From the NCBI GenBank assembly GCA_903813345.2, contig CAIIXF020000006.1, forward strand, positions 2,110,001-2,174,000: 64,000 bases of DNA. Direction: 5' to 3'. Each line of letters begins with the position of its first letter. Positions within the stretch are counted from its first letter, which is position 1. This document shows, piece by piece, positions 1 to 64,000 of the stretch. Origin of the DNA: Owenia fusiformis (Eukaryota > Annelida > Polychaeta > Sabellida > Oweniidae). The translations under genes and the position numbers were made by a program. The notes under the pieces are model-generated. The model was given only the letters and a program-made list of their open reading frames with translations, ran no database searches and was not told the origin of the DNA.

Positions 1-13
1 ACTGTGGACAACA

Positions 14-3000
14 ATGGCAACACCCGGGGGAACAACACAGACTTCAAATGATGAAATTCTACAGCAAATTGTGAGTGCAGTTTAAAACCATTTCACTTAT
101 GTAATATATTCTGTTATCTTAATTCATTTTGCCTTATTTTAAAACGAATCCCTCCCACAGGGGTTTGTATAGAAGATAGGATAGAACCCTCGTACATGTA
201 CATGTATGTCTTCTAAGTCTTCAATCTTTAGAAAGGGAAACCGGAGTGACTTATGAGGAAAAATAAAAAATATTTTATACTTAGAATATGTCGAATCATT
301 TCAATAATATATCTACATGTATATTGAACATATAAACTAACTAGGGGGGAAAATAACAGAGCAATCCATCGACTAGTTACTGAGAAAGGACCATGTGCAG
401 TATGGCAAGTGATTTTAGACAGTCATATCTTTCACCATGAGTACTTTCTGCCCATAAAAACAATGTTTTTTTTGTTATTATTATTTATTATTGAAAATAC
501 TGGACTCGTTTCTATCTCCTGATAGTACCTAGTTTGTCATTAATTGATAAAAAACAATGCAAAAGAAACGTTAAACTGTCGATTAAATTATGATAATGAT
601 GATATAGGTCAAAAATGGTTCTCATATGATCATGTTTACTATGCGCATCAATTGAGAAAGACATTAAATAACTTTTTTTTCTTAATAAGTAACTCCGGTT
701 TCCCTTTCAAAAGATTGAAGACTTAGAAGACGTACGAGGGCTCTGCCCAATCTTCCATACAAACCCCTGTGATCCCTCCTGAAGATTCTATATCATGTCT
801 CAGTATACCCCCATGGGACATATTGTGAATGTATAAAGTAAACATATCAGTGCTCTAAGCTATTCGAAAAGTGTCTATTGAAGGGCCGTTTGAAGTTTGA
901 AAGGTATACATACACAACGAAAAGATCGTGTCTGAATGATTTTAGTTAGGGGTTGGAAGTACCATTGATAAATCCTTTCATGAGCCGCATTTAAGTAGTT
1001 AACAATCAACAATTGTTTTAATTTTTTAGCTGTATGCATTCCCCAACGCTGATCCAGCAGTGGCACTTGACATAATTGAATCCAATAAGGAACAAGTCCA
1101 AGATGGTAGTGTATTCGGTGTAATAGCTGAAATATACGGTGTACCAACGACACGTGACGAAGCGTCAACGTCTATAAATCAAACAACTAATACAAGTGCT
1201 GTTAATAATGTAGTTCTAAGACAATGTGTTAATGCTGTTGAACAGTCAACCAAGGATGATGCACAAGGAAACACTCAAATTGAGGAAACCCCAGGAAGAA
1301 CACAATATGTTGCGAATGCACCCTCACATCATGATATACTCAAGGATATCACTCGATCTTACTTTTCCCAACAGCATTCTTTGCATGGAGTTGACAACGT
1401 TACCTTCGATTTTGAAGAGGAACAAAGCATTGATGACAATGTAGACTTTAATCATAAGGATAAGGATGTTACAGTCATAAATCATGATCAAATGGGAGGT
1501 GGCAAAGTTGAAATTGAGGAAGACAATATTGGCACTGTGTCGCCCGCTAGAGTTACTATAGATGGAGGTATAAGAGAAGTATATTGTAAAAGTTCGGCTT
1601 TGGAAACATCTGAAATGAGAGAAAATGAATCTATGGACGACACTGACACACACAATCGCTGTAAACTTGACAAACATTCCAAACCACCTCTGGAAGATTG
1701 CAAAAGAGATGATGACAATGGCCATACAGTTGGGGTTGCTGATGACGATGACATTGATACACATGATGTTGTTCATTACAAAGATGTATCCGAATTCGTA
1801 ACCGACTCAGTGGAGAGTATACACAAATCTGAACAACTGGTTTCCGAAACCCATCACGGCAATGATAACACTTCCATTGTAAATGCTAACACGATGAAAT
1901 TAATTGACAATGCCAAGTTCGATAATCAAGAATGTTGTATTAATTCTTTAAAGGTAGCTGATAAACATTTAACTCGTCTTGTTGAACATTTAGAGAGTGA
2001 AAGAAATCAGACTGGCTTAAACGATGGAAGAATTATACCCGATTGTAATTTGACACCAGCTGTGAAACATGATCAAAAGCTAGTTAATAATAACACTCAC
2101 GATAATATAACACGTGCTATTGATATGTCTGGGGACCCTCGAAAGAGCCCTGTTCAAAATAATACTTTTGACCTTGATGTAACTTGCCTCGTTGAAGATA
2201 CAGAGAGTGAAGGAGCGGATGATGAGGTTGATGATGCACGAGGACGACGGGTGAGAGGAGAGTCTAGCGACGTGATACCAGACACACAACTTATTCCAAT
2301 AGAATATGATTTAAATGAAATAAAGAATAAAAACGAAGCTTATAAAGCAACGGAATATTCTCTGGACATTGATGGGACGTATGATGATAATGAAGAATAT
2401 GACGACGATGCTGAAAAGTTTCTTTTAGGGGAAACCGATTCAAGTGATTCTGAGAAAGGTCCCAACTTAAACTCTGGATTGCACAAACTAGAGGTTGATA
2501 ATAATCAAAATTCAAAAATGTTTTCTAATAATGATTCGGCTACTATTAACAAAGTATCTAGTGATACTGATGGGCTGATTGCAAATGATACCGATATAAG
2601 TGGCTCTAATGAAACTATTTTAAAGTATGTGGAACAATATCCCATGAACGGTACTCTAAATCTTGATGTCCAGAAACCAAGTATTGAAAGAGATGAGGAA
2701 GATTCAGACAGTGACATAAGCGAGAGTATTATATGCCCAACATCTTCACAGAAACCTCCAGTTAAGCAAATGATGAAAGATCCCTATGATCAACCTGAAA
2801 GTGACAAGCATCCAGACAATTCTAACAACAAAGTGAACGACAAAAGTGTTTCCGATATTGATAACTTATCACATGATGTCAGCTCTTGTGAAGCAGTTGT
2901 AAATGCAACGGACCATAAAACACTCATTAATTTAGGAAGTGGTTCTGGAATACAAGGTGCTATAAATCCATTAGAAACAAATTTTGCTCGGACTAGAACT

Positions 3001-5730
3001 GATCATACACCTAGTCAATCCCAAGCCGATTGTCCTTCAGAATATGAGAAACCACAATCCTATGAATATTCTGAATACAGTATTGATTTGAACAGTTCTT
3101 GTGATGATGAAAATTCAAACAAAGGCATAGCAAGTAAAGATAATGAAAATTCGTACAAAGGCACAGCCAGTAAAGATGATGAAAATTCGTACAAAGGCAC
3201 AGCCAGTAAAGATGATGAAAATTCACACAAAGGCACAGCCAGTAAAGATGATGAAAATTCGTACAAAGGCACGGCCAGTCAAGATGATGAAAATTCGTAC
3301 AAAGGCACAGCCAGTAAAGATGATGAAAATTCGTACAAAGGCACAGACAGTAAAGATGATGAAAATTCATACAAAGGCACAGCCAGTAAAGATGATGAAA
3401 ATTCGTACAAATGCACAGCTAGTAAAGATGATGAAAATTCGTACAAAGGCACGGCCAGTCAAGATGATGAAAATTCGTACAAAGGCACAGCCAGTAAAGA
3501 TGATGAAAATTCGTACAAATGCACAGCTAGTAAAGATGATGAAAATTCGTACAAAGGCACGGCCAGTCAAGATGATGAAAATTCATACAAATGCACAGCT
3601 AGTAAAGATGATGAATATTTACACAAAGGCACAGTCAGTAAAGATGATGAAAATTCATACAAAGGCACGGCCAGTCAAGATGATGAAAATTCATACAAAT
3701 GCACAGCCAGTAAAGATGATGAAAATTCATACAAATGCACAGCTAGTAAAGATGATAAAAAATCATACAAATGCACAGCTAGTAAAGATGATGAATATTT
3801 ACACAAAGGCACAGTCAGTAAAGAAGCAGGAAGTACAAAACTGATTGAACCTTCTTCTTCGAACAGAGATGTGGAAGGCGTAGCTAAACATTCACTGGGA
3901 GCAATAACAAGGCTGGATGGTGATGAAGATCCAGTGTGTCAAGTCAATAAGTCTGCACCATTAACAAAAAGTAACCAAAATGATCAGAAAAATGAAGCGA
4001 GAACATCATGTTTTAATCGAATCCCAATATCACAAAATATTTTAGCAACGCTGAAAGAACAATCAAAGTCTAACAATCTCAGTTATGATAAATTAAACAG
4101 CATGGTTCTTGGGAAAGCGGGGGAAAATAACCATAGTGATCAACCAAATTGCAAAGGACCAAAAAAAGTAAGTGAAGCTAGTTCTACAGAATCAAGGTAT
4201 CCGATAGTTGCTCCTCAAAGAATAGTCAATACCCAGATGTCGATTATAAACTATTTTGGTAATGGAGGAATAACCCCTTCGCAATTAATTCAAAAATGTA
4301 ACAACGACCAACATAAAATAACAGATTATTTCTATAAGGAACCTGCAGGAGATGCAATCAGTTGTCATAAACCATGTCAAAGTGAAATCCAATTAACGTC
4401 AACAACAGCTGGTACAAAACACCAAGAAAGCATATTAAACAAGGCCTTCACGAAAAAGGATACCAAACGACCCTTAGTCTCGTATGATGTAAGCTCAGAT
4501 AGTGAAAATAACTCAAAAGGTGGCAATGATACAACATTGGCCTCTAACCGCCCAATGGATACATCGAGTTTTGTAAAAGACTCAAAGAAATATGACTGTT
4601 GCACTACAAATAATCAACAACAGATTGCGACTGATGTTGAAAATATGACTGAAAACGCATCGGATCTAGAACTGGAAGGGCAAACTAAGCGTCGACATAC
4701 CTGCTCCAGAAAACGCAAAGTAAGCTGGGAAAATACAAGTTCATCGGAATTTGAAAAACCAATAGGCAAAAACATTACAAAATCGAAAAAGCGACATCGT
4801 CGTAAAAGAAAAAGAAATGAAACATTCTGCCCATTTGCACTCGGTTTTATGCCAGGCCAGGCAAATCGAAGGTCAGTTCCCAAAAGTGTAGCAAGTAGTG
4901 AGACAGACCATATTAGTACTAACCCACTTAACTTGGCATGTGAGGAACAACATGACAAAGAATTTGATGAAGATATGGAAGAGGGGGTGTCAAGGAAAGA
5001 TTCGAGTACCGGTGAACGTACGTCCAATGGCAGTTATTTGGATATTGATGGTAGTGACTTTGGAGGAGGTACATGTAGCTATGAAGTGCATGTGAACAAT
5101 GAATATGAAATAGGAAAATCTGATCACAATAAAGATGCTCCCGAGAGAATAAATGAGGGATCTGACACGGATATATTTGAAACCAGTGAGACACGAGAAT
5201 CAAATCGTTTCAGAACTAGAACTATACTAAAATGTTACTGTTCTGATTCCGATGATTGTGATTGTAACTTTCTTGGTCCAATTTCTTTAGTAATACCAAA
5301 TAAAGATGGCGCATGTGTCAATACAGTACTACCTCGGCAGACGAAAGGAATTATCAAACCACCACAATTGAATCCTTATGTTAAGATTGAAGACGTTGAT
5401 GGCGATTTAGATGGCGCTCGGTCCATATACATGCCATCGGGAAGCAATGCATCATATTCGCATCATTTTCAGGATGACCTTGATATCGAAGCAGAGCCTG
5501 ATGGATCGTCAGATGATTCGGACTGCACGGTATTTGATAGTAAGTTTCGGAAAGAAAGCCCTAAACAAGATATTGGAACTGGGTTTGATCCAAACAATAG
5601 ACGCAGAGCAACTAGGCCTTGTTATCAGGTTCAGGATTCCAGCAGCCCAACTACCGATTCTGATAGTGATGACGAGACGTTTTCTTTAGACAAAATGGGA
5701 CTACCTGCACTAAATAATTTTAAAAGATGA
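14..5730 (+). CDS. Large acidic nuclear-type protein with tandem PIP boxes, family not recognised
   Basis: Two exons are seen: 14-70 (ATG at 14, donor GTGAGT at 71) and 1030-5730 (acceptor TTTTTTAG, phase 0, stop TGA). The product is about 1585 aa if ATG 14 is the true start; the frame is open to the window edge, so the start may lie further upstream. Residues about 16-60 (ILQQILYAFPNADPAVALDI onward) look like a small helical ubiquitin-binding (CUE/UBA-like) segment, a weak inference. Most of the chain is low-complexity, rich in D, E, S and N. A 12-residue repeat fills residues 710-949. Two canonical PIP boxes, QMSIINYF (1088-1095) and QHKITDYF (1113-1120), suggest binding to PCNA, the DNA sliding clamp. 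Basic clusters near 1239 (KRRHTCSRKRK) and 1270-1283 (KSKKRHRRKRKRNE) suggest nuclear import. A Cys-rich patch (CYCSDSDDCDCNF) lies near the C-terminus. A role in DNA replication or repair is inferred from motifs only. Confidence 0.8.
146..785. mobile_element. Foldback (long inverted repeat) element in intron 1 of the first gene
   Basis: The sequence at about 146-251 (starting GAATCCCTCCCACAGGGG) returns inverted at about 685-780, sharing the CACAGGGGTTTGTAT, CTTCTAAGTCTTCAATCTTT and GAAAGGGAAACCGGAGT blocks. The spacer holds no recognisable transposase. Part of the spacer (about 590-660) resembles 61490-61560, so this family has at least one other member in the window. Confidence 0.75.
3100..3819 (+). 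repeat. Coding minisatellite, 20 units of 36 bp
   Basis: Twenty head-to-tail 36-bp units encode the consensus KDDENSYKGTAS, with variants Q for K at position 1, C for G at position 9, and the divergent unit KDDEYLHKGTVS. The unit is a multiple of three, so copy number can change without breaking the reading frame. The variant order (a G-type, Q-type, C-type block recurring near units 8-14) suggests multi-unit slippage or unequal exchange. Confidence 0.95.
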
Positions 5731-5964
5731 AAATAATTCCGACTTAAATGGTCTTATCCCCGGGGCCTTATCCTACTTATATTGTGCCAAATCTTATTAA
5801 TTGTGATAACAATGAAACGACTTCAAATCAGTGTCATTAAGATCCAAAGTTTGGTCAAAAGAATAATGCCACTATTTAACGAAATAGTCATGAATATATT
5901 GGCACAATGGGTTAGCATATTATGATATTGGCAACAAGTTCATCATAACACAACAGAACAAAAG

Positions 5965-6228
5965 GGGCCACACTGGCGGATCTGGGGGGGGGGGGGGGGC
6001 TGGGGTAAAAAAAGCCTCAATAAGTGGGCATTTTTGGTCATTACGGGCCTTTTAAGGCTTTTTATTTCTTAATTTCAGGCCAAATTTTGAAGAAAATGGG
6101 CCTCAAAATTTTAAAATTTGGGCCCACTTTTGGGGTCAAGCGGCCCAAAAAAATTTTCCGGAAGTTTTTTTTTCTCTGACCTGAAATTACCCCCCCCCCC
6201 TTGTTGGTTCCAAGATCCGCCCCTAGGT
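5965..6228. mobile_element. Short MITE with G-tract/C-tract termini
   Basis: The left end CTGGCGGATCTGGGGGG and right end CCCCCCCCCTTG...CAAGATCCGCCCC are inverted relative to each other. The interior is AT-rich with GGCCC-type palindromic bits and no coding potential. It lies downstream of the first gene's stop codon and could be part of its 3' UTR. Confidence 0.6.
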
Positions 6229-8187
6229 CAGGCACCCACGCCGGCATACGAAAGGGTTACCATTAACGCATACAGAATATCCAAAAAGTACAAGATGTTC
6301 TTACAAGAAATGTACATAAGTTAATGCTTATGTTATGGGTAGTTAAAACTGTAAATAATTCATCCGTCCACTAAAACTTTAATTTCGTGCTCACACACAC
6401 TATCACAGTGACTATGTATCGAATTGCCAAGTTGTCATTGTAATTTAATGTGGACACATATGATCGTGTTCATTAATTCAAAATTAAATGAAACGTCGAA
6501 GGGGAAATATGGACATATAAAATATGGGACGGGGACGTCATTGATCCCTAAATTACTTTGACATTCGCCATCACATTGGCCTCAACTTTCAAAACTGCAC
6601 CAACCATGCATGAAACCTTTGAAGCATCCTGATCTGGCTCTAAAGTTTAAAACAGTCAGTTCTAAACCCATTCGATACATTGCGTTTGGGGCACTAGTTG
6701 CTCTTCAGGCCTTTACATATTTTGATGCGAGTGGATGTGTATAATTCAAATCAATGGGCTTTAGTTGGATAATAACATGCAAATAGAATAAAACATCAAA
6801 ACCAACGAAAATATTGTAGTCATTTGATTTTTATTCAATTATTGTATTATCTTATATATCTTTTTCATTATGTACATTATTAGACAAAATGTTAATACAT
6901 TGACTGATGAATAGGAACTGATATTTATAAGGCACATTATTGCATTCAAGTTGTCTTGAGAATAGCATTTTTGAAGATATTTAATAAAGGACATGGAAAA
7001 CCTGTTATTCAATTTGTAGGAATATATATGTATAGGCAATGCATGTGATTGATGATATATGCATATATAAATATTACATAAGAGGAACAGTTTATGAGAT
7101 AGTTACGTTTCCAAACTTATTGAGGAAGTATATTTTCAAACCGGAACAATTGTTGCTGCATGTGACACTCTGTCGTCCTTATTACACTTTGTATTAGTTA
7201 CCGTAAACTCTACAACCTAATTCATACAAATATATAAGGATTTAAGCCCTGTACGCATTGTGTTTGCTGAATCATACCATGAAGGTGTTGTTTCCAAATC
7301 TTCCCATGGCCGCGCAGCGGAAATGCAAAGTATAGGAAACAACATCTGAGTGGAATGATGCAGCAACAATGCATTGAGTCTTGAGCTTAAATTCTTTTCA
7401 CACATTGCAAAATATTTTCTACAAAACCAGATGAAAAGGGGAGGGGTAAATATTGTTGTAGGCCTAATTGATATTATAATTTTTATCTTTTCATGATGTA
7501 TAAAATTGTTTCATTGTGCATGGTCACTGATCTCTTCTATAGAGTGCTTTTGTATAGTGCGACGGATAGACACCCCTCAAGCCTTGATGCTTTCAATGGA
7601 CACATTTAAGCTAGTTTGCTGATGTGGTCCGTTTAGGCTAAATAGCTGCTTCATTATCTTATAGTTATATTTCATATTTCATATATTTCAACATTGGGAT
7701 AATGAAAATGTCATTGGTAGAAACACTTTGATCGTTGCAACCAAGGACATCTAACTCGAGATAGACGTCCTCGTTGCAACGAAACAGTTGTACAAATCAC
7801 TGTAATAGTGCGCGTGCCCATCAGGTGCTGAACACAATACAAAAATCGCTTCGGCTAACATAATGTGGTATATGTATCTTGCCATTCTATATGATTTTAA
7901 AGACTGTTTCTTTATGTAAGAGAATATGTGTGCACCTTTACACTTTACATTCATCGCAGTCATTATTCAACGCCGTGAGCTACCTTTCGAAAGGGTGCTT
8001 CACTTGCAGCTTTTGCAGCCTATTTGCATTTATTTATAGACACTGGCCAACGAAGACCTGTTACTTAAGACCTGTTCGCTCTTTCCAATGTCGTCATAAT
8101 TCCTTTCCGTATCTGTGCAGTGACCTTGACCACGGGTTATTTTATCACTACTATCATTGAGAACATCACATTATGCATATCGTGATC

Positions 8188-8193
8188 TTTATT
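8188..8193 (-). terminator. Candidate polyadenylation signal for Prrx
   Basis: AATAAA on the - strand lies about 65 nt beyond the Prrx stop codon (8258-8260). A second candidate is at 8029-8034. Neither has transcript support. Confidence 0.45.
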
Positions 8194-8257
8194 CTGTCTA
8201 GTGTGGCATTGCCTATCAACTCGCTTCTATGTACTACTGACGTCCATTGTTATTGGT

Positions 8258-8647
8258 TCATTGTGGACACTGCGCCATTTGTGAGCTTGAATAATGCTGG
8301 GACATGTGATACTCCTGTGCTTTTAGTCTGAGATTAGTAATGCTATTTCCTACAATATTTGGAGAGGTAGTATTGTATTTATTGTTTGCAAGAGCACAAC
8401 TCGATAACGTGTTTAGATTGGCTGTTGATGACGTATTAATCGTCTGCGTTCCTGAATAGGGGGCGCTGGTGGTTGAGGACGGCCATGTCAGGTAATCTCC
8501 AGTTATTGGACTAGGGCGAGCTGTGATTGGTTGATCTGAGAGTGGAGGACTTGCGGATTCAGAAGAATGGGAATAAAGTGGACTCCGCTGAGAGAGAACA
8601 TTGCGTTCGTTACGTCTGAATTTGGCTCTCCTGTTCTGGAACCAAAC
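8258..8647 (-). CDS. prrx: Prrx exon 3: recognition helix, linker and OAR domain
   Basis: The acceptor TTTTGTTTTGTAG precedes [15 protein letters not shown]. The exon then encodes a Ser/Pro/Thr-rich linker with GDYLTW, and a terminal OAR motif ([16 protein letters not shown]) 15 residues before the TGA stop. It supplies 129 residues. Confidence 0.95.
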   Translation of the reverse strand, partial: VWFQNRRAKFRRNERNVLSQRSPLYSHSSESASPPLSDQPITARPSPITGDYLTWPSSTTSAPYSGTQTINTSSTANLNTLSSCALANNKYNTTSPNIVGNSITNLRLKAQEYHMSQHYSSSQMAQCPQ

Positions 8648-11600
8648 CTACAAAACAAAAAATAAAATGATGTTAGAAATATTCGGTATGCAGAGTACTA
8701 TTATGTACTAGTCTGGTTGCGTGGGCTTTTACAAACATTAATTATGGGAAACCAAAAGTCTCAAAGATGTATATAATGATATGTACTGTACAATAGGTTG
8801 CACTTCCAGTCTATATACAATAGAGAGGTTTCGCAAAACGAATTAGCTAAAACGTAGCCGCATCCGCATCTCGTTACGTTTACGGATACGTATTTCGATA
8901 ATTTTCGTTTCGCAGTTCGTTTTTTGAAGTACGTAATTATAAACGCATCTCAATCCGTGTTTAATAGTAGTGAAAACTAGGGTCAAATAAAAGGCTTCAT
9001 CTGCACTAAGATTTCAAAACACCATTGGGAGTGTCAGCTTTCAGAATCACAACTCCAAAAGTATTTTTGGTGAGTGCAAAAATACATATTAACCCTTTCA
9101 TCCCTAAGGTGTCATTTATTAATTTCATGACATCAATTTCAAAATGAAGAAAATCCTTTAGGCCAGAAAAGATTATTTCTCGGTTTACAATAACCAATTC
9201 AGTGTCAAATTATACCTTTGGGAATATTTAAGGGTTTGAAAACAGATAGGCTGAATAGTGGTCATTAAGTGACGTGCAGTGACTGCATTATGCCACAAAA
9301 TGCGTAAACATTTCTAAAATCACTTGCCATACTGCACATAGACCTTTAATTTCATGTTTTTGCAGCTGTATATTTTGGGCTCATACATGGGCTTTAGTTG
9401 AAAACCCATGCCTCATATAAACTAAGGAGGGGAACAAAGTAACATATTTGATCATAGAAAGCGACACAAATACATGTATATCAGTTATGCAATAAAAGTA
9501 TGTTTTGTATGAGCAATCAACAAAAAATATATTATGTAAAAAGATAAATTAGCATTGTTTTTCTTGAATTCATTGAACAACAGGGGACCAGCTCATCAGA
9601 GAACGACGCGAAGCTAACGTCTACCATGCCAGTTGAATATCTCACCATCATAATACCCTATGTCCCCTTTGGGGTCTACATAGAATCGACTGATAAACCA
9701 ACAACATAATACCCTAAACCGGCCATTTGTTTCTTATCCCAATAAACACCACAGCCTGATCGGACACAGCCCACAACTCGACATATATAACCTATTACAA
9801 CAAAACACAACCTAGATCACCAATTATGCAACAGTACAATAGAACATAACCCAGTGTCAAAATACTCAGAACGCAATATAGCATAACCCAGCACCAAAGC
9901 CAGCATGGCGCAACCTGACTTACAACCACCAAAACACAACCAACTGTCAGATTAACACAATATGTCACAACCCAATAATAAGACAACAAAGACGAACACA
10001 ACCAATTGTTGAATTAACTCAACACAATTGTGCACAATCCAACACTTAACAATTAAAACACAATCAGGCACAACCAATAAAACACAACTAAACTAACAAC
10101 CATGAAAACACATCGAACTGTGAAATTATCACCACACAATTTGGCACAACCCAATGTTAAACCAACAAAAGCAAACACAGCCCATTGTTCAAGTAACACA
10201 ACACATTTTTTCAAAACCCAAAACCAAACAATCAAAACAAAATCAGGCACAGGCAAAAAGAACACATTAAAATTGTAATACCGAGATTCACAACTAACTT
10301 AACCCAATTGGAGACAACGCCTATCACACAACACAATCAGACAAAACAAGAAACCTCACCCGACTAGCCACAACCAGCTAGCCAACAAACAGAACATATT
10401 CACAAGAGAAAACAACCCATTATAAGATTAACATAACACAATGGGACACAACCCGATACTAAATCACCAGACTAACAACCATCAAAAGAGAACCAAGTCT
10501 CAAACGTACTCAACACATTTCGGCAAAACCTATACCTACTTGACACTAACCCACCATTACACAACCAGGCTTAGTCAAATACTCAATCGATTTACTCAAC
10601 CCATCAAAACACAATCAGGCACAACCAATAAACCACAACGAAACGTTGATACCGATTCACTCAACTAAGTTATTCCAACTGGAGACAATCGCACAAAACA
10701 ATCGGGGACAACCCGATATCTACTGAATATGTACTTGAATTGCAACCCCCCCCCCCCTTCCCTATCATTACATAGTATGTCAGGCCTGTCTTTACAAAAA
10801 TGAAAATAGGAAATGATACGGTGGTTCGGGGAAGCTTGGGCACTTAACTTTAGGGCACTAGTCTCCCTGGACCCCCAAACGAGGCCGCTTACTATTTGAC
10901 ATAGATCGCATGACTTGATGCATGTTCAAGTCATACCACGGGAAGAAGCTACCTGGCTAGAATTTTTTTCAAAATCATTCAGTTTTTCATCATACTGAGC
11001 ACTTCTTGGGAGTTTTAAGCCAAAAAAGCCCCCCCCCCCCTTTGCCACAAGCTGGATACGGGCAAGAGTGATGCGGGGCGCCATCTTTAGACCCAATATC
11101 ACATTCATTGTCGAGGTCAGGAACAAGCTACTATACTCAAACTAAGCCCAAGACCCTGCTCTATATGAATTCGGAGCGTGACTTAAGGCACAAAATATAT
11201 ATTCAAGTGGCCTAGCTGCTAACCATTGGTTTGATGTCCCTAAGAAATTGACTACGGTATTACTATTGACCCCAGAAACGATAGACCTTACATCTGCCTA
11301 TTAGCAAATGTGACTAAAGCTTTATTTGCAAAAATTGCAGGCCCATCGCTTATAATCAAATATATCGGCAGATAAGGCTATTACTTCATCAAAATTAGCA
11401 CGACACACATGATAACATATGTGTGTTACTAAAATTATACATTTAGGAAAAAATTTATCAAGATTTGAAGGACAAAATAGATACGGAGACAACTACGCAC
11501 AGAAAGTGTTAGTTTACGTACTTTCGGTATTGCTGTTGGTATCACAAACTTATTGAGTACACTTATACTCCATCGATGCGTTACGGATTTTGATACGGGT

Positions 11601-14600
11601 AGCTAAAACGTTGAAACATGTACACTGTAATTATTGTAATACCATTCCATACAGTGTAAAATGAATTGAACATACCATTTGAAAAACTCAATTTATTTCA
11701 AACAATAAACAAATTCATTCACCAAATTTTAGTCAAATTATACACAGCACACTGTGCTTGTTCATATAGTGATACCTTTAAAACTAAAAACAATATAATC
11801 GAAGGGTAAAATCGGATACGTAAATGACCAACGTACAAAATCCTCATTGTTCGTGTTTTCCGTATCATTTCACGTATAAATTGAACTGACTACGCATAAA
11901 TCTGATAAATACGTTACGGATACGGATCCGTGGAGCTAAAAAACGTTTTGCGAAACCTCTCTAATATATGTAATATTACGTAAGATTACCTGAACTCTTG
12001 CTTCGCTGAGTGTCACCCTCCTGGCCAGTTCCTCTCGTACGAAGGCGTCTGGGTAGTGCGTCCTCTCGAAGACTCGCTCCAATGCGGCAAGCTGGGTACT
12101 GTTGAATGTGGTCCTGTTGCGGCGCTGTTTCTTTCTCTTCTTCGTCTCGCAGCTCTCTAGTTCAGATTCTGTTGCTGTAAATATACGAACGTGCGATTGT
12201 TATGTATTGTTTATTGGGATATATTTGCTTCATACATGATACTTCAGCCGTACTAGTTTGATTTAATTTACTATTTACTATTACTATTTATTATTGTAAT
12301 TGTAATATTTATTGTTGCATGTACTGGCCTTAATTATCTAGTGTTATATATTTGATGATGTTCTTCAAGAGAAAGGTAGCCGTTTTTATAATTAATTAAT
12401 ATAAGGTAACGTTACCAGTTTATTTGTAAAAATTTTGACTTAAGAAACAGATACTTATAATATTTATTTTCGTCATTTAATAAGTAGCCTAAATCAATGT
12501 TTAATTGGGCAAGGATTTTTTGATTATTGATATAAAATAAAAGTTACAAATCCGTAAAAGGAAAAAAAATGAATCGATACCCGACAATATTATTTTTAAT
12601 CTACCCTGAATCCCCGTTAATGATTTGCCAGACGAATGGCAGAAACAAATTGTTTTACTAGACTAAAGAATTACCTCTAACTAAATGTACATAGAATTAC
12701 AGTTGAGTGTGATTGAAAATGGGTATCCTTGATTTAACACAAATAGTGGTTCCATAATTCGTTGTAAAATTACTCTTCTTATGTGTAACTACTAACAATA
12801 CGAGATCGCCTTGCTAAATTACTCATGAAACTTTGTGTTTTTTGTCTTAATAAGTTATGTTATGGACAGGTGCTTAGACTGACATATCTCTCAAATCATA
12901 ATTCCTGACGGTTTTATATTTTAAACTACAGTATTGTGTTATCAAGTTATGCTGTCGGTGAAATTTATGAGAATATATTACATAGCTCATTGTTGCATTT
13001 GATCGTTATTTATGATAGTGCAGCATTGGACGATAATAACTATATATCACTATTATATTAATCTCTATAGCTAGCTATCAACAATATGCTTCACTTAAAA
13101 ACGCACGTTCTTTGCGATTGATCTCTAGCCTAATCCTTCATTTTTTCGCCTCTGTCATCACTAGTGTTATGCATCTCAGAGTACCGTGTTCCCACGCATA
13201 CAATGACAGCCAATAGCGCCAACCAGCAAACCAGTCTGCGAACTTTTGACAAATGACCCTATTTAAACTTCATAGCATCTAGGATTAATGACTTCAGCTG
13301 CTGGGGTACTTTGTCAGCAGACAATCATCGAGAAATTTTAACCACTAGATGTGTTTTTAACAATATATAGAAAGGTGCTTTATTTATGACATTCGTGTTC
13401 ATTTCATGGTATTTGGTCATGTCGTTCCGGAAATTCTTCCAACTCTATGAACGGAACAAGAAACTCACGAAACATTTCGGCAATATTTTTACTTCAGCCC
13501 TATCCAACAATTAAGAATCTACGAGAAATACTTTACACGGCACATCGAGCGTATGAAATTACGCAAGAAATATAATTATTTGCATGACCTGAATTTAAAA
13601 ACCAGTTTGATGTTGACAACGCTGATACAAACAAAAATGTAAAACAATCATAATTTTGTTTGTACGAAATACACGGTCGAACGAACAACATAGCTCGATA
13701 TTTTAATTTCACCCATTTGATATAAAAAATCTAAAAGAAAAATTGTTACGTAGTCACAAGAACATAAACATATTCAAACTGCTATAACATTTTCCCATAT
13801 GCAAAACCGCAAACTACAAACAACATAATAGGCCATAGTATATTCTTGGAGATAAATTGATGCGTTGCTGTTATCTCGTGTTTGTGTACAAACTTTGCCA
13901 TTCAGCCACAAGCCTCAAGTGTGCGCCAATTACAAAATAATCGAGGTTTGTTTATCTTTAATTATAAACGTCAATCCTTATTATTCCTGCTATACTTTGC
14001 TTCGAAGAACTCTCCAAGTGAAAACAATGATATGCGTGTTTTCCTTGTATTACACCATGATTTGTTTTGTAGGTTTCCAGCTTTTAATCGCGCAAGCCCT
14101 CGGCAAAACATTCCTCGTAATTTTGATGTTGCTTTTTAAAAATAGATCGATAAAAACAAGAATTGTGGAATTATCAAATAAACATAAAAATGAGAAAAAC
14201 AACCAACTGCAAAACACAAAAAGTTCAACTTGATCATGAATTTAAAAACCGTTTCCCATGGCTTAAACTTCTAGCTGGGATTGATGATGGTAGCAAGCAT
14301 TCTCCCTTGAATCCTGTCATCTCTCAGCAGTAGCAACCCGGGATATTTGGCGGGTAGAATTTACGTCGCCAATTTCTTGCCTCACAAACATTGATCTCTC
14401 ATTTCGCAGACGACTTTAGGCGGCTGCCGACGATACGTTCTGGGAGTGATGAATGCAAAACTGTTATAGTATACAAACCATTTAAATTGGTCAATCTATA
14501 AATCAACTTGCAATTAACATATGCATACATCATGAACTTAAATTAACTCAAAAGGGACATGATTCCCAGAATGTAACATCTAATTTCGAAATTACGATTA

Positions 14601-17600
14601 GTTTGAACCAATGTCGATCGTTTCGGAATCTTCAACTTTAGAACGAAACGATGAAATTATAGTCTTGTTAACCAACGTCTGTAAATTACAACCATTAATT
14701 ATGTTAATCTGTGTTCCCAAACAGTCGAGGAAAATGTATCATTTTATGTACCTCAAAGACATTTGATCAGAAAAGTGGCAATTCTACACTGGTATGTGGT
14801 TAATGTTTTCCTTCAGACGAGTGTTGGCGTCTAACATGTCTAGATCCAAGGGAAACGACACGGAACCTTATCCAGGATTCTGATTGCCTGTCTTTCCGTC
14901 TTTAAACTTGCTATGTATGTTTCTTAGGGTGTTTTAATTGATAAGATCGTTCAGATCAATGCGTGGGAGAAAAAGCAAGTTCTATACTTTCTCAATGTTA
15001 TACATTCAATTCCAATTTTTCAAAGGCGCACTAATAATCAGAAAGTCCAGAAAAATTTGCGGAAAATAACTAAATGTAAAAGAAAGTTGAATATATCCAG
15101 GGCAAATGGGTTTCTAGTTCTTATTCCTAATCATGCATCACCAAATGTTTTATCAGAATAAAATGAGCAACCTGCGTTTTGTAATTCGAAGCATAATATA
15201 TGCCAAGTCTCACAACACCATACCGCACTTAATATAAGTAGTAGCGAAACTGATGGTTCAGGCGCAGAAACACGTGTTGGCCATAGATCATTTTTACAGC
15301 GCAGAAGTGCACAACTTATAACCTTTTCACATCGTCTTGACTCGTAGTTTACTGTTCATAATTGCCAACTTACAATAGACACACAGATCCAACTTGCTGC
15401 CACTTTCAATTACCTCAGAGATTCGACACGACAACAATTCCGCAACTAATTTCTAACACTTTGCTTTAATGAGCAATATTACCGCAATTTGTCCAAACAA
15501 TTCTATTCTCAATTTTACAACATTGTTCAGGATATCCAAAGAATCTCTTACAGAAGATATTAAACAACATAAGTTTGGACCGAGAAAATATATTAAATTG
15601 AATACACAGAAAATTAGTTATTTGGTATTCATTTTTTTCAAATCGAAAATCAAGTTACCATCCACTAATTATTTTTTAAAAGCAAAGTAACCATTTCATT
15701 CATCAAAACGTTTCCCCTTAGACCTAGAAATAACTGTTAGATCATATATCATCTTAAATTACAATTATCAAATCATTTAGTGTTCATAATCAGTTTTATC
15801 AGGAGCACACTTGTTTGGCACTTAAAGACAGCGATAATACACTAGGGATCCAATAAATAGAATACTTTGTAATTAACACCCTACGAGTGGGAGATATAGA
15901 TTTTCACACGTTCGTAGTAGTGCGAATGGTCCCGAAATGGCACTTATATTGTGATTTTAAATTTCATTTTCATTCTTTTCGTTTCTTTGCTTTGAAGGTG
16001 TTTTGAATATATTTTTTAGTAATTTGGCTTGCCCACTGGCTAATGTGATTAAACCTATCGTTTATGGACAGTTCAAAAACATAAACGTTATGCAATATAG
16101 TAATTAAAACTTGATAAGTTATACTAACACACAAAGGAAGACATATCAGAAAAAGAATAGGTGCTCCAGGAATCAAAATGGTTCATTGTGAATGAAGAAA
16201 CGATGTGTTTAAAATTAAAAGCGTAGCTCAACAACCAACTGTAATACTGCAAGCCATATAAATGCTATTTAGTTATATTTGTTTTCGAAAACGTCTGTGC
16301 AAGTTTACTTTAGAAACACAAATACAACATTTATAGGATGTTGAAGCGAACAGATGGTGGATGATAGACATTCTTGCCCCATTACTGAGCTCATCTTGTG
16401 AAACTTGACCCTTATTTTAAGTAAATCTTCCTGCTATTTAGTTCACTCTGTATTGCTGTGGTACTTGCTATACCAAACCTGTGGTTAGATCTAAACCAGG
16501 ATTGTTAAATGAAAAGTAAAAATGTATCTAGCCTAATTATGCCGCAAGATAACAAGTTCGTAAGATTTATGAGATAAAGTAAGAGTGAGGTTTCTGGTCC
16601 TCTAAAATTAAAGAAACTTAAATCTTGAATTAGCAATAACTGATATTAAATGATAATTCCTATCAATAGAATAATTGGTGAAATATTCACATACATAGAA
16701 AGAGTACATTTTCAAAATTTACATCTATATCATACATAAATTGTTTTTCTGAATTATTTTCTGTATTGTGCAAATAAAACCTCAAGATAAATAAAAAGTA
16801 ACTTGCAAAGATAGTCTACATAGTGTGCTTTTATAAAATAACTAATATTCCTTAAAGATTGCTTTCTTTTTAAATATCGTTCAATGACATTTATATGTGT
16901 TCATGTTTTGTTTATTGCATGTTGCCGCGTGTGCTTTCTTTCTCAGATTCTATCCGGACAGAGGATTTGTCTAAAACAAAATTGAAAATTGAATAATTGA
17001 ATTATATAATTAAGTAAGGCTGTGTTCTTAGCAGGTTACCTCTGTGGAACATCTCTATGTAATCTATACACCTCACTTATTGGATGATTGACAGCTAAAA
17101 TTGTCAGTTGGTTCAATCGAAAATACATTATAAGTAACCGTATAGTTTGTGATCTTACAAATACAATTTACGTTGTAGTTCACTACTTTGGTCCTATTAT
17201 TTTGAAATGTTTGTGTCATTCAAATAACAACCATTGCAAAGAAATTTAGCAACTTTTTCAAAAATAATAATTCAATTTCAGAATTTAATGCTTTGGACTC
17301 GAGTCATTTCTTGTCACGCCTATCTTCTAATAAAACTTCAGGGAAATGATTGATCTCATTGTTTTATTACTTGTTTTTCACATTCACCATTTTGAAGAAT
17401 GGCCAACAGTCTCGAATATTCTCAAAACCGAAATAACTGCCTCATGGATAATTTAAGAAATACATTACGAGTTTAAAATATTAATTAGTTAGTTAATTGC
17501 AAAGTTTTGTCATCCCTGCCTCTCTCACATATATGTGATTCTAGCTTCAATATAACTCATGCCGCGACAATGAATCTTGTGATTTAAAAAATGAAATTTG

Positions 17601-18575
17601 GAAAAATTGGTAAAGAATGTGATGTCCAAATTGTTTTCTTCTAAACGATACATCTTTAAAATTGATTGAATTACCTTAAAAATATATACCACAATGTAAA
17701 CGAAAAATATTAAACAACAGCTTCTGGTGAAAAAATAGTATACTTATAGAAAATTATTTTTTAAACCTTTGATTAGATACATTCTTCATCTGAGCCATCT
17801 TAAAATTAGCTAGGAAAACTAAAAAACTAAAAACCAGAATAGGTGTCTGAAAAATAACCAGTCTATCTTGAAAAAGAAAACAAATTCAGATCAGAATTCA
17901 TCTGTTCATTGTACACTGACTGTATACGTAAACAGGTAAACATTTTCTCAAAATAAAACACTCGCCTGGCCTAATTGAAGATATACGGTCATACACGTAT
18001 TCTAAAATGACTTCGATTTAAGACATCTTCGATCCATACACATGATTCTCGTCCATTTGAACTATAACGATTAGTTTTCTATTTCAATTTCTATTAATCA
18101 TACTTAGGAAAATATTCAGCTCTTGTCAAGTCAAAGCCCCTAAAGAAACGTGTGATTAAAAAGTGTTTCCTCGATATTACGGTCTTGAATGAATGACATG
18201 CAAATATTCTGTCTCACCTTGACATGTAGGTCTCTGCATATTCTGTTCATCCTGGGTATGTGGGTGAACTTCATCCATGTGTCGCCTCTGTTGACTTATT
18301 TGCTCGTCTATATGGGGGCTCAAACCAGGGGGCTGTCCAGCTTGACCCTGTGGTTTCGGTGGTCCCTGGAGATTCGTCTTCGCATCACTTGTGTGTTGGT
18401 TGACAGCGTTGTACATGGCACAATCCTGGCGTTGGACAGGGCCCTGTAAGTCGAGCAGATGACTAACAGAGAAACCTCTAGAGTTATTGTTAATATTAGG
18501 AATATGTGGATAGTTTTGAAGTTTATCAAAACTATAGCTTGTGTTCGGCTGGTGGGCCAACGTATAGCTACTCAT
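8258..18575 (-). CDS. prrx: Paired-related homeobox transcription factor (Prrx family), complete
   Basis: Three exons on the - strand, 18575-18218, 12174-11990 and 8647-8258, join in frame (phases 1 and 0) to give 310 aa. The product is a DNA-binding developmental regulator acting in the nucleus; vertebrate Prrx1/2 act in mesenchyme. Diagnostic features are an N-terminal [10 protein letters not shown] motif as in vertebrate PRRX1, and a homeodomain at residues 136-195 starting QRRNRTTF with [16 protein letters not shown], recognition helix [10 protein letters not shown] and Gln50. A GDYLTW motif matches DYLSW of PRRX1, and a C-terminal OAR domain carries [13 protein letters not shown]. The intron within the homeodomain falls just before VWFQ, as in other Prrx genes. 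An in-frame ATG at 18602 exists, but MSSY at 18575 fits the family N-terminus (vertebrate MTSSY). Human PRRX1 is 245 aa; the excess is mainly in the N-terminal half and in a Ser/Thr/Pro-rich linker. Confidence 0.95.
8823..11961. mobile_element. 3.1 kb terminal-inverted-repeat element in the homeodomain-splitting intron of Prrx
   Basis: A perfect 18-bp inverted repeat, GAGAGGTTTCGCAAAACG, bounds the element, with TA on both sides (8821-8822 and 11962-11963) as a probable target duplication. The subterminal repeats are rich in ACG/TACGGATACG words at both ends. No transposase ORF survives, so it is probably a non-autonomous element. The C/A-rich satellite lies inside it. Confidence 0.8.
9780..10680. 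repeat. Degenerate C/A-rich, G-poor satellite
   Basis: About 0.9 kb of ACAACCCAAT / CAAAACACAACC-type words has very little G on the + strand. Landmark phrases recur about 180 bp apart (for example GGCACAACC-like words near 9960 and 10140, and AATCAGGCACA near 10055 and 10235), with hints of a shorter sub-period. The Prrx pre-mRNA reads the G/U-rich strand. Confidence 0.7.
11990..12174 (-). CDS. prrx: Prrx exon 2: most of the homeodomain
   Basis: A phase-1 acceptor (TTACAG) and a donor GTAATC bound 185 nt. They encode an acidic then basic lead-in ([13 protein letters not shown]) and helices 1 and 2 of the homeodomain, ending in SEARVQ. This matches the conserved exon pattern of Prrx genes. 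Confidence 0.95.
12175..18217 (-). other. prrx: Prrx intron 1, no coding content seen
   Basis: Six kilobases of AT-rich DNA. The ORFs in it are short and have no family signature. Being the first intron of a developmental regulator it may hold enhancers, but no specific element can be identified by eye. Confidence 0.6.
18218..18575 (-). CDS. prrx: Prrx exon 1: N-terminal region
   Basis: The exon starts [16 protein letters not shown], contains [12 protein letters not shown] (the conserved Prrx N-terminal motif) and continues as a Gln/Pro/His-rich region. It ends in phase 1 at the donor GTGAGA. Confidence 0.9.
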
Positions 18576-21500
18576 GATGGAGAATAAAAAAATCAATGTC
18601 AACTTATTTTGGAATCGTATTTGGGAACCTGTTTTCTAGTGATCCCTCTGAAGATTGTTTCCTGGGGTTGTATTACATCCACTACTTGTTGCTTACGATA
18701 TCTTGTTTTGACTTCAAAGATGACAATTTCCTTTACAGTCTAGAGTTCCCAAGCTGGCGAGGTCATCAAAGCCCTAATAGTATTCGGGATTCTATATATT
18801 GTCCCAAGAGTCCCTGAGACTTTGTTTGTCATGTCATTCTCGTCATTTTTGTCCATCAAGTGTCGTTTCATTCACTGATTCAAAATAATTATATTTAACT
18901 TGAAGTAACTGTTATATTCTTAATATTGTAATTGATTTGAGATTTCAAAATCAACTTCTTGTTAGTTTTCAGTTTAATTCAATCTGTCCGCATGATCATC
19001 CACTCTGCTGATGTCGTCTGCAAAAATACTGATGCATTATGGTTGATTCCCGCGTGTTTTATCTCCTTATCGCCTACTTTAATCGCTGTTTAAGAGGATG
19101 TGCTTTCAGTTTTGAGATAAGAGTATCATGTATTGGAGCCTTTACCCTCCTATTATTTCAAATTCAAAGACTCGGGCCCTGTTGCTTGCTAACAGAGCAT
19201 GAAAACTTTAGTCATGTTTGACATAGACACACCAGACTCATATGATCATCTTGTGACTTATGTTTCCAACAAATTGTTGTGATCAAAATCCAGCCCTATT
19301 TGACTCATACTTGCCCACAAAACTATTATTTAGACAATGAAAACATTGAACAAGTTTTTCCTGCAGTGGATATAAACGCGTTTCTGGTTTTATCCATAAA
19401 GCTAGATGTAAGGGAATCAACGTGGCCCGGTTTGTTGAAAACCTTCAAGTCGAGACTTCTGGCAAGTAGGGGCCAACGGGCAAGCAAGAACCAACAATGT
19501 TCTGAATATAGAGAACAACCTTTTCTCATGCAGGCCAGCCACATGCGGAGGCCTTATTGAGCGGAGCATGGCCAGGAAAATGTATAGCAGAAATGATGTT
19601 ACTCAAAGTCGTTTACAAGGTAATTTAGAAGGAAACACGATAGCTATTCCTTGTATTTGAGAATTACTTACCACCATGTGTTCCACAGTCTCAGATTTAA
19701 AAAAGAAAAGAATAGTAAACTCGATTATAATCTTAGAAAATTGATATCAACCACTACATACGTAGTTACACATGCTTCTCTATCTGCTCTTTGGATAACA
19801 GAATAGAGATATTGCGTACCAGAGACCATAAAGCAAAACTAATTTATCTGATAGAGCACAACCGATGCTGAATGAAGTGAAAAATCACCAAGTTCACAAA
19901 TGTCACATTCTTCCCATATGAAGTAATGCAGGAGTAATTTTTTTATTTTCATTTAATTGTGACATGCACTTCGAATTCATCACTGTAAAGAATGTATAGT
20001 GGCAAATCCCAGAACCCCATATAAAATTCGTGACTCCCAGGTCTGAACAATTATGACATCAAAAGAGCAGACACACATCATAAAACAACAGATTGCCATT
20101 GTGGAATGTATTTTATCACGTTCGTTATTGTGATGTATTGCTTTATATGTTAATGACTACAATTACGAAACGACAGTAAAACGTGTGGAAGGTATCCCAA
20201 ATGTCAAATTTGATTTTTGAAGCGATCCACTTCAACCATCAACGGGAAAAATTTATGTTACTTTTGTCTAGTTCTTTTCTTTCAACACAATGTTATGGAT
20301 TTAGCTTAGCATCTCAACTGAACACAGAAAGTGCAAAAATGACAGGCGCAAAAATCAATGAGTGAAACAAAACTAAAGCATAACATAACACATGGAAAAG
20401 TTCAGGTATTTCAAGTAAAAAAGTGGATGATTTTATTCAGAAACTTAATGAACTTCATGAAACTGAATTATCATATTGCTTTCGTAGCATTTTTGAAAAA
20501 ATATAGGAATTGATTACAGAAAAACGTTTGTGTTATTCTATTTCTTGATTTTAAATAAATTTAATTACATATAGACAAATAGTTCGTGTGCGTAGCCAGC
20601 TTTCAGTCAGGGGGGGGGGGAGGGTGCGATCGCCCCAAAAAAATTCGGGTTTCAGCAAGTCGTGGGATCCGATCGTGGCAATTATGAGGTGGGGTGCGTT
20701 CACACCAATCGCACGCCGCACGCCTCCCTCTGGCTTCGCTCATGTAGTCATATAGTTAAACAGTAGACACGAGTTACCGAAGTTCACCATTACAAATATT
20801 TGAATAATGAATAGCATGTTATAATCAATAAGAAAATATGAGCAATTTTTGGCGCAGGAGCAATGGCGAGAGTACCAAAAGTATTCACAAAAAAATTATT
20901 GTATGTGATACACAAGTAATTGAGTTTAAGTTTAAGTTTATTGGCATAACAAAATATGTCTTACCAAGTACAAGCTAACATCTGTATGCATATAATGCAG
21001 CTGAATGTACATTATCAATAACAGTGGGAAAAATATATAATATATAAGTTTAGACCTTTCGAGATGTTAATAATAAGTTCCTTTGCATCTTCTCTGCTGA
21101 CTTCATATATCTATAAAGACAGTCATCGTTAAATAATTTTTGAATTTTAAGATCATCACTTAGGATGTTGAAGTACGGTATCAATTAGAATTAATAGATT
21201 TGAGCATTTGAAACTTTCTAAAAGTGAAGTCCTTAATTAACTCTTGCCCTAATGTGATCACTGTGACGCACTTGAATTAAAACAACAATTTCATTTTTAT
21301 TACCTTCGCTAAATCTTGATTGTTTTCAATTCGCGATTTTTAACTAAAGATATGACATTCTCAATACTGATGCAGTATCCATCTAATACAGTAAATTTGT
21401 TTATAGAAGATGATATTGGAAACTATTTAGCTTATTTGAGTACACAGTTATCTGTTAAGAATTTCAGATGGACTCGGCGCCATGTAACTTCAAGTTGGTA

Positions 21501-24500
21501 GCATTTTACAGAGACGGATTAAGCTCAACTTCTTACTTCAAATGTCAGCTTGTCATTTGCCATGGTCGACTTAATGGATTGGTCGATGTAGCAGTCAATT
21601 CAACTAGAGCGCAGCTTTTGATCACTCTCAGGACTGATTTCTGTACATCGTTCCCATTGTCAATTTGTCTGTTCTTGTAAGAACGGTTTAAATTACAGTT
21701 TAGGGGTAAATTGTTTTAAAACACTCGTCGCTGTCTGACGAATTGATAGTGTTCATGTTTGGTATATGTTCTGCAACATCTACCATTGTTTGTTTTTATT
21801 TCATATGTAATAGGTCATCAATTTGATAACAAAAGTTCTCGTTGACCTTTTACTTTAGGCCCTCGGATAAGATTAACATGTTGAATGAAAAAAAGCGGCG
21901 TCGTGTAGGAAGTTGCTTTTTATCTATTGCATCGTATGTATATTCTCTATACATCATTTAGACACAAAACAAATTAAGCTGAATATGCTGGATATAAGAC
22001 AAATAACGTTATTTTAAAAACATGTTGTTATTGCATTCACGGTTCTCAGCCTTTTTTCGGGATGCGGTTACAGTATTTCCAATTTCAATCCCTGCAATTT
22101 CATTCTCGATATTTTTCACTTATGACTGACTTGCGCCATTGTGTTTCATATCAAGGGAATTTTACTTTCTTGCGCGTAGAAAGGTGCGTTTTGCCTCTAA
22201 ACGCTACTATATACTACTATAGAAAAGAAGAATGTTACCAGTAAGTTATATATTATTTTGTACTTTTCAGAAACACAGCCTAACGTCCGAGAGTATGTTC
22301 ACCATATTTTCGACGAAAATGTAGGTGAACTGATTTATGGTATATGTTTTGTTACAACTCTGTTTTACAACTGAACTATCTTAAGAACCACGTACTTTGA
22401 TAGGCTCAGCGTAAATGTATTATATTGCATCGTATTGTATTGTATTGTATTTTATTGTATTGTATTGAAATGCAAGCAATTTGACAAATTGCATCGTATA
22501 TGGACGAAATCACATTGGCCTCGTATGACACTTAAAAGGCTGAGGAAGAATACTTATTCGACATCTAAAGAGCTACAGAGAATATTCGATGGTTTCAATT
22601 GAGCCAAAATAACAAATATACGTTTAGGCTATCTAGTTATCATTGCATGTCCAAAATATCAACGAAGGATTGTGAATTCGTAAAAAAATATACAATGGAA
22701 TATATTACTCTTTTTATTTCTTGCTTTTTCCTCATAGTCACTGCCCTAGATTTTTTCTTTTCATTTGTGCCTAACATCAAGACTAGCGACCAGAAAGATA
22801 TTTTTCAAATATAGTCTCCATTTTGAAATGTAGTTCTGTTTTGGCTGTGTCTTCCCTTAGAATCTCAAGAGAATTCTTAACGGGAAAACGATGGCAAAAT
22901 ATGAAGAACTTTCAGATAATAAACCCCCAGTTTTCTAATTAGACCCATTAAGGAACACTGGACAAAACCTGGTTGTATTTTGATGTATGAATTTCATGAG
23001 CAAGGCATGTGTTTTTGTATCAAACCTAAACTGTTTGAAGTTTTATCTCACTTTTTGAGAACCACTTGTCATCCTTCTTGACATATTAATGAACAGATCC
23101 AAATTCACGTTAAACACCATCCTGGCCAGGCTTAGCTTTGTATTACCAGAACAAAGCATACACATCGATTCTCATCATATACATGATCTAGTCCTCCAAA
23201 TAATACAACGTGGCCCGGTAAGTGCTGCCCATAAAGGCGAATGATGAACGACATGGTATCAAGGCTGCAGACAGCAAGACGGTACTACACCATCTATAAA
23301 AGCGATTACAGAGCGGTAATAGCGAGTAGGGTCACATAGGAGCTGAACCGTGCACCCCTAGATAACAACCATGATAAGCTAACAAGCGCTGGGATTAATA
23401 GAACGATTCTTCGACGCGATGATGACATAGCCTACATCCATAATGATACGCACGTGTGTCTCGTGTTATATGATAATAACTTTCCTCGTGTTCCTTTCAG
23501 ATTTACAACTGTACATGTTTTTTAATTGTTCTTAAACGTTTTGATAATTTACAAAATATGTTTGAAAATATGTCTTTATCATTCATTTACTATTTTTGAT
23601 GACTTTAAAAATATTTGAAGTGACATCATCGCGATGTCATACATGATCGGGTGGCAAAAATGTTTTGAATTTAAAAAAAATTCCGTATCAATCTTTTCTA
23701 AATATACTAAACTTCAAAAATAAGCCAATGTTGATTGTATAACTAGGTTTCATGTTTTGATGTTATCCATCAAACAATTTTCTGATTTTTTTCGACAAAA
23801 ACATGTGAGTATGAATGTTGCAGTAGTGTGAACAATTGCTCATTAAAAGATACGTGCGTGCTAGTTTTGGATTTACGAACAAAAAGTCCTTCAAAACCAC
23901 CTCTTTGAAATAATTTTTTTCACTTATCATTTTGGTAACATTGGATGAGACTGAAATATAAGCCAAAGTGGTTTAAACTTTAAATGGGAGCTTAAACATT
24001 AAACGCCCATGGGTTTTAAAATGGAAGTTTTATTTGTTTTACTTAACCCTATTTCAAATTTGGCGCCCAAGGACCCATAAGGGAAAAGACTAGGAGAGCA
24101 ACTTAATTCGAAAACATTGATTTAGTAGAGAGAGATAATCGAGAGATAATCTTAAGATAAAACTAACTGAGATACAAACTAAAACCTAATCCCATACAAA
24201 GGGAGAAGTATATCTTTATTGGGAGAATTTTTGAAATTGCACTGTCCAAATGACAGATCTTCATTTGACAAAAGTTTGAAGAATCAGACAAGTCTCTTCA
24301 CAACATATCACTAGAACACGGTGCTCAGGGATCAAAAAGTTTCAGTCAAATGTTGTCCCTCGCCATAAACTAAAATCTATTCGTTAAAATCATTGCGATC
24401 AGAGACATCTATTCAGCCAAAACTACAATGTATTTGATAGATTTGCTTTTCGTTAGTCTAGCTACAAGCCCTAGTGACTTTGAATTTTCAGGGAGTGTTT

Positions 24501-24506
24501 ACCTTA

Positions 24507-24614
24507 TACAATAATTGGTCTAAGTAATAAAATCTTTATCTTATTAATCTATTGATATTTTACAATAATTGGTCTAAGTAATAAAATCTTTATCTTATTA
24601 ATCTATTGATATTT
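24507..24614. repeat. Direct duplication of 54 bp
   Basis: Two adjacent copies, starting TACAATAATTGGTCTAAG and ending ATTGATATTT, appear identical, indicating a recent slippage or templated insertion event. Confidence 0.9.
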
Positions 24615-25179
24615 TTAAATAATAAAGTTAAGATAATATTTGTTTGACAAACTATTATCCCCTAGTGACATCTATAGTACTATAGCATTTTTCATGTTGA
24701 TTCACCGTATTGTGCTGCCATCTTTCAATGGGTTTCTTATAGGTTTTGTAGGGTAAGGGATTGCCTTTCATTTCCTATAACTTGGGGGTATTTAAGAGAA
24801 ATTTTGGGCTTCATTCAGTAGAGAGTTAGATCGGGGGGAACATCACACATCATTTATTGTCATCTTATTAATCTCATTTTCATTCTTTCTTTATCTTTGA
24901 ACAGTTTTATTTTATACTGAAGAGTGTAATTGTACATGTTTAGTCTTTTACTTGGAATAAAGTATAGTTTTATGAGTATATTAATTCTGTGTTAATCTTG
25001 TCTTTTTTACATTACAAGACCAATCCATATTATTTTATGAAGAACCCACAGAGCTATTTAAACAACAAAGCTCGAAGCTTCAGTACTAGTCCTATAGTCA
25101 TGTTTAGCGGATAATATTCAAATACATCATTTTAGAATTATTTTCAAACGTAGTGGCGCGATGTTCCTAAAATTGACAG

Positions 25180-25462
25180 ATATAATAATAAGATTTAATG
25201 GGTGTTTGTCATTTTAAATATATCTTTAAATCACCAGCAGTAATAAACACAAGAAATGAATGACCACACTAAAATCAGTATGCAATGCCATGGGCTCTTG
25301 TATGAATTATTTAGACTTATTCGAAAAGTGTGAAATAATCATAAGATTTAATGGGGGAATTCACATTTTAAATATATCTTTAAATCATTAGGGGAAAAAA
25401 ACACAAGAAATGAATGGCAACACAAATCAGTATGCCAAGCCATGGGCTCTTGTATGAAAACT
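25180..25462. repeat. Imperfect tandem duplication of about 125-150 bp
   Basis: The words TTAAATATATCTTTAAATCA, ACACAAGAAATGAATG and CCATGGGCTCTTGTATGAA occur in the same order in both halves, with several substitutions and small indels. Confidence 0.75.
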
Positions 25463-26107
25463 GTCCGGAAAACATCATCCCATTTTCAGTGTATTTCTTT
25501 TATCATGAATTTAATACGTGAATTTGTTATTGATATCACTAAGATTGAGTAAAGGTTGTTTTGAACCTGTTAGGTAATTCAAAAATAGGGAAACTTATAT
25601 ATGGTTATTTATATGACTTGTTATATAAATTGTATGTTATATTGGATCAAGGCAAGTCATCATGACGCAGCAATAAAAATCTAAATTGTGAACTGTACAA
25701 CAATTTGCATTATTTAGTTTAATTTAGAAGTCATGTTTGTTGTAAAGTCGAACCATTTTTATATCTAAATCTAGTCCAAATCACTATACTTTAACAAGAA
25801 TAAAGTTGGATATGAATATCTAAGTTATATATTTGAACTTTTAGTATAAAAGAAGTTGGAACAGTGAATGTATGATTTGTTAACATTGGCCCGATCGGAT
25901 TTGAATTATATAATCTTTCAAAGAATGTTTAAGTAACGTATTATATTCAGGCCCTACTGTTTACAATAGCAACATAACAAAAGCAATATATTTCAAGCAA
26001 AGGGCTTCTCTGCATTGAATATATAGCACATAGGGGTGAGATCCTATCCTGGCACATAGAAGAAGCGTACCCCTACGATCGCAGTGGACACAAAAACAGC
26101 CTACAAC

Positions 26108-29100
26108 ATGGCTCGTATTAAACTACACGGAGACTACGTTTCTCAACCTTGTAGAGCTCTGGCACTTGTGATGAAAGCAAATAATATCGCCTATGACTTT
26201 GTCTCCATACCTTTGCTACCAATCTCTGACCGTGAGTATTGTGTAATACAGTATATTTATCATAGATAAAATTAAAATAGGGCAAAGTTCATTTTATCAT
26301 AAAGTGACAAATTGCACGGGAGCCACAAATTATGGACCGAAAGGGTCTATCAGGGATGCTTCAGTCGTTTTTTGACCTCTTATATCTTATTCCGTGGCAG
26401 GTGGCATTAAAAATAACGTGGTAATTCACCTGTTCCCAAGGAACATTGAAGTTTGGTAACTTCGGTATCGTCAATGACAACGGAATCTGAATTTGAAATA
26501 ATTTACAAAGACAACGGCATATCTGTACAGTAATTTTAACTTCCGGCCTAACATGATGACATTAAATATAATATTTTTTATTAAATCATATTTATGGAGA
26601 AATGTACATGCACTAGTACAGTGAATGGAAATGTACCAATATTCTCATTCCTAATAGTTTGATCTCATTAATAAAATATAATCCTTTGGTTTAGCCTTAA
26701 CCAAAGCAGGATTTCATGTCTTCATAAGTAAAGTAGAAACTGTCTTCATAAGTAGATGTTTCTTTCTCTTACTGGGTACCTTCCCGTTTGGCACTATGCG
26801 TGTACATTATATTTGTTTTTATATATAATCCAGCCTCAAGAAAGGCTTTTTAAAAAAGTCTTTATTTCTTTGTCCCATTCAGAGGGTCCCATTTCATTTG
26901 CAGAATTCCTCATTTTCAATTTGAAAAGATTTAAAGAAGTGGTCATTTGTTCCCGACATAATAAAATAATCATGAACAGCTGATCGTGAATGTATCACTT
27001 TAATTTTAAAAAATCATGACAGCATAGCTCTTTTCCGAGGGCTCATAATTTGTTTCAGACTGGATCTACATTTTGTAAACAGAGCCTTCATTTTAAAAAA
27101 ATCCACTAAAAATGTTTAAATGCTGAAGTGACCAATGAATATCAAGCCTCTGCTCCTGGAATGATATGATATAAATATAAAATTTGTTTGCAGGAAGTTG
27201 TAAACCAGAGGGAAATGCCGCAGCCGTTAATCCATTTAAATGGGTGCCTACTCTTGAAGTGGAAGGCGATGGATGCATTTGGGAGAGGTAATACGGTACA
27301 TTCAGTTTATCATGTTCACGACCCCTCTAATAGAGGTTGTGAAAAATGTAAGACTGTCACATTTAGAGGCTTATTTTATTGGCATCAATTCTATTTGTTA
27401 TAGACAGGTTGGTTTACCGATGGGTCTTCGGATATACTTATTTATCCCATACTCGGACGTGTTACGGGTACATAAAGCCGGTTTGTAAAAACTTATATTT
27501 TCATCAGCGGGCAGATTTAGCTTTACGTCCCGCTCCGAGCGGGCAGATATAGTATATCTGCCCGCTACGTCATAATCGCCGCTCGCATATTTGTTCATAA
27601 TTTGTAACGTTCGCGTAATGACTGTAAACGACAATGGAGAAAACACAGACAATCGGGATCTGTTTGATGGTTTAAAAAAGGGAAAGAGCATCCACTTAAT
27701 CAATCAAAATTCGAGAAAATAAATGTGGGAATATTTGAGAGAACAGGAAAATCCGCCCACGGCCAAGAAAACAAAACTGGACATGAATATTCTAAAATAT
27801 TTCCACGATTGAACAATGTAAACCAGATGACCAAGATTGGTATGGGATAAACATATTATCCTATAGTCGGTTCAAGAGGCCCTCGGGCAAATATATTATA
27901 TTAGCCTCGGGATAATCCCAATATCCTGAACCTCATACAGGATAATCTCTATATAGTTTTATATTTTACTAGTTTTGTTCTGAAAATATGGGACGATGAC
28001 ACAATCGTAAAAACGAGTTCTTAATTACCTCCTAGGACAACTGGACAAAGGATATACATGTACTTTCACTTTTTAATTTCATTGGATATTAAGGAAATGC
28101 TGTTATTTTGAAATAGGATATACTTTTTATACTTTACACAAACACCATATGAAAAAAATTTCCAAAGATTTTCTTAGGCAGATACATGTATATTTCAAAA
28201 AACAATATACTCTATTTCCCTATTATATCAATCATGTAATGACAGCTGGTAAATTCTAACCAATCATCCACCCTTTACCGTCCTCTAGTTCTGCCGCACT
28301 GCAGTACCTGGCTGAGATGGATGGTGTACCCGAACACTGGTACCCCAGAAGTGGGAGGGCAAGAGTCATGGTGAACACATACTTAGCCTCACATGGATCA
28401 GACACAAGAAAAAATGCATCGGGATACTTTGTCAGGAGTGTAAGTTTGATACCCTTGTGCTCAAGATGTTGATATATATTTTTTGTAAATTATGCGAAAA
28501 ATTACATACACAGTTCAGCACCAATGAATTGAATTTTTGCAGCTTTCCAACCAGTAGAACTGTATTCTGCAGTTTACCTTATCTAATTTGCCAAATAATT
28601 GATACATCAAGAAATAAAGTGACGTCTGTAAGCGTACTCTCATTGTGAATACTTGGATATTAGTCCAACCAACACGAGTGGTGCCATCTATATTTCCATA
28701 TTTATTGCAACTGATTAATATTAATAGAACATTTCTTGATTTTCATTTCATATAATGTTTTTACTTTTGTTTTACAGTACGTAGGAAAATACTTCAATAT
28801 GAGTTTTACCGAGGATGAAGTTAAGGAAATACGTGAGGGATTTGAGAAACTGCTCGACAAACTGGAGACAATCTGGTTGAAGGATGCCACCTATATTGCA
28901 GGAAGTGACATATCCATTGCTGATATACATTGCATCACAGAGCTCACTCAGGTTGGAACGACTGGCTATGACATGGTGAAGAACAGGCCCAAGTTGAAAG
29001 CGTGGATGGAACGCGTCAAGGACAAATTACAGCCACATTTTGATGATGTATGCAAGAAGCCTCTAGCTACATTTGCAGAGGATTTCATGAAATTACAAGC

Positions 29101-32100
29101 GTCGAAGAATCAAGAATCAAAGAAGGAAAATAAAAAAAGCTTGAAATGCAACATTAAACTACACGGAGACTACGTTTCTCAACCTTGTAGAGCTCTGGCA
29201 CTTGTGATGAAAGCAAATAATATTGCCTATGACTTTGTCTCCATACCTTTGCTACCAATCTCTGACCGTGAGTATTGTGTATACAATTATATTTATTATA
29301 GAAAATATGAAAACATGGCAAAGTTTATTTTATCATAAAGTGATTTGCAAGGGAGCCAAAAATTATGGATCAAAGGGGTCTGTTAGGGATGTTTAAAGTT
29401 TTCTTGACCTCTTATCCCTTAGGCTTTGGAAGGTCTTAAAATGAATGTCATACTTCTGATCAGAGAGATCTGCATGTTGATAATAATTGTGTAAGTTTTT
29501 ATGATTTTAATTATCCATGATTGATAAAATTAACACATTTCATAGTTTTATGTGAATACTTACATATTATGGTAGAATGCAACAAAGCTCAAAATAAAAA
29601 TATTTCAATAAAATTTAGAATTTTTTCTTCAACTCTCTTTAAATGTTTGGAACTACTGTAAAACATCTCTAATGGAACAAATTGAAAATTCAGCTATTGG
29701 AATAGGGAAACTTGGTAAAACTGTACATCATACTGTTTTCAGAGGTGTAGTAATAGGTAATAAAGTAATAGTAATAGTAATAGGTAACATCAACGTATCA
29801 ATTTTGATTTAAGAAATCATGAAAGTTGGCTTCTTTCCGAGGGCTCATAATTTGTTTCAGACTGAGTCTACATAGGGTAGCCAGAGCTTTCATTTAAAAA
29901 GTTCCCCCAAAATGTTTAAATGCTGAAGTGACTAAAGTTTATCAAACCTCTGATATTAATATAAAAAATGTGTTTGCAGGAAGTTGTAAACCTGAGGGAA
30001 ATGCCGCAGCTGTTAATCCATTTAAATGGGTGCCTACTCTTGAAGTGGAAGGCGATGGATGCATCTGGGAGAGGTAATACATTCAGTTTATCATGTGCAC
30101 GACCTGTCTAATAGAGGTTGTGAAAATGTGATTCTAACAAATTTTAAGGCTTATTTAATCAGCATAAATTCTGCAAAATCATTAATTTTTGACAAAATGG
30201 TTTGCCGATGGGGGCTCCGGGTATATTCTAGATATATTTTTTGTATTTTACAACTTTTGTTCTGAAAATATGGGACTAATATATATAAATAATGTTCGCA
30301 TTAAATCGTTGTCAATCAGTGACCATTGCATAAAGGACAGTGTTATTTACAGAATGTGTTCAATAATTGGTTTGAGATAAAAACAACGTTGAATACAGTT
30401 CGCCATATCTGTACTAATCCTTTAAAAAACAGCAAATGGTTAACTGGAAAAACAAGAAAGATTTACTTAAAACATATACAGGGTGTCAAATAAGTCCTGT
30501 CCCCCCTCTACAGCCAAATCCAAGACATTTGGTACCAAGTGTGATATATCATTGGAAAGGTCTTCAAAAGTTACGTTGATTAGCATATATCCGACACATG
30601 TCAATCAATCTCACAAATTTCTACATTGTATCAATTGAGGTGACCATAGGCCTAGAAACATGGCAATTTGGCGTATTTGGCAGGATTTTAAGAATCGGGT
30701 ATAAGAAAGATCTCAAATGACCAAAAGATGACTAAGTATGTACATGACAATGAATTTAACCAATTTCTGGATAGGGTTAGATGTGTTAGAAAAAAGAGGT
30801 GCAAGGAAAGTGTTGAAAACCTTTTTGTAACAAGTGGAAAACGAAAAAGATTAACTTTTTGAGCCCATATTCTTGTCATTTTGACGCAAAAAAGCTGCTT
30901 AAAGGAGGGTACGTTAACTATAAAGGACATCATAAAATATAGGTAAATGTTATCCAAAATACTTGAGAGTTGGTGAGTTAACATATTTTTTGATGATCTT
31001 CCCAATGGTATATCACACTAGGTACCGTCTATTAAGGTTTAAGCTGTAGCAGGGGGGACGGGACTTATTTGACACCCTGCATTTTGACATCATTTATTCT
31101 CTATTTACCTTCGTAATCATAGTATGACACCAGTTGGCACATTCTAACAAATCATCATTTACTTTCCTCCAGCTCTGCCGCACTGCAGTACTTGGCTGAG
31201 ATGGATGGCGTACCAGAACACTGGTACCCCAAAAGTGGGAGGGCAAGAGTCATGGTGAACACATACTTAGCCTCACATGGATCAGACACACGAAAGAATT
31301 CATCAGGATACTTTGTCAGGAGTGTAAGTTTGATTCTCAAGATGATAATATTTCTTTGATCCTTTAAAATGTTCCCATCGATGTTTTGCTATATACCTTA
31401 TTTGTTAAACCGTCGAAGTCTCATTCAATTGGACTTTATTAGAATTGTGTTTTTACCACAAACGGGTTACATTTTTCTTCTATTTGATCAAATATTTTAA
31501 TTTTTTACAATTTCCCAACCAGTACAACTTTTTTACAGTTATTTTTTTATCTTATATAATGGCGTACTCAAGAGAAAATCAAGAAAAAATGTGACTTCTG
31601 TTAGTTAATCCCGTTGTGAATACTAGGATAGCCCAACCAACACGAGTGGTGCCATCTATATCTCCATACTAATAGCAACTGATCAATTAATCGAACCTTT
31701 CTTTAGGTTCATTTCATATAATATATTTTATATTTCTTGTTTTACAGTACGTAGGAAAATACTTCAATATGACTTTCACCGAGGATGAGGTTAAGGAAAT
31801 TCAGGAGGGGTTTGAAAAACTGCTCGACAAACTGGAGACAATCTGGTTGAAGGATGCCACCTATATTGCAGGAAGTGACATATCAATTGCTGATATACAT
31901 TGCATCACAGAGCTCACTCAGGTCGGAACGACTGGCTATGACATGGTGAAGAACAGGCCCAAGTTGAAAGCTTGGATGGAACGCGTCAAGGACAAACTGC
32001 AGCCACATTTTGATGATGTTTGCAAGAAACCCCTTGCTACGTTTGCAGAAGATTTCAAGAAATTCCAAAAGTCAAAGAATCAAGAATCAAAGAAGGACAA

Positions 32101-32131
32101 TAAAAAGAGTTCCTCCTGTCAAATACTGTAG
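26108..32131 (+). CDS. Tandem (two-domain) theta-class glutathione S-transferase
   Basis: Seven exons, 26108-26231, 27194-27287, 28289-28439, 28778-29267, 29980-30073, 31173-31323 and 31748-32131, sum to 1488 nt and encode 495 aa, about twice a usual GST. GSTs conjugate glutathione to electrophiles in the cytosol. Each half has the theta-type VSQPCRAL with its catalytic Ser (residue 12 in the first half), the VNPFKWVPTLE segment with cis-Pro, the glutathione-binding ESSAALQYL, HWYP, and the C-terminal ISIADIHCITEL / RPKLKAW motifs. Intron phases 1, 2, 0 are the same in both halves. The fourth exon runs from the end of domain 1 straight into domain 2 with no stop and no in-frame ATG at the junction. 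ATG 26108 is the first Met after an in-frame TAG at 26057. Both halves look intact, so a functional two-domain enzyme is plausible. Confidence 0.9.
27538..27566. repeat. Perfect 29-bp palindrome in a GST intron
   Basis: Fourteen bases, AGCGGGCAGATATA, are followed by one G and then their exact reverse complement. It is GC-rich at the ends and sits in AT-rich intron DNA. Another GCGGGCAGAT word occurs just upstream at 27507, suggesting the core of a small decayed inverted-repeat element. Confidence 0.85.
28778..29267 (+). CDS. GST fusion exon joining domain 1 C-terminus to domain 2 N-terminus
   Basis: The acceptor TTTTACAG precedes YVGKYFNM and the exon ends at donor GTGAGT in phase 1. It encodes the whole helical C-terminal part of domain 1, a Lys/Glu-rich tail (SKNQESKKENKKSLKCN), then IKLHGDYVSQPCRAL of domain 2. 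In the last exon of the gene the matching tail ends at a stop codon (KKSSSCQIL, stop), which marks where the ancestral single gene ended. Confidence 0.92.
30479..31079. mobile_element. MITE of the CAGGGTGTC terminal type in a GST intron
   Basis: The left end CAGGGTGTCAAATAAGTCC and right end GGACTTATTTGACACCCTG are exact inverted copies at the tips, with weaker inverted similarity for about 100 bp inside. The left side is preceded by TA (30477-30478), as for Tc1/mariner-type elements. No intact transposase is seen. Confidence 0.85.
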
Positions 32132-32624
32132 CATTATAGGGTGACCAATGTTACCAGACACAGGACTTTGCACTAATGCTCTTTCGGGATAAGTTCTGTC
32201 TATTTCAATGTTCTTTCAAAAACTTTTAAATATTTGGAAATACTAAATGGGTTAGTAGCTATAATTACCATCCTTAATAACCTTAAAGTGTATATTTGAT
32301 TATAAATAATGATAATGTAACTTGCGCAATCATTAAAGCAAGCAGTATGTTCAAATTTAAAAAGACTACTCGCAGCTTTGTGAATTTTAAAAGGTTTTTC
32401 CCTTTCCAAATTCATTTCTACATGAACAAATTTTCCAAGCTTCAATAATTACAGAAAAGAATGTTTATGTTCATGTTGATTGATTGTAAAGATTTCATAT
32501 CATTATGAATCTGAAATATGAAAGATGAAAATTGTCTTACCAGTATCTTTAATTTTATTTCAATCTTGAACATTTTACTCTTATTGTAAATATTAGAACG
32601 TGTGGTGATATTTCCACAAAATTT

Positions 32625-32630
32625 AATAAA
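32625..32630 (+). terminator. Candidate polyadenylation signal for the GST gene
   Basis: AATAAA about 490 nt after the GST stop codon. It is the first canonical signal I found downstream. Confidence 0.45.
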
Positions 32631-33754
32631 TTCTCTATATACCAGACTTATATTGTTTTACATATTTATACAAGAACATCTCCGGGACTTTTGCCCAAGT
32701 AGTCAATGAGCTGATTTTTCTAAGAGCTCTAGATGAGGAGTTGGTTATCCGAGTGTCCGCCACAAAAACCAACTGTTGCATATAACTAGTGTTCCTACAT
32801 ATATGCCCCACACTGGGTTATGTAACATGTGTCTGGAATTAGGGGATTTTTCTTAGAAAAGAAGGATTTCATCAAGGATGCATTGACTTAACATGTGGAT
32901 ATTTACTATTGACTTAACATGGGGATATCTATATATTTATAAGCCATCATTACTCTGTCCCTTTATACATGTCACATTACTCCTCTTCAAGCATTAGACA
33001 GTGTTTTTTATTACTTAAAATGTAGTAACACCAAAACATTTCACCATGCAGATTTTTACCATTGCAGATGTTTTCACCCTGTTGGAACCATCTTCTTAAC
33101 ATTTTCCAAATTATTTATTCTTTTGTAAATCAAAAGTACCTCATTTTTATCAAAATCAATTGATATTATACTTGAAATGCAGGTAAAAAAATAATAAAAA
33201 AGAGATATAAAACGTTTATTTTAGAAGATAACCTTGTGTGACCGCACTTTAGAGGCAAAAGCCCAGGCAAAAGCCCAAAAGGGACCAAGTGAAATACACA
33301 AATTTCCCGAGTGATAAACCCTTGATCCAAACCGATCGAAGTTTCCAAAATCTTTAAAATGATTTTTGTATCATTAATTTCAGTTTTCATGAATTTTATT
33401 AAAAGAGTAAAAGATTGATATTTAGATTTTTGAGTGCAATATTTAAAAAACCATTAATTGCAAACATTTTGGAGTGGGATTGGGACGGACGCAGCCTGTA
33501 TTCCCCGGGCTGTTGCGATAGAAGGAGACCAAACTGGTGTTTTCATTGTTCCCGAAAGATCTGGTATAGCTTCTGGATATTTTATATGTAAATGTAACAA
33601 TATCCCAGACATTGAATTTTACAGTGATTCTCAAAGTTAAACCTACATAAACGCGCAGAAAGATTTACCTGAGATACGGTTGTACCTTACCGCTACCACG
33701 CGTTCTATCGTATGCTACTTTTGGAGTTTTTGTAGGTTTTAACTAGTGTATGAA

Positions 33755-33960
33755 ATCCTCTGTCAAGTTCATTGTCCAGGATGTTATTATAGACATATAC
33801 ACATAAGAATATCTAGAAACTAGACCAAAGCTTTCTGAAACGATGAAAATATCAGTTCAAAGGACCTAGTGCAACTGTTGGCAAATATCCCCATGGTCAG
33901 AATGAATCATATTTAGTTGTAACATGAAGAATCTAATGTCACATTATACTTTGGGAATTT
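33755..33960 (+). repeat. Dispersed repeat, copy 1
   Basis: About 205 bp (AAATCCTCTGTCAAGTTCA onward to ACTTTGGGAA) recur at 35755-35960 in the same orientation with roughly one change per 12-15 bases. No coding content. Confidence 0.85.
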
Positions 33961-34313
33961 TTTAATAATCGTTTATTTCATATTTATATTATACATACGA
34001 TAATACAATAGTAAAGTTTGACTAGGTTACAATTAACATTATTGTCAAACTAAAAACCAAAATGTAGTTTCATGCATTTTTTTTTATTTTACAAAGAAAG
34101 ATTCATTATTATTTTATTTAAAATGGTCAAGTTGTGTGCTTCATGTGTAGAGTTTGGTTACGGGTCCAGTAGGTCTTTGGTGGATTGCTTTGATTATTAA
34201 AAAATTGTATTATCATCAAAATCAGAGTGACCAAATAAAAGCATGTCTATTTTATCAGAAGAATTACAATCTAAAAATGCACTTAAGGATCTCTAAGGAG
34301 TTGACATCTTGGG

Positions 34314-35096
34314 TTAAAGTGCTAATTCGGTAATTTCTGTTTATTTTTTCTCACTGCTATAGATTAAACAGATATTGGTAAGTAAAAATAGTATTCCAAC
34401 AGACTCTTAACTCATTCTGTTTGTTCACTAGTGGCAAAATAAGATTTCCCGGGAAAAAAACATGACGTCACGAACAGAACCGGTTATGGATTTTAATCGG
34501 CAATGCGTTATGCAACTCGAATGTAAATTCAAAAGTCTTCATGTTATACTGTGTTCTGATTGGCCAGAAAGGAGTAACGCTTACCGAAATCGCCTCATGG
34601 TTCAATGCCTTTTGGTTACAAGATTTTAGACGCCTTGATTTATGTAATACTATCAACTGAGCGTGTTTATTTTCTATATTGTGTTCTGACTGGCCAGAAA
34701 GTAATTCTGCATGACTAGCTATGTGAAAACGTACCGCTGGGTTGGAGGCTCTAATTTAGGTATTATTTTTTTGTTTATCGGAGGAAAAAACGTGGCTCCA
34801 AAGTAGTCATCTCTGAATCAATTCCTCACTTCTTGAATGCAGATGCAATCAATTACACTAATACTTTATAAGCACGTTCGGGGATTATGAACTCCAACAA
34901 CATATTCAAAACCCGTTCTGTTCGTGATGTCATGATTGACATTTAAAATTGTGTTCCCGATTTTGAACATCAAATCTCACATTTATAAAAATGTTTACAA
35001 GAACGGTTACTGGTTCGACATGTTAGTGGTATTTACTTCGTTTAGAACGTGTATAAACTGTATTTTGACCCCATGAGCATCGAACAGACACTTTAA
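34314..35096. mobile_element. TTAA-flanked non-autonomous element, copy 1
   Basis: The 783-bp segment is bounded by TTAA on both sides, with AGTG...CACT tips, and holds an inner inverted pair (CATGACGTCACGAACAGAAC near 34461 and its near-complement near 34914). TTAA targets are typical of piggyBac-type transposition. It contains no transposase; a 62-codon ORF inside is probably incidental. Its right end abuts a LINE remnant, showing insertion into it. Confidence 0.75.
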
Positions 35097-35640
35097 TGTA
35101 AAGAAGGCACTGTAGAAAAAAGTGTTTTGGTGTTTCAGAGTGATGACCACAGGCACATTCTGGTGACGGCACATTGTTAAGATTATGTGCAAAAGCTGGC
35201 TTTTTAAATAAAGATCTACTCTGAGTCTATTAAATGAGACTTCATTTTTTGTTTTACAATATTTACAATATTTATGAAATTAGTACCATTGAAATTTTCA
35301 AAGTGTGCCTTGATCCTACGTTTGAAAATTGAAATTCGCTCACAATTTCTTATATCAACAGGTAACCTATTACAAGTTTCAATTGCCGCATAGAAAGTAG
35401 ATTTCTCAAACCTTTTGCTTATGTTTAAAGGAATATTGTATTCTCTGAAAGCTCTTAGGGTTCGAGTTGGAATATTTTGTTTATATATATTAAATAAGCC
35501 AATGATAGCCCTCCATGTGACTTGTTCACTTGGCATTAACCCTCACCTTTCCTCAGTGATCTCCAAAGGCAATCATCTAGATTCTAGACCCAACCAAACA
35601 ATAAAAAGAATAGCACACATTTTAAGAGTAGGAGCCGGAC
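35097..35640 (-). pseudogene. Fossil C-terminal end of a non-LTR retrotransposon reverse transcriptase
   Basis: The - strand reads SKRFEKSTFYAAIETCNRLP ... FKRRIKAHF, the usual tail of CR1/jockey-like reverse transcriptases (an aromatic block, N-LP, FK-R-K). After a frame change it reads FAHNLNNVPSPECACGHHSE followed by TPKHFFLQC, the CxC...H...C element found at the ends of these ORFs. The segment is truncated and frameshifted, and interrupted on its 3' side by the TTAA element. Confidence 0.75.
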
Positions 35641-35754
35641 AAAGTTAAAACCAGAAAAATGTGACATTTCAATTGAAACAATTAATAAAAAATGCAGAGA
35701 ATAAGTACAGTATTTAATACATGAAGCACATGCTTATAAGCATCAAGTAGCTTT

Positions 35755-35960
35755 GAAATCCTCTGTCAAGTTCACTGTCTAGGATGTTATTATAGACATT
35801 TTACATATAAGAATATCTAGAAACTAGACCAAAGCTTTCTGAAACGATGAAAACATCAGTTCAAAGGACCTAGTGCAATTGTTGGAAAATATCCCCACGG
35901 TCAGAATGAATCATATTTAGGTGTAATATGAAGAATTCAATGTCACATAATACTTTGGGA
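35755..35960 (+). repeat. Dispersed repeat, copy 2
   Basis: Second copy of the 33755-33960 segment. It is clearly more diverged than the two TTAA elements that lie beside the two copies, so it is an older duplication. Confidence 0.85.
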
Positions 35961-36228
35961 AATATTTAAGCGTTTGGACCAACATGAGCTGAGGTTGAGA
36001 TCATTATATTCAGCAAGGGTGTATTGACTTGACATGGGATGTGCTCCATCCATGGGGATATCATCAAATCCCAATAGAGGCCATTGATTTCCATTGATTA
36101 ACACAAAAATACCAAAAATACACTATGACCTGAATTGATTGCAAATTAAATAATTTCACGATATGACACAAATGCCATATCTCATCAAATGTGCAAATAT
36201 GAAGTTTGCAATCGATCCAGGTCATACT

Positions 36229-37011
36229 TTAAAGTGCTAATTCGGTAATTTCTGTTTATTTTTTCTCACTGCTATAGATTAAACAGATATTGGTAAGTAA
36301 AAATAGTATTCCAACAGACTCTTAACTCATTCTGTTTGTTCACTAGTGGCAAAATAAGATTTCCCGGGAAAAAAACATGACGTCACGAACAGAACCGGTT
36401 ATGGATTTTAATCGGCAATGCGTTATGCAACTCGAATGTAAATTCAAAAGTCTTCATGTTATACTGTGTTCTGATTGGCCAGAAAGGAGTAACGCTTACC
36501 GAAATCGCCTCATGGTTCAATGCCTTTTGGTTACAAGATTTTAGACGCCTTGATTTATGTAATACTATCAACTGAGCGTGTTTATTTTCTATATTGTGTT
36601 CTGACTGGCCAGAAAGTAATTCTGCATGACTAGCTATGTGAAAACGTACCGCTGGGTTGGAGGCTCTAATTTAGGTATTATTTTTTTGTTTATCGGAGGA
36701 AAAAACGTGGCTCCAAAGTAGTCATCTCTGAATCAATTCCTCACTTCTTGAATGCAGATGCAATCAATTACACTAATACTTTATAAGCACGTTCGGGGAT
36801 TATGAACTCCAACAACATATTCAAAACCCGTTCTGTTCGTGATGTCATGATTGACATTTAAAATTGTGTTCCCGATTTTGAACATCAAATCTCACATTTA
36901 TAAAAATGTTTACAAGAACGGTTACTGGTTCGACATGTTAGTGGTATTTACTTCGTTTAGAACGTGTATAAACTGTATTTTGACCCCATGAGCATCGAAC
37001 AGACACTTTAA
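36229..37011. mobile_element. TTAA-flanked non-autonomous element, copy 2
   Basis: Same length (783 bp) and orientation as copy 1, with no difference noticed by eye across the element. The sequences outside the TTAA borders differ completely from those of copy 1, which fits two separate insertions of one active source rather than a block duplication. Confidence 0.75.
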
Positions 37012-37049
37012 ATTAAAAGATTATACATTTTTCATAATTTTTTTCATAC

Positions 37050-39030
37050 AAAATGGCTTTAAAAAATGCTCCTATAGCAACTAATACACTTATCAAATGG
37101 CATACAACTTTGTAAATTATGTTTCCTTTATTAATAACAAATTTGGATAAGATTCAGGGATACGTAGGACGCCTAGCCTCTTGACTTCATGATTGGATAT
37201 TGACCCTACAATACAGTGCTGAATATAGGTCAACTAGATACTAGTGTAAATATAAATGTTACAGTAAAAGCAGTATATTCATTTTGGTAAATCAGATGAA
37301 TTATTTTTTCATGGGAAGCATGCACTTGGTCCTTTCATCAACATCAAGTGAAGAAGATACAGTACATTTGAATTGATACCCGTCGCTTAAAACTGAAACT
37401 CATTACTCTTTCATATGATTGTGTTGAATGAATGGATTTTGTGGCGGCTATTTTAAAGTTGCACCATGTAAAATTAGACGTCACACACAATGAATATAGA
37501 AACAGATAATTTGAATAATCGGAGTGTGTTGATAACAAATCGGGAGTTTTGAACAAAACCCCGCGAGAGTATCTCGTTTAAAAATGGTGATGTTATAATG
37601 ATCAATCGGGAGGTCTCGTTAACAAACCTGTTTTTTTAAAGAAAAGATCCTTTACATCTCGGCGATTCAAGTTCATACATAATGACTTTAGAAAAATGCT
37701 CCGATAGCAACTTTTACACTTATCAATTGCAAATGGCATACAACTTTGTAAATAATATTTCATTGATTAATAACAAATTTGGATAATATTCAGGGATACG
37801 TAGGACGCCCAGCTTCTACGCCTCTGGACTTCATGATTGAATATTGACCCTAATAAATTGCCCATTCATCCATACAGTGCTGAATACAGGTCAACAAGAT
37901 ACTAGTGTATATATAAATGTTATAATAAAAGCAGTACATCATTTTGGAAAATCAGATGAATAAATTTTTCCATGGGAAATCATAATGGAGCATGCACTTG
38001 GCCATTTCATCAGTCTCATGTTGTAAATTACCCCGCGCGTTCGACTGTCACGCTTAATTTGGTACACACCTTGAGTTTATGTTCATGATATTTTATGTTA
38101 TGTTTATGGTTGCGTTTGAAACTTTGTGTAAATAGTACACAAATAGTGACTGGCATTGAGGGAAATGGTGCAAAATATTTTTCCCGAGGGAATATCCTGT
38201 CCACTGACATGTTCCCAAGGCTGCAGGCTGAGGGAACATGTCAGTGGACAGGATATTCCCAAGGGGAAATTTTTACACTATTTCCCGAAAATGTGGCAGT
38301 CACTATTTGTTTTATTATATACCCCATATGTACTCCGTAAAAAAACAAAATGAGAAGTAATCATTTCAACATTTAATGTTTACAGGTTCTTATTGGAATT
38401 TAAAGGCATTTTACAACTCCTATAATCTCACCTATCGGGAAAGATGAAACGCACTAATGACTGGTCACATGACCTAACTGGTGATTAGTACATTTCATCT
38501 TCCCTGATACCAGGGAGTTAGGACTTTCCAGGGAATTAGTTCATCTATTTCATATCATGTGACCATGAATAAGCCAATGAGCATCATGCATACATATAAG
38601 GTATATAATAAAACGCCACATTCACACTCGAGCGTGCAATTGCCGTGAAAATGGAAACAATTAGGAAAACCTGTTGTGAAAAAGATACAGTACATTTGAA
38701 TTGATACCCGTCGCTTAAAACTGATACTCATTAGTCTTTCATATGATTGTGTTGAATGAATGGATTTTGTGGCGGCTATTTTAAAGTTGCACCATGTAAA
38801 ATTAGACGTCACACACAATGAATATAGAAACAGTGAGATGATTTGAATAATCGGAATTTCCGTGAAAAAACGGAGTGTGTTGATAACAAATCGGGAGTTT
38901 TGAACGAAAACCCGGGAGAGTATCTCGTTTAAAAATGGGGAGGTTTTAATGATCAATCGGGACGTCTGGTTGACAAATCTGTTTTTTAACAAAAGATCCT
39001 TTACATCTCGGCGATTCAAGTTAATTGACA
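37050..39030. repeat. Cluster of local duplications
   Basis: A segment at about 37050-37175 (CTCCTATAGCAACTAATACAC...GGATACGTAGGACGCC) is repeated at about 37685-37820. A segment at about 37350-37680 (GATACAGTACATTTGAATTG...TTTACATCTCGGCGATTCAA) is repeated at about 38685-39020. Copies carry scattered substitutions and indels. No protein function is apparent. Confidence 0.75.
38141..38309. mobile_element. Hairpin MITE
   Basis: An almost complete inverted repeat: AAATAGTGACTGGCA at the left returns as a near-complement at the right. The centre is a long exact stem (GGAATATCCTGTCCACTGAC and its complement) closed by a short CTGCAG-containing loop. Confidence 0.85.
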
Positions 39031-39054
39031 ATCAAACAAATCAGGTTATGCTTT

Positions 39055-39125
39055 GGTCACATTTGTCCCAATCCATCGGCCGGGCGCCGTAGTAAAAATC
39101 GGAGCAAATGTGGCCACGGCATTAC
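39055..39125. repeat. CGGCCGGGCGCCG-type repeat fragment
   Basis: GGTCACATTTG ... TCGGCCGGGCGCCGTAGT ... GGAGCAAATGTGGCCA forms a small imperfect hairpin. The same words appear at 41742-41875, where two copies face each other. Confidence 0.65.
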
Positions 39126-39434
39126 TTATCTCTAGAATAAGAAAGTATTTTCTTCGTCCGAGCTTAAAAAACTTTCGTTGACCAAAGGGTTTTCAACAGT
39201 TTGGCTCAGTTACTCCACAGTAATGTACCAATTCAATTACATAATTAACTTTTCGGACATAAGTCTCAGTCCAATTTAGATTGTTTTTCGAATTACAACA
39301 ACATTTAGGAAACAAACAAGGATAAAAACATCAACTACGTCACAAATTAAGCCAATCGTTCTTTAAATTCTGAAACTAATAAGCTAATACAACAACTCCA
39401 GTACTTCAACCTGTAGAACCGCTTCATATATCAG

Positions 39435-39441
39435 TATATAA
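39435..39441 (+). promoter_or_regulatory. Candidate TATA box of the peroxidase gene
   Basis: TATATAA lies 165 nt upstream of the peroxidase start codon, which would allow a 5' UTR of roughly 135 nt. The motif is common in AT-rich DNA, so this is only a candidate. Confidence 0.3.
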
Positions 39442-39605
39442 CTAGGATATCGTGAATGTAAAACCGTCTTTACTCACGAGTACATACGAAGTGGTGCATG
39501 TGAATCATTACTAGGGTAGAACGGGCATTGTAGAAATAGTCATAACGTGCGTGCCTTTAGCTGAAAACAGCGTCTGCTATTTCGTGTCGCACAGTCAAGC
39601 GTATA

Positions 39606-39631
39606 ATGAGGACGGCATTTGTTCTGTTGTG
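39606..39631 (+). CDS. Peroxidase exon 1: start codon and first half of signal peptide
   Basis: A 26-nt coding stretch (MRTAFVLL plus two bases) ends at a consensus donor GTAAGT. Joined in phase 2 to the exon at 45214, it gives one continuous hydrophobic signal sequence. It is too short to be found as an ORF, and the foldback element starts only 20 bp after the donor. Confidence 0.8.
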
Positions 39632-42600
39632 GTAAGTAAAAATATAATTAAGCAATAAAGACCGAGATTTTATGATTTATGGCGTAATATATTCACGGGG
39701 TACCATCGAATAATTTTGGCAACGTACCGGAGAACGACATTTTACTAAGAAATGGCAATAATTTAGCACAATATATTTTTTAACTAGAGTTCTACTTTGA
39801 TTTTGACAAAAGTAAGCTGTATTCCATGCAATGGCTATTTCATTCATGAGTTTGTAGGAATTCTGTTGGAACCCAGTTCTGATCAAGTACGAAGTTATTG
39901 AAATCGGCGCAGTCGGACTTTACTCCGAAAGATGGTTTTTCGATTATAACTTTTTACAACATTTAAGTATAGACTTTTGAAAAAAGTACAGAATAGTCCT
40001 TATACTATTGAATAATTCTGTTATTTCTGATTCACACGACTCTGATTTGTTTAATTTAAAAAAAAGTTTTAAAAATATTACTTAGGAACGTAACCGGAGC
40101 TGGGAACGTAACCGGAGCAGATCAGTTGAATTGTATAATTTAAAAAAATAAAATATATGATTTAAAGCATATATATTATTTACAAACACATATGAATGTT
40201 AAAATGAGCATTTATTACCCTTCACTTACAGGAAAATCAATGCATCGAAACAAAGATGGATAACAACTGGTTTTGCATAAAACAACAAACGGGCACTCAC
40301 TCAAACATCTTACGTTTATATGGAGGGGGGGGGGTTAGGTGAAGAATTTCAGAAAGCATATGACGATTCGATTTGGTCGAGCACATGACAAGTACTTAAC
40401 ACACCTACGCTATAAACAGTTCGTTGTATCCTAACTTTTTTAATAATCTAGCATTTCCCCTGAAAAAGAGAAGTTGTCTTAGAAGTATAATACATGTATG
40501 TATAAACAGTATATATATACGAAATTAGTATAACAGAGTGGGTTCTAATAGTTCGCTGAACAAATACAATGGGTGAAATCAAATGGAATTATTTGCTTAC
40601 TACATTTAATCACTTCATTCTCCAAATGATTGTTCTATGTTTGATAGCCTCTCTAAGGTAAGTGCACTTATGCATGGTAAAAACCAAATTTAATTTTTCA
40701 CAATGGATAATTTTTTTTCTTTAAATAAAATGTAATAAATACGCATTCGAACAATCCCGTATGTTTTTAAATTAGTATATGTGCTTTAAATCATATATAT
40801 TTTTTTTTTGATAAATAACATCTGATCTGCTCCGGTTACGTTCCTAAGTAATATTTTTAAAACTTTTTTTTTAATTAAACAAATCAGAGTCGTGTGAATC
40901 AGAAATAACAGAATCATTCAAAAGTATAAGGACTATTCTGTACTTTTTTCAAAAGTCTATACTTAAATGTTGTGAAAAGTTATAATCGAAAACCCATCTT
41001 TCGGAGTAAAGTCCGTCTGCGTCGATTTCAATAACTTCGTACTTGATCAGAACTGGGTTCCAACAGAATTTCTACAAACTCATGAATCAAATAGCCATTG
41101 CATGGAATACTTACTTTTGTCAAAATCAAAGTAGAACTCTAGTTAAAAAATATATTGTGCTAAATTATTGCCATTTCTTAGTAAAATGTCGTTCTCCGGT
41201 ACGTTGCCAAAATTATTCGATGGTACCCCGTGATATTACCGAAAATTTTATTCTGTTCTGGCCAGAATAAATTTTGAGGTCATATATTTGACATAAATCA
41301 TAAAATCTCGGTCTTTGTTGCGATTCTAATATGATAATAAACAGACAAGAAACACGTGTTGTATATGATATATTCACGAGTGACTGAAGGGAACGAGTGA
41401 ATATTTCATTTACTCACGAGAGTATAACGATATACAGAATCAAGCATCATATGATCTTATTATCCCACCCTAAGTAATCGAGTCGAAGAGTTGTATACGC
41501 TACCCTGGAGTTGTATACACTATCCAGGAGTTGTATACGCTATCCAGGAGTTGTATATCGTTCTCAAAAGTTGTATACGATGAGTGTTAGTTTTATGTTG
41601 CAGTTATACAATGCTATTATACAATCATTTAAAGCACTTAGGGTGGGATAAACTCCAATATAGACCAGTAAATCAATTGTTCTAGCTAGTGTGACGTCAC
41701 GTATCATATATATTAGAATATGTATTATTTCATGAATGGTTTATGCCATGGTCACAAATGCCCCGATCCATCAGCCGGCGCCCGGCCGATTGAGTGTTTT
41801 CATTGTATTCAATTTTGAACAACATACTCAATCGGCCGGGCGCCGTAGTGAAAATCGGAGCAAATGTGACCAAGGCAATAATCTACAATTATATTGGCAA
41901 TTGGCATTCATTGCTTCCATTCCTTAAGTTTCAAGAGAAGGATGTCTACAAACACAGTGGCGTATATAGCCAGGATTTGGTGACCAGGGGTTCAATTTTT
42001 TATATTATCCACAAAGGACGATTCTCGGTTTGGAGAACGAAGTTCATCAATCTAAATGAGCATTATCCCTGCTTCGGACAAATTTGATTTTTTTTACATA
42101 ATATCGATTTGAATGTCTTCTTTTGAATAGTCATAATTAAATTTGGGTGATATTTCTAAATTTGTCGCAAAAAATATTAGCGCAGTACACTGATGAACTT
42201 CTTTCCCCAAATCGAGACTTGTATTTTATTGAATCGGTCTAATTGAGTGTTACCCCTGCTTCAGACCAATTTGTTATTTTTACATCTTGTAGATTTAAGT
42301 GTCCTCTTTTGAATATTCATAGTTTAATTTGGGTAATATTTCTATATTTTTCATGAAAAGAATTATTAGCCCAGGAGACTGTTCTCCAAACCGAGAATCG
42401 TCCTTTCCACCTTCATTGGGGTTCCTCATATAAAACCATTTTTTGTAATTTTTTACATACAATTTACACCCCTCCAAAAGTGTGTCAACCGTAAACTCCC
42501 CCATGGAGTGTTTAAGCCTCCTTATGTTTGAATTATCATTCGTACAGTATAATATGTACAGTGTAAAGAAAAACTGTTTTTAGTGCTGGAAAAAATAAAT

Positions 42601-45600
42601 TGACATCATGTCAACCTCCATTTTGTTTTCGCAAAATATTTGAAAAAGTTGGACAATTTGATTTTCTATGTTAAAATAGTCATTGGTGAATCTTTTACTG
42701 AATAGATATCCTGAAATCTGAAGGCAAGATCATGATTTTAATATTACATTAGTTTTTTAATGAAATCCAAATCAAGAGTTAACATGAGCTAAGTTTAAGG
42801 GCAAAGCCTTATACATCTTTAAGGAACATATGCATCTTTTTAAAACGAGCTTCTTTAGGGAGATATCCCCATTTCTAATCCAAATCAAAAGATTTTATTT
42901 GGTATTTCATTTTATAATTAATAATAGAGGAGTGTTCATTCATAATAACCTTATGAACTAACATTTAGTTACTGAATTGAAGAATAATTAATAGCAAATA
43001 TTTTCGAAGAATGTAATATTTATTTAATTATGGTGCACAAAAAAAGTATTTATGGCAACGTGAATACTCTCTGACGGTAGAAGTGACAGATGATAATTAG
43101 TAAATAAATGTAATAAAATGAAACAGGCTGAAATTCCAAAACACCAAATTGAAATAACACGTTATCTATTGTACTCCGTAAGCGCTAAAATTAAACCTTT
43201 TTCAAATACAATTCCTTACAACAAAGAAATCTACTGTAGTGCTGCAATTACCCATTTGTTCTTTCTTTGAATTGAAAATAAAATTTTCAAAATTCAAATT
43301 CAATTCCCAGTACAGGTGGCCCCAAAAACGTAACCCCCTTAATTTGGGAATAACTATATCTCCGTTTCAAAGGACTTTTCATGATTTTTTGTAGATATAG
43401 AGTTCAATGCATAAATCATTGGAATTCACCTAATAAGCAGTCAGTGCATCATATTTGACAAGACTTTTGATTTAAGGGTAGATTTTACATACAATTGATA
43501 ATATGTATGAAAGCAATCCAAAAATGGGTCAAAAAACGGCAAAGACAGAAATCTCAATTTCAGAAAATTGCATTTTCAACATTTTTGGACAATATCACTA
43601 GACCATACCTGGATGGAAAATGTGATCATTTTAAAACTTGGAATTCAAACAGTCTATCTACGCAAATAAATCAAAAAAATCACAATGGAATTAATTCTTA
43701 AATGAGAGTAATTTTTCTGGGTCAACCTGTATATGGAGGTGTACACGTGAATTAGGGAGCACGCGCGTCACAAATGTCCATTGAAAAGCAAAAGTAGAAC
43801 TCCTTTGAGAAATCTTGGCTACGGCCTGAGTATAGCAGTCACATCGGAATGTTTTTTAAAGGCTGATTGTAGATACTGAAGCTTGCATTTGTCTAAACTG
43901 TAATCTTATAATATGTCTTAATATAATTTCGCATTTAATTCCAACAAAGTTTCAATATAAAAGAAATCGAAGTGATAGATAATAAATGCTATACCCATTC
44001 AAATGCTTGTGTTTATAAATGATACATACAGGGTGTCCCGAAAGTATGCCCCCCCCCCTAGGCAGACATATACCAATGTCTCCATAGTATGTGTCATATA
44101 TCATTTTAAAGCTTATCCAAAGTTACATTGATTCACCAAGTATCATGGTTCAACTCTCAAATGTGAAAAAATTACAAGCACTTCAAAATTTAGTGTTTGG
44201 TCAAAATTAAGTTCAATTTTACACCAAATCACTAGTCAATGTGTCCTCCCGGGCCATCTTAAAAGCAGCAATTCTTTACGGGTCGGATTAATATTGAGTT
44301 GGAAAAAAGAGAACGGTGAGGGTAGAAACTCTAAGGAAACTCTTCTAAAGTCCCTTAACAGGTTGTAAAAGGGTTATACAATTCCACACCCTTATTTGAA
44401 GGGCTTTTAAGGTCATATCTGAAAATAATTGCTGCTGTTAACATGACCAAGGGGGGACACATTGACTAGTAATATGGTGTAAAATTGAACTTTATTTTGA
44501 CAAAACACTAACTTTTAAAACGACTGTAACTTTTTCCCATTTGGGAGTTAAACCATGATACTTGGCGAATCAATGTAACTTTGGATAAGCTAAAATGATA
44601 TATGACACATACTATGGAGACATTGGTATATGTCTGCCTAGGGGGGGCCCCATACTTTCGGGACACCCTGTACATGTGTGCTTTTTATAATAACTCATTT
44701 CAAAATGTTTCTATTATTTGATATTTGCTCTTGGGGACTAATTAGCTCCGGGCAAGAATTTTTTTGTTTGAAATAAAACAAAACGAAGGCGCGCAGATTT
44801 GAAAGAAAATGTGTTTTCATCAGTATTAAGACAATAAGTAGTTGTTTTTATGTTAAAATAAAAAATAACAAATTTTATGCTAAATTGATTGAACAAATTT
44901 ATTTATAATTATAGGAACAATTTTCAGGTTCTTGAAAAAGATTTAAAGAATAAGTCGAAATATTGCAAAACTAAATCAATTTGTTAGTATTAAGACAGTT
45001 GGTTTATTTCACCGGATATGAAGCAGCTTTTAAGTTGTGCGAAATTATTGTTATTTCTTTGCATAATGTCATGATGATCCGGAGTCTTCCCAAAATTAGA
45101 CAATCCCAACCCGTGCCTAAGGTTGCCAAACAGTTGGAGAGAAGTGTACAACTTTATTATGTATTTAACATGTAAGATATCTAATTCGAATAAGCAGTTT
45201 AAATAATTCATAGGATAAACCTGGTGGTCGTGGTAGCCATGCGGGGCAAAGGATCTAGCGATACCATTGAGTCTACTGATAACGACACTGGCCACAGTAT
45301 GGTAGACGATATGATTGATAAGCTCGACAATATGGCAAATGAGCAGACAAAGAACTTCGACAGAATCCTTGAGAGACTTTTCGGCAGAGGTAGGCTCATA
45401 TTATATATTGATAGCAGTCGGTCTGAAAATTTGGGATTCCATCTTTTCTCGTTTTAGTGATATCATATGTCCAAACTCTATTATTCTTAGGCATTGGCAG
45501 AATTGTGAACTCAAAAAGCGCACTGGGCTTGCAGGCAGCATTCTCGAAGCCTGTGAGACGATCAAAAGGAAAAGACAAGATTAGGAGTGGATTGAAGACG

Positions 45601-48600
45601 GAACTGTTGTTCAGAGAACTACGCAGATTGTAAGAGCGACTTTTATTTCTTGAACAACATTTGGATTGATATCCTCATATCGACGTATTACTGTATTATG
45701 AACCTTTGTTGTATTTCATATTCTCTACATAGACTGCTTTGATATCATGTGAATCATCAATTATCAAAACTAAGTGCCTTTAGACCATATAGATACTCAA
45801 ATGATTTATTCAAATGTCATTCCAAATATGCTGCCAAAGTATCCATATTTTCGTCCAATGGGGACAATTTCAACAAACTGATTATTGTCATTACTTTATA
45901 TCCGGATTTGAAACACAAAGACTTAAAACTTAAGTTTTTGTCAGAACTTATCGACAGGCCCAGTGCTAGTATCTCGGACACTGCGATATGACTTACAATT
46001 AACTGTTACTGGAGTTTAGATGTTCTTGTTGTGCTATAATACAATATACGGGCAATAAATCAGATTCGATTTGATTGTGTGCAGTTGATCGCAAGTAGTA
46101 ATGACGAAAACTCTATTTCCAGAATTCGCAGGAATGATTTAACATCGCCTGTGTCGATTACAAATGCACTTCAGTCCAGGAACGAAGAGACGTGCCCTTA
46201 TAAAAATGTGGATTGTACTGACAACAGAAACTTCAAAATAGATGTGATGAGATACAGGACACCTGACGGACAATGCAATAACTTGAAAAACAGTAGCTTT
46301 GGACGAGCCGAATTTCCCTTCATTAGATACCTGCCTGCAGACTATGGAGATGGTATAAACTATAGTTACTGTATATGTATTTTACTGGGAATAGACCTCA
46401 GGCTGTTATTATAGTGCTGGGGTTTCATTGATCAAAACCGAGCACACGTTACCGGGTTATGACCTAAATGACAATTTTCAAAAATGCATTTTTTATTAAC
46501 ATGTAACATGTTTTAGACGCACCTATAATAATTTAATTTTAGTGTGCCATCGTTTCAAAGATGTAGTTTCTAAATAAATAATAAATAAAATAAATAAATT
46601 TTAAAAACGTACTCATTCGAGCTATTATATTAGGGGCCATTGAACAAATTAATTGCTTGTCTCATAGCATTATATACAGAATAGACAAAACCAGAATGAT
46701 ATTAATGATGATTTCATCTAACAGGACTGAGTACAGGGAGACTGGCCAACGATGGTGGTCAACTACCTAACCCACGCCTGATAAGTCGAGAGATTCATAC
46801 TGACTTTAATAGTGTTAGTGGCAGAATTACACACATGGTTATGCAGTGGGGCCAGTTTCTTGACCACGACATTACAAGGACACCAATGTCATCGGGTAAT
46901 TGCAATCTCCTTTCCAAAAACGAAATACTCAATAAACGCTCCCCATGAACAATGCAATATAAAAATATATTTTTGTATGGGAATATTTTAATTGACATGA
47001 TGACAAAATTTAGTATATCTGTTAAATGTGATATAAAACAATAAAATAAAAACTAAAGTCAAATCATGTTATTTCCTTCAGGTTTCGAGGGGACTAGTAT
47101 TGACTGCTGTGCAGCGGTTGGTGAATTTCCGTAAGTTACCAGTCGTTTTCCGTAGTATTGTCGTTCCAGTGGCGTAGCAAGGATTTGCAATTTTTTATAT
47201 TATCCACAAATCTCCCCCTTCATTGGGGTTCCTCATATAAAAATCATTTTGTAATTTTCTTACATACAATTTACACCCCCTCCAAAAGTGTGTTAACCGT
47301 AAACTCTCCCATGGGGTGTTTAAGCCTCATTATGTTTGAATTATTATTGGTATAATATGTACAGTGTAAAGAAAAAAACTGTTTTTAGTGCTGGAAAAAA
47401 ATTGACATCATGTCCGATACCTCCATATTGTTTTCGCAAAATACAATTGAATTTGAAAAAGTTAGACAATTTGATTTTCTGTGTTAAAATAGTTTTTTGG
47501 TGAATCTTTTACTGAAGAGATATCATATATACCAGATGAAATCTGGAGGCAAGATCATGATTCTAATATTACATTTGTTTAATGAAATCCGAATCAAGAG
47601 TTAAAATATTGAGCTAAGTTTAAGGGCCAATCCTAACACATCTTTAAGGAACATATCTTTTTAAAACGAGCTACTTTAGGGAGAAATCCTCATATCTAAT
47701 TTATTGAGATAGACTTTAGAGTTCACACAAAGATATGTCAAATTCTGAAAGATGCAATTCCCACAATTTAATACTGAGATTATGATTTTTCTAAAAAACT
47801 CCAAATCAAAAGATTTTATTTGGTATATCCTTTTATAATAGAGGAGTCTTCATTCATAATGACCTTATGAACTTACATTTAGTTACTGAATTGAAGAATA
47901 TTTAATAGCAAATATTTTCGAAGAATGTAATATTTATTAAATCATAGCGCACAAAAAAGTCTTTATGGTTCCGTGAATACTCTCTGACGATAGAAGTGAC
48001 AGGTGATAATTAGTAAAATGTAATAAAATGAAACAGAGGCTGAAATTCCAAAACGACCAAATTGAAATAACACGATATCTATTGTTCTCCGTAGGCTCTA
48101 AAATTAAACCTTTTTCAAATTGCAATTACAACAAAGAACACCTACTGTAGTGCTGTAAATACCCATTTGTTCAAAAACGTCACCCCCTTAATTTGGGAAT
48201 AACTATTTCTCTATATATACTATATAGGAATGGTATAATAAATTGGCAATGGACTCACAATTTTTTCACATGGCACCTTTTGAGGTGGATCCCGACTATG
48301 GCATTAATGGTTGAGAAATAGGGATCGAAACCAGCCATATTTTTCTCCTGATGACCATTGTGAATTGTTGTGTTTTATGGATTATGATGACGGCTTTGCG
48401 AACGGATGTTGATCCTTTGAATTGCCTAATGGACTTCGAGACTGGATTTTATCTATCCCACATCATTTGAGACTGAATGCTCTATCTTGTATGAGTACTA
48501 TTCTAGTATCTACAACTACTTTTGATGTAATGAGTATTGGCTATCATTCTTTTCAATTTTCTTCAACTTTTATTGTAATGACTTCGGTTCACTTCACTCT

Positions 48601-51600
48601 TCCCTTTTGGCGTTTGCGCTTATATATCCGTTTTGAAGGACTTTTCATGATTTTTTGTGTAGATAGAGAGTTCAATGCATAAACCATTGGGATTTACCTA
48701 ATAAGCAGTCAGTGCATCATATTTGACAAGATTGTTGATTAAAGGGTAGATTTTACATCCTATATTGATAATATGTATGAAAGCAATCCAGAAATGGCTC
48801 AAATAATGGCTAAGACAGAAATCTCAATTTCAGAAAATTGCATTTTCAACATTTTTGGACAATATCACTAGACCATACCTGGATGGAAAATGTGATCATT
48901 TTAAAACTTGGAATTTAAACAGTCTACGCAGATAAATTAAAAAATCATATTTGAGTTTATACTAAAATGAGAGGGTATTTTTCTGGGTCAACCTGTATAT
49001 GGAGGTGTACACGTGAATTAGGGAGCACGCGCGTCACAAATGTCCACTGAAAAGCAAAAGTAGAACTCCTTTGAGAAATCTTGGCTACGGCCTGAGTATA
49101 GCAGTCACATCGGAATGGTTTTAAAGGCTGACTGTAGACACTGAAGCTTGCGTTTGTCTAAACTGTAATCGTATAAAATGTTTTAATACAATTTTGCATT
49201 TTAATTCCATCAAAGTTTTAATATAAAAGAAATCGAAGTGATGTAAATGCTATACCCATTCAAATGCTTGTGTTTATAAATGATACAACTTACATGTGCG
49301 GTTTTTATAATAACTCATTTCAAAATGTTTATATTATTTGATATTTGCTCTTGGGGACTACTCAGCTCCGGGCAAGAATTTTTTTGTTTGAAATAAAACA
49401 AAACGAAGACGCACAAATTTGAAAAAAGTGTTTTCATCAGTATTAAGACAATAAGTAGTTGTTTTTATGTTAAAATAAAAAAAATTATGTTAAATTGATT
49501 GAATTTATTTATAAGTATAGGAACAATTTTTAGTTGCTTGAAAAAACTAAATCAATTTGTTAATATTAAGACAGTTTGTTTATTTCACCGGATATGAAGC
49601 AGCTTTTAAGTTGTGCGAAATTATTGTTATTTCTTTGCATAATGTCATGATGATCCGGAGTCTTCCCAAAATTAGACAATCCCAATCCATGCCTAAGGTT
49701 GCCAAACTTTTGGAGAGAAGTGTACAACGTTATTATGTTTTTTACTGGTCATACCAATAGTACAATAACGTCATTTCGAAGGGCAATTTGTAGTGAAATA
49801 TTGGATCGAGGTCCGAAGGACCAAGGTCCAATATTTCACTATATTGCCCGCAGAAATGACGTTATTAGTATTATTACCATCGTTAATGACCAGGACTGAA
49901 ACAGCAAGAAAATCTCACGCACTGAACGATATCTAATTTCCCGGGGAAAATTGCCGGTCGTAAATGCATTCTTGACCGGCTATATGGACCGCCACTGCCT
50001 TCAAACGAGCACAAAAACACCTAGAACTAGCCCGACAAGGTGGTAACAATTGAATTTAATGTTTCTGGTTTTCCACAAATATTTTTGTGGGAAACCCTGA
50101 CCGGGGTCCGACCCCATCGAACCCCCGGTCCCTACGGCTAAGCGTTTCGAAACAGGCATGTGTGTGATAGACAATCGCCCGTTAGAAATAAATGCCGAGA
50201 TAACGAGAAACTTAAGAAGTTAGGTGTCACTTATATAAGACTTTATATCTCTCTTAGCCTAATTTTCTAACATCTCATATAAATTGGCTAGCAGCTCATC
50301 AAAGTGCTATCTAAAATATTGAGTCTTTTTGGGAAAAAGGTACCCTGCGTGCAGAGTCTAGTTAAACTAAAGACGAAGCTTTCTTTTAAGAAGTGAAGTC
50401 AAACGAATGCAAAGGGTAGGAAAAGCGCAAACTGTAAAGGTTCAATCACATTTTACGCCATACTGTACGATGCAAAACTCATGAGATTTAACGGATTAAT
50501 CACTTGGAAAATTAAACGATTTTCTCTGCCATATAAAATATTTTAGAGAATCAAGATACTATCAATCTTACTTATATTTCAATGATTATTATTATTTCCA
50601 GAAATGGTATTTGTGATATGGCAATCAATGTCCCTGCAAATGATCTGTCATTCACAAAACAGTCGTGCATCAACTTTGTTCGATCAGCTCCAACTACAGA
50701 TGCGGCGTGCACTTTGGGTAAGTACGGTCAGCACAAATAATAGGCGTTGCATGAAGTCTGGTAAGCACGTTCAGCACCAACATCAGATGCGACACGCACA
50801 TTTTTAAGCTAATGTTAAAAAGATGCATTCTCAGAAAGTTTGGAAAATGCAACCGAATTGAAATAGCAATAAATCGGTATAGTACTATTAAACTGTTAGA
50901 TAAAGAACTGAATCATAATTGCAGTGTAACATTTTAGCATGCATTTACTTTCATTATAGGAGCAAGGCAGCAGCTCAATGAGATAACTTCGTTCATTGAT
51001 GGTTCAAATGTGTATGGATCAACTTATGAAGAGCAGGTCAAATTGAGGGAAATGGCCAATGGTAGGTAATCAATATCGTTATGGATCAACTTATGAAGAG
51101 CAGGTCAAATTGAGGGAAATGGCCAATGGTAGGTAATCAATATCGTTATGGATCAACTTATGAAGAGCAGGTCAAATTGAGGGAAATGGCCAATGGTAGG
51201 TAATCAATATCGTTATGGATCAACTTATGAAGAGCAGGTCAAAGTGAGGGAAATGGCCAATGTAAGGTAATCAATATCGTTATGGATCAACTTATGAAGA
51301 GCAGGTCAAAGTGAGGGAAATGGCCAATGGTAGGTAATCAATATCGTTATGGATCAACTTATGAAGAGCAGGTCAAATTGAGGGAAATGGCCAATGGTAT
51401 GTAATCATTATTGTTATGGATCAACTTCTAAAGAACATGTCAAATTGAGAGAAATGGCCAATGGTAGGTAATCAATATCGTTATGGATCAATATATGAAG
51501 AGCAGGTCAAATTGAGGGAAATGGCCAATGGTAGGTAATCAATATCGTTATGGATCAACTTATGAAGAGCAGGTCAAATTGAGGGAAATGGCCAATGGTG

Positions 51601-54600
51601 TGAAATCAATATCGGTTATGGATCAACTTCAAAAGAACATGACGTCAAATTGAGAGAAATGGCCAATGGTAGGTTCTCAATATCGTCATGGATCAACTTA
51701 TGAAGAGCAGGTCAAATTAAGGGAAATGGCCAATGGTAGGTAATCAATATCGTCATGGATCAACTTCAAAAGAACATGACGTCAAATTGAGAGAAATGGC
51801 CAATGGTAGGTAATCAATATCGTCATGGATCAACTTATGAAGAGCAGGTCAAATTGAGGGAAATGACCAATGGTAGGTAATCAATATCGTTATGGATCAA
51901 CTTCTAAAGAACATGACGTCAAATTGAGGGAAATGGCCAATGGTAGGTAGTCAATATCGTTATGGATCAACTTATGAAGAGCACGTCAAAATGAGGGAAA
52001 TGGCCAATGGTATGTAATCAATATCGTAATGGATCAACTTATGAAGATCAGGTCAAATTGAGAGAAATAGCCAAATTAATGCTATGTAATCAGTATCGTT
52101 ATGGATTAACTTATGAAGAGCGGGTCAAATTGAGGGAAATGGCCAATGGTAGGTAATCAATATCATTATGGATCAACTTTTGAAGAGAATGTCAAATTGA
52201 GAGAAATGGCCAATGGTAGGTAATCAATATCGTTACGGATCAATTTATGAAGAGCAGGTCAAATTGAGGGAAATGGACAATGGTAGTTAATCAATATCGT
52301 TATGGATCAACTTATGAAGAGCAGGCCAAATTGAGGGAAATGGCCAATGGTCGGTAATCAATATCGTTATGGATCATCTTATGAAGAGCAGGTCAAATTG
52401 AAAGAAATGGCCAATGTTAAGTTATCGATATCTTAAGTTCCAAAATGCAAGAGCATCTCGGAGAAATACTATATAATAAATTGAGTAGTATTACAGTCCG
52501 GTTAGACACACAACTTACGTTTCATTCAGGGCATATCAGTCAAACTATCGATGTCCTCTAATACCAAGAACCATTCATAAACACCTGTTCCAACAATGTT
52601 ACATCTTCGACTTCAAATGGAATAATGATGTGAAGGTGAAATAAATACGAATGTGTTATAGGTGTGATGAAACAGACTGATTCCAAAGAAGGAAGTGTTG
52701 GTGTACTGCTTCCACAAGATCACGATGACGAGTCATGTGCAACAGATGATGCAAACAAACGGCCTTGCTTTGCCGCAGGTAAAAATGCAATTCATTATTC
52801 GAAAACACTATCATGTCCCCAATCTACATGACTTCTTGTGTGTCACATTGGAATATTTGTAAAATGTTTAGTTTTATTTTTGCAATTATTGTGATTGCAG
52901 GAGACATTCGGGTAAATGAGCAGCCAGGTCTTGCTAGTATACATACGATTTGGTTAAGAGAACACAACAGGATTGTAACCTCGCTTCGAGCAATGCATAG
53001 TGCCTGGCCAGATGAAATCATATTTCAGGTACCAAATATATTATTCCTTTTATTTACTAGAATAGTACCATCAATAATAATTAATTACATGTACAAACTA
53101 GAGGTGTCAAGTATTAACCGGTTAACCGGTTAACCGCCGATAATGCCTTGACCGGTCTGTGTTTTTATGGGCGGTTAGTTGACCGTGTATAATTCTGTGA
53201 TTTCCCGCGCTTATTTTGCATGCTAATCCGTTTGGTTTTATGGTGTCAGTTTCACGTAAGCTACTCATACATGTCATAAGTCCTATAACTCCTTACAAAC
53301 ATCCAATCAGCAACTTTAATCCCTGCCATATTGCTTTCCCGCGCTTACTTTGCATTTTAATCTGTTTGTTTTTCAAGCGTCAGTTTCATGTGAGCTACTC
53401 ATACATGTGATAGGTCCGATAATTCCTTACAAACATCCAATCAGCAACTTTAATCCCTGCCACATTGCTTTCCCGCGCTTACTTACATAGAATAGAGTAA
53501 AGCTTGACGAACGTAAAAAAACGCCGATATATCATTTTTTCCAATTTGTTTCAACTTTCAAGATCGAAAATGAAGATTTCACTTGAAATTATCAGTTCAA
53601 ATTTCCCGCCGGTTAACCGACTTTAACCGGTAAAACCCCCCGGTTAACCGGTTAATGCTCAAGCGGTTAATTGACACCACTAGTACAAACCATACTGTAA
53701 ACATACAAAAAATTGAACAGTCACTGTTATTAATTTGAAGACTGATTTCTATGATCAAGTCAAGAGTCAGTACAGTAGTAAATGTAAGAGAACGTATTAC
53801 AATATTTTTCCCTTTGTGTGTTTTCAGGAATCCAGGAAAATAGTAGGAGCTCTTCTACAACACATAACTTACAATGAATGGCTTCCGATTATATTGGGGC
53901 AGACAGTGATGGTCCAGAATGGTCTCACTCCATTAACATCCGGGTATTTCAGAGGATATGACGAAGCAATTGATCCAACCATTGCTAACGTGTTTGCCAC
54001 AGCAACGTTCCGGTTTGGACATTCATTAATTGATGATCACCTGGTACGATTAGCTGATATAGCAAATACCTCAGCATCTAACTTCACAAACTTACAACTT
54101 AAGGACACTTTCTTCAACCCTAAATCTGTTTATGATTTTGACAATGGTGGATGCGAGAGCATTCTCAAAGGGCTTGCTAGTCAGGGAGCACAAACCGTGG
54201 ATAGGTTCATCAAGGGTCAATTGACCAATGAGTTGTTCACAGATGGTCACATGAGTCTTGATCTTGCAGCTCTCAATATACAAAGAGGAAGAGATCATGG
54301 TCTGCCAGGTAAGAGAATACTGTAGAATCATTTCAAACACACCATATCCTTTCAAGGAAAGTGATAAACTCTTGTGTTTCTCAAAAGAGATGACATTGTT
54401 TCTGGCTAGAGGTTAGCGTAATGATCTTATACTTTCGGTATCAAACACACAATGTGTGTCATCCTTTACGTGGTCAAATAAGCAACTGATCGACTAGAAT
54501 ATTTGATTGGAATGGGTTATTGTTGTAGGATACAATCTGTGGAGAGAGTACTGCAACCTTCCCCGTGCTACTGCTATTGATGAGCTGGCTGAAATACCAC

Positions 54601-56169
54601 CTGGAATCAGAACTAAACTCGAAAGTATTTATGCGTACGTATAGGACTTTATCAAGACGCATTGCCATAGAAACTAAAATAACACTCAATTAAATAATTC
54701 ATGGATCCATTGGAAAAATCAAAATAATTAGATGCATCTCTTCTTTTATTTACAGACACGTAGATGACATAGATATTTTCACTGGTGGATTGGCAGAGAC
54801 TCGTTTACCGGATGCATTAGTTGGCCCAACATTTGCCTGCATTTTAGCCAAACAGTTCCATGCACTTAAAGTAGGCGATAGGTTCTGGTACGAAAATGAT
54901 CTCAATGACAGTAAATATACCAAATTTACAACAGGTATGAACAATAAATTACTAATATGTTGTCGCTAATGTCAAATATTGAACATGAAAGTTGAATAGA
55001 ATGCTCTTCTAATATGTTTCCGTCGTCGGGCTCTAATGAATAGAGAGATTTCGCAACTTCCTTATTGTTTATAATTCCCGTAGACCGTAAAACACGTATA
55101 ACATATGAAGTGTTTGGTTACGTCATCAATTATTGCGTAGCTCCATACGTCCATAAGTGGGATATTCCTATTATCGTCGTCTTTTCGTAAGAGTATCCCA
55201 CTTATGGACGTAGAGAGTTGCAATAAATAATGACGTTATCAAACGCTTCATAAGTTATACAGGAATAATAAACATGTTAGAATTGAGTTGCGACTAACAT
55301 GGTATATCTGTTTATTGGACATGATGATTGCAATCTCTTCAAAATGTAAACATTGAACCTAAACATCGTTATTTATTGTAGAACAACTGACAGAAATCAG
55401 AAAAGTTACACTCTCCGGAATCCTTTGCCAGAACATGGTTGCTAGTGGAATGCCTCAAAATTCATTCCTGAAGTTATCAACTACGTGAGTAAAGTTATTT
55501 GCTATATGTGGCTCATACAATACTGTACCCCGAATCATTCTGACCAGAAATCACTCACTTATTAAATACACGGGGGTAAAGCAGACCCGATGATGCATGC
55601 AATGAGCTTGCTCGGCGGTATCATGACTGTGTTATGGGTCTTAATGTATAAATGTGCTCGGCGGTAGGTTCAAACAACGCGGATCCTCAAAGCATGTGCT
55701 CATGGTATATTCGTGTTTTAACACCCGTGAAATAGCTGAACAACATCACGGGTGTTTAAGCCACGATGATACCATGAGCACATACTTTGAGGATCCGCGT
55801 TGTTTGAACCTACCGCCGAGCTCACTTATACATCAAGACCCGTTACACAGTCATGATACCGCCGAGCAAGCTCATTGTATCATCGGGTCTGCTTTACCCC
55901 CGTGAACATCATTCAAATCTTTATTCGTTCAATGATAATGAATCATTTCCTCAGTGGAGTTTTTGCGCTTGAGAAATCGAAGTTAATTAGAATGGAATAA
56001 ATATAACGGCATATGTTGAAAAACTGATAACCAGATAATATTGTTATTTGACAGGAATCCTTTCATTGACTGCGACGACATCCCAACAATGGACTTATCC
56101 AAGTGGACAGCTGATCTGCAAGGAATGAGCAATTTAAAAAACGTTAAACCTGGCCAAGGTCGAGGTTGA
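39606..56169 (+). CDS. Secreted animal haem peroxidase (MPO/peroxidasin/ovoperoxidase superfamily)
   Basis: Fifteen exons: 39606-39631, 45214-45389, 45491-45629, 46123-46352, 46725-46895, 47082-47130, 50602-50717, 50960-51061, 52662-52778, 52901-53028, 53828-54308, 54529-54634, 54756-54934, 55382-55484, 56055-56169. Every intron phase agrees; the product is 745 aa. The enzyme oxidises halides or phenols with hydrogen peroxide, outside the cell or in vesicles. The chain starts MRTAFVLLWINLVVVVA (signal peptide), then a pro-like region with basic stretches. The peroxidase domain has MQWGQFLDHDIT (distal His, haem-linking and calcium-binding Asp), the catalytic Arg and haem-linking Glu in GDIRVNEQPGL, WLREHNRI, FRFGHSL (proximal His), LNIQRGRDHGLPGYN and GDRFWYEN. 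The residue after the Glu is Gln rather than the Met that gives MPO its sulfonium link. No Ig, LRR or VWC domains are seen, so it is not a full peroxidasin. The start of the fourth exon (46123) rests on phase matching; an acceptor at 46085 would break the frame. Confidence 0.93.
39652..41320. mobile_element. Foldback element in peroxidase intron 1
   Basis: Outer tips GCAATAAAGACCGAGATTTT and their inverted near-copy at 41292-41320 enclose two inverted arms: about 39695-40190 and 40745-41240. The arms share the GGTACCATCGAATAATTTTG and GGAACGTAACCGGAGC words. The left arm has the latter twice in tandem, the right arm once. The ~550-bp centre has a G-tract and no ORF. A third arm copy occupies 63500-64000. 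Confidence 0.85.
41742..41875. repeat. Inverted CGGCCGGGCGCCG repeat pair
   Basis: GGTCACAAATG...CGGCGCCCGGCCGATTGAGT and ACTCAATCGGCCGGGCGCCG...CAAATGTGACC face each other around a ~30-bp loop, a small MITE-like hairpin in peroxidase intron 1. It shares sequence with 39055-39125. Confidence 0.8.
42014..42407. mobile_element. Nested MITE with GGACGATTCTCGG termini
   Basis: AAGGACGATTCTCGGTTTGG at the left is inverted at the right (CCAAACCGAGAATCGTCCTT). Copy 2 of the host repeat reads straight through at the matching place (about 47205-47215), giving an empty site. Confidence 0.85.
44029..44670. mobile_element. Nested MITE with CAGGGTGTCCCG termini and long arms
   Basis: CAGGGTGTCCCGAAAGTATG and its inverse at the right lie on arms of about 240 bp that are mostly complementary. 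TA flanks both sides. Copy 2 of the host repeat lacks it (about 49285-49293). No transposase is present; Tc1/mariner-type mobilisation is inferred from the TA target and terminal sequence. Confidence 0.9.
47166..49745 (+). repeat. Long interspersed repeat, copy 2 (peroxidase intron 6)
   Basis: Starts near AGTGGCGTAGCAAGGATT and runs parallel to copy 1 with many small differences. It has its own extra ~400-bp block at about 48214-48626, absent from copy 1 and flanked by TATATA-type sequence. Confidence 0.85.
49755..49877. mobile_element. Short hairpin MITE in peroxidase intron 6
   Basis: AATAACGTCATTTCG...GTGAAATATTGGATC is followed by its inverse ...CCAATATTTCACTATATTGC...GAAATGACGTTATT, around a GGTCC-rich loop. 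Confidence 0.85.
51061..52430 (+). repeat. 67-bp minisatellite derived from a peroxidase exon end and its splice donor
   Basis: The final part of exon 50960-51061 (coding YGSTYEEQVKLREMAN) plus its donor GTAGGT and about 15 intron bases is repeated head to tail about 20 more times, 21 units counting the coding one. The period is 67 bp, not a multiple of three. Two main variants alternate (CTTATGAAGAGCAGGTC and CTTCTAAAGAACATGACGTC). Most copies keep the donor-like GGTAGGTAAT or GGTATGTAAT. Confidence 0.95.
53103..53678. mobile_element. hAT-like MITE with GGTGTCAA / TTAACCGG termini
   Basis: GGTGTCAAGTATTAACCGG at the left and CCGGTTAATGCTCAAGCGGT...TTGACACC at the right are inverted, and several GGTTAACCGG words lie near each end. 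The flanks share ACTAG, compatible with a decayed 8-bp target duplication. Inside, a ~120-bp unit (TTCCCGCGCTTA...CAATCAGCAACTTTAATCCC) is duplicated. Confidence 0.75.
53828..54308 (+). CDS. Peroxidase core exon with proximal haem histidine
   Basis: The largest exon of the gene: 160 residues, from ESRKIVGALLQHITYNEWLP to LNIQRGRDHGLP. It includes ANVFATATFRFGHSL with the proximal His, and ends in phase 1 at GTAAGA. Confidence 0.95.
55093..55260. mobile_element. Hairpin MITE in peroxidase intron
   Basis: GTATAACATATGAAGTGTTT...CCATACGTCCATAAGTGGGA is followed by its inverse TCCCACTTATGGACG...AAACGCTTCATAAGTTATAC. Confidence 0.8.
55569..55904. mobile_element. 336-bp nearly perfect palindromic MITE
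   Basis: CACGGGGGTAAAGCAGACCC at the left end is exactly inverted at the right end. Long exact stems continue inward (GAGCTTGCTCGGCGGTATCA; GGTTCAAACAACGCGGATCC) to a small inner hairpin around 55720-55755 (ACACCCGTGA / TCACGGGTGT). Confidence 0.9.
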
Positions 56170-56666
56170 AGAATTCGACTTAAAAGGGATAATGATGAGA
56201 AAGTAGAAGTAGAAGTAGTTATACCATATAAAAAGAGTAGAAAGTGTTTGAAATAAAACAACAAAACGGACAGTTTTGCAATATTTAATGACAGTACAGT
56301 CAAAGTGTGGCGTAATCTAACAAGACCGTTAGCCTCTATATGATTTGCATCGTAATTGTATTTCTATTTTTAACACATTTTAAACTATAATATTGACTAT
56401 AAATTCTCTGCATGGAGCTGGACTAAAACTGTAAAATCCCAAATTGTAATGTGTAATATTTCCAAACAAAATTGAAAATAGAGATTTTGAAAGTAAGAAG
56501 TATGAATACATTGTAAGCCTAACATACAGACAACATAAGCGAGTTGTAATTTCACCATCATGATCTGACACGTACAGGCAATGTCATAGAAAATTCAAAT
56601 CTAAGCAATATGCAACATGATGGACATATATACGTTTTGTTTTGATGTGATGTGTTTATGTTATGC

Positions 56667-56672
56667 AATAAA
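56667..56672 (+). terminator. Candidate polyadenylation signal for the peroxidase gene
   Basis: AATAAA followed by a T-rich stretch, about 500 nt after the stop codon. A closer AATAAA lies at 56252-56257. Confidence 0.5.
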
Positions 56673-57839
56673 GTTTTTATATTTCAAAATGTCATAAAGT
56701 TATGTCATATTTTGTAGACTAAATATATAGTCTGGTTTTGTTTCATAAATCAGATATGGATTTGAACTCATGATTTTATATTACTCCATATTTTATATTC
56801 CATACGTACTTATACCCTACAATTTGCTTCAAAATGGCCATTTTAGTGTAGCGTCAGAGACCCAATTCATGAGAGTGAACTCTTGTTTGAGGATGATGTC
56901 GACATCGGCAGATATGTTGTTTTTCATATCAACAAGTGTTTTGCTGAAATCATCATCAAATATAAGAGGCCAGTCATGATTCATCTTTACTGTTTTCACG
57001 GTGAATAACCGAAATGCTCCTACATGCACGACGGAGCGTTTCATTACTAAATCTAAAAGACGAAAGACGAAACGCTCTGGAATAAGAAAAATGGTCAGCC
57101 GTCAAACGAATTTCGCCGATAATGGGAATAAGAGGTGTGTTACTTATTTATTTATACCATTCGATAGGTGTGATATTCATGTTGAACCTGGATGGCTGTT
57201 GACGTTTGGAGCAATTCGGAAGAGCTGTTCCAAGCAGTATAGTTGTCAAAATTCATAATATACGACGCCAGATACTGTACATCACGGCGTAATTGTCCAT
57301 TTTACCGACAAAAATGCGAAGATTTACGCGATAAATACGCGCAATGCTCCTCAAGTTATTGCAAAAGTTTTAATATTCGTGGAATCTTCTTCGAAAAATT
57401 TCAAGTTTTGTTCAGATTAATGTCCGCTTCAATACAATTCTATATTCAAAAAGATTGTGTCACAATATACAGAATTAGAATCACCAGAAAGTAGACATTT
57501 CAAACACTACCCGTTTTCTTTTTTGTCGCGCTTTTCGGCGCTGCGCTCTCGTTGTCGCACCGTCACTCTAGACTCTTTCACAGAGCCCCTTGTCATATTC
57601 AACTGATATAAACAGACGGGAAAATATTAAGGATTGTTAAATGTATTATTTGTTATTTATCGAATATAACTCGAATATCTAGTTTTATTTAGTTCAAGCA
57701 ATGAATAATAAAGGAGAACGTATAATACCCTAACGGCGTAACGTTTTATTTTGAAAAGGCTTCACCTGGGGTTGCGATGATAAAGTGATGTCTATCTCAA
57801 TATATACTGGTTAAAATTGAATGAAATAAATTGTATATA

Positions 57840-58873
57840 CAGGGTGGGCCAAAAAAATTTGCAACCTTTTTAGAAGGCAAAAAAGTATCATAACATTATG
57901 GTATTGACATGAATTTTTTTTACAGAAACTTAAGGATAGGCATATTTTACCATTCAAATGGTAAATTGTTCATTTGTCCGAGATTTACCATTTTTCCTTG
58001 AAAATCTGCCTTTCTATGATTTTACGTATGTGATCAACAATAACACATTCATTATGTTTACTAAATCTGCTACAATCTTTGATAACTGTTTAACCAATGT
58101 CTAGTACAGGTTTATATCTAGTCACTATGATAATATTGTTACACTGTATTAATTATTTATTAAACAAATGTTCTATGCATCCGCCTTTCACCTTCACAAT
58201 CACATGGAGACTAGAACTGAACTGGTCAATGGCGAAATCCAGCAGTTCTTGTGGTAGTCGTCTCCACTTATCCTGCAGAACTTCTTATAGTTGATCAATA
58301 ATTTGTGGGGTTTAACCATTAACTACAATACACTGCTCCAGGTGCCCCCATGTGTGATAGTCCCAGGGGTTGGTATCTGGTGTATTGGGTGGCCATTCGA
58401 CTCAGGACTAATCTTCTTCAAAAGGAACATCTTTAAAGAATGGGGGCTCTTTCAGCCCCAAGTGATTACATATTCCAGCAGAATAGCGCTACTGCCCATA
58501 GGCCAAAAGTCACTATGGAATATCTGGAGCAAAATACCCCTTGATTCATTAGTCCTGATGAATAGCTGCCCAATACACCACTTTACAAAGATTGCAGCAG
58601 ATTTAGTGAACATAATAAATGTTCTATCCATGATCACATAAAATTATAGAAAATCACATTTTCTAGGAAAATTGGTAAATCTCGGACACATGAACAATTT
58701 ACCATTAATATTCAAACATCTGACAAAAAAAATTGTAGTCAGAATTAGCTGAAGTATTTGAATGATAAAATATGCCTATCCTTAAGTTTCTGTAAAAAAG
58801 TTCATGTCAATACCATAATGTTATGATACTTTTTTACCTTCTAAAAAGGTTGCAAATTTTTTGGCCCACTCTG
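57840..58873. mobile_element. Decayed Tc1/mariner-type transposon
   Basis: Terminal inverted repeats start CAGGGTGGGCCAAAAAAATT and run about 130 bp in two blocks, with TA on both outer sides. The interior holds a dead transposase on the - strand (separate entry). At 1034 bp it is close to full size for this class. Confidence 0.9.
58150..58640 (-). pseudogene. Tc1/mariner transposase fossil
   Basis: The - strand reads EWPPNTPDTNPWDYHTWGHL, the signature around the last catalytic Asp of IS630/Tc1/mariner transposases. FFKDVPFEED precedes it and DKWRRLPQEL and IVKVKGGCIEHLF follow. Stops (in the VVNG-TPQ and QL-EVL regions) and frameshifts make it nonfunctional. Confidence 0.85.
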
Positions 58874-59194
58874 TAGTAAGGGGACTAATTAAAAGAACAT
58901 GTTGAAACATTGAAACGTTTTGAATGTTTATCACTCAATTAGAGATATTTAAGCACAAAAAATGAAACGTAATTTTGTGAATTTTTCACATGGCTTCACT
59001 TCATATTTATTTCAATATATACTTCTTTCAGATTGAATTTTAATCGAAATGAAATATTTTTTGAAAAAATGTAGAATATGATATGCCTTTAAGGAATCAA
59101 AAAAGAATAATTCACCTTTCAAACGATTTAATGTTTAATTGATCAAAATATATATCTTGTTGGTACGAAATTCTGCCTGTCCACACTTTTTGGC

Positions 59195-59498
59195 CAAGGA
59201 GGATTGGCTCCCAGGGTGCAACATCGATATTCTGTCCCATATATGGGCATGTCGTGCTACAAAATTTGAATTCCAACCACCGCCATTTTGTTCACTTCAA
59301 CATTTGAATCGTGAAGTTTGGTTTTATCTCCTAACGAAAAATTCCAAAACTCACAGGAAATGATCGAGATATTGGTTCGAATATTTTGAACTGTTTATTT
59401 TTAATCTATAATCGGTTATAATTTCAGAAAATAACGACATTTCGGCGTTTTCATTGCTGGAAAATATCGACTTCGATTCTGGGAGCCAATCCTCCTTG
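59195..59498. mobile_element. MITE with CAAGGAGGATTGG termini, copy 1
   Basis: The 304-bp element has imperfect ~36-bp inverted ends beginning CAAGGAGGATTGGCTCCCAG. It is flanked by the direct repeat CTTTTTGGC on each side (59186-59194 and 59499-59507), a clear 9-bp target-site duplication, which fits a Mutator-like or related mechanism. Confidence 0.88.
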
Positions 59499-59871
59499 CT
59501 TTTTGGCATAAATATAAGCGTTAAGTTAGCATTGTTATATTATGACGTCATCACACAGAATCTCTTCGTCTTTTTCAAAATGGTGAATTTAAATATTGTG
59601 AAAATTTGAGAAAGATCCGTTTAGATATGAAAAAGTTGTCTTCATTTTTCGTTTAAAATTAAAATCATTTTTCTTCAAAATGTTACAGTCCTACCCGGTT
59701 TTAGCGTAGAAAGCCACATAATACGGCTTGCGTGATTCTCATTTAAAAAGTTCCAAATTAATTGTTTTGAATCCCGATAGGCAAAATACTGTCCATCAAT
59801 GACCTATTTATTCAATAATATTTTTCTGAAACTTTTTTGTATGTCGTAAATCAATGATGGCGACATTAAAT

Positions 59872-60175
59872 CAAGGAGGATTGGCTCCCAGAGTGCAACA
59901 TCGATATTCTGTCCCATATATGGGCATGTCGTGCTACAAAATTTGAATTCCAACGACCGCCATTTTGTTCACTTCAACATTTGAATTGTGAATTTTGGTC
60001 TTATTTCCTAACGAAAAATTCCAAAAACTCACAAGAAATGATCGAGATATTGGTTAGAATATTTTGAACTGTTTATTTTGAATTTATAATCGGTTTTAAT
60101 TTCAGAAAATAACGACATTTCGGCGTTTTCATTGTTGGAAAATATCGACTTCGATTCTGGGAGCCAATCCTCCTT
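59872..60175. mobile_element. MITE with CAAGGAGGATTGG termini, copy 2
   Basis: Same 304-bp length as copy 1 and only scattered differences. Flanked by ATTAAAT on both sides, a 7-bp direct repeat that may be the remnant of a longer duplication. Confidence 0.88.
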
Positions 60176-60279
60176 GATTAAATTATACAATTTAATTTAT
60201 CGAATGACACTTTCAACTTTTATTAACAAGTTTTAAACAAGAACACAAATGTGTACAAAATGTCCCCACCAATGGGTGA

Positions 60280-61110
60280 TCTCATCAAATGGTTATCCCG
60301 AAAATGAGTAGACAAGACTTTACCGACACAATTTGAGGACATGAAATCCAAAATGGGCACCCAGAATGCCATAAAATTAGTTAGTTCTAGATTTTCATAC
60401 TAAGAACCACTCCGTCAAACAGTTAACCAGAAAAAACGTAAACAATACTTTACAGACATGATTTTAGGGTGGAAAATCCAAAATGGCCGCCTTGACATTT
60501 ACCCAGAATCATTTACTAAGAATCATCCCTGAAAATTTGAAATTGATCTACCAAACGGTTCACCTGAAAATGCGTAGACAAGACTTTACTGACAAGATTT
60601 TAGAACGGAAAATCCAAAATGACTGCCTTGACATTTACCCACAATGCCAAAAAACTAATGAGATCTAGATTTTCATACTAAGAATTATCCCTGAAAATTT
60701 TAAATTGATCTACCAAACGGTTCACCTGAAAACGCGTAGACAAGACTTTACTGACAAGATTTTAGGACGGAAAATCCAAAATGGCTGCCTTGACATTTAC
60801 TCAGAATGCCAAAAACTAATTAGATCTAGATTTTCATACTAAGAATCATCCCTGAAAATATGAAATTGATCTACCAAACGCTTCACCAAATGCATAGACA
60901 AGACTTTACAGACAAGATTTTAAGACAGAAAATCCAAAATGGCCGCCTTGACATTTATCCAGAATACCAAAAAACTAATCAGATCTAGATTTTCATACTA
61001 AGAATCATCCCTGAAAATTTGAAATTGATCTACCAAACGGTTCACCTGAAAACGCGTAGACAAGACTATACAAACAAGATTTTAAGACGGAAAAATCCAA
61101 AATGGCCGAC
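60280..61110 (+). repeat. Tandem array of about 160-bp units
   Basis: The words AAATCCAAAATGGCCGCC, TTTTCATACTAAGAATCATC, AAATTGATCTACCAAACGGT and GCGTAGACAAGACTTTAC recur in order, with AATCCAAAATG starts near 60346, 60475, 60611, 60774, 60931 and 61096. Units vary in length (about 130-165 bp). No coding sense. Confidence 0.85.
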
Positions 61111-61479
61111 AATAAAAAAGTGATTATGAGTTTTTGCTGATTTCTTTTTACAAAATTATCACATATAACCACCATTAACAATAACAAAGGCTTTTACAAC
61201 AAAGTACACCTGAAATTATTTATAAAGCTACTAAATAGTTAAAGTATGAAAAATCAAAAACACCATTCAATATGATACAAAGTATTATCGCACGTTAAAT
61301 TTTCTTAAGACATTTAAAATGGCTGCCATGACTGAGCTAAGGTATGAGGTTCCATATCCATCCGCCGACTACATAGTCCATTTAAAAACGCGTGGCATTG
61401 TTCTAAATAACGCCATAGTTGGCTTCTGGGGTACCTAGTATGCCACTATTTGGTATCAAAATAAAGAGGAGGAGTTCAA

Positions 61480-61632
61480 CTTTCATTTGAATTACGAAAA
61501 TAGCGATGTAGGTCAAAAATAGTTCCGACATGAGCATGTTTACTACGCGTTTGCCCGTCATATCAGAATTGAGGAAGTGGTGGCAAACGCGAGTTACAAT
61601 AAATGGACGCTGATATCTCAAAAAGTAACCTG
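61480..61632. repeat. Repeat related to the intron-1 foldback of the first gene
   Basis: TAGGTCAAAAATAGTTCCGACATGAGCATGTTTACTACGCG resembles about 605-645 in the first intron. Confidence 0.6.
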
Positions 61633-62012
61633 ACTCCCTATAATTTGATGTAGATCAATCGAACCCCTATATGAACAGGTACATTTTGATATATAACACT
61701 ATGGGGGGTAAGCGTTTTATAGTTGGTCACGAACGCCATATGTGCAAAGTATTGTTATGAATTTTCGAATTTGGTGTTGGATAACGGTACTCATACCCTA
61801 ACAGGTCCAAAACCTAATCAGATCTAGAATGAAGTGAGCTGAACAAGATGTTAAAGTTTTAAAAGCAACTGTGAAGCATTTTTTCTTAAATTTTGCAGAC
61901 AAGGATTTTAGCATTTGACTTGAAAATGGCCGACAGAAAGTAGGTATCGAGTTAAGTTATCCCGGAAAATTTGAAGGTGATATCTGTAGCGGTTTAGGAG
62001 AAAACTGCCGGA

Positions 62013-62060
62013 CGTACGACGGACGGACGGACGGACAGACAGACGGACGGACGGACGCGC
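62013..62060. repeat. GACG/GACA microsatellite
   Basis: A run of ACGG and ACAG tetranucleotides, with mixed units indicating some decay. It directly follows sequence resembling the GGTTTAGGAGAAAACTGCCG tail often seen before such runs in marine invertebrate repeats (recalled, not searched). Confidence 0.9.
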
Positions 62061-62277
62061 CTAGGCCGACAATATGGCCCCACACTATGTGATGGGGGGG
62101 GTACACCCCAGTTGTCCGAAACCCATTACTCCGAAAAATATAGTCATAATTTACCAGAGAAAGGGGGGACGTACTTAATCTAAGGCCAGTTTCATGCCAT
62201 GTATTTGGCCAAATTAATGGCACGGACGCATTCTGATTCACTTTGAATTGCATCCATTGCATGGCGTTACCAGAATG

Positions 62278-62785
62278 CAGGCCTGTCAACTGTCCCGCAA
62301 TTTGCGTATTTGTCACGCATTTGCTGAAGAATTTGAAGTCACGCCAGTTATTTTTGCGTGACAGAAAATGTCACGCAAATACGCATTTTACCTGGTAATT
62401 GTCAAGCAAAATGATTGCTGTAGAAAAATTTCTAAAAAAGGTCGTCTACACAGCAAAAATACGAACGCCGAAAAAAATTGTACGCATTTCGTTCGGACTT
62501 TTCACGCGAATGACGTATATGTCACGCATTCCGTTCGAAAATTTTCGTACCTACCCCCCCCCCCCCCCCCCCTCCCCCCCGTTGATGGATGTCTCAACCG
62601 CGAGCGTAGCGAGCGCGAAAAATTTGAGGTGTTCAAAATTTGGCAAGATGTAATAAAATTTAAACCAAGGTGTTCAAAATTTGGATGAAGGTGTTCAGAT
62701 TTGGACCAAGGTGTCCACATTTTGAGGGGAGGTGTTCAACATTTCCAAGTCACTCATGTTAGGTGTTCCCAAGTTGACAGGCCTG
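62278..62785. mobile_element. 508-bp non-autonomous element with target-site duplication
   Basis: CAGGCCTGTCAACT at the left and AAGTTGACAGGCCTG at the right are inverted, and AGAATG is directly repeated on each side (62272-62277 and 62786-62791). Inside are a long poly-C tract (about 62548-62580), a GAGCGTAGCGAGCGCG palindrome and tandem AAGGTGTTCAAAATTTGG units. Confidence 0.88.
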
Positions 62786-62965
62786 AGAATGGCAGGAACG
62801 GGGGGTTTATTTTAAATTGTGATTCTAAAAAAGGTTATCAAAACACAATATATATTACGGAACAGTTCTTCTTCAATCTCTTTTATATTGACAAAATAAA
62901 ATGAAACATTTTGAAACAGATAAAATAAGTTAACGCATATAGAACTTTGAGAATAAAACAGTATA

Positions 62966-63490
62966 CGAGGGGTGATCAATAAGTAATGGACGCTTTTTAC
63001 ACAGATGCTTTTTATAGACCAATCCCTTCGATTTTCTTACCAGTGATACATCATTCAGTGATTCATCATTCATCATTATCTATCAACTCTGAAGATTTGA
63101 AAACAAAACATGTAATATCTTTTGATATATCTTTATTTCCGTGAAGGATGTATAGGTACCCTGGGACCGACATTTACGTCAAACATTCTGAAGCTATTTT
63201 AGCTTGTTTAACATGCAATGCAGATGAATGCAGGCTGAACAAAACAAACCATTATGGTCATGAATTACCCCATTTTGTTATGCCATAGTTGATTTTGAAT
63301 ATTTCATCATCACTATGTGGTATTCATGCCACATTCATTCCACAGGGTCCTCTACATAGGTTCCATCAAGTGCTACATACAGTATGTACACAATTTCTCA
63401 TCCTCTTAATTCAAGATTGTGGGACAAGGCTGAATCCATTCTCTGACATGGTAGCAAGATGCAGTTGCACGGGTTGTTTTATTTCATCAA
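62966..63490. mobile_element. One end of a mariner-like element, interrupted
   Basis: CGAGGGGTGATCAATAAGTA after a TA dinucleotide resembles known mariner terminal sequence. The other end is not found before the foldback arm begins at 63500, so the element is either truncated or continues beyond the insertion and the window. The interior has no readable transposase. Confidence 0.45.
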
Positions 63491-63499
63491 TATCAATAA

Positions 63500-64000
63500 A
63501 CATCACGGGGTACCATCGAATAATTTTGGCAACGTACCGGAGAACGACATTTTACTAAGAAATGGCAATAATTTAGCACAATATATTTTTTAAATAGAGT
63601 TCTTCTTTGATTTTGACAAAAGTAAGTATTCCATACAATGGCTATTTCATTCATGAGTTTGTAGGAATTCTGTTGGAACCCAGTTCTGATCAAGTACGAA
63701 GTTATTGAAATCGGCGCAGTCGGACTTTACTCCGAAAGATGGTTTTTCGATTATAACTTTTTACAACATTTAAGTATAGACTTTTGAAAAAAGTACAGAA
63801 TAGTCCTTATACTATTGAATAATTCTGTTATTTCTGATTCACACGACTCTGATTTGTTTAATTTAAAAAAAGGTTTAAAAATATTACTTAGGAACGTAAC
63901 CGGAGCTGGGAACGTAACCGGAGCAGATCAGTTGAATTATTTAATCAAAAAATTAAAATATATGATTTAAAGCACATATACTAATTTAAAAACATACGGG
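63500..64000. mobile_element. Third copy of the foldback arm, cut by the window end
   Basis: From CACGGGGTACCATCG onward it matches the left arm of the 39652-41320 element almost base for base, including the doubled GGAACGTAACCGGAGC. A full element probably continues past the window. It interrupts the mariner-like sequence beginning at 62966. Confidence 0.85.

Follow-up and report, generated by a model that had tools for sequence, protein, structure and literature searches.

Glutathione transferases (GSTs) usually work as dimers, each made of two separate chains. The question raised by the present locus of Owenia fusiformis is whether a single gene joins two theta-like GST units in one chain and, if so, how this gene arose and what it produces. 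In the window (the whole stretch of DNA that was analysed, 64,000 nucleotides), the gene lies on the plus strand at 26108-32131 and is composed of seven exons, giving a 1488-nt CDS, 495 amino acids plus the stop codon and a predicted mass of 56.05 kDa for the fused GST. All of its introns (6/6) have a GT donor and an AG acceptor, with phases 1, 2, 0, 1, 2, 0, so that the single 495-residue frame from seven phase-compatible exons proposed in the preliminary description is upheld. The exons are the following:

26108-26231, plus strand: exon 1, with the start codon and the N-terminal part of GST unit 1 (VSQPCRAL)
27194-27287, plus strand: exon 2 of unit 1 (WVPTLEV)
28289-28439, plus strand: exon 3 of unit 1 (SSAALQYL)
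28778-29267, plus strand: exon 4, with the unit 1 C-terminal domain, the Lys-rich linker, the junction and the exon-1-like start of unit 2
29980-30073, plus strand: exon 5 of the spliced gene model, equivalent to exon 2 of unit 2
31173-31323, plus strand: exon 6 of the spliced gene model, equivalent to exon 3 of unit 2
31748-32131, plus strand: exon 7 of the spliced gene model, equivalent to exon 4 of unit 2; it contains the stop codon

Other open frames were observed in the window. Positions 1030-5730 (plus strand) hold an acidic open frame of 1566 amino acids, presumed to be a large exon, with an array in which a 12-residue repeat such as DDENSYKGTASK occurs many times. The open frame at 8258-8647 (minus strand) has what we take to be a paired-type homeobox end and an OAR-like motif; that at 53717-54325 (plus strand) resembles what we take to be an animal haem peroxidase.

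The presence of two complete GST domains in one frame is borne out by Pfam, where three families for the thioredoxin-like N-terminal GST domain and three for the helical C-terminal one exceeded the cut-off, each over two stretches of the 495-residue protein; the NCBIfam models, which are prokaryote models, gave no match to the protein at cut-off. We consider it highly probable that a gene encoding two fused GST units is real. Among solved structures, human GSTT2 (1ljr, 7.8e-24) and GSTT1 (2c3q, 3e-22) come closest, followed by delta GSTs (best 7.9e-16), and theta is therefore, in agreement with the preliminary description, the best class label on the basis of these structure matches. The human proteins match a unit over about 200 residues, with an aligned SQP-R motif and an aligned E-S glutathione-site motif; however, these theta chains, of 244-266 residues, have a single domain, whereas the fused GST combines two units with a polybasic CaaX-like terminus. 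The Ser region and the glutathione site are kept in both units, as had been described, with VSQPCRAL at residues 11 and 256 and ESSAALQYL at residues 72 and 317. The Ser of VSQP, found in both units, aligns with the Ser of VSQP/LSQP in 1ljr and 2c3q, and we assume it to be the catalytic Ser. The earlier suggestion of two different active sites is not supported by the comparison of the units: 231 of 239 residues are shared, and none of the eight that differ lies in the glutathione motifs, which are identical. Four of these eight fall at 93-142, in the C-terminal domain, and a small difference between the substrate pockets of the two units is conceivable from their positions.

The theta-like family of this genome provides the frame in which the two units can be placed. 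The search of the 498-Mb assembly (525 contigs) gave 52 exon matches, which correspond, among the best candidates, to the fused gene and 15 other loci (L003-L017). In a tree made from the last exon only (111 columns; of its 14 inner branches, three are well supported), unit 1 and unit 2 group together in a clade of their own (support 100/99), which the C12 and C7 loci adjoin (88/84). The C7 paralogue (L004) has the same four-exon plan and an intact frame of 233 amino acids, with 182 (unit 1) or 183 (unit 2) of 229 residues identical; it differs from the fused gene in having one domain and an end in ...FKESK, without a tail. The dS between the units (0.23) is lower than that of either unit against this intact single-domain gene (0.56-0.58).

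The C12 locus (L003, C12:28961500-28967500) was observed to contain, at 2992-3524 of the locus, an in-frame stop in the last exon of a theta-like GST, together with tandem arrays (91 bp x3.1 and 130 bp x2) that cover exon-3 sequence; from these features it is likely a pseudogene with a partial-exon minisatellite. Separately, a search with the GST_C profile listed 35 matches in the genome, with pairs about 6-7 kb apart at C159:14847-20754 and C5:27450967-27458283, which are possibly tandem genes of another GST class.

About 3 kb of the fused gene, starting at codon 4 of exon 1 and reaching almost to the end of the final exon, is duplicated in tandem within it. The match between unit 2 and unit 1 begins at 29153 and 26117, respectively, and extends to 32105 and 29135 (near the ends of exons 7 and 4); the repeated unit is thus without the first three codons (MAR) and without the stop, and its junction lies inside exon 4:

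29136-29152, plus strand: junction stretch of 13 to 17 nt, according to the alignment used, which separates the last clear match to the 3' end of unit 2 from the codon-4 match to exon 1 (29153)

The Lys-rich stretch of unit 1 (NQESKKENKKS) is the present linker. Reading through the junction (...KKSLKCN, then IKLHGDY) meets no stop, and this part of the preliminary description stands; its statement that there is no in-frame start between the domains does not, as ATGs occur at 29087 and 29207, the latter in the exon-1-like part and downstream of VSQPCRAL. When the genome was searched with 28895-29267, 11 matches were obtained and, among these best candidates, only the fused gene locus covered the whole query: the exon-7 copy accounts for query positions 1-245 and exon 1 for 259-373, with 13 junction nt unmatched, and the other matches are partial and at other loci.

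The 20 nt that follow the last clear match (SLKCNI of unit 1 against SSSCQI of unit 2) agree at nine positions in register, and the gapped alignment of these ends is no better than that of shuffles (1331 of 2000 as high). We therefore did not accept homology of SLKCNI and SSSCQI as proven, and the loss of a CaaX end from unit 1 is a guess only. A multiple alignment of 3' ends with L003 and L004 did not decide whether the junction stretch stems from the former end of the gene. Likewise, a one-step internal duplication and a duplication of the whole gene followed by deletion of the spacer are indistinguishable here; in the second case, part of the divergence between the units could predate the fusion.

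How the two units have diverged bears on whether the locus is a true and functional gene. Their coding exons align over 718 nt with no gap and differ by 1-7%, whereas in their introns 75-82% of the aligned bases are identical (18-25% differ), with 290, 362 and 106 gapped columns, and a second alignment gave some intron stretches down to 34-59%. One intron of unit 2 also contains an element for which blastn found no match in the intron of unit 1:

30476-31082, strand not assigned: MITE-like element of 607 bp in the intron separating exons 5 and 6, with inverted ends of about 94 nt that are 81% alike

This contrast makes an assembly join improbable. Indeed, two alleles, or two separate genes, falsely joined by the assembly would have to account for an intron divergence much greater than normal allelic divergence, for an element in one unit only and for a frame kept across a join that lies inside an exon, in a window with no N; moreover, the best candidates scored in the 498-Mb assembly included no near-identical copy without the fusion. 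An artefact of this kind is very unlikely, and a haplotype or assembly join was rejected on the intron divergence, the one-intron element and the failure to find a second locus among the best candidates.

The same contrast between ungapped coding exons and heavily diverged introns argues for selection on both halves and against a dying gene. The coding parts of the units differ at 38 of 717 nt (dS 0.218, dN 0.017, ratio 0.078), and both units are under purifying selection: when 38 random changes were simulated in 5000 runs, they gave a mean of 27 amino acid changes (minimum 16, against the eight found) and introduced a stop in 77% of the simulations. That the fusion is a recent pseudogene might be suggested by the C12 locus, whose in-frame stop indicates that decay occurs in the family, but the low dN/dS, with no stop and no gap, leaves this the least credible of the explanations considered.

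When changes were polarised over 229 codons, with the C7 paralogue taken as the outgroup, 15 were assigned to unit 1 and 16 to unit 2, with six undecided, an even spread that likewise gives no support to two different active sites. The unit-2 branch carries six synonymous and two nonsynonymous changes in exon 4, and again six and two in exons 1-3; the corresponding numbers on the unit-1 branch are seven and four for exon 4, and four and none for exons 1-3. Three residue changes are polarised to unit 1 (132, 227 and 229), two of them at the end of the linker, where the undecided residue 231 also lies; this cluster (227, 229, 231) would fit a freed linker. Exon 1 and its copy (26117-26231 and 29153-29267) differ at only one of 115 positions, compared with 3-7% for the other exons, and have fewer synonymous differences than exon 4 (one in about 27 sites against 17 in 68; Fisher p 0.019, a single post hoc comparison). 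Local gene conversion at the 5' end is a possible cause of this similarity.

The preliminary description opposed a fusion to two transcripts; the phases of the introns also allow other products. The exon sets 1-2-3-7, 1-5-6-7 and 1-2-6-7 are all in frame and each would encode an intact GST of 250 amino acids with the CaaX-like tail, so that phase matching permits the skipping of one unit and such one-unit splice forms, which the preliminary description did not include, are possible alternatives. It could then be proposed that the locus makes mostly ordinary 250-residue GSTs, through any of these three sets, with the fusion as a minor product. The four nonsynonymous against seven synonymous changes of exon 4 on the unit-1 branch are in line with this proposal, being looser than in the pairwise comparison (about 0.14 raw per site, against about 0.085). 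However, exon 4 would then be mostly idle, and yet it shows, against its copy, a dS of 0.31 and a dN of 0.027 (ratio about 0.085) with no gap or stop. As exon 4 contains no stop, it could be translated, among the forms considered, only in the fusion or in a transcript that keeps intron 4 (stop at 29336), and its constraint counts for the fusion. A mainly single-domain output is thus improbable, and the two-domain chain is probably the main product.

Production of two separate proteins was considered around the first of the internal ATGs:

29087-29089, plus strand: in-frame ATG (Met227), 5' of the junction, where unit 2 and the C7 paralogue (L004) have Lys

This ATG would start a complete second GST unit, from a promoter inside unit 1, and the end of the first protein would come from intron retention or from polyadenylation close to the junction; besides the in-frame ATG, the retention stop at 29336 and an AATAAA at 29129, just 5' of the junction, can be quoted for it (the equivalent AATAAA of unit 2, at 32099, lies within the coding end). 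Nevertheless, the context of the ATG is weak (TTCATGA), Met227 is a change of unit 1, given the Lys of unit 2 and of the C7 paralogue, and polyadenylation near the junction would leave an mRNA without a stop codon. We regard two proteins as very unlikely, nearly as much so as an assembly artefact, and retain the fused chain.

The fused GST ends with a feature that is new relative to the preliminary description:

32078-32131, plus strand: C-terminal extension of 17 residues, NQESKKDNKKSSSCQIL, plus the stop codon; polybasic, CaaX-like and absent at the 15 other theta-like loci

This extension resembles a polybasic-CaaX prenylation signal, as judged from its residues. Its end, CQIL, fits the loose C-x-a-X pattern with Gln at a1, and is one short match in one gene. 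For comparison, we took all stops of the six frames of the window preceded by at least 20 open codons (2073 stops): C-x-[ILVM]-X precedes 20 of them, 95 have at least four K/R among the 12 residues that come before the final four, and the stop of the fused GST is the only one where both are found. When the last exon of the other theta-like loci was followed to its stop, none of the 15 had a Cys four residues from the end, assuming no further exon. Seven stop right at the matched end (L003-L007, L009 and L016) and six stop 1-7 residues past it (L008 and L010-L014); for L015 and L017, where the matches ended earlier, the stops lie 17 and 16 residues on. Additional, earlier stops are found inside the match in L012 and in mid-exon in L003.

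Ras-like proteins bind membranes with the help of polybasic stretches, and Leu as the last residue favours geranylgeranyltransferase I. Prenylated Ras/Rap small GTPases share with the fused GST a Lys-rich stretch followed by a terminal Cys-x-aliphatic-Leu; they are, however, unrelated to GSTs, and prenylation of the GST tail is only predicted. We found no prenylated GST in the open-licence literature, among the matches listed. Prenylation of the tail is a serious candidate, to which we give slightly less than an even chance.

Taken together, we propose with a probability of about two in three that a theta-like GST with a Lys-rich tail underwent an internal duplication of about 3 kb to give a GST-linker-GST pseudo-dimer, possibly lipid-anchored. 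The theta-like GST would first have gained its Lys-rich C-terminal extension, and the tandem duplication with the limits given above would have followed. A single transcript, with one start and one stop, would then encode a GST-linker-GST chain in which the old tail of unit 1 serves as a flexible Lys-rich linker. The two units, with a glutathione site in each, would most likely pair within the chain as a pseudo-dimer, and the tail of unit 2, ending in CQIL, would be a substrate of geranylgeranyltransferase I and tether the enzyme to the membrane. The sequence itself shows the gene structure, the duplication, the purifying selection on both units and the lack of such a tail at the 15 other loci; the single transcript, the intramolecular pairing, the catalysis and the prenylation are inferred. 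It is plausible that the covalent chain fixes the GST dimer, and we put intramolecular pairing of the two units at even odds. The more specific scenario, in which a prenylation tail was gained before a two-tailed dimer became a one-tailed covalent dimer, so that the product is a membrane-tethered pseudo-dimer with one K-Ras-like tail, is rather doubtful; if true, it would mean an altered strength of membrane attachment as well as a fixed subunit pairing.

Natural tandem GSTs are already known in trypanosomatids, and the fused theta GST is a further variant. According to PMC4138524, TDR1 of Leishmania is a trimer with two GST domains per subunit, and PMC5342303 describes Tc52 of Trypanosoma cruzi as having GST activity and two domains of similar size. 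In PMC11732047, by contrast, two Pfam domain terms are meant and not a tandem protein. The likeness is that of a natural chain with two GST domains, which for the fused GST is known from the gene model and Pfam. The differences are that TDR1 (4AGS) is tabulated among Cys-GST structures in PMC4138524, whereas the motif of the fused GST has Ser, and that TDR1 and Tc52 come from protists, whereas the fused GST comes from an animal and has near-identical units and a young duplication. As the two units group together within the theta-like family of their own genome, in a tree of its loci, and differ at a dS of 0.22, the duplication appears separate from those of TDR1 and Tc52. Among the matches listed in the open-licence literature, no animal theta tandem GST was found, and no title on annelid theta GSTs was relevant.

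The locus indicates that a single internal duplication can yield a bidomain enzyme with compatible phases, from which single and double products are both possible. If the CaaX-like tail is used, a GST of the soluble type would have acquired a lipid anchor, a route that we did not find for GSTs in the open-licence literature, among the matches listed. Finally, a covalent tandem of near-identical theta units that is under selection, and young enough for its origin to be followed, would offer a natural test of what the exchange of subunits between GST dimers is for.
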